Positions 1 through 64,000 of a stretch of 64,000 bases of DNA are shown here, in pieces (within the stretch, counting starts at the first letter, position 1; each line of letters begins with the position of its first letter). A program made the position numbers and the translations under genes. The notes below the pieces were generated by a model. It made no database searches and was not told the DNA's origin. It saw nothing but the letters and a program-made list of their open reading frames with translations. The stretch comes from an uncultured Mucilaginibacter sp. (lineage in GTDB: Bacteria > Bacteroidota > Bacteroidia > Sphingobacteriales > Sphingobacteriaceae): the NCBI GenBank assembly GCA_903864275.1, contig CAIPFE010000012.1, forward strand, positions 44,332-108,331, in the 5' to 3' direction.

Positions 1-425
1 TAAATACCGCCGGTTAGCTCACGAAGAATAATAAGGTCTGTGCCTTCTATCCGCTCTCTTTTTAATGGTGAATTATCAATTAATGATGGGAAAGTAAATG
101 TCGGGCGAATGTTTGCAAACAGGCCCAATTTTTTGCGCATTTTCAACAATCCCTGCTCGGGGCGAACGGTTGCTTTCGGGTCGTTATCAAAACGAGGGTG
201 ACCTATGGCGCCAAACAGGACAGCATCGGCTGCCATACATATCTCGTGGGTTTCATCGGGATAGGGCTCGCCAACAGCATCTATTGCACAAGCGCCGGTT
301 AAAGCCGGTGTCCAGGTGATCTCATGGTTAAATTTTTTTGCGATTGCGTCAGATACTTTAACAGCCTGGGCAATAACTTCAGGCCCGATACCGTCTCCTG
401 CTAAAAGTGCGATTTTTAATTTCAT
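1..425 (-). CDS. leuB: 3-isopropylmalate dehydrogenase, N-terminal part (C-terminus beyond window start)
   Basis: Reverse-strand translation from ATG at 425: [56 protein letters not shown]...[38 protein letters not shown]; typical LeuB N-terminus. Open to the window edge. Confidence 0.95.
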
Positions 426-555
426 TTATTTGTAGTTGTATTTAAATGCTTGTTAAGCCTTTACAGCTGCGATGATTTTCAAAGCTAAGATATACCTTTC
501 TATACCATTATAGCTAAGCATTTTGCTCATTGTGATAAAATGTTAAGTATATATT

Positions 556-2073
556 TTAAATTATATTCAACATCTTCTGTGTGGCCTTAATGGCGCAAAC
601 CGTTTGATCAGAATCCAACCCCCTGGTTATAAATTTTTTCATATCGGTTTGCCAGGTAATAATGGTCTCGCACAATGCATCGGAACTACTGCCGGGTGCT
701 ATCCGCACTGCGTAGTCGATCAGCTTTGGCAGGCACCTTTGTTTCTTGGCATAAACCATTGCCAGCGCATTCATAAAGGCATCAAACTGGCCATCACCCT
801 GGGCATTTTCTTCAAACTTTTCCCCGTCAATCTTTACAGAAATGGTTGCAGAAGGGCGCAAACCCATCGAGTGCATTAAAACATACGATTCTACGACAAC
901 CTTCTGTTCATAAAGGCTGCTATCCAAAACATCCGAAATAATATACGGAAGGTCTTCTTTGGTTACCGTTTCTTTTTTATCACCGAGTTCAATAACACGC
1001 TGGGTAACTTTCTTCAGGTCGGCATCATTTAATTTTAAGCCTAATTCCTGCAGGTTTTTTTCGATATTGGCTTTCCCGGAGGTTTTGCCCAAAGCATATT
1101 CCCGCTTTCTCCCAAAACGTTCCGGCAGCAGGTCGTTAAAATATAAATTATTTTTACTGTCGCCATCAGCGTGGATACCTGCGGTTTGCGTAAACACATT
1201 GGCACCAACAATTGGTTTATTCGAAGGTATCCTAACGCCCGAAAATGTTTCGATAAGCTTACTTACCTTATAAATGGACGATTCTTTGATCCCTATTTCA
1301 ACCTCGGGCGCAAAGTCATTTATAACAGCTACTGCGCTGGCCATCGCCGCGTTGCCCGCTCTTTCGCCCATGCCGTTAACTGTTAAATGCAAGCCGTTTA
1401 CACCAGCCTTTACAGCTTCCAAAACATTTGCGGTGCCCAGGTCATAATCATTATGTGCATGGAAATCAAAATGGGTATCGGGATATTTTAATCTCAAATC
1501 AGTTAAAAATTTAAAGGTCTCTTCCGGGGTTAAAATCCCCAGCGTATCCGGTAATAGTATGCGCTTTACCGGTTGTGTGGAAAGAAAATCTAATAACCGG
1601 TAAACATATTCGGGCGAATTACGCATGCCATTACTCCAATCCTCCAAATAAACGTTGGTAGCGATGTTTTTACTCCCGGCCAGGTCGATAACATATTTTA
1701 TTTCTGAAAAATGCTGTTCAGGTGTTTTTTTAAGTTGATGGGTTAAATGGTTTAACGAGCCCTTGGTCAATAAATTCTGCACCTTAACCCCCGATTCTAT
1801 CATCCAATCGATAGAAACACCATTGTCTACGAATGACAACACTTCAATTCGGTCGGCATAGCCATTTTCTTCGGCCCAGATCAAAATGCTTTTTACCGCC
1901 TGGAACTCGCCTTCAGATACACGTGCAGAGGCAATTTCGACCCTGTCCACATTGAGTTCTTCCAACAGCAGTTGGGTTATCGTTAACTTTTCTGACATGG
2001 AAAATGACACGCCCGATGTTTGTTCACCATCGCGGAGTGTGGTGTCCATTATTTCTATTTTTCTTCGTTCCAT
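556..2073 (-). CDS. LeuA/CimA-family acyl-CoA lyase with C-terminal LeuA regulatory (dimer) domain; 2-isopropylmalate or citramalate synthase paralog
   Basis: [42 protein letters not shown] motifs; ~505 aa including C-terminal regulatory region. Confidence 0.88.
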   Translation of the reverse strand: MERRKIEIMDTTLRDGEQTSGVSFSMSEKLTITQLLLEELNVDRVEIASARVSEGEFQAVKSILIWAEENGYADRIEVLSFVDNGVSIDWMIESGVKVQNLLTKGSLNHLTHQLKKTPEQHFSEIKYVIDLAGSKNIATNVYLEDWSNGMRNSPEYVYRLLDFLSTQPVKRILLPDTLGILTPEETFKFLTDLRLKYPDTHFDFHAHNDYDLGTANVLEAVKAGVNGLHLTVNGMGERAGNAAMASAVAVINDFAPEVEIGIKESSIYKVSKLIETFSGVRIPSNKPIVGANVFTQTAGIHADGDSKNNLYFNDLLPERFGRKREYALGKTSGKANIEKNLQELGLKLNDADLKKVTQRVIELGDKKETVTKEDLPYIISDVLDSSLYEQKVVVESYVLMHSMGLRPSATISVKIDGEKFEENAQGDGQFDAFMNALAMVYAKKQRCLPKLIDYAVRIAPGSSSDALCETIITWQTDMKKFITRGLDSDQTVCAIKATQKMLNII

Positions 2074-2106
2074 GTAACAGATGTTCTTTGATTTGGTACT
2101 ATATGA

Positions 2107-2187
2107 GAGTCAAGAATCAAGAGTCAAGAACCAAGACAAAACATGTCTGCTTTCTTGTCTTGGTTCTTGACTCTTGGTTCTTGATTC
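2107..2187. repeat. Near-perfect ~33-bp inverted repeat (long hairpin) between leuD and the LeuA paralog
   Basis: GAGTCAAGAATCAAGAGTCAAGAACCAAGACAA (2107-2139) versus reverse complement of 2155-2187; 15-nt loop. Confidence 0.85.
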
Positions 2188-2193
2188 TATTAA

Positions 2194-2790
2194 TTAAAGC
2201 GGAAGATTTGCTGCAAATTCCTCAATTTCCGGTTTGATGCTTTGCAGATAATCGATATCATCAAAGCCATTGATCATGTTGTCTTTTTTATAGGGGCTAA
2301 TTTCAAATTTTTCCTTTTCCCCTGTCGCCAAAAGCGTAATGGTTTGCTCGGGTAAATTCACTTCTATTTCCGTTTTAGGATCTGCATGAATTGCAGCAAA
2401 TAGCTTTTCAGAAAACTCAGGGCTAACCTGTACGGGCAGTACGCCAATGTTAAGGCAATTGTTCCTGAAAATGTCTGCAAAAAAGCTGGATACGACACAC
2501 CTGAAACCGTAATCGTAAACCGCCCATGCGGCATGCTCCCTGGACGAACCGGAGCCAAAGTTTTTTCCGCCAACCAATATTTTGCCGCTGTAGGTCTGGT
2601 TGTTTAACACGAAATCCTTTTTAGGCGTGTTATCTGCATTATACCGCCAGTCGCGGAAAAGGTTATCCCCGAAGCCAATACGTTCGGTAGCTTTCAGAAA
2701 TCGCGCGGGGATCAATTGATCGGTATCCACATTTTCTATCGGAAGCGGGACCGCTGTACTTATTAGTATATTGAATTTATCGTAAGCCAT
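2194..2790 (-). CDS. leuD: 3-isopropylmalate dehydratase small subunit
   Basis: NVDTDQLIPARFLK, GGKNFGSGSSREHAAWAVYDYGFRCVVSSFFADIFRNNCLNIGVLPV signatures. Confidence 0.95.
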   Translation of the reverse strand: MAYDKFNILISTAVPLPIENVDTDQLIPARFLKATERIGFGDNLFRDWRYNADNTPKKDFVLNNQTYSGKILVGGKNFGSGSSREHAAWAVYDYGFRCVVSSFFADIFRNNCLNIGVLPVQVSPEFSEKLFAAIHADPKTEIEVNLPEQTITLLATGEKEKFEISPYKKDNMINGFDDIDYLQSIKPEIEEFAANLPL

Positions 2791-2801
2791 TTTATTTTTT
2801 T

Positions 2802-2832
2802 GATTTCACCGATGGGTTTTGATTTCACCGAT
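2802..2832. repeat. Two copies of TGATTTCACCGAT / GATTTCACCGAT intergenic repeat
   Basis: 2801 tgatttcaccgat and 2821 gatttcaccgat; same motif at 7972-8055 and 11221-11253. Confidence 0.8.
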
Positions 2833-2904
2833 TTATATTAGTCATTTTGTCATTGGGTCATTAAATCATTTTTTGATTTCTGACCATTCACTACTCACCA
2901 CTCA

Positions 2905-4311
2905 CTAAACAAGTTCTTCAATTAGCGTTCTCGGATCAGTAACCACACCGGTAATTGCGGCCGCGGCAGCAACTAAAGGACTTGCAAGCATAGTCCTTGC
3001 GCCGGGACCCTGCCTGCCTTCGAAGTTCCTGTTTGATGTACTTACAGCATATTTACCTGCTGGGATCTTATCATCATTCATCGCCAGGCATGCTGAGCAA
3101 CCCGGTTGGCGTAACGAAAATCCTGCCTCCGTTAAAACATCCAATAAGCCTTCTTCTTTGATCTGCGTTTCTACGATATGCGATCCCGGCACCAGCCAAA
3201 CTGTAACGTCATCAGCTTTGTGTTTGCCTTTTACAAGGGATGTAAATGCCCTGAAATCTTCTATACGGCCATTTGTGCAGCTGCCTACAAAGACGAAGTC
3301 TACCTTTTTACCAAGCATATGCTCGCCTTCAGAGAACCCCATATAGTGGAGCGATTTTTCGTATGTTGCCGCGCCGCCTTCAACATGGGCAGCGTCAGGT
3401 ATATCGTTTGAAATTCCCATGCCCATCCCGGGGTTTGTGCCGTAGGTGATCATAGGTTCAATCGCAGCGCCGTCGAAAGTAAATTCTTTATCAAAAACAG
3501 CATCAGGATCAGTTTTCAGCGTGCGGTAATAAGCTAACGCCCTATCCCATGCTTCGCCTTTGGGGGTGAATTCACGGCCCTTTACGTAATTTATGGTAGT
3601 ATCATCCGGGGCGATCATCCCGCCGCGCGCACCCATTTCGATGCTCATATTACAAACCGTCATCCGGCCTTCCATGCTCATGTTTTCGAAAACATCGCCG
3701 GCATATTCTACAAAGTACCCTGTAGCGCCGGACGTGGACAGTTTTGAAATGATAAACAGCGCGACATCCTTTGGCGTGACACTTGCACCCAATTTTCCAT
3801 TGATATTGATGCGCATTTTTTTAGGTTTCGGCTGCATGATACATTGTGTAGCCAAAACCATTTCCACTTCGGACGTACCAATGCCGAAAGCGATCGCACC
3901 GAAAGCGCCATGGGTAGAGGTGTGCGAATCTCCGCAAACGATAGTTGCGCCGGGCTGCGTAATGCCATATTCAGGACCGATAACGTGCACGATGCCGTTC
4001 TTCTGATGGCCCAGTCCCCAATAGCTGATGCCATATTCGTTTGAGTTCGACTCCAACGCGTTTAGCTGGTTTGCAGAAAGCGGATCGGCAACCGGCAAAT
4101 GCTGGTTGATTGTAGGCGTGTTATGATCTGCGGTTGCAAATGTACGCTCAGGGTATAAAACCCGTATCCCCCTGGTCTTTAATCCCAAAAAGGCAACGGG
4201 ACTGGTTACTTCATGGATAAGATGGCGATCAATAAAAAGCACATCGGGCCCACCTTCGATCTTGCGCACCACGTGCGTGTCCCAAACCTTATCAAACAAT
4301 GTTCTGCTCAT
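2905..4311 (-). CDS. leuC: 3-isopropylmalate dehydratase large subunit
   Basis: [68 protein letters not shown]. Confidence 0.97.
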
Positions 4312-4333
4312 TTTATATTTTATTAGGTATTAC

Positions 4334-5512
4334 TCATTTTTGTACCGACTGACCATACAGGCTATCGCTGGTAACCAGCAATAAAAGATCGTCATCGTTT
4401 AAATTTAATTTATTATCGGCCAGCGTAAGGAAATTTTTATAGGCCACGTCAAGTTCCGCACGGTCAAGGTGATGGCCAAGACGGTCTAAATGGTACTTTA
4501 AGGCATGCCTTCCGCTGCGGGCAGTAAGCACGATGCTCGCATTCGGGAAACCTACGTCTTCAGGCTTTATAATTTCGTAATTCTCACGGTTCTTTAAAAA
4601 ACCATCCTGGTGTATGCCTGAGCTATGCGCGAACGCGTTGCTACCCACAATAGCCTTGTTTGCCTGTACGGGCATACGCATTTGCGAGGCTACCATGCGG
4701 CTGATCTCGTAAAAATTGCGGGTATTGATATTGGTATGAAGCCCGAGGTTATGGGTTTTTAATATCATCACCACTTCTTCCAATGACGTATTTCCTGCGC
4801 GTTCGCCAATTCCGTTTATGGTGCCTTCTACCTGGCGGGCGCCATTCTGCAAACCGGCTATGGAGTTGGCTGTAGCCAGTCCGAGGTCGTTATGGCAATG
4901 GGCCGATATAATAGCTTTGTCAATATTTTGAACATTCTCTTTCAGGAAACGGATCTTATCGCCATATTGGTTGGGCAGGCAATAACCGTTGGTATCAGGA
5001 ATATTGACGACCGTTGCACCGGCGGCTATAACCGCTTCTATCATTTGCGCTAAATAATTAATATCCGCACGGCCGGCGTCTTCGGCATAAAATTCAATAT
5101 CCTCGACAAAGCGTTTTGCATATTTTACGGCATCAACAGCACGTTCCAGTATTTCCTCGCGGGTGCTGTTAAATTTATGTTTGATATGCATATCCGATGC
5201 ACCGATGCCGGTGTGGATGCGCGGGTGCTTTGCATACTGCAATGATTCAACTGCCACATCAATATCGCCCTTGTTGGCGCGGGTTAGGGCGCAAACGGTT
5301 GGATTCCTGACAGCCCTTGATATTTCTACCACACTCTGAAAATCGCCCGGACTTGAAATAGGGAAACCTGCTTCAATAATATCCACTCCCAAGGCTTCCA
5401 GTTCCCTTGCTATCTCAATTTTTTCAGGGGTGGTTAACTGGCAGCCCGGCACCTGCTCGCCATCGCGGAGCGTGGTGTCAAAAACATAGACTCGGTTTGG
5501 ATCGTGTATCAT
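4334..5512 (-). CDS. leuA: 2-isopropylmalate synthase, short form (no obvious LeuA regulatory domain)
   Basis: [67 protein letters not shown]; 392 aa. Confidence 0.92.
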
Positions 5513-5674
5513 CGTTTTTTGATTTTAGATGTGAGATATGAGATTTGAGACTTTTTGCAAAGTTCTTTTCTGATACCAGACACCGGTTATTGTTTAATCT
5601 ATTTGTTCATCAAATTACCATAAAAATGTAATTAAAGAGTGAGATCTTACCTTTCACATCTCAAATCTCACATT

Positions 5675-6433
5675 TCAATTCTCTCTTAAAGCAACAAACC
5701 TCAACCGCACATAATCGATATACCAATTGCCATTGATATTATAATATGGCTCAAGCAGATCAGTGATCTCCGCTACAATTTGCTCCTGCTCTGTTTCATC
5801 AACCCCTTCAAAAAAAGTATCGCCAAACATGTTGAGCCATTTTGCCACACCATCGCGGCCATCCTGCAATAATGTTGGCCTGTCGAAATGAATGGCTGAT
5901 GTTACCCTGAAGCCCGCGTTTTCCAGCCTGGTGATATAATCTCCCATTGAAGGGAAATACCATGGTTTCTTAATCGCCAAATGTGGGTACCTACGCTTTT
6001 CAAGCACCTGCCGTGTTGTCGCCAGGATATGTGCGTTATTTCCTTTCCCTCCCATTTCGGCAACAAACCGACCGCTGGTTTTCAGGCTGTCATAAACACA
6101 TTTTATCGCATCATCCGCTTTGTGCACCCAATGTAAAACCGCATTAGAAAAAACCGCGTCGAACGGCTCATCAAAATGAAAATCAGCAGCATCGGCCACC
6201 CGGAAATCAATACCCGGATAAGTTTTTGCTGCTTTCGCGATCATATCCGCAGATGCATCAATACCAATTACTTCCGCGCCATTATTTTTAATTTCATTTG
6301 TTAAATGACCCGTACCACAGCCCAAATCAAGTATCCGCTCACCTGGTTTTATTTCCAACAGTTCCAGCACACTTTCGCCGTATTGAAATACGAAAGCATG
6401 TTTGTCGTCATATAATTCAGCGTTCCATTTCAT
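5675..6433 (-). CDS. Class I SAM-dependent methyltransferase (trans-aconitate methyltransferase-like)
   Basis: ILDLGCGTGHLTNEI, DAVFSNAVLHWV motifs. Confidence 0.85.
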   Translation of the reverse strand: MKWNAELYDDKHAFVFQYGESVLELLEIKPGERILDLGCGTGHLTNEIKNNGAEVIGIDASADMIAKAAKTYPGIDFRVADAADFHFDEPFDAVFSNAVLHWVHKADDAIKCVYDSLKTSGRFVAEMGGKGNNAHILATTRQVLEKRRYPHLAIKKPWYFPSMGDYITRLENAGFRVTSAIHFDRPTLLQDGRDGVAKWLNMFGDTFFEGVDETEQEQIVAEITDLLEPYYNINGNWYIDYVRLRFVALREN

Positions 6434-6517
6434 TTCTTAGTCATTGGTCATTTGCTTCGCGTCATTGGTCATTGGTGAATGAGGCTTTTACAATATCAAT
6501 AGTTATCCCTTTTTTGT

Positions 6518-6542
6518 TCCCCCTTTAGGGGGTCAGGGGGCC
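6518..6542. repeat. CCCCCTTTAGGGGGTCAGGGGGC palindromic repeat overlapping a gene 3' end
   Basis: ttccccctttagggggtcagggggcc; other copies at 8749, 9436 and 11283. Confidence 0.85.
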
Positions 6543-6818
6543 ATAATGTTCAACCGTCGGAAAAGGCTCATAAAAATGATGCAACAACCTTTTCCATTCC
6601 TGGTATTCCTTTGATTCCCTGAAGCCCACTGTATGGTCTGTCAACTTTTCCCATTCAACCAATAAAATGAACTGACTTGTGTTTTCAATACATCTTTTTA
6701 GCTGGTGCGATATGTAACCTGCCATTTTTGATATGATCGCCTTTGCTACAGAAAATGCTTTTATAAATTCATCTTCCTTACCGGGGATCACATTCAATAT
6801 GGCAACTTCAAGTATCAT
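6525..6818 (-). CDS. Antibiotic biosynthesis monooxygenase (ABM) domain protein
   Basis: MILEVAILNVIPGKEDEFIKAFSVAKAIISKMAGYISHQLKRC...FILLVEWEKLTDHTVGFRES; ATG at 6818 preferred over the track start at 6875. Confidence 0.82.
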   Translation of the reverse strand: MILEVAILNVIPGKEDEFIKAFSVAKAIISKMAGYISHQLKRCIENTSQFILLVEWEKLTDHTVGFRESKEYQEWKRLLHHFYEPFPTVEHYGPLTP

Positions 6819-6827
6819 CTTGTTTAG

Positions 6828-6902
6828 ATTTGAGATGTGAGATATGAGTATTGAGATAAGAACATTCTGTCTCATATCTCAAATCTCACGTCTCATATCT
6901 TC
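6828..6902. repeat. GAGATATGAGA/TCTCATATCTC inverted intergenic repeat (after the ilvC stop)
   Basis: tttagatttgagatgtgagatatgag ... ctcatatctcaaatctcacgtctcatatct; related copies at 5521-5680 and 13828-13921. Confidence 0.75.
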
Positions 6903-6903
6903 G

Positions 6904-7962
6904 CTACGCTTCCACCACCTGGTTTTCCGGCCTTAGGCTGCGTACAGTTTTGCCGGCCTGCCACATTTCGCTGTCGCGTAATTCTTTTAGTTCAATATTT
7001 AGTTTTTCGCGGTAATCAGGCTTGCTGTTCGAATCGATTGATTTTTGCGATTCAACGCCTGTTGCCACGCTGTTATACAAATCTTCAAATACCGGCTTGG
7101 TAGCATCGCGGAAACGTTTCCACCAATCCAATGCGCCGCGTTGCGCAGTGGTTGAGCAATTGGCATACATCCAGTCCATACCATTTTCGGCCACTAATGG
7201 CATTAATGATTGGGTTAACTCCTCAACTGTTTCGTTAAATGCTTCGGATGGCGAATGGCCCTTGCTGCGCAATACATCGTACTGTGCCGCAAAAACACCC
7301 TGGATACATCCCATTAAAGTACCGCGCTCGCCGGTTAAGTCGCTGAACACTTCTTTACGGAAATTGGTTTCAAACAAATAACCGCTGCCCACTGCAATGC
7401 CGAGCGCGATAACCCTTTCTTTAGCCCTGCCTGTTGCATCCTGGAAAATAGCGTAGCTTGAGTTTAAGCCGCGGCCCTGTAAAAACATCCTGCGCAACGA
7501 GGTGCCTGATCCCTTTGGTGCAACCAAAAATACGTCGACATCAGCAGGAGGGATGATGCCTGTTTGTTCTTTAAAAGTAATACCAAAGCCGTGTGAAAAA
7601 TACAAGGCCTTGCCCTTTGTTAAATGTTTTTTAACGGTAGGCCATAATTCTATCTGGGCGGCGTCGCTTAGCAGGTAGCAGATCACCGTTCCCCTGTCAA
7701 GGGCTTCTTCAATTTCAAAAAGCGTTTCGCCGGGTACAAAGCCGTCGTTTACAGCTTTATCCCATGTTTTTGTGCCTTTACGCTGGCCAACTATTACGTT
7801 TATGCCGTTGTCTTTTTGATTGAGCGCCTGGCCCGGGCCCTGAACGCCATAGCCAATTACAGCCACAACTTCATTTTTTAATACATCCTGTGCCTTTGAT
7901 AAAGGGAACTCCTCGCGGGTTACTACGTTTTCTTCAGTGCCGCCGAAATTTAATTTTGCCAT
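6904..7962 (-). CDS. ilvC: Ketol-acid reductoisomerase
   Basis: VVAVIGYGVQGPGQALNQKDNGINVIVGQRKG; DVFLVAPKGSGTSLRRMF; DLTGERGTLMGCIQGVFAAQYDVLRSKGHSPSEAFNETVEEL. Confidence 0.96.
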   Translation of the reverse strand: MAKLNFGGTEENVVTREEFPLSKAQDVLKNEVVAVIGYGVQGPGQALNQKDNGINVIVGQRKGTKTWDKAVNDGFVPGETLFEIEEALDRGTVICYLLSDAAQIELWPTVKKHLTKGKALYFSHGFGITFKEQTGIIPPADVDVFLVAPKGSGTSLRRMFLQGRGLNSSYAIFQDATGRAKERVIALGIAVGSGYLFETNFRKEVFSDLTGERGTLMGCIQGVFAAQYDVLRSKGHSPSEAFNETVEELTQSLMPLVAENGMDWMYANCSTTAQRGALDWWKRFRDATKPVFEDLYNSVATGVESQKSIDSNSKPDYREKLNIELKELRDSEMWQAGKTVRSLRPENQVVEA

Positions 7963-7971
7963 TGTCTTTTT

Positions 7972-8055
7972 TTGATTTCACCGATTTTTTTTGATTTCAC
8001 CGATGTTGGTTTTTATTTGATTTGATTTCACCGATGATGTTTTGATTTCACCGAT
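7972..8055. repeat. Four copies of TGATTTCACCGAT upstream of ilvC
   Basis: tgatttcaccgat at ~7973, 7992, 8023 and 8043. Confidence 0.85.
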
Positions 8056-8102
8056 TTGTAATTTGCATTTTTTTACCTTTCAGCTTTCACCTCTTTCGCC
8101 CT

Positions 8103-8711
8103 TCACCTTTTTGTTATGATCACTATCCCCGTTGCCCAGCCCATTTTCGTTAAAATAATATCCTCCCGGCTATCCAGGTCTGCTATTAACGCTGTTGCCT
8201 TTTCCGCATGACCTGTCGGCCAGTTTTGTTGGGGCAGCATGTCATCTATGATATAGATGCCGCCTTTTTCAACCATGTCCAGCACTTCATCCAGCAACAA
8301 ATATTTACCGGGCCAGGTATCAGCAAAAATAAAGCTGAACTTCTGCCCTTCGTTTTGTTTTATCCAGTCGCCGCCATCAGTACAAATTAATTTTAAACGC
8401 TTGTCGACGCCTAAATTCTCTTTCGCAATATTCAATAACGTACCATCATTATCAATTGATATTAACGTCGACTTTTCATCCATCCCGTCCAGTATCCACG
8501 TGGTTGCCAGCCCGGTACCGGTACCTAACTCCAAGAACTTACCCCCGGGTTTTGTGGCCGCGAGCGTTTTAAGCAGCGAGCAGGTCAGCACCTCCGAAGG
8601 CATATTAAAACCATTCGCTTCAGTCGCTTTTTTTATGGCGTTGTAAGCTAATGGAAAGCCCCCAACCCCTAAAGGGGAGCCCATGGTTGCTATTTTATTT
8701 TCATTACTCAT
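8103..8711 (-). CDS. O-methyltransferase-like class I SAM methyltransferase
   Basis: GGKFLELGTGTGLATTWILDGM, FIFADTWPGKYLLLDEVLDMVEKGGIYIIDDMLPQ. Confidence 0.85.
   Translation of the reverse strand: MSNENKIATMGSPLGVGGFPLAYNAIKKATEANGFNMPSEVLTCSLLKTLAATKPGGKFLELGTGTGLATTWILDGMDEKSTLISIDNDGTLLNIAKENLGVDKRLKLICTDGGDWIKQNEGQKFSFIFADTWPGKYLLLDEVLDMVEKGGIYIIDDMLPQQNWPTGHAEKATALIADLDSREDIILTKMGWATGIVIITKR
8658..8681. repeat. Degenerate CCCC-TTTAGGGG-TTGGGGGC repeat copy inside the O-methyltransferase CDS
   Basis: plus strand gcccccaacccctaaaggggagc; minus-strand CTCCCCTTTAGGGGTTGGGGGC encodes part of MGSPLGVGGF. Confidence 0.6.
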
Positions 8712-8748
8712 TTGTCTCCCGGTAATTCCTTAGCCTTACCCCACATGC

Positions 8749-8773
8749 TTCCCCCTTTAGGGGGTCAGGGGGC
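8749..8773. repeat. CCCCCTTTAGGGGGTCAGGGGGC repeat
   Basis: ttccccctttagggggtcagggggc, next to the ilvN stop. Confidence 0.85.
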
Positions 8774-8779
8774 TGCGCT

Positions 8780-9370
8780 TTACATCGTAAACACCTTTTG
8801 CCCCTGGTTTAAATATTCATTCTCTATCACTTCTTCGCCCGGTTCCAGCCGCTCAAATTCACGGATTTTGCTGTTAAAGCCATCGCTGTCTTTGATAATT
8901 GCCACGCGAGCGCTGCGGACAAACTCAATCAACCCGTACGGCTGCAAAATGCTGATCAGTGTATCGGTTTCTTCGCGGTGGCCGGTGGTTTCAAATACCG
9001 TATAATCCTTGCGGATCACTACCACGCGCGCGCCGTTTTCGCGCAGCAAACGTTCAACGCTCACCTTTTCGGCAATAACATCTGTTGATACTTTGTACAG
9101 CGCCAACTCCTGCCATATCACATCCTCGTTCGTATGGAAATATACTTTCAAAACCTCCACCTGTTTTTCAATCTGGCGGCAAAGTTTACGCACCACGTCC
9201 TCCGACTCGGAGATCACAATATTAAAGCGATGGATACTATCGATCTCCGACGGAGATGTATTCAGGCTCTCAATATTGATCTTCCTGCGCGTAAATATGA
9301 TCGCTATCCGGCTCAGCAAACCGATCTGGTTTTCCGTGTAGACCGTGATGTTATATTCTTGTTTTTCCAT
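8780..9370 (-). CDS. ilvN: Acetolactate synthase small (regulatory) subunit
   Basis: MEKQEYNITVYTENQIGLLSRIAIIFTRRKINIESLNTSPSEIDSIHRFNIVI; ACT-domain start. Confidence 0.94.
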   Translation of the reverse strand: MEKQEYNITVYTENQIGLLSRIAIIFTRRKINIESLNTSPSEIDSIHRFNIVISESEDVVRKLCRQIEKQVEVLKVYFHTNEDVIWQELALYKVSTDVIAEKVSVERLLRENGARVVVIRKDYTVFETTGHREETDTLISILQPYGLIEFVRSARVAIIKDSDGFNSKIREFERLEPGEEVIENEYLNQGQKVFTM

Positions 9371-9435
9371 TTTAAATCTCTTCAAATAGTCATTTTCCTC
9401 AGGAGACGCAAAATATTGCGTCTCTACATTTCTCC

Positions 9436-9460
9436 TCCCCCTTTAGGGGGCCGGGGGGCC
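9436..9460. repeat. CCCCCTTTAGGGGGCCGGGGGGC repeat
   Basis: tcccccctttag-type palindrome just after the ilvB stop (stop at 9462-9464). Confidence 0.8.
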
Positions 9461-9461
9461 A

Positions 9462-11126
9462 TTATTTCAACCTTATCTCCGCAACACTGCATCCCTGCGG
9501 CACCATCGGGAACACATTATTTTCCTTGGTTACCATCACCTCTAACAGGTACGAGCCTTTGCTTTCCATCATTTCTTTCAATGCGCCTGCCAAATCTGCC
9601 CTGTCCGAAACACATTTGCCAGGAATTTTATAGGCTGCGGCAACCGCCACGAAATCGGGGCTTTCAATGTCGACAAACGAGTACCTGCGTTCATTAAACA
9701 ACTCCTGCCACTGGCGTACCATACCCAGGAATTTATTATTCAAGATGATGATCTTTATATCTATTCCGGTTTGCATAATGGTGCCCAGTTCCTGCAAGGT
9801 CATCTGGAAACCGCCGTCGCCGATGATGGCGATAACATCCCGCTCCTGTGCGCCAAATTTTGCGCCGATGGCTGCGGGCAGGGCAAAGCCCATAGTGCCT
9901 AAACCGCCGCTGGTAATGTTGCTGCGCGTTTTGTTTAATATGGCATACCGGCAGGCTACCATCTGGTGCTGGCCAACGTCGGTAACAATAACTGCCTCGC
10001 CTTTGGTAAGCTCATTCAGCTGCTTGATCACTTCGCCCATAGTCAACTCACCCGACGCAGGGTTTAATTCGGCATGTATAACCGCGTCGTACTCCTGCTG
10101 CGAGTAATCGTCGAATCTTTCATGCCATTTGGTATGTGTTTTCGGTTCGATGAGTGCTGTAAGCAGGGGCAATGTTTCTTTGCAGTCGCCCCAAACGGGT
10201 ACGGTCGACTTTACATTTTTATCTATTTCGGCAGGGTCAATATCCAGGTGGACAACTTTCGCCTGTTTTGCATATTTATCAAGGCGGCCGGTAACCCGGT
10301 CGTCAAAGCGCATGCCTATCGCGATAAGCACATCGCATTCGTTGGTCAGTACATTGGGGCCATAATTGCCGTGCATGCCCAGCATACCCACGTTAAGCGG
10401 GTGATCTGTCGGGATAGCGCCCGCACCTAAAATGGTCCATGCTGCTGGGATGCCGCTTTTTTCAACAAATGCTTTAAATTCATCTTCGGCGCTGCCTAAA
10501 ATAACACCCTGCCCCCAAATGATGAACGGCCTTTTGGCATTGTTGATCAGTTCGGCTGCCTGCTGAATATACTGCGGGCGAACGATAGGTTTTGGCCTGT
10601 AACTGCGTATATGATCGCATTTGGTATAACCTTCATAGCTGAATTTTTGTATTTGCGCGTTTTTTGTGATGTCGATGAGTACCGGGCCTGGCCTCCCGCT
10701 TTTGGCAATATAAAAGGCCTTGGCAAGCACCTCGGGTATTTCGGTAGCATCGGTTACCTGGTAGTTCCATTTAGTAACCGGGGTGGTGATATTGATCACA
10801 TCGGTCTCCTGGAAAGCATCGGTGCCTAACAAATGGGCAAAAACCTGGCCGGTAATACATACCAATGGCGTGCTATCTATTTGCGCGTCGGCCAAACCGG
10901 TTACTAAATTTGTTGCACCGGGACCGCTGGTGGCAAATACCACGCCGACCTTGCCCGATGTACGTGCATAACCCTGCCCGGCATGAATACCACCCTGCTC
11001 GTGGCGGACCAGGATATGGTTTAATTTATCACTATAATCAAATAAAGCATCGTAAATGGGCATAATTGCACCACCCGGATACCCAAAAATGGTATCCACA
11101 CCCTCGGCTATCAATGCATCTAACAA
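9462..11126 (-). CDS. ilvB: Acetolactate synthase large subunit (start uncertain; homologous reading frame extends upstream)
   Basis: LLDALIAEGVDTIFGYPGGAIMPIYDALFDYSDKLNHILVRHEQGGIHAGQGYARTSGKVGVVFATSGPGATNLVTGLADAQIDSTPLVCITGQV. TTG start at 11126; frame open further upstream (...EVSGSVA). Confidence 0.95.
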   Translation of the reverse strand: MLDALIAEGVDTIFGYPGGAIMPIYDALFDYSDKLNHILVRHEQGGIHAGQGYARTSGKVGVVFATSGPGATNLVTGLADAQIDSTPLVCITGQVFAHLLGTDAFQETDVINITTPVTKWNYQVTDATEIPEVLAKAFYIAKSGRPGPVLIDITKNAQIQKFSYEGYTKCDHIRSYRPKPIVRPQYIQQAAELINNAKRPFIIWGQGVILGSAEDEFKAFVEKSGIPAAWTILGAGAIPTDHPLNVGMLGMHGNYGPNVLTNECDVLIAIGMRFDDRVTGRLDKYAKQAKVVHLDIDPAEIDKNVKSTVPVWGDCKETLPLLTALIEPKTHTKWHERFDDYSQQEYDAVIHAELNPASGELTMGEVIKQLNELTKGEAVIVTDVGQHQMVACRYAILNKTRSNITSGGLGTMGFALPAAIGAKFGAQERDVIAIIGDGGFQMTLQELGTIMQTGIDIKIIILNNKFLGMVRQWQELFNERRYSFVDIESPDFVAVAAAYKIPGKCVSDRADLAGALKEMMESKGSYLLEVMVTKENNVFPMVPQGCSVAEIRLK

Positions 11127-11220
11127 CGCTACTGATCCGGATACCTCTGCTGCTTGTGATTTCGCCGGTTCTTCGGCGATTTCAACGATTGTTTGTGTTT
11201 CTACTGATTTATTTTTGTGA

Positions 11221-11253
11221 TGATTTCACCGATTAAGTAGTGATTTCACCGAT
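11221..11253. repeat. Two TGATTTCACCGAT copies at the 5' end of ilvB
   Basis: tgatttcaccgattaagtagtgatttcaccgat. Confidence 0.85.
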
Positions 11254-11282
11254 TTTCATTCTGTCATTTACTTGCCGCCATG

Positions 11283-11309
11283 CTTCCCCCTTTAGGGGGT
11301 TAGGGGGCC
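11283..11309. repeat. CCCCCTTTAGGGGGTTAGGGGGC repeat
   Basis: cttccccctttagggggttagggggcc directly after the ilvD stop. Confidence 0.85.
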
Positions 11310-13018
11310 TAAAACTCATCAGTAACACAACCCTCTGCTGCTGTGCTCACTGTTTTTGCGTATTTATATAGTAGCCCGCTTTTGGCTTTCAATGCCGGCT
11401 TCACCCAATTGACTCGTCTTTCCGCGATCTCTGCATCACTAACTTTCAGTGTCATGGTGCGGTTTATTGCATCAATTTCAATGCGGTCATCATCCTTCAC
11501 AAAGGCTATCAGGCCGCCGTCGTAAGCCTCGGGCGTGATGTGGCCAACCACGAAACCATGCGTGCCGCCGCTGAAACGGCCATCGGTAATTAATGCGACC
11601 GAAGCGCCTAAGCCTGCGCCAAAAATTGCGCCGGTTGGTTTCAGCATTTCGGGCATACCGGGTGCGCCTTTGGGGCCAATGTTGCGGATCACAACCACAT
11701 CGCCTGCTTTAACATGACCACTTTGTATACCGTGGATGAGCTCAAACTCCCCATCAAAAACCCGTGCCGGGCCTTCAAAGCTGGTGCCTTCCTTGCCTGT
11801 TATTTTGGCAACGCTGCCGCCCTCCGCTAAATTGCCGTATAGTATCTGTAAATGCCCGGTGGCCTTTATTGGCTTTTCAGCCGGGCGTATAACTGTTTGT
11901 GTTTCGAAATTTATTTCGGGCACATCCTCCATGTTTTCGGCGATAGTTTTGCCGGTAACGGTGAGGCAGCTGCCGTCCAGCCAGCCCAGTTTCAGCAGGT
12001 ATTTCATCACCGCCGGAACGCCGCCAACTTTGTGCAGGTCTTCCATCATGTATTTGCCGCTGGGCTTCATATCGGCCAGTACGGGGATGCGGTTGCTTAT
12101 TTCCTGGAAATCATCCTGCGTTAATTTTACGCCGATGCTTTTTGCTATCGCGATGAGATGCAAAACCGCGTTGGTCGATCCGCCAAGGACCATCACCACG
12201 ATAATGGCATTTTCAAATGCCGCGCGGGTCATGATGTCGGAGGGCTTGATATCCTGCTCCAGTAATATCTTTATCGCTTTTCCGGCTGCCAGACATTCAG
12301 CCTGCTTTTCAGGACTTAAAGCCGGGTTGGAAGAGGAATATGGTAAACTCATACCCAAAGCCTCGATAGCCGCCGCCATGGTATTGGCCGTATAAATGCC
12401 GCCGCAGGCGCCTGCGCCCGGGCATGCATTTCTAATGATCTCTTTAAAATCTATTTCATCCATATTGCCGGCTATCTTTTGGCCCAAAGCCTCAAATGCC
12501 GAAACTATGTTCAAATCTTCTCCTTTATAATGGCCTGGTTTTATGGTGCCGCCATAGACCATTATGGATGGCCTGTTCAGCCTGCCCATGGCCATCACCG
12601 AGCCCGGCATATTTTTATCACAGCCCGGAAGCGCCACCAAAGCATCATAATACTGCGCGCCTACCACCGCCTCTATGGAATCGGCAATAACATCACGGCT
12701 CACCAGCGAGTAGCGCATGCCATCGGTGCCCATGCTCATGCCATCGCTAACGCCAATGGTATGGAAGATGAGGCCCACCAGATTTTCTTCCCAGATGCCT
12801 TGTTTAACCAGTTTGGCAAGGTCGTTAAGGTGCATGTTACAGGTATTGCCATCATAGCCCATGCTGGCCACGCCAACCTGCGCTTTTTGCATATCGTCGT
12901 CGGTTAAACCAATACCGTAAAGCATCGCCTGGGCTCCCGGCTGGGTTGGGTCCTGCGTAAATGTTTTACTGTAACGGTTTAATTCTATCGCTGCTAACGT
13001 GTCGGTTGATGAGCTCAT
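11309..13018 (-). CDS. ilvD: Dihydroxy-acid dehydratase
   Basis: [80 protein letters not shown] at 13018 preferred over track start 13114. Confidence 0.96.
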
Positions 13019-13507
13019 TTTATATTGCTGTAAGGCTATTTGTATAAATTTTTTTATTAGTAATTTAGATTTGCCTGGTATTGCAAATTGATATTTGTAA
13101 GTTAGATATACCAAAAAGGAATAACAAGGAATAAAATAAATTTCTTCAATTAGTATTTAATTTGGCATATCATATCAAATTCAATATAATAAACTGCAAA
13201 TAACATTGGTTAAGATACAATATATTTAACAAAATAGACCAAAGTTCAAAACGGTATTCGGTACATATTTTATGCATGCATAGTAAATTGGTGATTTTCT
13301 TCGTGAAATGGGGATGTTGATGTGCGGATTTGCAAATGTGCGAGTGTGAGGATGAGGGGGAAATGGGCGGGGGTTGAACACCGTGGGGGTAACCCAGGTT
13401 GGAACGCTTTTAGGCGCTTGGCCGCGGTAAACTTAAACCCAGTGGTAGGGAGTTTTGGCGGCAATAAATAGGTGGCCAACATAAGCAGCCCAATTGTGTG
13501 CCATATT

Positions 13508-13546
13508 AAAAACAAAAAGCGCCCGGACAATTATGCCCGGGCGCTG
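13508..13546 (-). terminator. Rho-independent-like terminator downstream of atpC
   Basis: AGCGCCCGG acaattatg CCGGGCGCT stem; on the minus strand followed by TTTTTGTTTTT. Confidence 0.8.
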
Positions 13547-13566
13547 TATTTAATATTGTTTGGAAT

Positions 13567-13821
13567 TTATTTTGCAGTTATACCTTCGGCTAAAATAATA
13601 ACCTTATTATTCGAGGCTTCAACAACTCCGCCTTGTATAAAATAAACTTCTTCTTTGCCTCCGCTGCCGCCGCGAACGGTAATTTTCCCGTCTTCCAAAG
13701 TGGAAACGATAGGCGCGTGGTGGTTTAATATCTCGAAAAAACCCAAAGTACCAGGCAGGGTTACCGAGGTAGCCTCGCCTTCGTAAACTTTTTTATCGGG
13801 AGTAAGGATCTCTAATGTCAT
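13567..13821 (-). CDS. atpC: F0F1 ATP synthase subunit epsilon
   Basis: MTLEILTPDKKVYEGEATSVTLPGTLGFFEILNHHAPIVSTLEDGKITV. Confidence 0.93.
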   Translation of the reverse strand: MTLEILTPDKKVYEGEATSVTLPGTLGFFEILNHHAPIVSTLEDGKITVRGGSGGKEEVYFIQGGVVEASNNKVIILAEGITAK

Positions 13822-13827
13822 GTTTAT

Positions 13828-13921
13828 TTAGATATGAGATATGGGATGTGAGATATGAGATATAAGATTTGAGAATGTTATGTCCTCTTTTATCTCATAT
13901 CTCAAATCTTACGTCTCATAT
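13828..13921. repeat. GAGATATGAGA-type inverted repeat between atpD and atpC
   Basis: agatatgagatatgggatgtgagatatgagatataagatttgaga ... tatctcatatctcaaatcttacgtctcatatct. Confidence 0.75.
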
Positions 13922-15442
<1,521 letters not shown>

Positions 15443-15563
15443 TTAATGTATTTACAATGAAACGGGCGGGGATATAAAGACACCCGCTATTTCGCGGCGC
15501 AAAGTTAAGATTTATCTGCAAAAAATAAAATAAGTCAGGAAGAATTTTCAGTTTGGTGTTTAG

Positions 15564-15591
15564 TCCATGGTCGATGGTCCATAGACCATGG
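15564..15591. repeat. CCATGGTC...GACCATGG inverted repeat
   Basis: ccatggtcgatggtccatagaccatgg upstream of atpD. Confidence 0.6.
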
Positions 15592-15721
15592 TAAATGGGG
15601 TTCCATCCGGACAATCATCTATGTACTATGGTCTATAGGCTATCGGCCAAAATATTTTTCATAAACTATTGTAAAATAGTATTTTATATTGTTAATTTTA
15701 TTTCATCAAACAATTTAAACC

Positions 15722-16249
15722 ATGAAAAAACTATTCATTATCACAACCCTGTTCCTGATCGGGGCTGCCTGCCTGCTGTCGGCATGCGGCGGCAAGTCAA
15801 TTTTCGGCTCTTCAAACGTCGACAGTACCGCGATGAGGGTACAAAAAAACAAGCGAACCGCTTTGGATGCCGAAATGGCCATGAACTCACACGATGTGAT
15901 TGGTTTATTTAAGGATTGTGCCCCCGATTATGTAGAATACCAAAGCGGGGAGTCGAAACCCATGAACATTGATTCAGCAAAAGCTGCGATGAAAGATTTT
16001 TTTACGGCCTTCCCTGACGTCAAGGGCGATAGCCTGATTTACCTGGGCCAGGGGGATACAGTAGTTGTGATGGGTACCTGGAGCGGCAAGTTCAAAGGGG
16101 CCATGGGGCCGATGAAGCCGACCGGAAAACCATTCAAGGTGTTTGATGAAGATATTTTTTCATTTAATAAAGATGGGAAAATAACATCTCATAGGTCTGT
16201 ACAGTCCGTGAATACTTACATCAGCCAGGTATCAAAGAAAGCTCATTAA
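15722..16249 (+). CDS. NTF2/SnoaL-like lipoprotein
   Basis: Signal peptide with lipobox LLSAC; AMNSHDVIGLFKDCAPDYVEYQ... typical of SnoaL-like ester-cyclase folds. Confidence 0.7.
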   Translation: MKKLFIITTLFLIGAACLLSACGGKSIFGSSNVDSTAMRVQKNKRTALDAEMAMNSHDVIGLFKDCAPDYVEYQSGESKPMNIDSAKAAMKDFFTAFPDVKGDSLIYLGQGDTVVVMGTWSGKFKGAMGPMKPTGKPFKVFDEDIFSFNKDGKITSHRSVQSVNTYISQVSKKAH

Positions 16250-16260
16250 CGGTATATTAG

Positions 16261-16299
16261 CCCCACCCAAGCACTTTGCATAACAGTGCTGGGTGAGGC
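16261..16299. terminator. Hairpin between convergent genes (possible bidirectional terminator)
   Basis: CCCCACCCAAGCACT ttgcataac AGTGCTGGGTGAGG. Confidence 0.65.
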
Positions 16300-17283
16300 T
16301 TACGGCCAAGTCAATACGATCTTGCCGATATGCTTGCTGCTTTCCATCAGATCGTGCGCCTCATCTGCATTTTTTGCATCGAATACCGAATTTATAATTG
16401 GTTTTATCTTACCCGACGCCAACAGTGGCCAGATCACGTTTTCGAGGTTATAGGCTATATTGGCTTTGAATTCCGTGTCTCGTGCCCGAAGGGTTGAGCC
16501 GGTTATGGTAAGCCTTTTACGCATGACCGCTGAAAGGTCGACCTGCACATCTTTTCCCATCATCATGTTTATCAATACCAGCCGCCCGTCGTCGGCCAGG
16601 GAATTTATATTGGGCTGAACATAGTCACCGCCGACCATATCCAAAATTACATCAACGCCTCTTCCGTTGGTAAGCTGCTGGATAGCTTCTGCGAAGTTTT
16701 CGGTGTTATAATTGATGGCTTTGGCGGCGCCCAGATGTTCGCAAAAACGGCATTTTTCGTGGGAGCCTGCGGTTATATAAACTGCGTGGCCCAACGCTTT
16801 TGCCATTTGGATGGCAGCAACACCGATGCCGCTTGAGCCGCCATGCACCAACAGGCTTTCTTCGTTTTTTAAGGCGCCTCTGTCGAACACGTTGCTCCAA
16901 ACGGTAAAAAAGGTTTCGGGCAAAGCCGCGGCTTCAATAAATGTAAAGTTGTGCGGTATTGGCAGGCATTGCCCTTCGGGAACGCTGCAATATTCCGCAT
17001 AACCGCCGCCGGTTACCAGGGCGCAAACTTTATCGCCAATTTTCCAACGCCCAACTTTTGTACCTGTTTTTACAATAACGCCGGCAATTTCAAGTCCGGG
17101 GATATCCTGCGACGCCCCGGCGGGAGGCGGGTAATTACCTTTGCGCTGGGAAACATCCGGCCGGTTAACGCCCGCGGCTGCAACTTTTACCAGTACTTCA
17201 TGTGCTGCATAGGCGGGGGTAGGCCTTTCGGCGATCTGCAAAACTTCGGGGCCGCCGGGGCGGGTTATGATCACTGCTTTCAT
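16300..17283 (-). CDS. NAD(P)H-quinone oxidoreductase (PIG3-like MDR family)
   Basis: [24 protein letters not shown]...[54 protein letters not shown]. Confidence 0.92.
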   Translation of the reverse strand: [327 protein letters not shown]

Positions 17284-17501
17284 TAGGTAAATATAACCTT
17301 ATTCAGCAAGGGAATGTTTGTTAAAAAAGGAAATCAGCAGCGCATTCAAAGATCTTTCTCCTTTTACCTTCGGATTTAACCTCACCTCAATCATTCCCCC
17401 AACTGTCCATCGTATTAGCCATCGTTAAAATTGACTTTCTAATTATAGAGCTACGGCCAGACTTTGGCTTAATTGTTATTCCTTTGCAGAAAAAATCAAC
17501 T

Positions 17502-17963
17502 ATGTCATTACAGCCAGGTCAGCCCGCCCCACAGTTCACTTTAGTATCCTCTGCAAAACAAAAAGTATCCCTGTCAGATTTTAAAGGTAAAAAAGTAGTC
17601 CTTCAATTCTTCCCGATGGCATTTACAGGTACCTGTACCACCCAGTTATGCACTATGCGCGATAATTTCGGCTATTACGATGGTTCTAATGCCGTAATTT
17701 TGGGTGTATCGGTTGATTCGCCTTTTACCCTTGCAAAATATAAGGACGAGTACAATTACCAGTTTGAATTGCTTTCAGATTTTAATAAAGAAGTTTCAAC
17801 GGCGTATAATTGCATTTACAAAGAGTTTGTATTGGGATTAAAAGGGGTTGCCAAACGCGCGGCTTTTGTGATAGATGAAGATCAGAATATCGTCTATGCT
17901 GAAGTGCTGGAAGTAGCAACCGACCTGCCCGATTTTGCCGCCATAGCCGAAGCTATAAAGTAA
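17502..17963 (+). CDS. Peroxiredoxin (AhpC/TSA, AhpE/Bcp-like)
   Basis: MSLQPGQPAPQFTLVSSAKQKVSLSDFKGKKVVLQFFPMAFTGTCTTQLCTMRDNF. Confidence 0.9.
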   Translation: MSLQPGQPAPQFTLVSSAKQKVSLSDFKGKKVVLQFFPMAFTGTCTTQLCTMRDNFGYYDGSNAVILGVSVDSPFTLAKYKDEYNYQFELLSDFNKEVSTAYNCIYKEFVLGLKGVAKRAAFVIDEDQNIVYAEVLEVATDLPDFAAIAEAIK

Positions 17964-17999
17964 TTTTGAAAAATATTATAGCGGAATGAAAAGAAATCC

Positions 18000-18008
18000 T
18001 ATTTTTGC
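18000..18008 (+). promoter_or_regulatory. Candidate Bacteroidota -7 box upstream of the tRNA-Arg 5' fragment
   Basis: TATTTTTGC matches TAnnTTTG(C), 15 nt before the first base of the tRNA fragment. Confidence 0.4.
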
Positions 18009-18023
18009 AGTCCGTTTTAAAAA

Positions 18024-18079
18024 GCACTTGTACCTGCCTGCCGGCAGGCAGGGCTCAATTGAATAGAGCATCTGACTAC
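18024..18079 (+). pseudogene. Truncated tRNA-Arg 5' half, interrupted by a 20-bp palindrome
   Basis: GCACTTGTA-[CCTGCCTGCCGGCAGGCAGG]-GCTCAATTGAATAGAGCATCTGACTAC; matches 5' 36 nt of the intact tRNA at 18317 with two mismatches, ends within the anticodon loop. Confidence 0.85.
18033..18052. repeat. Perfect 20-bp palindrome CCTGCCTGCCGGCAGGCAGG inside the tRNA fragment
   Basis: Read directly; self-complementary. Confidence 0.95.
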
Positions 18080-18083
18080 TTAT

Positions 18084-18326
18084 ATGTATTTTGTATATGT
18101 TTTACTAAGTGAAAAAAACGGACACAGATATGTTGGGATGAGTAATGATCCTGAAAAAAGGGTACTTCAACACAACGCGGGGTATACTAAATCAACTAAA
18201 GCCTACCGGCCTTGGGTAATGGTTTATTCGGAAAGCTTTGAAACTTTGTTAGAAGCTGTAAACCGCGAAAAGTACCTCAAATCCGGTATCGGACGGGAAT
18301 ATTTGGATAGAATATTGCACTTGTAG
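18084..18326 (+). CDS. GIY-YIG domain nuclease (UPF0213-like); stop codon lies inside tRNA-Arg
   Basis: MYFVYVLLSEKNGHRYVGMSNDPEKRVLQHNAGYTKSTKAYRPWVMVYSESF...; terminal CAC TTG TAG is tRNA nt 2-10. Confidence 0.9.
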   Translation: MYFVYVLLSEKNGHRYVGMSNDPEKRVLQHNAGYTKSTKAYRPWVMVYSESFETLLEAVNREKYLKSGIGREYLDRILHL

Positions 18327-18390
18327 CTCAATTGGATAGAGCACCTGACTACGGATCAGGAGGTTAGGGGTTCGACTCCCTTCAAGTGCA
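18317..18390 (+). tRNA. tRNA-Arg (anticodon ACG)
   Basis: GCACTTG-TA-GCTC-AATTGGATA-GAGC-A-CCTGA-CTACGGA-TCAGG-AGGTT-AGGGG-TTCGACT-CCCTT-CAAGTGC-A folds as a cloverleaf; no encoded CCA. Confidence 0.93.
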
Positions 18391-18393
18391 CTT

Positions 18394-18457
18394 GGTCAAT
18401 AGTCATTGGTCATTAGTCATTAGGTGAAATTTACCAGGGACTAATGACAATTGACAA
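18394..18457. repeat. GTCATTGGTCATTAGTC / GACTAATGACAATTGAC inverted repeat right after the tRNA
   Basis: ggtcaatagtcattggtcattagtc ... gactaatgacaattgac; same family at 6437-6477. Confidence 0.65.
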
Positions 18458-18506
18458 ATTCAAAGCCTTTATGTGATGTACCGGAAGGCTTTAATTTAAT
18501 CACAGC

Positions 18507-19079
18507 ATGCTTAACCTTGTATTGTTTGGTCCTCCCGGAGCCGGGAAAGGTACACAGTCGCAAAAGCTTATTGAAAAATATGGGTTGATCCACCTTTCAA
18601 CAGGCGACTTATTACGCAGCGAAATTTCACAGGGTACTGCACTTGGCCTGGAAGCAAAGAAACTAATGGACCACGGCATTCTTGTTCCCGATGAAGTGGT
18701 GATCGGTATGATCAGCCATAAGCTGGATGCTAATAAAGACGCAAAGGGATTTATTTTTGATGGCTTTCCGCGCACAGTGGCCCAGGCCGAAGCTTTGGAT
18801 AATCTGCTCGAAACTAAGAACGCGCCAATATCAGGCATGATAGCGCTTGAAGTTAACGATGCTGAATTGGAACAGCGCTTATTATTACGGGGTAAGGATT
18901 CGGGCCGCCCCGATGACGCTAATCCCGAAGTGATCCGCAAACGTATAAAAGAATATAACGATAAAACTGCACCCGTTGCCGGCTTCTATAAGACCCAAAA
19001 TAAATTTAAAAGCATAAACGGCATTGGCTCAATTGGCGAGATATTTGATGCCATCAGTGCGGTTATAACCTCGTATTGA
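18507..19079 (+). CDS. adk: Adenylate kinase
   Basis: MLNLVLFGPPGAGKGTQSQKLIEKYGLIHLSTGDLLR; FDGFPRTVAQAEAL; GRPDDANPEVIRKRIKEY. Confidence 0.96.
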   Translation: MLNLVLFGPPGAGKGTQSQKLIEKYGLIHLSTGDLLRSEISQGTALGLEAKKLMDHGILVPDEVVIGMISHKLDANKDAKGFIFDGFPRTVAQAEALDNLLETKNAPISGMIALEVNDAELEQRLLLRGKDSGRPDDANPEVIRKRIKEYNDKTAPVAGFYKTQNKFKSINGIGSIGEIFDAISAVITSY

Positions 19080-19235
19080 TCTCAGATTTTTTTTGATTTC
19101 GGATTTTCGATTTCGGATTTAAAGAAAGAAGATGATTCCAACATCAAAAATAATTCCGAAACGGCGCAGCCCTCTTGAACGCCATTGAAAAACAAACAAC
19201 AGTGAAAAATCGTAATTCGTAAATTCGAAATCAAA

Positions 19236-20243
19236 ATGTCTCAAGGTTCAAATTTTGTTGATTATGTGAAGATATGCTGCCGTTCCGGTCATGGGGGGGC
19301 AGGCTCATCTCATCTACATCGCGATATACTGACTTCAAAAGGTGGCCCTGATGGCGGAGACGGCGGGCGTGGCGGGCATGTGATTATAAAAGGCAATAGC
19401 CAGTTATGGACAATGCTTCACCTTAAGTACCGCAAGCACGTAATTGCCGGCGACGGTGATCCCGGTGGGAGTTCGTTACGAACTGGTAAAACGGGGAGGG
19501 ACGAGATACTGGAAGTCCCTTTGGGCACCACAGTTAAAAACGCAGAAACCGGCGAAATTATTTTTGAGATAACCCAGGATGGCGAGACAAAGATATTGAC
19601 ACCGGGCGGCCGGGGTGGGCAGGGGAATTGGCATTTTAAAACGTCGACCCAGCAAACCCCTCGTTTTTCGCAGCCCGGGGAAGAGGGCAAAGAGGACTGG
19701 AATATTCTGGAATTAAAGATACTGGCTGATGTAGGCCTCGTTGGGTTCCCGAACGCCGGGAAATCGACTTTACTTTCAGTGGTATCTGCAGCTAAGCCCG
19801 AAATAGCTGACTATGCCTTTACCACCATCGTGCCTAACCTTGGGATAGTTGCCTACCGGGGCGGCAAATCATTTGTAATGGCTGATATTCCCGGAATTAT
19901 TGAGGGGGCGTCGCAAGGGAAAGGGCTTGGGTTCAGGTTTTTGCGCCATATTGAAAGAAACTCTGTATTATTGTTTATGGTGCCTGCTGACACTACGCGT
20001 ACCATAAGAGAAGAATACCGGATACTGCTGCACGAATTAAAAGAATATAACCCCGAACTGATACACAAGCCGCGTGTTTTGGCAGTTACAAAATCAGACA
20101 TGCTGGATGACGAGCTTCTGCAGGAAATGAAAAAGGAACTTCCCTCGGATGTTCCTTCGATCTTTATATCATCGGTAGCTCAGAAAAACATTAATGAGCT
20201 TAAGGATTTACTTTGGCGGGAGATAAACAGGGAGTCGTTGTAA
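19236..20243 (+). CDS. obgE: GTPase ObgE/CgtA
   Basis: [82 protein letters not shown]. Confidence 0.96.
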
Positions 20244-20328
20244 GGGTTGTAAAAGGTATAATAAATTGTAAAGGTTAAAAACAACTTACAACACTTACAA
20301 CATTTTTAACCTATACAACCCTTTATAA
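20237..20328. repeat. Imperfect inverted repeat overlapping the obgE stop codon
   Basis: TTGTAAGGGTTGTAAAAGG...GGTTAAAAA...TTTTTAACCTATACAACCCTT. Confidence 0.6.
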
Positions 20329-20336
20329 TCAACAGC

Positions 20337-21914
20337 TCACCTTCTCATCTTAGCTGCATAAAGTACATAGTTATTGCTAAGCATGGAAAGGTTCCACCCG
20401 GCGTACCCGGGGAATGATTTCATGATCATTTTTTCTTTTGGCCCGTTGTAGCTTTCGGGAAGCACTATATAAAGCGGCCCTGCAAAACCTTCGTATCTAT
20501 AATCGTCAACATCAATTTTGAGGTCATCTTCGATAGGTCTTAGTGTTATGATACGGTTATGAAAAATTTCAAGCCCCATATCATTGCTTACAAAAACAAA
20601 AGTTGCGTTCCGGTTTTCCCTGTCAAGCTTCATGATTTGATTTAGGGACTGCTGATCGATATTTGGCTGGGCTACGCCCGTCGCACCTCTTGGATTTATG
20701 CTGTTTATTCTAAACCCTTTTACTAAATAGGCAAAACTAGTGTACGCTATGCCGGCAAATACAAGCGCAAATAAGAATTTACCCAACGGCCTAAATTTAC
20801 CCACCAAATAAATTACTCCGGGGACAATTAAAAGGCCTATGATGCGAAAATGCCGGGATTCGTACGAGATATTAAGCTGGAGTAAATAAGAGAAACCAAA
20901 AAACAAAATAGCCGCTATGTAAAAAACAACCAGCAACAACCTGTAATGATTGTTTGGCATATAGCGGATAATGTTTAGCAACAGGATTATGCTTAGCATG
21001 GCGATCAATATCAAAATAAGGATGCCGGTGTCTGAATTAAATACTGGTTTCCATGTATGGTAGACGAAGGTGTGAAAAAGATCATCAATTGAAAATCCCG
21101 ATAAAATTGGGGAAGCGATGGGAAAGCTGAAGGTTTGCGCAGTCAGCTTAAAACCGTTTGCCGTTGAAGCAGGGCTTTGGCCTTTTGAAATGTAAAATAT
21201 ATAAATTACGGCCAATGATGCAGCTGCCGGTATAGCTATCCATACGGCTTTTTTTACCCAATCCGCAATACCCGATCGGGTTGAAGATAATCTTATCCAT
21301 AAACAGCATAAGCCTGCAGCATATATCCATAAAAATGATGATTTTAAAAAGAAACCGATCCAGCCTGCAAAAAGCACGAATAATATCAGTTTAAAGCCGG
21401 GCTTATTAAAGGAAAGGCAACCATACAAAAACCAGCCTTCAAAGGCAAATAGCAGCAATTCGCCCCCATTATAATAAACATAAGGTACAACAAAAGCCTG
21501 CTGGCAGATGATAAATAGGAGGCTGATCGTAATTACCCAGGGCGTAAAACCTGCTTTTTTGAAAAAAGCGTAAAACCCGGCCAGTCCGAGTATTTCACAA
21601 ATTGTAACTGTAACAGCTATGGCCTGCCCGGTATCAATTTTAGCAATCAACATAAAACAATAAGGTACAAGGTATTGCCCGGGCGACCACCATGTTAAAA
21701 ATTCGGTATAATTTTGTGATATATCGCTTTGATCAGGGCTTACAAAATTATTAAAACCGCTGCCCATTTGCATGGAACGCAGCACCTGGAATCCCTGCCC
21801 CGGATCAGGAAAAACGGCCGGTGGAATAAAAAATAATATGATTCCAACTAAAATCAGGCCTAAGCCGACTATTGTAAGAACAACTTTATAGGGCTCAATT
21901 TTTGAAGTACTCAT
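20337..21914 (-). CDS. Multi-spanning membrane protein of unknown function (glycosyltransferase-like topology)
   Basis: Many hydrophobic segments; co-directional with the polysaccharide locus; no confident family. Confidence 0.6.
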   Translation of the reverse strand: MSTSKIEPYKVVLTIVGLGLILVGIILFFIPPAVFPDPGQGFQVLRSMQMGSGFNNFVSPDQSDISQNYTEFLTWWSPGQYLVPYCFMLIAKIDTGQAIAVTVTICEILGLAGFYAFFKKAGFTPWVITISLLFIICQQAFVVPYVYYNGGELLLFAFEGWFLYGCLSFNKPGFKLILFVLFAGWIGFFLKSSFLWIYAAGLCCLWIRLSSTRSGIADWVKKAVWIAIPAAASLAVIYIFYISKGQSPASTANGFKLTAQTFSFPIASPILSGFSIDDLFHTFVYHTWKPVFNSDTGILILILIAMLSIILLLNIIRYMPNNHYRLLLVVFYIAAILFFGFSYLLQLNISYESRHFRIIGLLIVPGVIYLVGKFRPLGKFLFALVFAGIAYTSFAYLVKGFRINSINPRGATGVAQPNIDQQSLNQIMKLDRENRNATFVFVSNDMGLEIFHNRIITLRPIEDDLKIDVDDYRYEGFAGPLYIVLPESYNGPKEKMIMKSFPGYAGWNLSMLSNNYVLYAAKMRR

Positions 21915-21933
21915 TAAAATAATTTAACCAGAT

Positions 21934-22485
21934 TTACTCGATGGTCCTGGAGCGGACCTTTACGGCCGGGTTTCCCTGGTAGATAGTGTAGGCATCCATG
22001 TTCTTTGTGGCCACAGATCCACTGGTGAGTACTGAATGCGATGCGGCAATCACACCGGCGCTTACTATGGCACAAGCGCCAATCCAAACCCCTTCCTCCA
22101 AAACTACACTTAGCGTTATCAGGTCAAATGATGTTTTTTTATAATTGTGGCTCCCGGTAAGTATCACTGCCCCCTGCGAAATGCAAACATTACTACCGAT
22201 TGTAACCGGAACCAGGCAATCTATCCAAACATTTTCGCCAATCCAAACCTCGTTACCGATTGTCAGCCACCAGGGATATTTTATATTTACACATGGCTTG
22301 ATCTCCACTTGGCTGCCAATTTTTGCCCCGAATAGCCTTAGCAAAAAAACTTTTAAAGCATAAAATGGAAATAAATTTGATTTAAAAAAAACGGTATTGG
22401 TATAGTGCCATAACACCCTTTTAAAAATACTCCCACCCGGATTATAAGGGAAGTTATCATAACTCAACAGATCAGTTTGCTTCAT
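21934..22485 (-). CDS. Colanic-acid-type acetyltransferase (WcaF-like, left-handed beta-helix)
   Basis: FGAKIGSQVEIKPCVNIKYPWWLTIGNEVWIGENVWIDCLVPVTIGSNVCISQGAVILTGSHNYKK. Confidence 0.85.
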   Translation of the reverse strand: MKQTDLLSYDNFPYNPGGSIFKRVLWHYTNTVFFKSNLFPFYALKVFLLRLFGAKIGSQVEIKPCVNIKYPWWLTIGNEVWIGENVWIDCLVPVTIGSNVCISQGAVILTGSHNYKKTSFDLITLSVVLEEGVWIGACAIVSAGVIAASHSVLTSGSVATKNMDAYTIYQGNPAVKVRSRTIE

Positions 22486-23899
22486 TGACGGTTTTATTGT
22501 CGTCTTGTTTCACCCAAAAGTACAGGCTAATTGCGATAACCAGGTAAATAATAATATTAAAAATCGTGTGATGATCAAGGATCAGGGCATGTTGTTTATC
22601 CCAAAATATGGCAAGCACTACAAAGCGTACAATATTTAACAATTCGATGCCCAAAATACCGGTAACCAAAAAAATAATTTTCGATTTCAATTTTTTCGGA
22701 TACGATATAACAAATGCTGCAAAAAAGCTGATAACGCCCAAGCCGAGGCACGAATAAACCAATTTTAGAATTCCGTGGCCGGCTACTAACAGATCGTATT
22801 CATTTGTTATGGCCGCAAAGCCCAGCCAGTTAAGTACCCGGGCACTGCTTTGTAATAATATCCAGCGCAAGCCCTTTATGTAATTTAAATAATCATCAAG
22901 AAATACGCTGTAATAATGATGGCCGCCTGGTAAAGTAATGCTAAAAAAGAAGAGATTAAAGTAATAGAATAAGGGGAACAAAATAATAAAAGATAATACA
23001 AACCTGAAGGGTTCATTTTTCTTATGGTAATCTGTTTGTGCTATTTTTTTTTGCTGCTGGATTTTCTCATCAATTTTAATGTCAACAATCAGCCTGAACC
23101 AAAAGCCCTGCAAAAAATGAAATATCACACCGGTGCGGCCATCAAGTATCCCCAGTTGGAAAAACATCCGATATAAAAAATATACCATAGGCCTTACGTA
23201 TCGGGGTAATTTCCACCATATATTCTTTAGCCAGGCCCGGCGCTCGTCCGGCGAGCCCCAAAAATGAGGCGCAACCGTTTGTGAACGCGTTTGCTCAATG
23301 CGTTCAAGTTCCTCCAGTGCAACGAGGTCACTATAGCGATTATGTTTTTCTATCCAGAAAGCGATCTTGTTTTCTTTTAAATTTTCTTCTAAAATATGGC
23401 CATCTTTCCAAATAATAGTATTGCCAGGCACTACAAAACGATGATCCATATTTTCATTTACGTCTGAATAGCCCATGCCATACCTTATCAGTTTAAGCTG
23501 ATAAAAAGGGTAATAGCCCCCATGCTTTATCCAATGGCCCTTAAAAAAATTTTTACGGTTAAAATATATTCCGTTCACGTGCTTATAATCTTCGTCACGG
23601 AAGTTGGCCAGGCGCTCCCTTAATTCGGGCGTTACAATATGATCAGCGTCTAACCCGATTACCCATGGTGTTTTTATATCGAAATTTTTAAGCGCATAAT
23701 CCCATTGGTTGGGATGATTTTCAAATGAATGCTGCAAAAAAGTAGCACCAAAGCTTTCGCCAATTGCAATTGTATTATCGGTACTACCCGAATCTAATAT
23801 GAAAACCGCGGCATTGAGCGTACTGATAGATTGAAGCAGCCTTGGCAGATGCATTTCTTCATTATAAGTAAGAACGACAAATGAAAACTGGCTGTTCAA
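22472..23899 (-). CDS. Fusion: N-terminal GT2 glycosyltransferase and C-terminal exosortase-family membrane domain
   Basis: FSFVVLTYNEEMHLPRLLQSI...VIGLDADHIVT (GT2) followed by ~8 TM region with exosortase-like Cys (LVYSCLGLGVISFF), Arg (LLNIVRFVVLAIF) and His (LDHHTIFNIIIYLVI). TTG start. Confidence 0.82.
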   Translation of the reverse strand: MNSQFSFVVLTYNEEMHLPRLLQSISTLNAAVFILDSGSTDNTIAIGESFGATFLQHSFENHPNQWDYALKNFDIKTPWVIGLDADHIVTPELRERLANFRDEDYKHVNGIYFNRKNFFKGHWIKHGGYYPFYQLKLIRYGMGYSDVNENMDHRFVVPGNTIIWKDGHILEENLKENKIAFWIEKHNRYSDLVALEELERIEQTRSQTVAPHFWGSPDERRAWLKNIWWKLPRYVRPMVYFLYRMFFQLGILDGRTGVIFHFLQGFWFRLIVDIKIDEKIQQQKKIAQTDYHKKNEPFRFVLSFIILFPLFYYFNLFFFSITLPGGHHYYSVFLDDYLNYIKGLRWILLQSSARVLNWLGFAAITNEYDLLVAGHGILKLVYSCLGLGVISFFAAFVISYPKKLKSKIIFLVTGILGIELLNIVRFVVLAIFWDKQHALILDHHTIFNIIIYLVIAISLYFWVKQDDNKTVNEAN

Positions 23900-23905
23900 G
23901 ATATT

Positions 23906-24211
23906 TTGGCTTTGATGATCATTGATTTTAAACTAGCTCGTTGCTTTAGTCGAAATAGCTTTAACAAATGGTTAGAAACTACCATTTACTACCATTTTAC
24001 TACCATTATTAACGCCTAAAACCATACTGTTTCTCATTTTAACTACCATTTTGGTTCCAAAAAGTACTTATAATTACCAAAGGAAGATAAAAAAACAGTG
24101 AAATTATTTCACTATTAACTATAAAATCAAACCTATCTTCTGACTCAGTCCTCCCTAATCCCAATCGGGAATTCACCCTCAAGTCAGGTTGGCTTTGATG
24201 ATCATTGATTT
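23906..24211. repeat. 23-bp exact direct repeat (TTGGCTTTGATGATCATTGATTT) at both ends of a ~283-bp period
   Basis: Copies at 23906-23928 and 24189-24211; the latter is the 3' end of the methyltransferase gene. Confidence 0.9.
23978..24047. promoter_or_regulatory. ACTACC(ATTT) direct-repeat cluster
   Basis: ACTACC at 23978, 23988, 23999 and 24042; first three spaced 10 and 11 bp. Confidence 0.4.
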
Positions 24212-24799
24212 CCAAAAATAAGGGATTCGTCCGCTACCTTCAAAAGCAGTAACGGTGAAACCGGCGTTGGTTAATACCCGGCTCAACGTTGCCTTCGACC
24301 AAAATTTAATATGCCCGCCATGCCATAACGGGCCATGGTGCGCGTCCCATTTATTAAAAATGCTTAATGCCAGATTTTTTAAATAACCATGATAAGGGGT
24401 CGTTATGATAATTTCACCATTTTTATTTAATACCTGTTTGCAAAAATCAATAAAGCCTTCGGGGTCGTATAAATGCTCAATTACTTCTGTGGAAATGATC
24501 GTATCAAAAGTTAAATTCTGCAGGCCGTCTGGCAATTTACCTGTTGACAGGTCCTGGAGGAAAAATCTATCCGGGTTCGCCTGCCGGGCAATGGCGATCC
24601 CTTTTTCAGATGCATCTGTCCCATAGGCGTTAAAGCCTTTAGCAATAAGATAGTTGGCCAAATACCCGTTACCGCAACCCAAATCCAATATACACCGGTT
24701 CTTGTTTTTATCAAGCACCGAAAGCAAAGGGGGCAGCAGGTAGTCAAAAGTATGGGCTGGCTGGTCAGTATGAAAGCCGTAATCTTTGTAATCCGTCAT
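24179..24799 (-). CDS. Class I SAM-dependent methyltransferase (UbiG-like)
   Basis: ILDLGCGNGYLANYLIAKGFNAYGTDASEKGI; FDTIISTEVIEHLYDPEGFIDFCKQVLNKNGEIIITTPY. Confidence 0.88.
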   Translation of the reverse strand: MTDYKDYGFHTDQPAHTFDYLLPPLLSVLDKNKNRCILDLGCGNGYLANYLIAKGFNAYGTDASEKGIAIARQANPDRFFLQDLSTGKLPDGLQNLTFDTIISTEVIEHLYDPEGFIDFCKQVLNKNGEIIITTPYHGYLKNLALSIFNKWDAHHGPLWHGGHIKFWSKATLSRVLTNAGFTVTAFEGSGRIPYFWKSMIIKANLT

Positions 24800-25935
24800 T
24801 TAGTAATTAATTTTTCATACATAATGATATACTTTTTCACCAAATTGTCTTCATTAAAATCATTATATATAATTCCGGGAGCAGCTTTTCTGATTCTTTC
24901 AAGGTCATGCCGGTGATCTGCAGCAATGTCATTTATACTATTGCTGATTGAATCCGGGTTTGTTTGGCAAACCCAGCCCAGGTTATTCCCCGTTACATAG
25001 TCGGCCAGCCCCACCTGCTCACTTATCAATACCGGCGTTCCAACACTAAGGCTTTCAATTACCGCGTTACCAAAATTTTCATCATAGGACGGCAGTACGA
25101 AAAGATCATGTTCCTGTAGCAGGTCGAATTTGTTCTCGTTGTAAAAGCCCGCCCAGTTTATTTTATTCTCAATAGCATTGTCAACTGCGATCACTTTCAA
25201 ATGTTCTATATAATTCTCATCCCCATCGCCGGCTATGGTGAGCTTAAAAGGGACCGAAACTTTAGTGAGCGCTTTAAACAATATATCTAAACCTTTTTTT
25301 TCTTCTATCCGCGAAAAGAAAAGCAATCTTAAAATAGGAGAATGGCTATGTTCGCGAAAGTTCATTTTCCCGGGTAATTTAACAAAATTTGGCAGTACTG
25401 TGGTGCTTTTTGGGCGAATAAGGCGCTGCATTGCTTTGTTCTCCATCTCGGAAGTTACATGTATGTGGCAACTGTTTAGCAGGTGTTTTCCTAACAAGTT
25501 GTGGATGGCCCATTTTACACCAATGTTTTTATTTTGAAAGGAATATTGACTTAAAGTGCCCCTTGGCGATACTAAAACCGGCACCTTACGCATTAAAGCA
25601 ACCAGGCAGGCAAATATCGATACCAGGTTCCACCAGGCATGGATATGTATTAAGTCAAAATCCGGGCCCTCTTTCCATAATTGTTTTAAAAGCGACGGTG
25701 AAAATTGGGTGTGATCTTTGGTGATCCGTTTAAAATAGCGCACCGGAACTCCGTCTACAATTGTTGTTTGCCCGGGCGATACCGGCAATTCAATTTTTCC
25801 GTTGGCGGTAGTGGTGAAAACTTCCGTGGAAATTCCGGCTTTGGCTAATTGTTCGGTTAACATGGAAACCGACATTGTTGGCCCCCCGTATATAAACGCC
25901 GGTTTATATGCCGCGCAAATCTGTAATATCTTCAA
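24796..25935 (-). CDS. GT4-family glycosyltransferase (possibly the exosortase Y-associated type)
   Basis: MKILQICAAYKPAFIYGGPTMSVSMLTEQLAKAG...VLVSPRGTLSQYSF...LRLLFFSRIEEKKGLDILFKAL...FVLPSYDENFGNAVIESLSVGTPVLIS. Confidence 0.88.
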   Translation of the reverse strand: MKILQICAAYKPAFIYGGPTMSVSMLTEQLAKAGISTEVFTTTANGKIELPVSPGQTTIVDGVPVRYFKRITKDHTQFSPSLLKQLWKEGPDFDLIHIHAWWNLVSIFACLVALMRKVPVLVSPRGTLSQYSFQNKNIGVKWAIHNLLGKHLLNSCHIHVTSEMENKAMQRLIRPKSTTVLPNFVKLPGKMNFREHSHSPILRLLFFSRIEEKKGLDILFKALTKVSVPFKLTIAGDGDENYIEHLKVIAVDNAIENKINWAGFYNENKFDLLQEHDLFVLPSYDENFGNAVIESLSVGTPVLISEQVGLADYVTGNNLGWVCQTNPDSISNSINDIAADHRHDLERIRKAAPGIIYNDFNEDNLVKKYIIMYEKLITK

Positions 25936-27362
25936 ATTTCTTTTAATACTCCTATCGCCCTTAACACCCTGAATAGCATCAGCATACTTATATAACTCCA
26001 GAAAACAGCATTGATAATGAATTCAAAGTTTAGCCCTCTCCAAAAGATCTGAAATAAACCGGTAAAAACGAGCGCCGTGCCCAAGATGTAACCGCCAAAA
26101 AGATGTTCAGCCTGGAGCGAAATTAACTGGGCTATGGCGCCATATAAAAATAATGCTATAAAAACACCCAAGGTACCATCCGAAAGATAGGCATCAACTA
26201 TAAAAGCGGTTTTAGCCGAAGCGCTTGAGCCTCTCTGGACCACGCCCGCGTCGTAAACGCGTTGCATCGCGAGTTCTTCTGTTATCGGTTTTGCCGGCCA
26301 GAATATACGCGGAACAACAGCGATGGCGGACTGTTGTAACAATTGAAAGCCATAATAGTCGATGTTTGCAGGTGTTGATTTTACGAACGTAGTAAACATA
26401 TCAATTTCACTTAGCCTGAAAACAAGGAAGGCCCATTCTGTATCGTCTTTTGATGACTCATTGTGATTAATTGCGGCATCAAGCGCAAGCGAATAGGCGT
26501 CATCAGCAGCAACGTCGCCTTCCCAGTTATTTTCGCGAAATACCTTGTTAAAGGTGGGGAGCAATGCAAATAGTATTAACAGAGCCGGTATGAAGATTAC
26601 AAGTACCAGTTTTTTATAATTAGGGTATAAAAATACCCCCAACACTAATACACTGATAATAATAGGTTCCTTAAAACCCGAAGTGAGCGCCTGGTAAAAG
26701 TTAGAGCCAAAAAGCAAAGCACAAAGAATTGTATTCCCTATTTTTTTTAGGGGTATGGCAAATGCGAGGGCAAGGGTACCAGCAATAAAGCTTAAGGAAC
26801 TGTATTGATAATAAAACTGACTTAAGCCCGCAACTTTCGAGAACGCCACAGAAACCGGCAAGGCTATTAAAGCGATCAACAATAATACATTTGCCAGTTT
26901 TTCTTTTTGAACATGATACTTCTGCTTATCCGGGTACTTCATAAAAGCGATGACACCAGTTACGAAAGCGGCATGGCCCAGCACATAGTAACGTTGACAA
27001 ATTGCGGTTAATTCTAAATTTTCCTGGTCGACAGAAAAATAAGAATTACTCGTCCTATGAAAATCCTCAAATCCTAAAACGTTCAGAAAATAAAAAATTG
27101 AACTAACGGCCATATAGCCTATAAATATGATCTGGACCAGGAAAATTGGCCGCATTAACTGTTCAGCTATGGCCCTGTCTCTAGGGATAGGCCTTATCCA
27201 TCCGCTCATGGTCAGGTAAAGAATTAACAATGAACCCAGCCACGCGATGAAATATGATAAAATAGGATCAGATTGAAACAATAGAGCAAGCGCCCAGGGC
27301 AAGTAGAGCACTAGATATCGTTCAATCGGTCGATTTTTATTCATATTTAATAACTGACTCAA
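25932..27362 (-). CDS. Wzy-like O-antigen/exopolysaccharide polymerase
   Basis: Polytopic; large loops; position between glycosyltransferase genes; IFWPAKPITEELAMQ...DAYLSDGTLGVFIALFLYG. Confidence 0.7.
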   Translation of the reverse strand: MSQLLNMNKNRPIERYLVLYLPWALALLFQSDPILSYFIAWLGSLLILYLTMSGWIRPIPRDRAIAEQLMRPIFLVQIIFIGYMAVSSIFYFLNVLGFEDFHRTSNSYFSVDQENLELTAICQRYYVLGHAAFVTGVIAFMKYPDKQKYHVQKEKLANVLLLIALIALPVSVAFSKVAGLSQFYYQYSSLSFIAGTLALAFAIPLKKIGNTILCALLFGSNFYQALTSGFKEPIIISVLVLGVFLYPNYKKLVLVIFIPALLILFALLPTFNKVFRENNWEGDVAADDAYSLALDAAINHNESSKDDTEWAFLVFRLSEIDMFTTFVKSTPANIDYYGFQLLQQSAIAVVPRIFWPAKPITEELAMQRVYDAGVVQRGSSASAKTAFIVDAYLSDGTLGVFIALFLYGAIAQLISLQAEHLFGGYILGTALVFTGLFQIFWRGLNFEFIINAVFWSYISMLMLFRVLRAIGVLKEI

Positions 27363-28494
27363 TAGCTATTGCCTGGTTTTCAAAGCTCCAATCTTTAATT
27401 AGCTCCTTTGAGTATACCCCCATGCCATTTAATTCTTTTTTACCGGCGGCTATTAATTTGCTTAAATTAAAGACCAGGTCAGTTAATGAGCCTGATTTAA
27501 ATATTGCGCCGTTAAAACCTGGTTTAATAAGATCAACTGCAGCCCCAACTTTATCTGATGCCAAAACAGCTCTGCCGCAGGCCATCGCCTCATTAACCGA
27601 CAAGCCCCAGGTTTCACTAACGGAGGGCAGGCAAAATAAATCTGACGCTTGGTATAATACCGGCATATAGGTTTGATTTTTAAAATCTAAAAAATGGATT
27701 TTATCTGCTACGCTGCATTCATTTGCCTGCGTTTTCAATGCTTGTTCATTAATGCCATTACCAACTAAGAGCAGGTGAGCATCGGGGCTGTTCAAATCGA
27801 TAAATGCTGACAATAACAGCGCAACGTTTTTAACAGGCTCGAATTTGCCGGCAAATAAAATAAGGATATCATTTTGTTTCAATTTTAGCGAAGAACGCAA
27901 TTCAGCTGCTTCAAGGGTGAGATCGGCATTAAAGCGTAAATTGTCAATTGCGTGAGGCGCAAAGATTAGCTGACTTTCTTTTAAACCATATTTTCTAAAA
28001 TAGGTCTTATTGTTTTGTCCAACATAAAAAGCATAGTCAACATGTTTGTATACCCACCGGAGAAAAATATACTTTAAAAATTTCTTTATCCCTTTGGGTT
28101 CATCTAAAAGAGTTGAATCACCACGAAAATATACGGGTATTTTATTTTTATAATAACGCAAAGCTTTTAGGTGGCTATGATACGCCCATCCGTAAACCAA
28201 TATGGCATCAGGTTTCCATTTATTGATCTGCCCGGTTGCCCGTGGGTTAATTATTCCGTTAAAATGGTGCGACCCCGGATCATTAGAGGTGTTTTTCAGC
28301 CATTCAAAGGGGTAGCCATCTAAAATTTCAATGTCCCAATTAATCGTTTTATTAAAACCATGATCGAATTTATTAATAGCCTTTTCGCCCCAACTATAAA
28401 AAACTTTAATTTCTACCTGCTTTCTCTCATGTAAAAGCTTAAAAACGGGTGCGTAATATTGAATAGGATGGGTTGTAATAATGGCTAAACGCAT
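27337..28494 (-). CDS. GT4-family glycosyltransferase
   Basis: MRLAIITTHPIQYYAPVFKLLHER...ILFAGKFEPVKNVALLLSAF...LFCLPSVSETWGLSVNEAMACGRAVLASDKVGAAVDLI. Confidence 0.9.
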   Translation of the reverse strand: MRLAIITTHPIQYYAPVFKLLHERKQVEIKVFYSWGEKAINKFDHGFNKTINWDIEILDGYPFEWLKNTSNDPGSHHFNGIINPRATGQINKWKPDAILVYGWAYHSHLKALRYYKNKIPVYFRGDSTLLDEPKGIKKFLKYIFLRWVYKHVDYAFYVGQNNKTYFRKYGLKESQLIFAPHAIDNLRFNADLTLEAAELRSSLKLKQNDILILFAGKFEPVKNVALLLSAFIDLNSPDAHLLLVGNGINEQALKTQANECSVADKIHFLDFKNQTYMPVLYQASDLFCLPSVSETWGLSVNEAMACGRAVLASDKVGAAVDLIKPGFNGAIFKSGSLTDLVFNLSKLIAAGKKELNGMGVYSKELIKDWSFENQAIAIESVIKYE

Positions 28495-28496
28495 CT

Positions 28497-29390
28497 TTAT
28501 ATCAATTCTCCAATTATTTTTACACCAGGTGCATTTTTAATGCGATTATTGATAAAATCAAGATCTCTGCAATATAAAGTGTTGGATTTGCCAAATTTGG
28601 ATGTTGCTGTTAAGGCTCGCCTAAAAGGATCGTAGTTATATGCTTTAAAACAATTTATCAATAACAATTCATGAATTTGATTCTCATTATAACCATATCT
28701 GGCACCACTTCCATTGAGTTCAATGATTATTGATTTCAGTGATGGCGATGCTAATATTTGGCTCATCCCCTTTAAAACTTCAGTTTCATAACCTTCTACA
28801 TCAATTTTTATTAAAATAGGTTGTGTTTTCGTTGACAAAGAATCTACTGTTATAACAGGAACTTCAGTTGTATGGTCCCGATTTGTTTCGTTGAAAGCGA
28901 TAACATGATTTGTAGTATCTTCATTTGACGAAAAGAATAAAGTACCTTGCTCGCTTCCGACACCCGAATTAAGAAGTGATACCTTGTCCTGCAACTTGTT
29001 TAATTCAATATTCTTTGTTAAAATGTCAAACGTTGATTTTACCGGCTCAATAGCTACGCTTTTGGCCCCGCGAACCCCCGAAGCTAAAAGGGTGTATGAG
29101 CCCACATTTGAGCCTACATCAAAAAAGGTATCATTTTCGTTTAAAAAGTGAAGTAAAAAAGCCATCTCATCAAACTCATGCAGGCCGGTGTAAATATTAC
29201 CGGTAATTCCTGTTAGTCCTTTTCGTGCATAAAATTTTACGCCTTGTACATAGCTTTTAACAATGAATTTTCCCGGGGAAATACTGCTTTGCAGTTGCCA
29301 AAATATAAACCGATAAATGCTTTTAAGCAGGTGTTTTTTACTTAGTGGATGAGTGAATATAAAACCTATTGTTCGTTTAATTTTTTCCAT
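28497..29390 (-). CDS. FkbM family methyltransferase
   Basis: DTFFDVGSNVGSYTLLASGVRGAKSVAIEPVKSTFDILTKNIELN...ILIKIDVEGYETEVLKGM. Confidence 0.92.
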   Translation of the reverse strand: MEKIKRTIGFIFTHPLSKKHLLKSIYRFIFWQLQSSISPGKFIVKSYVQGVKFYARKGLTGITGNIYTGLHEFDEMAFLLHFLNENDTFFDVGSNVGSYTLLASGVRGAKSVAIEPVKSTFDILTKNIELNKLQDKVSLLNSGVGSEQGTLFFSSNEDTTNHVIAFNETNRDHTTEVPVITVDSLSTKTQPILIKIDVEGYETEVLKGMSQILASPSLKSIIIELNGSGARYGYNENQIHELLLINCFKAYNYDPFRRALTATSKFGKSNTLYCRDLDFINNRIKNAPGVKIIGELI

Positions 29391-30666
29391 TTAATACGAT
29401 ATTGAAAAGCACACATTGCCGCTCGGTCATTTTTTTTGCAGAATATTTTTCTAATGCCGTTTTATTGTAGACCGTCGACTCAGCCTTTCCAGTAGCTACC
29501 TTTATTAAAAAGTTATTTATTTTATCAATGAGACCATTGGTTTTATCATAAGTGTAATTATCAATTAATCCGAATTCATTTAAAGTATCAACTGCCCCAC
29601 TCTTTGAATTAAAAATTGAAAGCAATGGTTTACGGGTAAGCAAATAAGGGTATATTTTTGAAGCTGTATATTTTGGATCGTCAGACCCCGGAATAAATAA
29701 AGCATCAGCCTGAAGCAATGTTAAAAGTGCATGATAATAACTTATTCTGCTCGTAATTTCAACTATGGACTTTTCAACTTCATATTGTTTTGCTAAGAAC
29801 AGTATGGTAGCTGTCCCTTTTCCGGCAGGGGCGTAGCTGGTGCCTATAAAATAGAATTTCAATTTACTAAACAGCTCCGGTTGGTTTGTTAACCCTTTTT
29901 TGAGCGCTTCAAAAACAGGTTGAATTGCTTTATGCATATCCACGCCCCCCCTGCCTACATAAACTATATTCTTAAACCCGGTTTGAAGTAAGGAATTAAA
30001 TTTATTTTGGTTATCCTCTGCTATTTTAATGTCTGGTTCAAAAGCGCCGAATGTGATTGTAGCCGATGGTATGTACTTTAGCGCAGGGTACCTGGTTTTT
30101 AAATCATTAATATAATGGTCGGATACACTTATCAACCCGTCAACCTGTTTCATTGCAATGGGCTCTAAAAATTTATGTAAGCGGTACGAAAACCAATATT
30201 TTGCAGGTTGCTGATCTTTGGGTTTACCCTGATAATAGTTGGAATGCCATGGGTCTTGCATGTCTATTACATAAGGAACGCCAAAACGTTTTTTCCAGTA
30301 AGCCCCTAGTATACAAAGTGGAAATTGAGTAGTTGAAAAATAAACAAGGTCATATTTCTCATTTTTTAAAATATCATTTACTTTTTGACGATAATACCAA
30401 AGTGAGCGCAAAGCATCACTGCCTAAGCCGACTTTCGCAGTTAATCTTTTATTTAAAGCTTTTACTGTGTGAATTTTGATATCAGGGGGAACACTTTGAA
30501 CCAGCAAATCATCCATCAAAATATCTGAATATTTTGCATCTGTTGTCATTATCGTCGCCTCCCATCCAAATTCTTTAAAATAAGGTAAACTCATGCGAAC
30601 ACGATGCATATCAGCCGCATTTAAAGGCGGAAAATTGGGTGAAATAATGAGAATTTTAGAATTCAA
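29377..30666 (-). CDS. Glycosyltransferase (GT4-like)
   Basis: ILIISPNFPPLNAADMHRVRMSLPYFKEFGWEATIMTTD...YVIDMQDPWHSNYYQ. Confidence 0.85.
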   Translation of the reverse strand: MNSKILIISPNFPPLNAADMHRVRMSLPYFKEFGWEATIMTTDAKYSDILMDDLLVQSVPPDIKIHTVKALNKRLTAKVGLGSDALRSLWYYRQKVNDILKNEKYDLVYFSTTQFPLCILGAYWKKRFGVPYVIDMQDPWHSNYYQGKPKDQQPAKYWFSYRLHKFLEPIAMKQVDGLISVSDHYINDLKTRYPALKYIPSATITFGAFEPDIKIAEDNQNKFNSLLQTGFKNIVYVGRGGVDMHKAIQPVFEALKKGLTNQPELFSKLKFYFIGTSYAPAGKGTATILFLAKQYEVEKSIVEITSRISYYHALLTLLQADALFIPGSDDPKYTASKIYPYLLTRKPLLSIFNSKSGAVDTLNEFGLIDNYTYDKTNGLIDKINNFLIKVATGKAESTVYNKTALEKYSAKKMTERQCVLFNIVLNGKN

Positions 30667-31919
30667 GTCTTGCTCAAGGTTTTTTTCACAAGAGTTAAAA
30701 ACTTTTGACTTTCATTTTCCCAGTTTAATTCGTTATGCGCAATCTTTAAAGCTGTATTTCGGGTTTCAAAAAGCTCTTCCCGATTTTGCAAATAGTATAA
30801 AAGAGCATCGGCAAATGACTGCATATTGTGTCTTTTATAGAGTTTTCCGATAGAGGGATACCGTTCTAAAAGCTCTGTTTGGGCCGTTGTATTGCTTGCT
30901 ATCACAGCAAGCCCTGCTTGTATATAAGTGAATATTTTGTTCGTTAAACAAATGTCGCGATTAAACGGGACTTCTGTTTCTAAGGCAAGGCCGATATCAA
31001 ATTGAGCAGCAAATTCAATTATTTTATCGGATGGTATTGGCTCATGGAAATGTAGTGTACTCGATTTGTCTTTAAGACGCATCTTGAAAATATTCTTGAT
31101 ACCCCGATCAGCTTCTCCTAATAAATGCAGCTCAAATGCAGTACCCTGCAAAAACTGCATCGCTTCAATAATATCCTCCAATCCGCGGTTAGGTCCAATC
31201 GTCTGCGAAAACCAAAAAAGCTTTAAAGGCATACTTTTGTCATTACTAATAGCAGGCTGCAGGGACGTTGCCGGAAATACATTTAACAGGGTGGTAACTT
31301 CAATCTTGTACAATTTAGCATAACAACCGGCGATGAGCGGGCTTGCCGCTGACATATAATTTACCAGTGGCAGGTACTTATCTTCAAGATAGCTGCAAAT
31401 TTTGAAATGGAATGAATTAATATCGTCGGTGATCTCTTGCCTGTGAAAATCTTCAGCGTCAAAGCCACAGGGCTTTTTGTATAACGCGGCCGTTTTGACT
31501 ACGGCAGGCAGTGCCCCGAGATTATGTGCAATATACAGATCGGCTTCATATTTTTTGGCGCCCCGGATTAAAAAATAGCTGCTTCGTGAAATGGCCAGGG
31601 CGCCAAAATATTTGTACCCCCCGGCTTTTTGAACAATAAATTTCGCTATTTTGAGTATCAAACGGCTTATCAGCCATGTGAATGGCTGCTGGTCAGGGTC
31701 GCCGCCTACACGTATAGCTTTCCATTTTTTTCCGGACAACAATTGCTGATCATACCGGGTTCCCCAATCATTCCAGTAAGCATATAATACGGTTACCTCG
31801 TATCCTGAGCCGGCCAAAACATCCGCCTCTTTTACCAGGCGCGGATTAAGTGATGGCTGTCCCGAAGAGACAAGCAATATTTTTTTGCTATTAAATGAAG
31901 ACGGTTTTTCCAGGGCCAT
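30663..31919 (-). CDS. Glycosyltransferase (GT4-like)
   Basis: ILLVSSGQPSLNPRLVKEADVLAGSGYEVTVLYAYW...LKLFWFSQTIGPNRGLEDIIEAMQFLQGTAFELHLLGEA. Confidence 0.85.
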   Translation of the reverse strand: MALEKPSSFNSKKILLVSSGQPSLNPRLVKEADVLAGSGYEVTVLYAYWNDWGTRYDQQLLSGKKWKAIRVGGDPDQQPFTWLISRLILKIAKFIVQKAGGYKYFGALAISRSSYFLIRGAKKYEADLYIAHNLGALPAVVKTAALYKKPCGFDAEDFHRQEITDDINSFHFKICSYLEDKYLPLVNYMSAASPLIAGCYAKLYKIEVTTLLNVFPATSLQPAISNDKSMPLKLFWFSQTIGPNRGLEDIIEAMQFLQGTAFELHLLGEADRGIKNIFKMRLKDKSSTLHFHEPIPSDKIIEFAAQFDIGLALETEVPFNRDICLTNKIFTYIQAGLAVIASNTTAQTELLERYPSIGKLYKRHNMQSFADALLYYLQNREELFETRNTALKIAHNELNWENESQKFLTLVKKTLSKT

Positions 31920-31943
31920 AAGGGCAGTTGAATATTAGCATTT

Positions 31944-32078
31944 TTATTTTGCAGGCCTCATTACTTGCCCGGTAGCCAATTGTTTTGTTTTAATATTATT
32001 GAACCTCGATTTTGATTTTAGAAAAGAACGCCCGTAAAAATAATAATGGCTGCGATTTAAACTCCAATCAATTCTGTA
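31944..32078 (-). pseudogene. Orphan 3' tail of a lost CDS (probable GT2 C-terminus)
   Basis: Open frame without ATG start: YRIDWSLNRSHYYFYGRSFLKSKSRFNNIKTKQLATGQVMRPAK*; overlaps the FkbM stop, precedes the next glycosyltransferase. Confidence 0.55.
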
Positions 32079-32779
32079 TTAATCAATAATACGTTAAAGA
32101 AAACGTTAAACTTGCCAAACCCCCACCGGTAAGGCTCGTAAAAACCGGAAACTACAAACCCATTATCACTTGTAAGCTCCAGCAGATCGGAAATATAGGT
32201 CTTATAGGGATCATTTTTATTAAATCCTACTTCGGAATATATCATTTTAACATTTGTTTTTAATAAAGGCCCAAATCCCTTCAAAACTTCCGCTTCATAA
32301 CCTTCAACATCCATTTTCAATAAATCGACAGTTTTGATTTGATTTTGAATAAGGAAATTTTGGCCCGTATTGATTTTTACAACCTCGGTTCTTAAAAATG
32401 TTCCGTCATTACCTTTCAATGAAGAGCACCCGCTTGAATTATTTAAGTGTATGATATGATCCTCGATGCTTGAACCTAATCCCTGGTTAAATGTGCGAAT
32501 GTTTTTGCTGCTGATATTTGATACCAACTCCTTGTAAGTTGCTTCAACAGGTTCAAAACAATAAATATCGCTGTCCGGGAAATGTTTAATAAAATGATTT
32601 GCTGTTTGCCCGACATTGGCCCCTACGTCAAAAATAACTTTTGGATAAAAATTCGCTCTTTTCAGGTCCAATGGCAATATTCTGCCATTTGGTATAAAGG
32701 GAGTTAATTTATAGTTGTATTTAATGAGGTTATTAAAGCTCCTGCCTATAACTTGTCCAATTCGTAGTTTGATATTCAT
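32057..32779 (-). CDS. FkbM family methyltransferase
   Basis: VIFDVGANVGQTANHFIKHFPDSDIYCFEPVEATYKEL...VDLLKMDVEGYEAEVLKGFGPLL. Confidence 0.92.
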   Translation of the reverse strand: MNIKLRIGQVIGRSFNNLIKYNYKLTPFIPNGRILPLDLKRANFYPKVIFDVGANVGQTANHFIKHFPDSDIYCFEPVEATYKELVSNISSKNIRTFNQGLGSSIEDHIIHLNNSSGCSSLKGNDGTFLRTEVVKINTGQNFLIQNQIKTVDLLKMDVEGYEAEVLKGFGPLLKTNVKMIYSEVGFNKNDPYKTYISDLLELTSDNGFVVSGFYEPYRWGFGKFNVFFNVLLINTELIGV

Positions 32780-33792
32780 TTATATAAATTTAGATAGTCT
32801 TTTGCAATTTTATTAATATCGAATTTTTTATAAGCCCCCGCCCGGCACCCAACACGATCAAAATGGTTTAAATTACTTAGGGCTTGTACCATTTCGTCAA
32901 ATGTGTCAACCACGAAGCCGGTATCGTTACTGACAACTTCCGGCACCGAGCCACGATTAAAAGCAATGACAGGCGTGCCGCAAGCCATCGCTTCTACCAT
33001 CACCATTCCAAAAGGCTCATCCCATTCGATAGGGAATAATAACGCCCGGGCTTGCCGCAGATAGAAATTTTTCTGTACATCATCTAAAGCGCCAACATAT
33101 TTTATTTGCGCATTATCAATTTGCGGTTCAATTTCGTTTTTAAAATAAGCATAGTTGTCGGGCGTGTGTGATATATTGCCGGCAAGGATCAGCTGGTTAT
33201 TGGTCGCCTTTGCAATTTTTATAGCGGTGTGTGCCCCTTTTACCCGGTCCAGCCTTCCTAAAAAAATTAAAGGTGCGTCATTGTCCACCGTGTCGTTTAA
33301 TTCATATCGCGAAAAGTCGATCGCATTATAAACGGTATCCCATTTGCCGGCCATATTACCTGTTGATACACAGTAATTACTGCATGCAGTAAATGTTAAA
33401 TTACGGTTTGGCAGGCCATTTACAATTTTTATTCCTTTCGTTGAAACTGGCCTCCCATATGTCATTATTTTCTTTACAGGTGAGTCCAATACCGGCAGCA
33501 AATAGATCAGGCGGCCAAAATTATGTATGAGGTCAAAGTTGTTCCGGTTTTTCCACAAATATTTCCAGGCAAACGCTGCTTCCTGAAATCTTACCGGACG
33601 GGAGCGACTGAGGTCGTTTGTTCCAAAGGTTACAGTTTTGCCACTGCAATGTGATTGCGGGCCGGCAAGCAAGGTGACCTCATGGCCAAGCTTTTGATAT
33701 TCTTCAGCAAATAAATAAACCAGCCTTTCATGTCCTCCATATAATGTCGGCGGAATGGGTATTCCCGGATCCATCACAAGCAATATCCTCAT
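32776..33792 (-). CDS. GT4-family glycosyltransferase
   Basis: PIPPTLYGGHERLVYLFAEEYQKLGHEVTLLAGPQS...PLIFLGRLDRVKGAHTAIKIAK...FGMVMVEAMACGTPVIAFNRGSVPEVV. Confidence 0.92.
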   Translation of the reverse strand: MRILLVMDPGIPIPPTLYGGHERLVYLFAEEYQKLGHEVTLLAGPQSHCSGKTVTFGTNDLSRSRPVRFQEAAFAWKYLWKNRNNFDLIHNFGRLIYLLPVLDSPVKKIMTYGRPVSTKGIKIVNGLPNRNLTFTACSNYCVSTGNMAGKWDTVYNAIDFSRYELNDTVDNDAPLIFLGRLDRVKGAHTAIKIAKATNNQLILAGNISHTPDNYAYFKNEIEPQIDNAQIKYVGALDDVQKNFYLRQARALLFPIEWDEPFGMVMVEAMACGTPVIAFNRGSVPEVVSNDTGFVVDTFDEMVQALSNLNHFDRVGCRAGAYKKFDINKIAKDYLNLYK

Positions 33793-34772
33793 CTATAAAC
33801 GCTGCCTATTATTTGCAACATCCTTTGAGCGCTTTTTTTTAAGGTGAGATTTTCTAAAATATAATCGCGCGGACTATAAATATCATTTTTTATTCCATCC
33901 CAAAAAATATTGATCTGCTTTTCAAAATCTTCAAATTTTTTGAACCGTATCCCACATTTATCATTAAAGAACGGAACAGAACTTGCCGGGACGGGGTTTA
34001 GTTCGCCCCATGTAAAGCGGTTGGGGTCAAGCCAAAGGCCCTGATCCCATGCCAATACAGGCACATTCATCGATAATGCTTCGCAAATTGCAAACCCCTG
34101 GCTTTCGTGCTCACATAAAAATACCATGCCTTTGCATTGCGATAATAAATTGTGATACGCTGTTTCCTCGTATTGCCCGTAACTGATCTCGCGGTATGAT
34201 AAGGCCAATTGCTCTATTTTTTTTAGTATCGGTAATCTTAATTCATTGTCTATTTGCTGTTTATTCCACATGATCTTGTTGTAAACAAGCAAATCAAACT
34301 TTTTATTTGATGTACCAGCGGGCGACCATTTTTCAGTGTCGATACCAGCGGGCCATAATTCGCATTTGTCGGCGCCATACCAGGGGATATAAATATTCCT
34401 TGTCCAGGCAGAGTGCTGCAGGTATTTTGCAACCGGGTATTCTTCACAAAGCCCCGGCCACTGCGCAGGATGGGTCACCAAAGCAATACCTGCAATTACC
34501 GGGTTGGTTTGTTTGTACCCATTCAACGCATATTTACCATTACCTAAAACGACAACTGGCTCAGCGGGCTTGATTTTTTTGAAAGGTAAATTGATGTCAT
34601 AAGCAACTTTCAACTGGTCCAATCCTTTACAGAGGTTGATGAATACTTTTTCAACACCGCTTATTTTTTTTCGTCGGATTATTTTTTTGAGCAGCCCGAT
34701 CAAGTGCCTGTCTCCCCTGAAATAGCGATCTTTTGCGGGTTCCGTACGGAAGTAAAGATGTATCGTGCTCAT
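33789..34772 (-). CDS. Glycosyltransferase
   Basis: GKYALNGYKQTNPVIAGIALVTHPAQWPGL...YNLLSQCKGMVFLCEHESQGFAICEALSMNVPVLAWDQG. Confidence 0.75.
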   Translation of the reverse strand: MSTIHLYFRTEPAKDRYFRGDRHLIGLLKKIIRRKKISGVEKVFINLCKGLDQLKVAYDINLPFKKIKPAEPVVVLGNGKYALNGYKQTNPVIAGIALVTHPAQWPGLCEEYPVAKYLQHSAWTRNIYIPWYGADKCELWPAGIDTEKWSPAGTSNKKFDLLVYNKIMWNKQQIDNELRLPILKKIEQLALSYREISYGQYEETAYHNLLSQCKGMVFLCEHESQGFAICEALSMNVPVLAWDQGLWLDPNRFTWGELNPVPASSVPFFNDKCGIRFKKFEDFEKQINIFWDGIKNDIYSPRDYILENLTLKKSAQRMLQIIGSVYR

Positions 34773-34852
34773 TTAGTTCGGAGCAGCATAGTTAAACGCC
34801 CATTAAAGTCGCCGATGGCTTTGTTAAAACTCATTTCACTGTCGGTAAAAAA
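34769..34852 (-). pseudogene. Orphan 3' tail of a lost CDS, stop overlapping the next start (ATGA)
   Basis: Frame FFTDSEMSFNKAIGDFNGRLTMLLRTK*; after one upstream TGA the same frame continues as ...EICIAKYM. Confidence 0.45.
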
Positions 34853-34877
34853 TCACATGTATTTTGCGATACAGATT

Positions 34878-35891
34878 TCAACCGAGGGTTGTAGAATTTT
34901 TGAAGAAATTGAATTGCTTTAAGTTTTTTGATAAATCCATCGATGGTTTTTCTATCAATCTGTAAAACAAATAAGCAAATGCAATACTAACAACTAAACA
35001 CAATGGATATAATATAAAATTATTAGTGATAAAGGTGTGCATTAGTGTTGCAAAAAAATAGCTAATTGGCAAATGCACTAAATATAAGGAATATGATATT
35101 TTACCGGTAAAACTTATATAGTTTGGCAGTTTATTGTTTTTATAAAGGAGGATAAAAAGAGCAGTTAATAATGGTATAATACCTGTGATATATGATACCT
35201 CAAACATTAAAAAAACAGCATAAAGTACAAGGATAATTATGGTTCTGTTTTTAGTGATTTTATTAATAAAGCCTAAAAACGCAATGTACCCGATAACAAA
35301 ATCATATAAATTTGATATGATAATTCCCCTGTAAGTAAACTGCATAAAAATGCACAGTGCACTAACCGATACTAAACATATCACTGAAATATTTGGACCA
35401 ATCCGATTTAAAATAGGATAGAATAAACCAAGCAGGATATAAAATTGAAATTCAATTGAAAGAGTCCAGAAAATACTTGAATACCATTGCGCACCCTTTA
35501 CAAATGGCACTAAATAAAACAGATGTAATACAACCAAATTTAAGTTTAATAGAGAAAATGGCAATCCCCCAATAATAAAAAGCAACGCTACGGTGCACCA
35601 ATAGGGAGGATCAATCCGTACACTTCTTCTAATTAGAAAAGTAAAAAAATCGCTTAACTTATAACCCTTTTTGTAGAGCGAGTATGGTATTATAAATCCG
35701 GAAATTACAAAGAAAATGGGTACCCCCTGTTGCCCATTCATAATTATATAATCGACTAATCTGTTTACGTGAAAATTAATTACTAAGCCTATATGCACAA
35801 AACAAACTGATAATGCTGCGATGCCTCTTAAAATTGTTACGCTGTTTATCTTATTATAGCTTTTGTCCAATAAATTATAGTTTGCCTGCAA
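34878..35891 (-). CDS. Acyltransferase family 3 (OafA/YrhL-like O-acyltransferase)
   Basis: NSVTILRGIAALSVCFVHIG...QGVPIFFVISGFIIPYSLYKKGYK...RSVRIDPPYW. Confidence 0.92.
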   Translation of the reverse strand: MQANYNLLDKSYNKINSVTILRGIAALSVCFVHIGLVINFHVNRLVDYIIMNGQQGVPIFFVISGFIIPYSLYKKGYKLSDFFTFLIRRSVRIDPPYWCTVALLFIIGGLPFSLLNLNLVVLHLFYLVPFVKGAQWYSSIFWTLSIEFQFYILLGLFYPILNRIGPNISVICLVSVSALCIFMQFTYRGIIISNLYDFVIGYIAFLGFINKITKNRTIIILVLYAVFLMFEVSYITGIIPLLTALFILLYKNNKLPNYISFTGKISYSLYLVHLPISYFFATLMHTFITNNFILYPLCLVVSIAFAYLFYRLIEKPSMDLSKNLKQFNFFKNSTTLG

Positions 35892-35950
35892 TCTTTTATT
35901 TTATATAAATCAAGTTATTTTTAATATAATTTGTCGAGATAATGAATACT

Positions 35951-37102
35951 TCAATGGCGTACCATTTGTAATATTTTTTTTAAAGAACTGCTGATTTGAT
36001 GATCATTCAAAGCCCTTTTCCTGCCGTTGACTTTCAGTGTTTTCCTTTTTTTAAAATCAACCTGGAGCGCTTTTGCTTTGAAGATCAATTCGGATGCATC
36101 TTTATAAACAGCTATCTCATTTTCTGTATCGTATAATTCTTCAATACCTTCTGTCCACTCCGTTAAATAACAGGCCCCAAGCATTGGCGCTTCTATATCA
36201 CGCAGCCTAGAATAACTGTCGGGTTTTAAAAGCGGGAAATGAAATGAAGGGTAACGGTTAATACCTAATGTGATCATGCTTTCGGCCGTTAATGCATTGT
36301 ATTGCTCAAATGTTGGCGGTTTGTTAATTTTTGAAGTCAATATACTGCTCAATACGGCACTACTGTTACGGTGTTTTATTTTACGTAAATAAGGTATAAT
36401 ACCCAGTTGTTTAATTGAATTAAGATTAAACATTATTTTTTTGTCGAGTGTATAATCCGGCGTAACCGGATGCAGGGTTATTTCGGGGTCTAACCAACCA
36501 TTACCATAAATGGCTAAAGGCAGATCCGGAGCTTGTTCAAGTACCTGCTCAACTAATAACATTCGTTGAATATCCATTGACCCGATAAAAGTAACCTGGT
36601 TGTTTTTTTCTTCCTTTAAAACCCGGTATTTCGGATCGATCCACATGGGCATCGGTAAATTTATATAAGGGTAACCGGCTTTTTTATACCAGTTAACGGC
36701 CTTGTACTCGGGTACCCAATTAAGGTCGAAAACTTCAAATTGGGAAGGGACCCTTTTGAAATCACGAATGTGATCGCAAAAAAAATTCACACATGGAATG
36801 CCCGTTTTTTGTATTTCCTTAATGGCTGTTTCATCGATCTGCCCTGGGTACAGGTAACTTAAAAAAATATCTGCGGGATTTTTTTTTAGCCAATCAACGG
36901 TTTTCCCCCAGGTATCCTGCTTCCATTTCAAAAAGCCATCTTTGCTTTGGGGCACCAGCCCGAATGCCCAGTCGGCATCGGGGCACTCCGTCCATTGATA
37001 GCCGGCTTCATCTATCCCGTTTTTTATATAGTATTGCCAAAAATCGTACGCCGGGATTGGATGTTGCTGATCTGATTGGAGAAATGATAAAAAGATATTC
37101 AC
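35951..37102 (-). CDS. CgeB-like glycosyltransferase
   Basis: GIPCVNFFCDHIRDFKRVPSQFEVFDLNWVPE...FPLLKPDSYSRLRDIEAPMLGACYLTEWTEGIEELYD. Confidence 0.75.
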   Translation of the reverse strand: MNIFLSFLQSDQQHPIPAYDFWQYYIKNGIDEAGYQWTECPDADWAFGLVPQSKDGFLKWKQDTWGKTVDWLKKNPADIFLSYLYPGQIDETAIKEIQKTGIPCVNFFCDHIRDFKRVPSQFEVFDLNWVPEYKAVNWYKKAGYPYINLPMPMWIDPKYRVLKEEKNNQVTFIGSMDIQRMLLVEQVLEQAPDLPLAIYGNGWLDPEITLHPVTPDYTLDKKIMFNLNSIKQLGIIPYLRKIKHRNSSAVLSSILTSKINKPPTFEQYNALTAESMITLGINRYPSFHFPLLKPDSYSRLRDIEAPMLGACYLTEWTEGIEELYDTENEIAVYKDASELIFKAKALQVDFKKRKTLKVNGRKRALNDHQISSSLKKILQMVRH

Positions 37103-37806
37103 TCCGCTATCTTTTCTTTGTGACCCGCACCTGCGACCAGGCCTTCTATATTGATCATATCCAATTCGGTAGTATTATAACTCCCAGCCTTTAACACGTT
37201 TGCAGCTGCGAATTCTATTGAAATATTAAGCGGCTGCTGTGTTTTTTTAAAAAAAAAGCTACTAAGGTTCTTGAGTAAACTTCTGGCGCCAACTATTCGT
37301 TCGGGATAAGCAAATACTTCATTTAAACACTTTAATAAAACCCCCTCAAAAGTTACGGCGTCTTTTATCCAATAGGCACGGGTGGAAATGGTGCCGGTTT
37401 TATTTTTATAGTTATATCCTTTAAATGCAATATCCTGGAAAATTGGTTTTTTGAATAATTCCGTCGGATAATATCTCCCGGTTATTTTAAATATATTTTG
37501 ACCGGGCGGCAGATACTTGGCTATAAAAAGCAGCATTAACAATTCGTTTAATCCTTTATTAACAAACTGGTATTGCTGCATATGGAATAATTTAACCCGT
37601 GGAAAATCTGATAATAATTCCCTGAGCTGCAGGTCATTTAACAAAGGCGAATTGTCGATTAAAAAGATGGCGTCAAATCCTTTACTTTGCAATGCCGATA
37701 ACGTAGCCCTGGTTTGATCAAGCCGCTCTTCGAAGGAATAAAAACTTTTTATATTCCCACCCTGTTCGGTTGATGGCTTAATGGTCGAAGTAACGACAGC
37801 GATCAC
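37099..37806 (-). CDS. Putative glycosyltransferase-like protein, family unclear
   Basis: MIAVVTSTIKPSTEQGGNIKSFYSFEERLDQTRATLSALQSKGFDAIFLIDNS...NIFKITGRYYPT; overlaps neighbours in operon fashion. Confidence 0.6.
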   Translation of the reverse strand: MIAVVTSTIKPSTEQGGNIKSFYSFEERLDQTRATLSALQSKGFDAIFLIDNSPLLNDLQLRELLSDFPRVKLFHMQQYQFVNKGLNELLMLLFIAKYLPPGQNIFKITGRYYPTELFKKPIFQDIAFKGYNYKNKTGTISTRAYWIKDAVTFEGVLLKCLNEVFAYPERIVGARSLLKNLSSFFFKKTQQPLNISIEFAAANVLKAGSYNTTELDMINIEGLVAGAGHKEKIAE

Positions 37807-38807
37807 TTAATTGCAGATAAATATTTATTTCTGAAAACATAGGCATAATAAAATTGAATTATCCTTGCCGTTTTCCAGCCAAATATTTTTTTAATGAACT
37901 CTATATTCTTTCCCCCTAATTGCGGAATGTAGTCTGTCCCCCCCAAATTTTCAATAACTTTTAATATTTCATCAGTTAATTCTTTATCAACCAGGTAAGT
38001 TTCTAAAGCCAGATCCATCGCGCTGTGGGCCAAAGCTTTTTTTGCTGAAACATCTGTGGTTGCATTTAGCAAGTGCTGTTTTTTAAGCAAAAAGGATTCG
38101 AACCGGCCATGCAACGCCTGTTTAGTATTGGCTGAGGCCAGGCTAACACCATCTTTATATTTTCTATAATAGTTAAAACAGTCGTTTGCATAAACAATTC
38201 CTTCGCTTGCAAGTACTGCCCGGCAAAAGAATTCTCCATCATCATCGGGCGAATAAAATTCAGACCAGTAGCCAGCTTTTTTGATTATTCCGGTAGGGGT
38301 CAACCATGCATTTGTTTGAATCATAGAGCCGCGATTATTATTACCCCCGTATAAATTTGACAAAAACGCGGCCGGGTCATCAGTTTCATATAAAAATGAA
38401 TCTTCATAGGACGAAGAAGAGCATTCGAAAGGGTTTTGATCACTAAAGAAGTGGACCGTACGGCAAACAGCGATCTTTCCGGAATGCTGTAAAAGCAGGT
38501 TTAATTGACCGGTAATTTTATTTGCGCCTAACAAATCATCCGCATCCAGGAATTGTATAAACTCCCCTTTCGCCTCAGTTAAGCCTTTATTACGCGCTGC
38601 GCCGGCACCTTTATTTTCCTGCTGAAATATCCTTACAGCTTTACTTTCATATTCTCGTGCAACGTTTAATGAACCATCTGTTGAACCATCGTCTACTATA
38701 ATTATTTCCTTATTGATCCAGGTTTGAGCTAAAGCGGAGTCAATACACTCAGCTAAGTATTTTTCTGAATTATAAACAGGAATTATAATAGAAACTAAAG
38801 GGTTCAC
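37803..38807 (-). CDS. GT2-family glycosyltransferase
   Basis: PLVSIIIPVYNSEKYLAECIDSALAQTWINKEIIIVDDGSTDGSLNVA...FLDADDLL. Confidence 0.94.
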   Translation of the reverse strand: MNPLVSIIIPVYNSEKYLAECIDSALAQTWINKEIIIVDDGSTDGSLNVAREYESKAVRIFQQENKGAGAARNKGLTEAKGEFIQFLDADDLLGANKITGQLNLLLQHSGKIAVCRTVHFFSDQNPFECSSSSYEDSFLYETDDPAAFLSNLYGGNNNRGSMIQTNAWLTPTGIIKKAGYWSEFYSPDDDGEFFCRAVLASEGIVYANDCFNYYRKYKDGVSLASANTKQALHGRFESFLLKKQHLLNATTDVSAKKALAHSAMDLALETYLVDKELTDEILKVIENLGGTDYIPQLGGKNIEFIKKIFGWKTARIIQFYYAYVFRNKYLSAIK

Positions 38808-39829
38808 CGGGAATTAAATATTTCCATCCAGCGTTTTTTCGAGGAGGAGTTTTCGGGAACAACGTTGTTTTTAAACCAGGGCTGCTTCAGATATTCCAGG
38901 TATAATTCGGGTTGTGTATCTAATGCTATTATTTGTTCAATTAAGGGGCCGAAATCCATCCCGGAAAATTGAAGTTTAATTTTAATGCCCCTCGCATATG
39001 ACTTTAATTTTCGTTTTATCCTGATTTTGGGGCCTTTCAGGTATCGCGGAAGAATATCTTCGAAATCCAATTGGCCTAATTTCCCTATTTTTTTTATTGC
39101 CTGCTGATATTTTTGAGGAAAATATTCCGGGGCATTAATAAAACTCTTCGTGTTGAAAATATCGCCTACAAGCGGGTCGCCACAATAGATCGGGATACTG
39201 TTTGTCAGCATCGCATCGTACAATTTTTCTGTTTGGTAACCCGGATAGATATCGTTTTCAAACGCGATCGTAAATTTATAAGGGGATAAAAACTGTTTCT
39301 TAACATCCCATTTGTCGCCTTTATAGTGGGCATCAATTCCCGGCATGTTATTCATCGACTTGCCCGGCGCATCCACTTTTTTATACCCGGACAGTTGTGA
39401 AAAAAAAGCCTCGCGGTATGGAACTTTGTGCGAATATAAAAAATTACAAAATTTTGTTTTGGAAGCTAGTATTTCTTCGGGATTGTAATCAGGCTGTTTA
39501 ATTAAAAGCTGCGGGTTTAATGCATGCCACTGGATCCGTTTATAGTTGGCATGATTAACATCTTCTTCGCCAGGTATGCCAAAGGCCCATTCACAAATGG
39601 AAAAATCGGGCCTGATATTCTCGCAAAAATAACCTATCCGCACATGGTCACCTTTTGGGGGGATATCGTTGCCATAAGGCCCGAAGATAATGAAATCCGG
39701 TTCAGCAGATTCCTCGAAGTGATAAATATCCGTTAATTGTTCAATATCAAATACTTCTTTTTTAAATGTTTCTAATGTAAGGCCATTTTGAAAATGGAGT
39801 TTTATTAATCGTTTTGACGAAGAATTCAT
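38804..39829 (-). CDS. GT10 alpha-1,3/4-fucosyltransferase family
   Basis: LSPYKFTIAFENDIYPGYQTEKLYDAMLTNSIPIYCGDPLVGDIFNTKSFINA is the GT10 signature region. Confidence 0.88.
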   Translation of the reverse strand: MNSSSKRLIKLHFQNGLTLETFKKEVFDIEQLTDIYHFEESAEPDFIIFGPYGNDIPPKGDHVRIGYFCENIRPDFSICEWAFGIPGEEDVNHANYKRIQWHALNPQLLIKQPDYNPEEILASKTKFCNFLYSHKVPYREAFFSQLSGYKKVDAPGKSMNNMPGIDAHYKGDKWDVKKQFLSPYKFTIAFENDIYPGYQTEKLYDAMLTNSIPIYCGDPLVGDIFNTKSFINAPEYFPQKYQQAIKKIGKLGQLDFEDILPRYLKGPKIRIKRKLKSYARGIKIKLQFSGMDFGPLIEQIIALDTQPELYLEYLKQPWFKNNVVPENSSSKKRWMEIFNSR

Positions 39830-39832
39830 GAA

Positions 39833-39937
39833 CTAAACTGGGGTTGTACTTTGCCCGGTGAGATGAGGTTTAATTGGTGGGACAAGGATATAATGAACAT
39901 ATTCTTTTTTAGTTTTATAAACAACAGCGTTTAACAA
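39833..39937 (-). pseudogene. Orphan 3' tail of a lost CDS upstream of the GT10 gene
   Basis: Frame LLNAVVYKTKKEYVHYILVPPIKPHLTGQSTTPV* with no ATG; 3 nt before the GT10 ATG. Confidence 0.45.
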
Positions 39938-39938
39938 T

Positions 39939-40769
39939 TTAGTCAACCTTTCTGAACCATATATTAGCTTCCGGATAATCGTCGCCCAAATTAAATTTAT
40001 TTCCGAGAACATTATTTGACTCGTATCCTAAGTCTATAATGTAATTATAACATTGTTCCATTGTATAACCTGTTCTTTCCATTAAATCAGAAAACTCCAT
40101 AATTATATTTTTTGGCTTAATTGAATCCTGGTTAAAAAAACCTTTGAATACGTTCATCTCAAAGCCTTCAACATCAATTTTGATCAAATCGATACTTTGT
40201 ATATTAAAGAATTTTATAATTTCTGAAAGCGGACATAACCTGATTAAATATGAAGTCTCGTCATTCGATTTATCTACAACCTGGACAGTCCCCGAATTTC
40301 CGGGAGAGCTATTAGTAAGGTATCCGAATGAGTCTTTATCAGATAATCCAATATTTATGGGTATAATATTTTTGCTATGGTTTAAATAAATGTTCGATAA
40401 TAATTTTTGGAAATTTAAAAAGGAAGGCTCAATGGCATAAATATGCAAATTTTCTATGTTACTTAAATGTATACTATAAAGCCCCATATTGGCGCCTATA
40501 TCTAAGAATATACCTCCGTTACCTAACAAACTTTCGCATAATTCTAAGGTTAAGGGTTCATAGTTGCCAGTGAAAACGATTTCATTGGACATGTATTCTC
40601 TTGTCGAAACTTGTAATAATTTATCACAGGGACCTTTAACCCTTATTTCATTATTAAAGAAATAGTCATTTATATAATTTACAATTCTAATTTTAAAAGG
40701 ATGACCCGGTATTTTTCTTATATAAAATAAAAGTAATCTGTCTTTTAACCGGCTTCCGGAGTATGCCAT
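39939..40769 (-). CDS. FkbM family methyltransferase
   Basis: GGIFLDIGANMGLYSIHLSNIENLHIYAIEPSFLNFQKLLSNI...IDLIKIDVEGFEMNVFKGFF. Confidence 0.92.
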   Translation of the reverse strand: MAYSGSRLKDRLLLFYIRKIPGHPFKIRIVNYINDYFFNNEIRVKGPCDKLLQVSTREYMSNEIVFTGNYEPLTLELCESLLGNGGIFLDIGANMGLYSIHLSNIENLHIYAIEPSFLNFQKLLSNIYLNHSKNIIPINIGLSDKDSFGYLTNSSPGNSGTVQVVDKSNDETSYLIRLCPLSEIIKFFNIQSIDLIKIDVEGFEMNVFKGFFNQDSIKPKNIIMEFSDLMERTGYTMEQCYNYIIDLGYESNNVLGNKFNLGDDYPEANIWFRKVD

Positions 40770-40791
40770 TTATTATTTACTTAGTTTTAAT

Positions 40792-41679
40792 TTATATGCC
40801 CTTAATAACAAAAGCATCGTCATTCACTTCTGAAATATATTTGTAATAATAGTTATAAATAGAATTTATATCCACGACAGCTTCATTATTGGCGTTAACA
40901 TTGGTACTTACAGTCTTAAGTCGCTTGCCCAAAAATATCTTTATTTCGGACCATAAGCTTATTTCCGACCTATCACCGGCATATTGGTAAAAAATGCATG
41001 CTCTTTTACTTTGTTCATTAACTAACTTATTGTTTTTTAATGAACTAACTGTTTGCGGATGTGCCACAGAAAGTGCATTATAGCCTGTATAAAAAGCAAT
41101 ATTGGCCTTTAAATAGCTTATTCTTAATGAATACTCCCAGTCCATCATTATAAAAGCAGGATTGTAAAGGCCTACCAAGGCTAATGAGTTTCTTCTTATG
41201 AGCATGTGAACATCACCAAAAGTAAAGGAAGGCGTAATCCCTTTTTTCCAATTTTCAAACTGTAGTGAACGGCTAAGTTTTTGTATTTTCTTATAATCGT
41301 GCAGCGAGCTGCCCAGGTCATTGGAGATCAATACGTCAACAGCTGGACTGGCCAGCATATAATTTTTACATTCCCTGATAGCCTTATAGCAAAAAACATC
41401 GTCATCAATTATCTTTTTTATAATGATGCCTTTTGCCATTAACATGGCTTTGTTCCAGGCATGTGCCTGGTTTTTGTCGGGTTCTGAAATAAACTGGTGA
41501 ATTTTTCCTTCATCGAAAAGTGTTTGCAGGTATTCTTTTGAGCCATCGGCGCTGTTACCGTCCACCACCACAATTTCTTCATCAGCCTGTAATTCATCTA
41601 ATAATTTTTCTAACGTAATTTTTAGAAAGGGCAGGCGGTTGTAGGTAGCAATGATGTATGATAAATTAATATTTTTCAA
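40792..41679 (-). CDS. GT2-family glycosyltransferase
   Basis: NLSYIIATYNRLPFLKITLEKLLDELQADEEIVVVDGNSADGSKEYL. Confidence 0.92.
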   Translation of the reverse strand: MKNINLSYIIATYNRLPFLKITLEKLLDELQADEEIVVVDGNSADGSKEYLQTLFDEGKIHQFISEPDKNQAHAWNKAMLMAKGIIIKKIIDDDVFCYKAIRECKNYMLASPAVDVLISNDLGSSLHDYKKIQKLSRSLQFENWKKGITPSFTFGDVHMLIRRNSLALVGLYNPAFIMMDWEYSLRISYLKANIAFYTGYNALSVAHPQTVSSLKNNKLVNEQSKRACIFYQYAGDRSEISLWSEIKIFLGKRLKTVSTNVNANNEAVVDINSIYNYYYKYISEVNDDAFVIKGI

Positions 41680-42425
41680 TTCATTAATGCTTTATTCACA
41701 AAAAGCGCATCGCCCTGCAGTAATTCTCCATTTGGGGACGAGTAACCGCCGCTTACATTTACGAGTATGAAATTATTTTCGTAAAAAAATTTATAAAGAT
41801 CAAAGAATGTTGAAGAGTTTTGATAAAGAGGCTTATACGAAAACTCCGTGTAAACGAGCTTAGTTATTTTTAGGGCTTCAATACCCCCCTGGAGTACCAA
41901 ATGCTCAGCTCCCTGCACATCAATTTTTATAAAATCAATATGTGAAAGTTTTTGTTCTTTAACAATATGATCTAATGTTAAGGTGTTAATTTTTGTTTTA
42001 ACCGGGTCTTCAAAATTTAAAGATGCAAATCCCTCCCCTTTATTATCAATCCTTAACAACGAGCTAACAAAGTGCGCGTCCTCGTTATAATAAAAATCAG
42101 TTTCAGAGGCCGAATTGGAAACAGCGGCATTAACGATTTGGAAAGTTTCCCTATCGGGAAACGTTTGTTCGAGGATAGGAATTAATCCGGAAACCGGTTC
42201 TACTAAAATGCCCTTTTTGATTTTATATTCACCACAAATGCTCTTGGAAAAATGCCCTACGTTCGCCCCTATATCAAAAAAAGTAATGGGGTTATTTTTC
42301 GGCAGCCAGTTCAAAAGTTCCAAAGCGGCCCCGGAACGGGAGTAGGGTATTTTTAAAAGATCAAGTAAAACATATTTGCCTTCTTGTTTAATCGAATTTG
42401 GTATCAGGCGTTTAAATAAATTCAA
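41676..42425 (-). CDS. FkbM family methyltransferase
   Basis: ITFFDIGANVGHFSKSICGEYKIKKGILVEPVSGLIPILEQTF...IDFIKIDVQGAEHLVLQGG. Confidence 0.92.
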   Translation of the reverse strand: MNLFKRLIPNSIKQEGKYVLLDLLKIPYSRSGAALELLNWLPKNNPITFFDIGANVGHFSKSICGEYKIKKGILVEPVSGLIPILEQTFPDRETFQIVNAAVSNSASETDFYYNEDAHFVSSLLRIDNKGEGFASLNFEDPVKTKINTLTLDHIVKEQKLSHIDFIKIDVQGAEHLVLQGGIEALKITKLVYTEFSYKPLYQNSSTFFDLYKFFYENNFILVNVSGGYSSPNGELLQGDALFVNKALMN

Positions 42426-42456
42426 ATTGTAATGCTTTAATTGGATATATATTTAA

Positions 42457-43449
42457 TTATTTTTTTAATGCAGCTATCTTACGGTATACAGAAACAGTTT
42501 GAAAATTGTATTTAAAATAACTGATGGCTATGTTTTTCCAACTTATATGATTTATTTCTTCTACCGTTCCTATTCTATTTCTATAAACTAAATATTGTTT
42601 TGGCCAGTATTTTAAATATATCCCCACGAAATATAGGGCTTTTTTTAACCAATAAAGTGATGGCAAGTTCGAATTTTCAGAATTTAAAGCTCTTTCGTAT
42701 AAGCTTATAATGATATTGCATTGGGCCAATCCAGCATGTAGTTTTTTGATGTAACTCCATGTAAGACGTTGGGTTGTCAAAAAATGTTTAAATGTTAATT
42801 GGGGTGAATATAATATCTGGTATCCTGCAAGCCTTATTCTTAAGCATATTTCAGCGTCACCACCAGATGTCAGCTGGTTTTGTTTGCGGTCGTGCAAAAA
42901 CATTGGTTGGTTTGTTATTTCGTTGAGAACCGATTTCCGCACTGCCATCCCGGCCCCATATACGCCATTTACCGTGCATTCTTTTTCTGCCTGCGGACCT
43001 ACAGCGTATCCATGATAAAAGTTATCGAACCATGGTGGTTTTAAACCGTCATCCTCTATCTCTGCCGTGCCCAGGCCACCTATAGCAGCAACTGTCGGGT
43101 CTTGGTTAAATAATTTAGAAACGTTGCTGACATAATTTCTATCCAACCAGTTATCGTCATCGCAAAAAACCAGGTATTTATAACGGGCATTCATAACGCC
43201 CCTTTGCCGCGCATAAGCTAAACCTGGTTTTGGTTCATAAACAATTGACAGTTTAATTTTATCGGATGAGGTTTCAGACCAGATCGTTTGGGCTTTTTCC
43301 TGTGTATTATCTATGGATGCGTTATCGACTAAAATAACTTCGCAGGCCAAATCAGCATCAAGTTGCTGTAGTGCAATATGCGTTAAAGTTTGTTCCAAAA
43401 GTAACGCGCTATTATAACAACATATAATAACGGAAACGCCTTTGTTCAA
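42457..43449 (-). CDS. GT2-family glycosyltransferase
   Basis: GVSVIICCYNSALLLEQTLTHIALQQLDADLACEVILVDNASIDNTQE...LVFCDDDNWLDRNYVSNV. Confidence 0.93.
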   Translation of the reverse strand: MNKGVSVIICCYNSALLLEQTLTHIALQQLDADLACEVILVDNASIDNTQEKAQTIWSETSSDKIKLSIVYEPKPGLAYARQRGVMNARYKYLVFCDDDNWLDRNYVSNVSKLFNQDPTVAAIGGLGTAEIEDDGLKPPWFDNFYHGYAVGPQAEKECTVNGVYGAGMAVRKSVLNEITNQPMFLHDRKQNQLTSGGDAEICLRIRLAGYQILYSPQLTFKHFLTTQRLTWSYIKKLHAGLAQCNIIISLYERALNSENSNLPSLYWLKKALYFVGIYLKYWPKQYLVYRNRIGTVEEINHISWKNIAISYFKYNFQTVSVYRKIAALKK

Positions 43450-43452
43450 CGG

Positions 43453-44322
43453 CTAAAAATCAATTTGTATCCACTCTTTGGGATAGATTTCCCACGGCGT
43501 TTCTTTCTTAATTCGCCACCCCATAAAGTATTTTGGAGCATATATAATTTTGTCCGGCTTGTTATTAAGCCATGCACCCCACCAACTAAAAGTGCTGTTT
43601 GAGATGATGCAGCCATCCGCGTTTAGCAAATGCTGAAAATCCATTATTTCTGTTTCGGCAGCAATAGTTTTATTGCTGATTTCTTCAAAATGTTGCTTTA
43701 CAAAGTCTAATTCATCGCTTATGAAAACGAAATGAATATTCTGCCCATCGTAGTTTGCAATGGCCTTTTTATAATATTTAAGCGGTAATGAAAGATCATC
43801 ACCGCCTAAGTTTAAATGCCGCAGATCCTGGTAATCCGTGCGGCGTATATGAACCGTTACAATTGAGTTGTTTTGATAAAGAAGGCCGTATTTAAGCCTG
43901 AACTGTTCAGTGATTTTTTTTTTTAAAGTAAACTTATTCCTTATACTGTTTTCAGCAGATTTGAAAAATAGCTGGGATTGGAAATAGCCTTCGTAAAGAA
44001 CACTGTCTCGCAGTGTTATTGCCGTGAGTGGGACATTAAAATCGTATTTTTCAGTCGAAAGTTTATAAAGCTTAGCAACGTAATCATAGTAAAAACGGCA
44101 TAAATAAAAGCTAAAAAAGTTTTTAAACCCGGTAATGCCAAATAAATTAATGATAAAGGTGCTTCCTTTAGGCGTTAAATTCTTAAAGTATTTACCTGCA
44201 ATAAATTTCTCATTGTACTGGTCAATGTAAAACGAGGTTTTTAACTGCTTTGCGGCAGTATAAGCAAAAGCGTATTGAAAAAGCTGGTTACCAAGTCTGC
44301 CGTTAAGCCTTACTGAAATCAT
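43453..44322 (-). CDS. GT11 alpha-1,2-fucosyltransferase family
   Basis: MISVRLNGRLGNQLFQYAFAYTAAKQL...SIVTVHIRRTDYQDL...ISNSTFSWWGAWLN. Confidence 0.92.
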   Translation of the reverse strand: MISVRLNGRLGNQLFQYAFAYTAAKQLKTSFYIDQYNEKFIAGKYFKNLTPKGSTFIINLFGITGFKNFFSFYLCRFYYDYVAKLYKLSTEKYDFNVPLTAITLRDSVLYEGYFQSQLFFKSAENSIRNKFTLKKKITEQFRLKYGLLYQNNSIVTVHIRRTDYQDLRHLNLGGDDLSLPLKYYKKAIANYDGQNIHFVFISDELDFVKQHFEEISNKTIAAETEIMDFQHLLNADGCIISNSTFSWWGAWLNNKPDKIIYAPKYFMGWRIKKETPWEIYPKEWIQIDF

Positions 44323-44325
44323 CTT

Positions 44326-44979
44326 TTATTGGGCGCTATCCAAAAACATTGTAAAATCATCAATATCCAAAAACTTTTTATAATTATCTTCTATCCATTT
44401 ATGATCTCTATCCCACCATTTAGATTTTAATAACATTTCAATTTGTGATTCATTAAACCTGTATTTAATAACTTTTGCCGGGCATCCAACGGCGATGGCA
44501 TAATCAGGCACATCCTTTGTCACCACGGCGCCGGCCCCTATTATTGCACCGGTACCCACTGTAATGTTATTTAAAATTATTGCATTAACGCCTATCCAAA
44601 CATCGTTCCCAATGGTATTGGTACCCATCTCTTTAAAATGGGATTCTTCCGTAAAGGAATAACCGCATTGCTTTAAGTTCGAAAAAAAAGCAGGATGTGT
44701 TGAAACGAATTTACTGCTGGGATGATCACCCAGGCCTATGCAGACACCCTGTGCAATCGAACAAAACTTGCCGATGACACAGTTCATCACAGTTACGTTT
44801 TTTGACAGATAGGTAAAATCACCTATTTGGGTATTGAAAACATAGCTGTCTTTTCCAACCGGGCAAAATTTACCTAACGTACTTTTATCAAGGACATAGT
44901 TCAGGTCTTCAGTTTTTTTACGGTAAAACACACTTCTAACTTTGTTTACAGCTCTTTTCAAAAGATATAAGTTTCCCAC
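44326..44979 (-). CDS. CatB-related O-acetyltransferase (hexapeptide repeat)
   Basis: [33 protein letters not shown]...[49 protein letters not shown]. Confidence 0.9.
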
Positions 44980-44983
44980 TATA

Positions 44984-45859
44984 TTATATACCTAATTTTA
45001 AGAGAAATAAAAATATGCCTGATATTTTACCAGTAAATCCGCAGGCAATTATCTCGTTTCGCGTTGAGATATTGTATTTTTTGCATATATGTAGCAAATG
45101 GAGCGTGCATTTAATTAAATATTGGTAACCAATAAAATGCTTGATCTTTTGAAAAACATAAAAGTTTTCAGAAACTTCAACCTCACGGTTGTTGCAATAA
45201 TCGCTTACCCTGCCTTCGGCGCCATAGGTGGTTATTAGCGGCAATGAATTGTAGGCCGGTTTATTGAATTTACAAATAACCCTTATATAAAACTCGATAT
45301 CAACCAGCCAGATTAAGTTTTTGTCAAAATACTCAAAAACACTTTTTCGGTAAATAACCGCGCTCGGGCTCCCAATTTTGTTGCTTAATAGTAATGATTC
45401 AGGGTGCGATTGAATCCTGTTTATATCGTTTGGTGATACCTGGTGTACCCAATTATCCCCGTTGGCCAGCAATACAAAAGAACTTGAAAATGCCAACGAA
45501 CACTGCGGATTATCTGAAAGCAGGGCGACAAATTGCGCTAAACTGTCCCCAGTGGTAAACCAGTCATCATGATGTACAATTTTTATATACTCGCCCGAAG
45601 CTTTTTTTATACATTCATTCCAATTTTGGGGAGATCCAAGTGTGACATCATTTTTGAAATAAAATAATCTTCCTTTAAAATCATATTTTTCAACAAATTC
45701 TTTCACTATCAAACCTGGTGAATCATCTGTAATTATAATTTCATAATCCTGGTATGTTTGTATTAATATTGAGTCAAGGGTGCGTTTGAGATGAATGGTT
45801 TGGTTATAGGTCGGGATACAAATAGATACTTTGGGCATTAATTTTTTACCGCTATACAA
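44984..45859 (-). CDS. GT2-family glycosyltransferase
   Basis: [40 protein letters not shown]...[14 protein letters not shown]. Confidence 0.93.
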
Positions 45860-46542
45860 ATTATAAAATCCTTTTCATTAAGTGTACTTTCTACTTTATG
45901 GGTTTTATAATTCTGATAATAAAAAGATACCGGTTTTAGGCCAGCGGTTGATAGCCATCCTGTTATTTTATTTTCGTCTATGTAAAACGTTTTGTGAAAT
46001 CCAAGGCTTCGGGCCCCTTCATCGTCGACTTGCATATACGGTGTCGAAAATATCATCATCCCACCTTTTTTTAATGCGTTAGCAAATTTTTTGAAAAGGA
46101 TTTTGATTTCTGCCTCGTCAAAATGTTCTATGGTCTCAAATGATACAATTTTGTCAAATTCATTTACAAAAGCAAGATCCAATAAATTCAGGCAAAAAAA
46201 CTCTACTTTATTATTTAGGATATACCTGCTTTTAACTGCGTCAATTACCACATTATCGATATCGGCTCCCGTCACTTTAGCAGCTCTCTTGCTTAACATT
46301 ACACTGCCGTACCCTGTACCGCATGCAAAATCTCCGCAAACGTCATCGTTATCGATTTTTTTTTCGGCAAATTCATAACGGCGGTAATGATTTATTTGAT
46401 AGATATCTAATTTATCTAATAGAAGATCGTTACTGTAAATAAAGTCAACCCGTTCGCCGTTGCCGCCTAAGGGATTAGATCTATTAAAATCATAGCTCTC
46501 TTTCGGCTTATTTCGAAAAAAATTCAGTATCCGTTCAAACAT
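45838..46542 (-). CDS. Class I SAM-dependent methyltransferase
   Basis: GDFACGTGYGSVMLSKRAAKVTGADIDNVVI...KIVSFETIEHFDEAEIKILFKKFANALKKGGMMIFSTP. Confidence 0.88.
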   Translation of the reverse strand: MFERILNFFRNKPKESYDFNRSNPLGGNGERVDFIYSNDLLLDKLDIYQINHYRRYEFAEKKIDNDDVCGDFACGTGYGSVMLSKRAAKVTGADIDNVVIDAVKSRYILNNKVEFFCLNLLDLAFVNEFDKIVSFETIEHFDEAEIKILFKKFANALKKGGMMIFSTPYMQVDDEGARSLGFHKTFYIDENKITGWLSTAGLKPVSFYYQNYKTHKVESTLNEKDFIICIAVKN

Positions 46543-46572
46543 ATTTAATAACTATTACCAGGTAGAACATGG

Positions 46573-47400
46573 TTAAGGCTTAATGATTAATCCCTGGCAA
46601 GTGGGTAATGTTAAAACCATCACGCCCTTCGATTTAGCAAAAGCATCATGTGCTTCTTTCTGATCATTGGACATGTTAAGATAACCGTAATCATCTAAAA
46701 TTATAATTCCCCCACTCACAAGTTTGTCCCAGAAAAAGTTTAATGCCTCAAATTCGGGCTGGACGCAATTCATGTCTATGGATAAATAGCAAATCTTTTG
46801 CGTATCAACCTGGGACAAAGTTTCCGGGACCGGCCCTTTTATAATTTTTACATTAAAGTTTTTAAATGTTTCGATCACCTGTTCATAGACGTCGTTTTTT
46901 TTTCCGTAACCCAGAATTTCATGCCGTTCCATTTCACGGGGAGTACTGTATTTTTCAGACATTCCGGAAAAGGTATCTAACAGGTAATACTTTTTATTTA
47001 GGTCTTGAAAATTAACGAAGTTAATTACTGACCTGGCAAAAATACCTGTACTGACACCACAGTCTACAAAATCGCCCTCCAAATGAGCTGCATGATATGC
47101 GGCCCAGCATTGTACATGCGTTCTCCAGTGTATATCATAGTTTTTTAGCAAATGGCCCCCATCGGTCTGTTTTCCCAATTCATATGATTCTATAAAATGC
47201 GGATCCTTCATAAAGTCAGCATTATGAAATGTATATAGAAAATCCTGAGCGTATGTTACATCTGATTTTTTAAGCAAATAATAATCATTTAAATCAATTC
47301 CATTTTTCCCTTTAAATACATTGGATTTTCTTAGGATATCAATCAATCTTTTTGGTAAGATTTTCTTTATGGTTTTTTTCATATGCTTAATGTATCCCAT
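46573..47400 (-). CDS. TylF/MycF-family O-methyltransferase
   Basis: EGDFVDCGVSTGIFARSVINFVNFQDLNKKYYLLDTFSGMSEKYSTPREM...SGGIIILDDYGYLNMSNDQKEAHDAFA. Confidence 0.85.
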   Translation of the reverse strand: MGYIKHMKKTIKKILPKRLIDILRKSNVFKGKNGIDLNDYYLLKKSDVTYAQDFLYTFHNADFMKDPHFIESYELGKQTDGGHLLKNYDIHWRTHVQCWAAYHAAHLEGDFVDCGVSTGIFARSVINFVNFQDLNKKYYLLDTFSGMSEKYSTPREMERHEILGYGKKNDVYEQVIETFKNFNVKIIKGPVPETLSQVDTQKICYLSIDMNCVQPEFEALNFFWDKLVSGGIIILDDYGYLNMSNDQKEAHDAFAKSKGVMVLTLPTCQGLIIKP

Positions 47401-48671
47401 TTTAAAATGGGGCGAACAATACCTGGAAATTCTCCTACGTAATTTCCCCGGGCCGATGCCACATCTAAATTATCAAATACAGTAAAAGCTACGGCGTCCA
47501 GTTCCTGGAAATGTAAATAGAACGGCTCCTGGTTAAATATTGCGACTCCTACATTAATCAATCCGTCCGAAAGAAAATTTCCGGGTATCCACATCGTTGA
47601 AGAATATTTTCCTACTTTTCTTTTGTCTTTTCTGATAGGAGAGGTCACATCATGAGAATTTAAAATATTAACGCCCTGACTGTTAAATAGATTCATTCCA
47701 TGAGTGAAGATATTTGTTTCTTTTAAAACCTTATACTTCATGGTAATACCCACTTTGGTTGTAATATCAAAGCTTTCGTTTGGCCTATACTGTTCGTCAT
47801 GAACATAAACTTCTAATAGTTTGACAGTTTCATCACCGGGAGCCGATATTTCATCCCATTTCCTTATAGCTGAAGTATCATTATCCGATCTCAAATACTT
47901 GTCAATTATATTGCTTGTACTACCGTATCCATTTAGAGAGCCATTCTTCAATAAAATCGCACGCGAGCATAAACGCATTATCGCTCCCATATTATGGCTC
48001 ACAAACAAAACCGTTCTGCCTTCACCTTTACTCATATCGTCCATTTTGCCAAGGCATTTTTTTTGAAACTCAGCATCACCAACGGCAAGTACTTCATCAA
48101 CTACTAATATTTCCGATTCCAGGTATGCTGCAACTGCAAAAGCCAGGCGCACGTACATTCCGGATGAATATCTTTTTACAGGTGTATCTATATAGCGTTC
48201 AACGCCGGCAAAATCAACTATTTCATCAAATTTTCTTTTGATCTCGGCCCTACGCATGCCAAGTATAGCGCCGTTTAGGTAAATATTTTCTTTACCGCTC
48301 AGTTCAGGATGGAAACCTGTGCCTACCTCCAACAAACTCGACACACGTCCTCTTATTTTTACTGAACCCGTAGTTGGAGAAGTCACCCGGCTCAAAATTT
48401 TAAGTAAGGTGCTTTTACCGGCACCGTTACGGCCGATAATTCCAACTGCATCGCCCTGCTCTATTTCAAAATTAATATCCTTTAAGCTCCATACGATATC
48501 GCTTTCGCCTTTTTTTGTCCGGTCATTTACTTCGCCGATTTTTAAAAAAGGATCTTCTTTGCCGCGTGCACGTGCCCAAAAACGTTCAAGGTCACGGGAA
48601 ACGGTACCCGTACCAAAGTTACCTAACTGGTAGGCTTTCGAAAGATTTTCAACTTTTATTACAGTGGCCAT
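47379..48671 (-). CDS. Polysaccharide ABC transporter ATP-binding protein (Wzt-like, with C-terminal domain)
   Basis: GDAVGIIGRNGAGKSTLLKILSRVTSPTTGSVKIRGRVSSLLEVGTGFHPELSGKENIYLNGAILGM; C-terminal ~150-aa extension. Confidence 0.94.
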   Translation of the reverse strand: MATVIKVENLSKAYQLGNFGTGTVSRDLERFWARARGKEDPFLKIGEVNDRTKKGESDIVWSLKDINFEIEQGDAVGIIGRNGAGKSTLLKILSRVTSPTTGSVKIRGRVSSLLEVGTGFHPELSGKENIYLNGAILGMRRAEIKRKFDEIVDFAGVERYIDTPVKRYSSGMYVRLAFAVAAYLESEILVVDEVLAVGDAEFQKKCLGKMDDMSKGEGRTVLFVSHNMGAIMRLCSRAILLKNGSLNGYGSTSNIIDKYLRSDNDTSAIRKWDEISAPGDETVKLLEVYVHDEQYRPNESFDITTKVGITMKYKVLKETNIFTHGMNLFNSQGVNILNSHDVTSPIRKDKRKVGKYSSTMWIPGNFLSDGLINVGVAIFNQEPFYLHFQELDAVAFTVFDNLDVASARGNYVGEFPGIVRPILKWDTLSI

Positions 48672-49534
48672 TATACGGTATCCACAAAAGTTTTTTCTAC
48701 CCTATTAAATACTATCGCACCAACAATAAGGATGGTGAACACCGCGCCGCATGCAATGCCCAATAAACTCCAGTTAAAACTGCCTTCACCTAAGAAGCCT
48801 TTTCTGAAACTCTCAATTATAACAGTAATTGGGTTGTATTTGATCAGCCAGCTATATTTAGGATATTTCGTCTGAACAGTTGATAATGGATATATTACCG
48901 TAGTGGTGTACATTAACAGCGGTACGCCAAAACTTACCACAAAACTTAAATCGCGGTATTTGGTGGTAACAGCAGATACCATCATACCTAAACCTAAACC
49001 CAAAGCGGCAATTAATACAATTAATAATGGGAAAAGTAACAGATAGAGATTAGGGTGGATGGGAAACCCCTTAACACCATAAATGGCCATCATTACCAGG
49101 AATAATAAGAATTGAACACCAAAACGAATTAAATTTGAAAGCACAATGCTCAAAGGCATGATGAGGCGGGGAAAATAAACTTTACCCAGCATTGCGGCGT
49201 TATCTTTAAATACAGTTGACGTCTTGATCAGGCAGTCTGAAAAGTAGTTCCAGATAATTGTGCCTGCCAAATAAAATACAGGTGCGGGAATTGACCCGGT
49301 GCTAATTTGGGCAATGTTGGCAAAAACAAAATTGTAGAGGAGGATGGTAACTAAAGGCTGTAAAAAAAACCACAACGGTCCTAAAATGGTTTGCTTGTAA
49401 AATGCGACAAAGTCGCGCCTTACTAGTAATATAAGGAGATCCCTGTAATGCCATACATCTTTTAGTTTTAAGTCGAATAAATTATTTTTTGGCGTGATTT
49501 CAATATCCCAGCTTTCCTGCTCTGATTTATTCAT
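48671..49534 (-). CDS. Polysaccharide ABC transporter permease (Wzm-like)
   Basis: LKDVWHYRDLLILLVRRDFVAFYKQTILGPLWFFLQPLVTILLYNFVFANIAQISTGSIPAPVFYLAGTIIWNYFSDCL. Confidence 0.93.
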   Translation of the reverse strand: MNKSEQESWDIEITPKNNLFDLKLKDVWHYRDLLILLVRRDFVAFYKQTILGPLWFFLQPLVTILLYNFVFANIAQISTGSIPAPVFYLAGTIIWNYFSDCLIKTSTVFKDNAAMLGKVYFPRLIMPLSIVLSNLIRFGVQFLLFLVMMAIYGVKGFPIHPNLYLLLFPLLIVLIAALGLGLGMMVSAVTTKYRDLSFVVSFGVPLLMYTTTVIYPLSTVQTKYPKYSWLIKYNPITVIIESFRKGFLGEGSFNWSLLGIACGAVFTILIVGAIVFNRVEKTFVDTV

Positions 49535-50648
49535 TATTAATTAGCTTCTCCAATTTATTCATGTAATCTATTGCGTTAAAATGCAGCAGGCATTGGTCCT
49601 GGAGATATTGTCTTTTACTTTCGGTCAAAGGGTTTTCTAAATATTCAATTATAACCCGTTCTAATTCGTCCACATCATCTGCATTAATAGCTGTTCCTAA
49701 TTGTCCGTTACAAATGGCGTCAACACTTCCGTCTGAATTACCGCAAACTACGGGCAATCCACAGGCTAATGCCTCGATAAATACTATTCCGAACCCTTCT
49801 TTTTTACTCGGTAAAACAAACAGGTCGGCCAGTAAAAAATAATCCGTCAGTTCGCTTTCTTCAATAAAATCTGTTAAAATAACTTGCTCATCTACTTTGT
49901 ATTTAGTTATTAACTTTTGAATACGTATCTCTTCCTTATGGTCATGATGCCCGGATAATACGTACCTGATTCCGGGGAACTTATCTTTTAATTTTCCTAT
50001 TACCTTTAGGACATGGTCGTGCCCTTTATATTGCTCAGAAGAGGCAAGGCGTGTCAATGTAAATATTATGGGCTCTTTACCGGTTAGGCGGTATCGCTTC
50101 AACAAGCGCCCTGGTTTTGTAAATCTGACGGGCAATTTCATAAAAGGATCGACAGCATTATTTAATACAGTGCATATGGCGGGGTCGGTTTGGTGCCGGC
50201 TTACCATTTGTTGCTTGGTGAAGTTGCTTACGCAAATAATTTTATCGCAACGATTTAGAAACAATTTTTTTAAAAAAGATAGCGGCCGCCAAACTTCAAT
50301 GCCGTGCGCAATAAGCCAGACTTTACATTTGGGATTTATCGATTTTATAAGTAAACCAATTATTGCAAGGTTAATGTGGCTTATGATGATTAGATCAGGC
50401 GTTTTGGCTTTAAGAATAGTTTTCAAAACAAAGCTTACCCTGTTTGTGCCAAAACCTCTGAAATTTTCCTCAGGGAGATATTGCGGCATTAAATCTTGAT
50501 TTGAATCATAAACTGACCAAAGTTTAAAATCCCATTCATTGCGCTTCGAGAGCAGGTATAGGGAATGGGCAAGGGTCCGGGTCATTTTCTGGATGCCCCC
50601 GGTAGTGCTAAAAGATTGCAATGAATAAAGTATTACTTTTTTAGTCAT
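49527..50648 (-). CDS. GT4-family glycosyltransferase
   Basis: MTKKVILYSLQSFSTTGGIQKMTRTLAHSLYLLSK...LFVLPSKKEGFGIVFIEALACGLPVVCGNSDGSVDAI; ATG at 50648 preferred over track start 50729. Confidence 0.92.
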   Translation of the reverse strand: MTKKVILYSLQSFSTTGGIQKMTRTLAHSLYLLSKRNEWDFKLWSVYDSNQDLMPQYLPEENFRGFGTNRVSFVLKTILKAKTPDLIIISHINLAIIGLLIKSINPKCKVWLIAHGIEVWRPLSFLKKLFLNRCDKIICVSNFTKQQMVSRHQTDPAICTVLNNAVDPFMKLPVRFTKPGRLLKRYRLTGKEPIIFTLTRLASSEQYKGHDHVLKVIGKLKDKFPGIRYVLSGHHDHKEEIRIQKLITKYKVDEQVILTDFIEESELTDYFLLADLFVLPSKKEGFGIVFIEALACGLPVVCGNSDGSVDAICNGQLGTAINADDVDELERVIIEYLENPLTESKRQYLQDQCLLHFNAIDYMNKLEKLINNE

Positions 50649-52431
50649 GTATTTGTATCTGGTACAGCGCGAAAGCTTTTGACCAATGCATTTGCCCGCT
50701 TTTAAACTTTTTGACTGCGTTTTTTGCAACTGTACCTTTATATAGGTTTATGTTGCTTATTTCGGTATGCTTGCTCATCCATTCCTGCAATGGAAATGTG
50801 AAGCCCATTTTTGGCCTGTTCCAGGTCGATTTAGGTAAAATTTCGTTAAAGCTATCAATTAATATTTTTTTTGGCTGATTTTTATTAAATCTTATTTCAG
50901 CAGATATATTTTCTACGAGTTGCTGAAAATCTTCATCTAAAAACGGTACCCTTACCTCCAGGCCATGGCTCATACTCATAACATCCGTGTCCCTTAGCAA
51001 TTGATTTTGCATAAACAAGTTAGTTTCAAACCATGCAGCATGCAATTCATTATAGGGGCCCAAGTCGGGAATAGAACTTTCACTAAACAAAATCTCATCA
51101 ACTTCGCTTATATCTGCATCAAGTATTTTGGCAATCTCTGAAGGGACAAACAGGCCACGCAGCAAAAGGTAATCAGCATAAGGGTGGTCATGCGTTAAAA
51201 ATGATACCTTTCTGTATTTGTCTTTGCTAAAATAATTTGCAGCGTTTAATAGCGAAGAAGGAATTTTCCGCAAATACTGCAGGTATTTGATCCTGTTGAA
51301 TGAAGGATAGCCTCCAAAAAGTTCATCGGCGCCAATGCCTGATAATACGGCTTTTAAACCATCCTCATGTGCATATTTGCTAATAAACCAGGTATTAATG
51401 CCGTCGGTCGTTGGCATATCCATTGCATCGATGATGTCCGGGAAAAATTTTGCAAAGTCCTGCTGCTGTACTAAGTGACTATGTTTTTCGCCGCTAATGC
51501 GGCTTAAAATGATATTCTGGTAAGCGCGCTCATCATAATTTTTTTCGTTAAAATAAATAGAAATTGTTTTAAGCTGCTGTTCCTTTTGCTGATTAGCCAA
51601 TAAGGATACTATACTTGAGTCGACGCCCCCGCTTAAGAAAACACCAATAGGGGCGTCTGCCATGAGCTGCCTGTTCACTGCCTTTTTTAAGTAATCCTGA
51701 AGATACTGTTTGGCTACTCCAGGGTCAGTGATGAGCGCCTGACCTGATGCTTTGATTTTGTACGAAGCAAGTTGGTGCGTGTCCGAATGATGGCTCCAGG
51801 ACAAATAATGGCCTTTTGCCAGGCTATATACATTCTTTAGGGTGGTAAAGGGTTCAGGAATATGTCCAAAAGCTAAAAACCTAACCGGCCATGTTTGATC
51901 CTGATCGTTAGCGATGCCGGCAATTTTAAGTGCTTTTGTTTCTGATGCAAAACTTAACGTGCCGTTTTCGATATGGTAGTAAAGTGGTTTTACACCGGCA
52001 GTATCGCGCACCAAATAAGTTACAGCGCTTTTGCTGTCGTATAATGCGAAGGCAAACATCCCGCGAAATTTTGAAAATGCGTCCGTTCCCCAATGCGAAT
52101 AAGCATTCAAAATAACTTCGGTATCGGTATTGGAACGAAATTTAGCCCCCGCTTTTAATAGCTGTTGCTTTAATTCCCTGTAGTTGTAAATTTCGCCGTT
52201 AAATGTGATCCAGGCTTTTTGCTCAATATCTGCCATTGGTTGATGGCCGTTGCTGCTGAGGTCGATAATTGATAGCCTTCGATTACCAAATGCCAGGCCA
52301 GCTTTTTGATCAACAAAGACACCCTCATCGTCGGGGCCACCATGTTTCAAGGCATGGCACATTATACCAACCCTGTTGCTAATTTCACCTGGTGGTAACC
52401 TATTTGATATTATTCCAGCTATTCTGCACAT
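50641..52431 (-). CDS. asnB: Asparagine synthase (glutamine-hydrolysing)
   Basis: MCRIAGIISNRLPPGEISNRVGIMCHALKHGGPDDEGVF; ADAPIGVFLSGGVDSSIVSLLA; LSGIGADELFGGYPSF. Confidence 0.94.
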   Translation of the reverse strand: MCRIAGIISNRLPPGEISNRVGIMCHALKHGGPDDEGVFVDQKAGLAFGNRRLSIIDLSSNGHQPMADIEQKAWITFNGEIYNYRELKQQLLKAGAKFRSNTDTEVILNAYSHWGTDAFSKFRGMFAFALYDSKSAVTYLVRDTAGVKPLYYHIENGTLSFASETKALKIAGIANDQDQTWPVRFLAFGHIPEPFTTLKNVYSLAKGHYLSWSHHSDTHQLASYKIKASGQALITDPGVAKQYLQDYLKKAVNRQLMADAPIGVFLSGGVDSSIVSLLANQQKEQQLKTISIYFNEKNYDERAYQNIILSRISGEKHSHLVQQQDFAKFFPDIIDAMDMPTTDGINTWFISKYAHEDGLKAVLSGIGADELFGGYPSFNRIKYLQYLRKIPSSLLNAANYFSKDKYRKVSFLTHDHPYADYLLLRGLFVPSEIAKILDADISEVDEILFSESSIPDLGPYNELHAAWFETNLFMQNQLLRDTDVMSMSHGLEVRVPFLDEDFQQLVENISAEIRFNKNQPKKILIDSFNEILPKSTWNRPKMGFTFPLQEWMSKHTEISNINLYKGTVAKNAVKKFKSGQMHWSKAFALYQIQIHD

Positions 52432-52461
52432 GTCTGTTCTATATTCACAGCTTCGCCCCGT

Positions 52462-52486
52462 AAGTCACATTAATTTAATGTAACTT
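52462..52486. promoter_or_regulatory. 25-bp near-perfect palindrome between the antiterminator gene and asnB
   Basis: AAGTCACATTAATTTAATGTAACTT. Confidence 0.5.
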
Positions 52487-52587
52487 ATTTATTATTAAGA
52501 TATTAACTTTATACTTTAATTGAAATATAACAGCCTTAAATTAAAGTAAAAAATGCCATTTGGTATATAAAACTATAATATAAAATA

Positions 52588-53103
52588 CTAAAATCTGTCG
52601 ATCAATGAAGCTGCGATATATATAATTATTGAATATCCCAGGTTTTCGAGCCTTAACGCAAGTTGTTTTTGGGAACGATAAGATATGATCTCGCCCATAA
52701 GGCCTTTTAGTGGCCCCGCTTTAATCATAACCTTTTCTCCGGGCTGCAAGTCTTCTTCAGTGATTTCCAATTCAAATGGACTGGCCATCACCAGTTTCAG
52801 GCTATCAATTTGACGCTGCGGCATCGACGCAATTTTGCCTGAGAAATATATAAAACGCGACACTCCTTTTGTCATCAATACCTCTGTTTGCTGATGTTCT
52901 TTAATATGAACAAATAGGTATGATTTAATAAAAGGTTCCTCCACCCATTTCTTTCTGTCACTCCATTGCTTAAGTTGCCTGTGCAGGGGTAAATAGGTTT
53001 CAAGCCCTTTGTTAATTAATGCCTGGCAGGCTTTTTTTTCTGTACGTGGATGTGTATAAACAGGATACCATTTGCTGATGTCAGTATTTGATCTTGGAAC
53101 CAT
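52588..53103 (-). CDS. UpxY/NusG-N family transcription antiterminator
   Basis: KWYPVYTHPRTEKKACQALINKGLETYLPLHRQLKQWSDRKKWVEEPFIKSYLFVHI...LQPGEKVMIKAGPLKGLMGEI (KOW). Confidence 0.9.
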   Translation of the reverse strand: MVPRSNTDISKWYPVYTHPRTEKKACQALINKGLETYLPLHRQLKQWSDRKKWVEEPFIKSYLFVHIKEHQQTEVLMTKGVSRFIYFSGKIASMPQRQIDSLKLVMASPFELEITEEDLQPGEKVMIKAGPLKGLMGEIISYRSQKQLALRLENLGYSIIIYIAASLIDRF

Positions 53104-53120
53104 AGTTTACCTGCAAGAAA

Positions 53121-55556
53121 TTATTTTTTGAACAACCGCCGAATATCCCACCATTTTTTTTCTTTTTCATCAATATAATAACCAGAACTCGCATATCCGC
53201 TATAATCCGAGTAATAGTAATAACGGCTCCCATAATTTTCTCCTGTAAACTTAGTCGTATAATATCTGGAGTGTAACAGGTCTTCAGCAAAAGCGTTCAG
53301 TACTATTGCAGTATTATCCAAATGATATTCCAGGGCAATACGCTGCGGAATTGTAGCAGCATAGAATTTTGACTTTCCCGAGCGTATTACAAAAAGGTTA
53401 ATATCGCTGATTCTTAACAAGGGTATAGCATCCGAAACCAACCCTATCGGCGCCGTATCAATCATAATAATATCATAACTCAATTTAAGTTGTTCTATTA
53501 ACGTTGTCATCCTTGCTGTGTATAATAGTTCAGACGGATTAGGGGGAACCGGCCCCGAGATTATAAAATCGAGATTTTTTTGATTGGAATGATTAATTAT
53601 ATCACTTGCTTCGCATTGGTGAGCCAGGTAATTACTTAAACCAATGTCATTTGACACCTGGAAGGTTTTATGCAATTTTGAACGCCGGAGGTCAGCAGCG
53701 ATCAATATTACCCGCTTATCAATAAGCGATAGGGTACTTGTTAAGTTAACGGCTACAAATGATTTTCCCTCTCCCGCTACTTCCGACGTAATACAAATGA
53801 TCTTACTCTTTTTCTCTGAGGCAAGGAAATTTAAATTTGTACGAACCGAACGTACCGATTCGGCAAAGATAGATTTAGGCTTTCGGATCGCTAATATTTG
53901 CGAGCTGTATTCGTCAATTTCTTCCGGAAATTTTCGTATTACCCCAATAATAGGGATGGTAGTAAGGCTTTCGATGGTTTCTTTATCGTATATATAAGGG
54001 TTTAACACCCTGATGAGGATAATTAACCCCAAACCGATGGCTAGTCCCAAAATTATCGCCGAGCGATGAATACTTTGCACGTCGGGAGACACCGGATTGC
54101 TATTAGCATGAGCGACGTCAATAATTGTTGCACCGGGTAATATCCCGGCGCTGCTGATCTGCGCATCTAATTTTTTTTCTGATAAAAAGGAATAAACTTT
54201 GTCATTGATCTCAAAATCACGCTTTAAGCTGACCATATCGCGTTGGTCGGCCGGCATCTCTGCTATTTGCTGGTTTACAGGGGTGAGTTGCTGGTCTAAA
54301 AACTTTAGTTTGTTATCAATTAGTAATATAGCCGAATTAATACTGGTTAAAGCATTATTTTTAATTAATAATATTTGTCGGTCTATATCCTGTATAGGTT
54401 GAGAATTACTATTATAAGTTTTTAGGAGGGAATTTTTTTCGACGAGTAAAGAGTTAAGGCTCGTAACGTAATCACCTAATTGAAGATCCGTCGTGCCCCC
54501 GATGTTAAAACTAAGGTTAACATTATCTTTACCACTGATTATTTCCTGTTTCAACTGGTCAATTGCAAGAAGCTGTATCTTTAGTAAGGAGCGCTGTGTC
54601 TCGATTTCCTTTGCCTTAGTAACCGCTTGGTCTGAGGCAGCGCTTACATCCATCAATTTTTTATTTTTCTGATACTGCGCTATTGAGTTTTCCGATCCTT
54701 TAACTTCGCCAGCAAGGATATCTAATTGCGTGTCAATAAAATCGATCATATGCGAAGCCGACAGCGTTCTTTGGTTGCGATCATAGTTCAGGTATTCTTT
54801 CATGACCGCATTTAACACATCAGCCGCAAATTGGGGGTTTGAATCAAATTCCTGTAATGATATAATATTTGAATTTTTGGCAGTTTCGCTGGTATGAAGG
54901 CCGCCCTTTACCCTCGGTACAAAATCCTCGGCCGAATTAAGTTTAAACAAATAGGCTACCGTTTTCGGCAAATCTCCGGGATATTTTACGCTGAACGAAG
55001 TTGGGCCAATAGTAAATGGTATACCGTACCTGTAGTTATTTTGAATGTCTTTCCCTGCAGCATTATAGCTAATACTAAAAGTGCTTTTATCGATTGGTTT
55101 AAAAGTGACCAGGTCACGAAAAAAATTTAAACTATCAAATTTAACAAGCTGGATATCAAGCGGCTTACGGGGGTATATTTCATTGGTCCTGTTTACAACA
55201 CGACCCACGATATAAAAACTTATCCTGTAATCAAGATGCCTTATAGCATTAAGCAAAAGCGGTGTGCTTTGCAACACTATTGTTTCGCTTTGTACCCGCG
55301 ACGCGTTCGCCTGGTTGGTAGCGGCCGTTGTTAGTCCACTTAAATCCGGTATTTCAGATTTCTTTTCCTCAAACTTCATGGTGCCTGATGTGGCATAGGT
55401 TTTTGGGGTATACCACAAATAAACATTGGCAATGATCATGCAAACAGTAAGTGATCCTGCTACCCAATACCAACGGCTCAATAGTATTTTGGCGATCTTG
55501 AAATAATCAATTTCCTGGATTGGCAGTTTATGCGGTATCTTTTCGGTTTCTTCCAT
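53121..55556 (-). CDS. Polysaccharide co-polymerase with C-terminal tyrosine autokinase (Wzc-like)
   Basis: Wzz domain; IICITSEVAGEGKSFVAVNLTSTLSLIDKRVILIAADLRRSKL; Tyr-rich tail YGSRYYYYSDYSGYASSGYY. Confidence 0.93.
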   Translation of the reverse strand: MEETEKIPHKLPIQEIDYFKIAKILLSRWYWVAGSLTVCMIIANVYLWYTPKTYATSGTMKFEEKKSEIPDLSGLTTAATNQANASRVQSETIVLQSTPLLLNAIRHLDYRISFYIVGRVVNRTNEIYPRKPLDIQLVKFDSLNFFRDLVTFKPIDKSTFSISYNAAGKDIQNNYRYGIPFTIGPTSFSVKYPGDLPKTVAYLFKLNSAEDFVPRVKGGLHTSETAKNSNIISLQEFDSNPQFAADVLNAVMKEYLNYDRNQRTLSASHMIDFIDTQLDILAGEVKGSENSIAQYQKNKKLMDVSAASDQAVTKAKEIETQRSLLKIQLLAIDQLKQEIISGKDNVNLSFNIGGTTDLQLGDYVTSLNSLLVEKNSLLKTYNSNSQPIQDIDRQILLIKNNALTSINSAILLIDNKLKFLDQQLTPVNQQIAEMPADQRDMVSLKRDFEINDKVYSFLSEKKLDAQISSAGILPGATIIDVAHANSNPVSPDVQSIHRSAIILGLAIGLGLIILIRVLNPYIYDKETIESLTTIPIIGVIRKFPEEIDEYSSQILAIRKPKSIFAESVRSVRTNLNFLASEKKSKIICITSEVAGEGKSFVAVNLTSTLSLIDKRVILIAADLRRSKLHKTFQVSNDIGLSNYLAHQCEASDIINHSNQKNLDFIISGPVPPNPSELLYTARMTTLIEQLKLSYDIIMIDTAPIGLVSDAIPLLRISDINLFVIRSGKSKFYAATIPQRIALEYHLDNTAIVLNAFAEDLLHSRYYTTKFTGENYGSRYYYYSDYSGYASSGYYIDEKEKKWWDIRRLFKK

Positions 55557-56342
55557 TTATCTATGGATTAGCGTGTAAAGAATTAGCACTGTATTAAATA
55601 AAATCAAAACCGGTTGGAATAAAGTCGAAAAGTTTTGCAAATTATCCCCGCGTGCAGCGCGTTTGCTTTGGGCAACATAAATTATGTCGCCGCTTTGAAG
55701 TATTGTGCTTGGATCATTTATTGACCGGATATTATTAAGATCAATTTCGATTACCTTCGGGTTTTTCTCGGTTCCCCTTATAATTTTAACATTTTTTTCG
55801 TTTGCCTTGTCGGTAAGGCCCCCTGCTTCGCCAATGAGTTCGACCAGGGTTATTTTATCTTTCGTCAATAAATAGTTTCCCTGGCTCCTTATCTCGCCAA
55901 GAATTGTTACTTTCAGGTTAACTATCTTTAGATCAATAATTGGATCTTTGAGCAAACTTTTATGATAAAGGTCTTCAATCAGCTTTTGAGCTTCAACCCG
56001 AGTGAGCCCGGCAACCGGTATTCGGCCGAGGGCAGGCAAAGCAACTGTTCCGTCCTCTTCTACCTGGAAAGTTTGTCCTTGCGCGGCATTCCCACCGGTG
56101 GTATTAGCATTGAGCGGGGCGTCATTTGCAATATATTTGATATCCTGCAGGTTCCTGATCTGTAAGAGGTCCTGGGATTTTATATGATATTCACTAAGTG
56201 TAAGCGGGCTTTTTTGCGACAGCGTATCTGAGATTGAATTTTTTTCCTGAAAAAGAGCCTGGTACTGCTTATCAGAGCATGATGTACAAATAAGAATTGC
56301 CCCTAAGATCAGGGATGAAAGTATTAATTGACGCATATACAC
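55557..56342 (-). CDS. Polysaccharide export outer-membrane lipoprotein (Wza-like, SLBB)
   Basis: Lipobox CTSC; YHIKSQDLLQIRNLQDI; VEEDGTVALPALGRIPVAGLTRVEAQKLIEDLYHKSLLKDPIIDLKIVNLKVTILGEIRSQGNYLL. Confidence 0.93.
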   Translation of the reverse strand: MYMRQLILSSLILGAILICTSCSDKQYQALFQEKNSISDTLSQKSPLTLSEYHIKSQDLLQIRNLQDIKYIANDAPLNANTTGGNAAQGQTFQVEEDGTVALPALGRIPVAGLTRVEAQKLIEDLYHKSLLKDPIIDLKIVNLKVTILGEIRSQGNYLLTKDKITLVELIGEAGGLTDKANEKNVKIIRGTEKNPKVIEIDLNNIRSINDPSTILQSGDIIYVAQSKRAARGDNLQNFSTLFQPVLILFNTVLILYTLIHR

Positions 56343-56430
56343 ATCAGTTCTGGTGCTGTTTATTTAAATTAGGTAACGATGTCAAATTTACATAATTTTA
56401 CGAGTATAAACAGTTTATTGTTTCTTTAGC

Positions 56431-57180
56431 GTGCAGGATTTAAAAATTTCTTTGATAACTGTCTGCTTCAATGCCGAAAACACTATTAATCAATGTATTC
56501 AATCAGTTTTTCGTCAGAACTATAAAAATATTGAATATATAATTGTCGACGGTGGGTCAACCGATAATACCAGCCATATTATTAGTCAATACAAGGATAA
56601 GATAAATATTTTTTTATCAGAACCGGATGCAGGTATTTATGACGCCATGAATAAAGGTATTAAATTGGCTGACGGGGATATTATTGGAATGCTTAATGCG
56701 GATGACGCCTTTGCTGATGATAATATTTTAAGCATAGTAGCCGAGGCCTTTAAGCAAAGCGATGCCCGAATTATATATGGCGATCTTGATTATGTAAACT
56801 CACAAGGCCATATTGTCCGCAAATGGCGCTCGGGGCAATATTCACACGGTATCTTCAACTGGGGATGGATGCCCCCGCACCCCACTTTTTACTGTAATAG
56901 GGAATTATTTCATCAATTTGGCTTTTATAGTCTCGAATATGGAACCGCTGCAGATTATGAATTGATGCTAAGATTTATGCACCACAACAGGATTAAAGCC
57001 TTTTACATAAAAAAAGTTTTAATTGGTATGAAAATTGGAGGAATTAGTAACAAAAGTTTTGGTAATCGCGTAAAAGGATTATTCTTTGATTTTAAGGCAA
57101 TGCGTAACAATGGTATTTTACTTCCGGTAGTAACATTAATATGTAAGCCTTTACGAAAGATTAATCAATATTTTAAATGA
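56431..57180 (+). CDS. GT2-family glycosyltransferase
   Basis: DLKISLITVCFNAENTINQCIQSVFRQNYKNIEYIIVDGGSTDNTSHII...GTAADYELMLRFMHHN; GTG start. Confidence 0.93.
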   Translation: MQDLKISLITVCFNAENTINQCIQSVFRQNYKNIEYIIVDGGSTDNTSHIISQYKDKINIFLSEPDAGIYDAMNKGIKLADGDIIGMLNADDAFADDNILSIVAEAFKQSDARIIYGDLDYVNSQGHIVRKWRSGQYSHGIFNWGWMPPHPTFYCNRELFHQFGFYSLEYGTAADYELMLRFMHHNRIKAFYIKKVLIGMKIGGISNKSFGNRVKGLFFDFKAMRNNGILLPVVTLICKPLRKINQYFK

Positions 57181-57296
57181 TCCCAGAATGTTGAAATGTT
57201 AGTAAGAATTGACACTCAGAATTAACAAATGTTGGTTATTTGCGATGTTCAATAATTATTAATACGTTTACTATACCTAATACTAATTTAAATTAA

Positions 57297-58400
57297 ATGA
57301 TGGATTTTGTACATAACTATACAATTATATATTACCTGTTTATAGTAGTATTTTCTATCCTTATTACAGCATTTGCAATCCCGTCAATTTTACATGTTGC
57401 CCGCTTCCGCCATTTATATGATGATCTGGGCCATTTCAGAAAAATGCATGACCATGGGATTCCCCGTCTGGGAGGCGTAGCCATTTTTGTAGGCTTCACA
57501 ATTACTTCCTTACTATTTTGTATGACGGATAAGTCATTACCCATAAATTATTTGCTTACAGGCTGTATAATGATGTTTGCAATGGGATTAAAAGATGATC
57601 TTTCGGGGGTAAATTCAAGCACAAAATTTATCATACAACTCATCGTTTGTGCGATCCTGGTTATGCTGGGAAATATACGCCTTACCAGCATGTATGGGGT
57701 GTTTGGCATATACGATCTATCATATATTCCAAGCGTGGGTTTATCGATCTTAATAATTTTGATGATTGTTAACGCTTTCAATTTAATTGATGGAGTTGAC
57801 GGCCTGGCAGCTACAACAGGGCTGGTTGCTAACAGCGTTTTTGGGGCTTTATTCATCTACATCCATCAATACGAACTGGCGGCGGTTTCCTTCGCAATGG
57901 CGGGAGCAATAATCGGTTTCCTCCGGTTTAACTTAACACCGGCAAAAATATTTATGGGCGATACAGGCTCATTATTAATCGGGTTAATTTCGGCTGTTAT
58001 GGCTTTAAAGTTCGTAGAGACCGGCAGGATTGTGGATGCAACGTTACCCCGCATTTATTGCGTACCAGCGCTAACATTTGCAATTTTGATAGGCCCCATA
58101 TTTGATACCGCAAGGGTTTTTATTGTGCGGATTACAAACGGCGGTTCACCATTTGTGGCCGATCGTAACCATATCCATCACCGCATGTTAAAACTTGGTT
58201 TTAATCATCTGCAAACCACTATTATATTAACGAGCATTAATGTCGCTTCCATCGCGATGGTGCTTTTGTTTAGAAATTATGGCAACTCGTTGTTAATCAT
58301 TCTGATTATCAGTGTGTCCCTTGTCTTTAACTGGCTGATAACATTTTTTATTCGTTCAAAAGAACGCGAAAGTTTGGCCATCCGTAATTTATTTGTTTAA
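57297..58400 (+). CDS. WecA/MraY-family undecaprenyl-phosphate sugar-1-phosphate transferase
   Basis: HDHGIPRLGGVAIFVGFTITS; NAFNLIDGVDGLAATTGLV; AKIFMGDTGSLLIG; DRNHIHHRMLKLG. Confidence 0.94.
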   Translation: MMDFVHNYTIIYYLFIVVFSILITAFAIPSILHVARFRHLYDDLGHFRKMHDHGIPRLGGVAIFVGFTITSLLFCMTDKSLPINYLLTGCIMMFAMGLKDDLSGVNSSTKFIIQLIVCAILVMLGNIRLTSMYGVFGIYDLSYIPSVGLSILIILMIVNAFNLIDGVDGLAATTGLVANSVFGALFIYIHQYELAAVSFAMAGAIIGFLRFNLTPAKIFMGDTGSLLIGLISAVMALKFVETGRIVDATLPRIYCVPALTFAILIGPIFDTARVFIVRITNGGSPFVADRNHIHHRMLKLGFNHLQTTIILTSINVASIAMVLLFRNYGNSLLIILIISVSLVFNWLITFFIRSKERESLAIRNLFV

Positions 58401-58494
58401 GATATTCCTTCAATTTCCCCTTAACGATTTTTCATTTGCATGTAAACACTGCTTATTGATATCTCGTTGCTTATACCCACCATATTAATTTTAT

Positions 58495-58503
58495 TAGATT
58501 TGC
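58495..58503 (+). promoter_or_regulatory. Candidate Bacteroidota -7 promoter box upstream of gap
   Basis: TAGATTTGC = TAnnTTTG(C) 16 nt before the start codon; -33 element not clear. Confidence 0.4.
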
Positions 58504-58518
58504 AGCTTTAAACATGCT

Positions 58519-59529
58519 GTGATGAGGATTGGTATAAATGGATTTGGCCGCATAGGCCGTATTTTTTTAAGAAATATTTTAAACAGGGCCGGCATATCTG
58601 TAATTGCAATAAATGATCTTACTGATACCCAAACGCTTGCCCATCTTTTTAAATATGATTCTGTTCATCGGGGCTTTCACGGATCAGTTAATTTTGATGA
58701 TAACAACCTTTATATAAATAATCAAACCATAAAAGTGCTGTCAGAACACAAACCCTCCGCTTTACCCTGGAAGGAGCTTGATATCGACCTTGTTATTGAA
58801 TCGACCGGCAAATTTACCTCAAAACAAGGTGCCTCAGGGCATTTGGAAGCTGGTGCAAAGCAAGTAGTTATTTCTGCCCCGGCTACAGACAAAAGTGTGC
58901 CCACAATTGTTTTGGGCGTAAATGATGCATCAATTGACCTGCGGTCGCCCATATTATCCAATGCTTCGTGTACAACCAACAATGTAGCGGCAATGGTAAA
59001 AATACTGGATGATAACTGGGGAATTATTGATGGTTATATTACCACCGTGCATTCAATGACCGGCGACCAAAGCCTGCATGATACACCGCATAAAGACTTG
59101 CGCCGGGCAAGGGCAGCATCAGCATCTATTATCCCCACAACCACCGGGGCCGCCAAAGCCATTACGGCAATTTTTCCGCATCTTGAAGGCAAGCTTGGCG
59201 GGGCCGGGATCCGCGTGCCTGTTCTTAACGGTTCGTTAACCGATTTTACCTGCAGCTTAAAGAAACAGCCAACAGTTGAAGCCATCAATCTGGCATTTAA
59301 ACATGCGGCTGACGGCGCTATGAAAAGCATTTTGGAGTACACCGAAGACCCCATCGTATCAACTGACATTATTGGGAATACTCATAGCTGTATCTTCGAT
59401 TCCCGGCTTACTTCAATTGTTGGCGGCCTGGTAAAAGTTGTTGGTTGGTACGATAATGAAATGGGCTATTCAAGCCGCCTTGCCGACCTGGTTGAAAAGA
59501 TTGGTTCTTTAAGAGTGAGTGGTGAGTAG
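58519..59529 (+). CDS. gap: Glyceraldehyde-3-phosphate dehydrogenase, type I
   Basis: RIGINGFGRIGRIFLRNIL; SNASCTTNNVAAM; WYDNEMGYSSRLADLVEKI. Confidence 0.96.
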   Translation: MMRIGINGFGRIGRIFLRNILNRAGISVIAINDLTDTQTLAHLFKYDSVHRGFHGSVNFDDNNLYINNQTIKVLSEHKPSALPWKELDIDLVIESTGKFTSKQGASGHLEAGAKQVVISAPATDKSVPTIVLGVNDASIDLRSPILSNASCTTNNVAAMVKILDDNWGIIDGYITTVHSMTGDQSLHDTPHKDLRRARAASASIIPTTTGAAKAITAIFPHLEGKLGGAGIRVPVLNGSLTDFTCSLKKQPTVEAINLAFKHAADGAMKSILEYTEDPIVSTDIIGNTHSCIFDSRLTSIVGGLVKVVGWYDNEMGYSSRLADLVEKIGSLRVSGE

Positions 59530-59693
59530 TCAGTGCCGGGTAGATGAGTAAATGTTCAAACCCCACTGACTAATCACCATTCACTGCTCACCAATCACCG
59601 ATTGTTGTTTAAGGATAAATTTTAATTTATGGAATATAATAGCCAACTATGGGGAAAATTATTCCCACTCGGAAAAAAATACAATTTAACTAA

Positions 59694-60128
59694 ATGATTA
59701 GGTTTGTTAATGTTGAAGATACTTTACCTATCCGGAATAATATTTTGCGCGGGGGAAAGCTATCGCTCGACGAATGCAGGTTCCCAAATGATAAAATACC
59801 CGGTGCGTTTCATTTAGGATATTACGAGGGTGACGAATTAGCCTGCATCGCCTCTTTTCATCCGAAAAAATATGGCGAATTTAATGACGCCGGTTACCAG
59901 CTGCGGGGAATGGCTACTATCGAAAAATATCGCGGGAAAGGTTTTGGCAATCAGTTGCTCAATTTCGGCATAGTTTACCTGCGCGGGCAAAAAGCAAATT
60001 ACCTGTGGTGCAACGCCCGAAAAAAAGCACTTCAGTTTTATTTGAACATGGGTTTCGAGATTATTTCACCTGAATTTGAAGTGCCCGTTATCGGTCCCCA
60101 CTATGTATTATATGTTAAGATCCAGTAA
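59694..60128 (+). CDS. GNAT-family N-acetyltransferase
   Basis: YQLRGMATIEKYRGKGFGNQLLNFGIVYLRGQKANYLWCNARKKALQFYLNMGFEI. Confidence 0.88.
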   Translation: MIRFVNVEDTLPIRNNILRGGKLSLDECRFPNDKIPGAFHLGYYEGDELACIASFHPKKYGEFNDAGYQLRGMATIEKYRGKGFGNQLLNFGIVYLRGQKANYLWCNARKKALQFYLNMGFEIISPEFEVPVIGPHYVLYVKIQ

Positions 60129-60224
60129 TATTTTTGTTATTTAAAACACCTTTGCAATTTTTACGTTCGGATTTTAGAATTAATTGCTGAATTTGGCACC
60201 TCAAAAAATGCTTGTACCTACGTT

Positions 60225-61415
60225 ATGAAGACAATAGATCAAATTAGTTTTGCCGGTAAAAAAGCCCTTGTCCGGGTAGATTTTAATGTACCGCTGGATA
60301 AAGATTACCAGATCACCGATGATAACCGGATGACAGCGGCCCTGCCAACTATCCATAAGATATTAAAAGACGGCGGCGCAGTGATCCTGATGTCGCATCT
60401 GGGACGGCCAAAAGGTGGCCCGGAAGATAAATATTCGTTAAGGCACCTTGTGCCGCATTTATCCAACTTGCTTGGCCAGCACGTTGAATTTGCGGACGAC
60501 TGCATAGGCGTTGAGGCAGTTGATAAAGCAAAAGAACTGGAAAGGGGTGAAGTTCTTTTATTAGAGAACCTGCGTTTTTATAAGGAAGAAGAGAAAGGCG
60601 ATGTAGCCTTCGCTGAAAAGCTTTCGAAATTAGGGGATATTTATGTGAACGACGCTTTCGGCACAGCACACCGTGCCCATGCCTCAACAGCGGTGATAGC
60701 CCAGTTTTTCCCAAATGCCAAATTTTTTGGTTACCTGATGGCGGCTGAACTCCAAAATGCTGAAAAAGTGCTGAATGATGCCGTAAAACCGTTCACAGCA
60801 ATTATGGGCGGCGCAAAAGTATCCGACAAAATTGAACTAATAGAGCGTTTATTAGATAAAGTAGATAATTTGATCATCGGAGGCGGGATGGCTTATACTT
60901 TCGCGAAAGCGCAGGGCGGCAGTATCGGCAAATCATTGGTTGAAGCGGACAAGCTCGACCTCGCACTAAGCCTCATAAAAAAAGCGAAAGAGAAACGTGT
61001 AAATTTATTATTGCCAACTGATTCGGTTATTGCTGATAATTTCTCGAACGATGCTAATACCGAAGTTGCCCAAAACGACAGCATTAAAGATGGCTGGATG
61101 GGTTTGGATATAGGCCCCGATTCAATAGCGGAGTTTACGAAAGTGGTAGAAGCATCAAAAACCATATTATGGAATGGCCCGATGGGGGTTTTTGAGATGG
61201 AAAAATTTGAGACCGGCACCAAAGCCATTGGTGAAGCTGTGGTTAAAGCCACCGAAGGTGGTGCATTCTCATTAATAGGCGGCGGCGATTCAGCTGCGGC
61301 AGTAGCCAAATTTAATTTAACGGACGAGGTAAGCTACGTTTCGACCGGCGGCGGCGCTTTATTGGAATATATGGAAGGCAAAGAGCTTCCGGGAGTCAAA
61401 GCGATAAACGATTAG
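60225..61415 (+). CDS. pgk: Phosphoglycerate kinase
   Basis: [66 protein letters not shown]. Confidence 0.97.
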
Positions 61416-61562
61416 AATTGATTTCGGATTGCTGAAAAATTGAGAAAAGAAGCATGGCAGAGAAAAACATCTTAGCCTTACACCATAATGATTTTGCGAG
61501 ACAACCCTCATGGTTGTCTTTTTTGTTTTATTCCGTACTTTTAAAAACTAATATAATACTAC

Positions 61563-63431
61563 ATGAAGAAACTGAGCCTTTTCACTTTTAGCTTTCTGCT
61601 TTTTGCTTTTACCTCCTCTTTCGGTCAGGGGAACAGTCCCGATGCCGCTTACGTTAAAGATAACTATATAAAACACGAATACCAGGTACCCATGCGCGAC
61701 GGCAAAAAACTGTTCACCTCAGTTTATGTGCCTAAGGATTCAACAAAGAAATATCCTTTTATGATGGACCGCACCTGCTACAGTGTTGCGCCTTACGGCC
61801 CGGATAAATATAAAGGCAGCCTTGGCCCCTCATCGCTGTTTTTGCATGATGGTTATATTTTTGTTTACCAGGATGTGCGCGGCCGCTGGATGAGCGAGGG
61901 CATTTACGAAGAAATGACGCCCGAAAAAGAAGTGCACAAGACGAATAAGGATGTGGATGAAGGCACCGATACTTACGATACTATTGACTGGCTGCTAAAA
62001 AATATCCCCAACAACAATGGCAAAGTAGGCGTATGGGGCATATCGTATCCAGGTTTTTATACCACTGCGGCTTTGCTCAGCCGTCACCCGGCATTGGTGG
62101 CTGCATCGCCGCAAGCGCCTATTGCCGACCTGTACCGCGACGATGCCTTCCACAACGGCGCTTTTATGCTGGTGGCCAATTTTGATTTTTACCCATCGTT
62201 TACCAACCGCCAGGATGATAAGCCTACCCAGCGCCGCGGCAATCCCGTTAACTACGAGATCAATGATGGATATAAGTTTTTTTTGGATATGGGCAACATG
62301 AAAAATTCCAACGATATGTATTATAAGGATACCATCCGTTTATGGAACGAAATGCTCGATCACCCCAATTACGACCAGCATTGGAAAGACCGTAATGTAT
62401 TATACCACCTGCACGATATAAAAACTGCCGTGCTGGTTACCGGCGGATGGTACGACGCCGAAGACCTTTACGGCGCCATCAATACCTATAAAACGTTGGT
62501 AAAAGATAACCCGACCACCCCCATTTACTTTGCCATGGGACCCTGGGTGCATGGCGGTTGGTCGTGGGGCCCGGGCGACCATTTGGGCGATATTGATTTC
62601 GGCGGCCAAAACGGGCCTTATTACCGCGAAAAAATTGAGTTGGCGTTTTTTAACCATTATTTAAAGGGTACGGATACCGATATCCCGAAAGTTTCCACGT
62701 TTGAAACCGGGGTTAACAAATGGAAAAACTATACCGTTTGGCCGCCAAAAGAAGCCGTTGAACAGAACCTGTACTTACTGCCGGGCGGCAAGCTTTCATT
62801 TGACGCACCTGCCGCATCAGCAGATAGCTTCGACCAGTTTGAATCCGATCCCAACAAACCGGTGCCCTTTACCGATGCGATAACCGCCGATATGAAACGC
62901 GAATACATGGATGGCGACCAGCGCTTCGCCGAACGCCGCCCGGATGTGCTCACTTACCAAACCGGAGTGCTGGACCATGACGTAACCATTGCCGGCAATA
63001 TATGGGCCGACCTTAAAGTATCCACCACCGGTACCGATGCCGACTGGGTAGTAAAAGTAATAGATGTGTACCCCGACAGCGCTAAGAACAACCAGTGGAG
63101 TAAGGAAACTTACCTTTCGGGATACGAGCAGATGGTGCGCAGCGATGCCATGCGCGGCAAGTTCCGTAATGGCTTTGATAAGCCCGAACCTTTTGTGCCA
63201 GGTAAAGTAACCCCCGTAAACTTCGAGCTGCAGGATGTTTTGCACACCTTTAAAAAAGGCCACCGCATAATGGTACAGGTACAAAGCACCTGGTTCCCCC
63301 TCATCGATCGCAACCCGCAGGTGTTTGAAGATATTATGAAAGCAAAGAACAGCGATTTCAAAAAAGCAACGCACAGGGTTTATACTTCGAAGGAGAATGC
63401 GAGCTATTTGAAGATTAGGGTGATGGAGTGA
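61563..63431 (+). CDS. CocE/NonD-family serine hydrolase (X-Pro dipeptidyl-peptidase S15 / acylase-like), secreted
   Basis: Signal peptide; MRDGKKLFTSVYVPKD; YQDVRGRWMSEGIYEEMTP; GVWGISYPGFYTTAALLSRHPALVAASPQAPIAD. Confidence 0.94.
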   Translation: MKKLSLFTFSFLLFAFTSSFGQGNSPDAAYVKDNYIKHEYQVPMRDGKKLFTSVYVPKDSTKKYPFMMDRTCYSVAPYGPDKYKGSLGPSSLFLHDGYIFVYQDVRGRWMSEGIYEEMTPEKEVHKTNKDVDEGTDTYDTIDWLLKNIPNNNGKVGVWGISYPGFYTTAALLSRHPALVAASPQAPIADLYRDDAFHNGAFMLVANFDFYPSFTNRQDDKPTQRRGNPVNYEINDGYKFFLDMGNMKNSNDMYYKDTIRLWNEMLDHPNYDQHWKDRNVLYHLHDIKTAVLVTGGWYDAEDLYGAINTYKTLVKDNPTTPIYFAMGPWVHGGWSWGPGDHLGDIDFGGQNGPYYREKIELAFFNHYLKGTDTDIPKVSTFETGVNKWKNYTVWPPKEAVEQNLYLLPGGKLSFDAPAASADSFDQFESDPNKPVPFTDAITADMKREYMDGDQRFAERRPDVLTYQTGVLDHDVTIAGNIWADLKVSTTGTDADWVVKVIDVYPDSAKNNQWSKETYLSGYEQMVRSDAMRGKFRNGFDKPEPFVPGKVTPVNFELQDVLHTFKKGHRIMVQVQSTWFPLIDRNPQVFEDIMKAKNSDFKKATHRVYTSKENASYLKIRVME

Positions 63432-63470
63432 GTGTTAGTTGGAAGTAGCAGGTGGCAGTAGCAGTGACTC

Positions 63471-64000
63471 CCCGATACACAAAGGCGTTCACACAAGCGT
63501 TCACTTCACAACAGCACAGACACTTTTCAACATGTGAACGCTTGAAAATCAGTTAAATGATTTTTTAGAAGTATCAAAAAATGCAAAAAAGCGAAAACTA
63601 TATTGAATACACTAAGGGGAAAACTATCTACTATAATAACTGCTACTGCCAACTGCTACTGCTACTTCCCCAAAGCGGTTTGCAAGCGCGTAAAATGATT
63701 GCCCTGGCGGACCGAAACACAAAGGCGTTCACGCAAGCGTTCACTTCGCAACAGCACAGACAATTTTCAATAGGTGAACGCTTGATAATCAGCTAAATGA
63801 TTTTTTGCAAATATCAAAAAATGCAAAAACTTGAAAAACCATCTTGATTACACTAAGGGCGAAAAACCATCTACTATAATTACTGCTACTACCACCTGCT
63901 ACTGCCACTTACTCAAAGCCGTTCACCAGTGCATAAAATGATATTCCTTGGCGGCCCGATACACACAGGCGTTCATACAAGCGTTCACTTCGCAACAGCA
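63471..64000. repeat. Long tandem repeat, period 240-244 bp, at least 2.2 copies, running off the window end
   Basis: cccgatacacaaaggcgttcac...tggcgg units at 63471, 63711 and 63955; each contains AAGCGTTCAC...GTGAACGCTT inverted motifs. Confidence 0.9.

Follow-up and report, generated by a model that had tools for sequence, protein, structure and literature searches.

The 64,000-nucleotide stretch of DNA from a soil bacterium, an uncultured Mucilaginibacter sp., that we analysed (hereafter the window) carries a single gene for a GT2 glycosyltransferase and an exosortase. This raises the questions of which proteins such an enzyme sorts, to which acceptor it would hand them and what the glycosyltransferase contributes. 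To our knowledge, what exosortases attach their proteins to has been an open question ever since the first description of the system, and several exosortases of Bacteroidota have no known targets. The exosortase Y (XrtY) family, the XrtY-associated glycosyltransferase XYAG1 and the associated Wzy-like protein are already known as NCBIfam models. New here is a set of previously unnamed small proteins, found by comparing about 400 related genomes, which judging from this comparison are probably cut by XrtY. As the best explanation overall, sorting mechanism included, we propose with reasonable though not high confidence that a GT2 operon partner became the N-terminal domain of a working exosortase Y.

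A GT2 glycosyltransferase and an exosortase Y in one frame

The gene is a single open frame of 475 codons on the minus strand, opposite a plus strand riddled with stops. It divides as follows:

22472 to 23899, minus strand: GT2-XrtY fusion, 475 residues, TTG start (NF046083, PF00535, AlphaFold2 model)
23030 to 23899, minus strand: GT2 domain, residues 1 to 290 (PF00535; conservation in 52 homologues; ThuS/SunS fold matches)
22472 to 23017, minus strand: exosortase Y domain, residues 295 to 475 plus stop (NF046083; 58-sequence alignment; separate domain model)

A sequence-only reading of this DNA had proposed that one frame joins a GT2 enzyme to an exosortase domain and had called for a search against exosortase models. 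That search bears the proposal out. PF00535 (GT2) matched residues 6 to 121 with 48.2 bits (gathering threshold 23.3), and the exosortase Y model NF046083 matched residues 295 to 463 over model positions 2 to 168 of 168 with 229 bits (cut-off 160). TIGR04178, the signature of exosortases and archaeosortases in general, likewise scored above its cut-off (39 bits, cut-off 23), and the Exosortase X model NF046081 scored 68 bits, below its cut-off of 170. We regard the exosortase half as XrtY with near certainty. When the window's genome (G000) was searched with TIGR04178, one exosortase was detected, and it is the fusion.

The exopolysaccharide gene cluster

The genes around the fusion, and a gap at the far end of the cluster, are:

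20337 to 21914, minus strand: polytopic protein of 525 residues, GT-C-like by inspection, no strong family match; co-located in several XrtY loci
21934 to 22485, minus strand: WcaF/HpsU-like O-acetyltransferase, its start overlapping the end of the fusion gene; the usual next gene, in conserved position (NF007797, 214 bits)
24179 to 24799, minus strand: SAM methyltransferase, an optional member upstream of GT2 (PF13489, 87 bits)
24796 to 25935, minus strand: XYAG1, the XrtY-associated GT4 glycosyltransferase, HpsP-like (NF046085, 568 bits)
25932 to 27362, minus strand: XrtY-associated Wzy-like protein (NF046084, 727 bits)
56343 to 56430, no strand: empty gap between a Wza-like gene (55557 to 56342) and a GT2 gene (56431 to 57180); in related genomes (loci L189 to L199) it holds genes for the P-[L/I]-D-CTERM proteins described below

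The earlier statement that XrtY comes with an associated glycosyltransferase and a Wzy-like protein was right, the NF046085 and NF046084 matches lying adjacent to the fusion. Farther along the cluster, inspection of the encoded proteins showed GT4 and FkbM genes and then, at 53 to 59 kb, Wza, Wzc, a WecA-like gene and GAPDH.

Two smaller features were seen. An AT-rich segment of 280 bp (23900 to 24178), with aatggtagt repeats and a 22-bp sequence in near-copies at either end, separates the fusion from the methyltransferase gene; these near-copies suggest that an insertion or duplication displaced the 3' end of the methyltransferase gene. In eight other loci (L035, L039, L044, L068, L072, L076, L079, L084), a protein of 570 to 584 residues replaces the acetyltransferase after XrtY; those whose sequences we inspected are NodU-like carbamoyltransferases, as though one glycan decoration could be exchanged for another.

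Fused and split states of the GT2-XrtY pair

We surveyed 151 Sphingobacteriaceae genomes and the 20-kb surroundings of their exosortase loci. An exosortase match was found in 63 of the 151 genomes, and the XrtY cut-off was exceeded in 44. Fifty-eight loci had a BLAST match to the XrtY domain; two of them, L086 and L087, are XrtX-like and were left out, giving 56 XrtY loci. GT2 and XrtY were fused in 11 of these, which span four genera, and separate in 45. The survey of conservation called for earlier thus finds a fusion that recurs in at least four genera. In 41 of the 45 unfused loci, GT2 lies directly upstream of XrtY, mostly overlapping it or a few tens of bases away, so adjacency and not fusion is the rule: the fusion is one state of a conserved two-gene pair. 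The fused frame also occurs in the named assemblies of Mucilaginibacter flavus, M. dorajii and M. arboris, and among the matches listed in the larger survey of 401 genomes (see below) at least 37 XrtY matches lie in open frames of at least 472 residues. Together, these fused frames argue that the fusion is no assembly artefact. Two XrtY copies were seen in M. flavus (L113, L114) and also in genomes G730 and G774.

Fusion is not required, since close relatives are split: the nearest relative that we found (L118, from a metagenome-assembled genome; 77% in the GT2 segment) has separate genes. The two also do not co-evolve tightly. In ten loci (L041 and nine others) a divergent GT2 fills the slot before XrtY, and in L041 the XrtY stays similar, showing that the GT2 can be exchanged, as if its sugar specificity had been swapped.

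These observations bear on the possibility that the fusion is a neutral accident of the operon, in which a small indel joined adjacent and often overlapping pathway genes and left the domains independent, XrtY in sorting and GT2 in exopolysaccharide synthesis. The split genes often overlap by 4 to 26 nt, so a single frameshift can fuse them. Fused and split states also alternate on the GT2 tree, with five changes of which at least two are forced by well-supported branches, and the split state of the closest relative fits as well. However, the adjacency of GT2 is itself kept in nearly all unfused loci, the fused form is retained, with both active sites intact, by dozens of genomes from four genera, and a near-continuous helix spans the junction in the predicted model. 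We think a neutral accident unlikely, though with a substantial share of the probability, and continue with the reading in which GT2 became a domain of a working exosortase.

Active sites and membrane topology

The sequence-only reading had picked out Cys, Arg and His residues in the order expected of an exosortase. They are Cys384, Arg425 and His443, and in the alignment of 58 XrtY or XrtX-like proteins all three are invariant, as are Asn422, His444, Tyr452 and Phe300. The GT2 site is likewise intact, with D84 and D86 (the DxD motif), D152 and H186 invariant among 52 GT2 homologues.

AlphaFold2 predicted the fusion with a pLDDT of 94.4 and a pTM of 0.75, and the exosortase domain modelled alone with a pLDDT of 91.4. 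In the predicted model, a long helix (residues 250 to 294) follows GT2 and runs nearly without a break into the first membrane helix (296 to 322) of a polytopic domain. Cys384 opens a helix, Arg425 comes close to the end of the following one and His443 opens the last; the three residues sit at helix ends on one common face. The structure prediction proposed earlier thus gave a confident model with the active-site residues together. No solved exosortase relative was found in the PDB by sequence, nor by fold with Foldseek.

On the opposite face of the model, the loop at residues 400 to 405 (YPKKLK) is basic. Because of this loop, we infer that the Cys/Arg/His cluster faces the periplasm and that the GT2 site is cytoplasmic. 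On this topology we rejected the earlier suggestion that the fused glycosyltransferase would physically couple sugar transfer to the sorting site. The geometry makes it unlikely, the two active sites being placed on opposite faces of the membrane; any coupling between GT2 and exosortase would therefore need a product that crosses it.

Candidate substrates

We scanned the surroundings of exosortase loci for proteins with a signal peptide, a C-terminal helix and a basic tail. This first scan found no recurrent neighbour of XrtY with such a tripartite signal, and as a positive control it recovered PID-CTERM-like proteins adjoining XrtX-like genes. The PEP-CTERM model TIGR02595 had no match in the window's genome, nor any in its control, and was dropped as a probe for substrates. 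Genome searches with the PID-CTERM model NF046080 found this signal in three genomes whose only exosortase is XrtY (G071, G108, G113), and weak matches in frames of about 80 residues in the window's genus.

The set that emerged consists of secreted proteins of 71 to 85 residues that end in P-[L/I/V/F]-D, a helix and a basic tail. Nearly all of them adjoin a large protein with a C terminus like those of the type IX secretion system (T9SS), suggesting that the small P-[L/I]-D-CTERM protein and its large neighbour form functional pairs. Tail genes beside very large T9SS-like proteins were seen in loci L138 to L142, L150, L157, L188, L200, L202, L205 and others. The tail also hints at how exosortase sorting comes together with exopolysaccharide and the surface proteins of the T9SS in Sphingobacteriaceae.

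One such protein is encoded in the window's own genome (G000:C10, equivalent to L188:7115-7345). Identified with the first profile, it has 76 residues with the C-terminal sequence DATCPLDTWVIVLAAAAFIFATLKLYRKQ... and sits directly behind a T9SS type A protein of 1233 residues, the one neighbour on which the T9SS family model was run (TIGR04183, 33 bits). The candidate has no NCBIfam or Pfam match, and the other tails tested against these databases gave at most weak models below their cut-offs. The genome-wide search for tripartite tails that had been proposed therefore yields one P-L-D-CTERM protein. The earlier statement that no sorting substrate is present holds for the window, where no frame has a P-x-D tail, but not for the genome, which encodes this strong candidate.

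The first profile also found, in another genus, arrays of proteins of 112 to 193 residues with CPLDDY-type ends. In every one of the 11 loci inspected, the array adjoins Wza at the distal end of the exopolysaccharide cluster, mostly in the gap between Wza and a GT2 gene; in 33 genomes, tail-protein arrays lie 26 to 48 kb from XrtY.

Two other candidates were set aside. PID-CTERM was rejected as the signal of the window's genome, its model having no match in the candidate and a best match in the genome of 13.9 bits against a cut-off of 26. A group of signal-plus-helix proteins of 81 to 93 residues ending in WYAQPWVWVVG... (L058, L062, L064, L074) lacks the P-x-D motif and lies several kb from XrtY.

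The fold of the GT2 domain is matched best by ThuS and SunS; when sequence is considered as well as fold, its nearest relatives of known structure are GmaR, SunS and ThuS. Like these protein and peptide glycosyltransferases, the GT2 might directly glycosylate the sorted proteins or anchor peptides, and many tails do have a Cys immediately before the motif (CPLD). However, the sequences are only weakly similar (E 1e-2 to 1e-4), and in fold the domain matches GT-A enzymes in general. Tails with VPID and APID also occur, so the Cys is not invariant, and the candidate substrates would be exported by Sec while the GT2 is placed in the cytoplasm. We consider direct glycosylation improbable and prefer a GT2 acting on the glycan side of the pathway.

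Co-occurrence of XrtY and the tail proteins

We built a second profile, using 49 tails from the genomes sampled first, and searched 401 Sphingobacteriaceae genomes with it and with the XrtY model. Genome lists were transcribed by hand, and matches at about E 1e-3 or worse were set aside as weak. A tail match was present in 173 of 175 genomes with XrtY, versus 14 of 226 without (Fisher p about 1e-93). Among the 250 genomes outside the profile sample, the tails occurred in 119 of 119 with XrtY versus 7 of 131 without (p about 1e-63); both p values are uncorrected for shared ancestry. All 74 XrtY genomes of the window's genus had tails. The two exceptions with XrtY, G097 and G140, missed the strict tail criterion. 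Eight tail-positive genomes had no detectable exosortase, TIGR04178 being negative in all eight.

XrtY might instead lack a protein substrate and act on polysaccharide chains only, as could be guessed for any exosortase with no known target. The absence of a tripartite protein from the window and from the immediate neighbourhood of XrtY, where the neighbours are polysaccharide genes, would agree with this. Against it stand the almost complete co-occurrence with P-[L/I]-D-CTERM proteins, which extends to the held-out genomes, and the linkage of tail genes at the distal end of the cluster. We judge a polysaccharide-only role highly improbable and the P-[L/I]-D-CTERM proteins very probably the substrates of XrtY. 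In the curated families and the open literature we found no description of them as XrtY targets, and in the open literature none naming XrtY, XrtX or PID-CTERM in the exosortase sense.

Proposed mechanism

In the mechanism that we propose, the small preproteins would be exported via Sec and held in the inner membrane by the C-terminal P-[L/I]-D motif, helix and basic tail. The periplasmic Cys384, with Arg425 and His443, would cut at the motif and form a thioester, from which the cleaved protein would pass to an acceptor belonging to the same envelope-glycan pathway. The cytoplasmic GT2 would most likely add a sugar to a lipid-linked glycan, and this glycan, after flipping, would be the acceptor. 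Computation shows both domains with intact active sites, the conserved GT2-XrtY pair, its recurrent fusion, the co-occurrence and partial linkage of the tails and a sole detected exosortase; we infer the cleavage, the thioester, the identity of the acceptor and the role of GT2. That the GT2 makes or modifies the acceptor is our tentative suggestion. More speculative, and on the doubtful side, is the idea that the fusion is a protein-to-glycan ligase, in which a lipid-linked exopolysaccharide precursor receives its sugar end from the GT2 half and the exosortase half joins the new C terminus of secreted proteins to that glycan; acceptors in this group would then be sugars, not lipids.

A natural fusion, a conserved glycosyltransferase-exosortase pair and a defined candidate set, with one protein in this genome, make the acceptor question easier to test, bringing it within reach of a handful of gene deletions and mass spectra in soil bacteria that can be cultured.

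Comparison with known systems

A neighbouring gene has pointed to an acceptor before. In Methanosarcina, pssA, which lies beside artA, led to enzymes that ArtA-dependent lipid attachment requires (PMC7157517). In that system of archaeosortase A with PssA and PssD, as here, a gene neighbour pointed to the enzymes of the presumed acceptor, but the acceptor there is a lipid, whereas we propose a glycan. The fusion matches Exosortase Y (NF046083) above the cut-off and over the full model length, with XYAG1 and Wzy adjacent. It differs in that GT2 is fused, and its target signal is here proposed from genome comparison.

The XrtF of Flavobacterium johnsoniae is needed for biofilm formation and surface colonisation (PMC10936215). 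It resembles XrtY as an exosortase of Bacteroidota with no PEP-CTERM target, but the XrtF model scored the fusion at 44 bits against a cut-off of 90, and the partner of XrtF is a different protein. Cyanoexosortase B of Nostoc is tied to hormogonium polysaccharide and has PEP-CTERM targets (PMC12188702), and both systems affect adhesion and biofilm (PMC10936215, PMC12188702). Like XrtY, cyanoexosortase B is linked to exopolysaccharide, and XYAG1 resembles HpsP and the acetyltransferase HpsU, both below the cut-offs of the Hps models. It differs in its PEP-CTERM targets, and a glycosyltransferase fusion is not reported for it. In Fischerella thermalis (L119), a GT2 with 35% identity adjoins HpsJ in the hormogonium polysaccharide locus; GT2 enzymes are common and the identity is 35%, so we treat this resemblance as a lead only.

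Exosortase X with PID-CTERM (NF046081, NF046080) is a related exosortase with a related tripartite tail bearing a P-I-D type motif, and a substrate-like gene adjoins XrtX in some loci. The XrtX-like loci that we inspected differ in having no GT2 pair. One genome of the window's genus (G146) encodes three XrtX-like exosortases (L086, L087, L088) with PID-CTERM-like neighbours and no XrtY.
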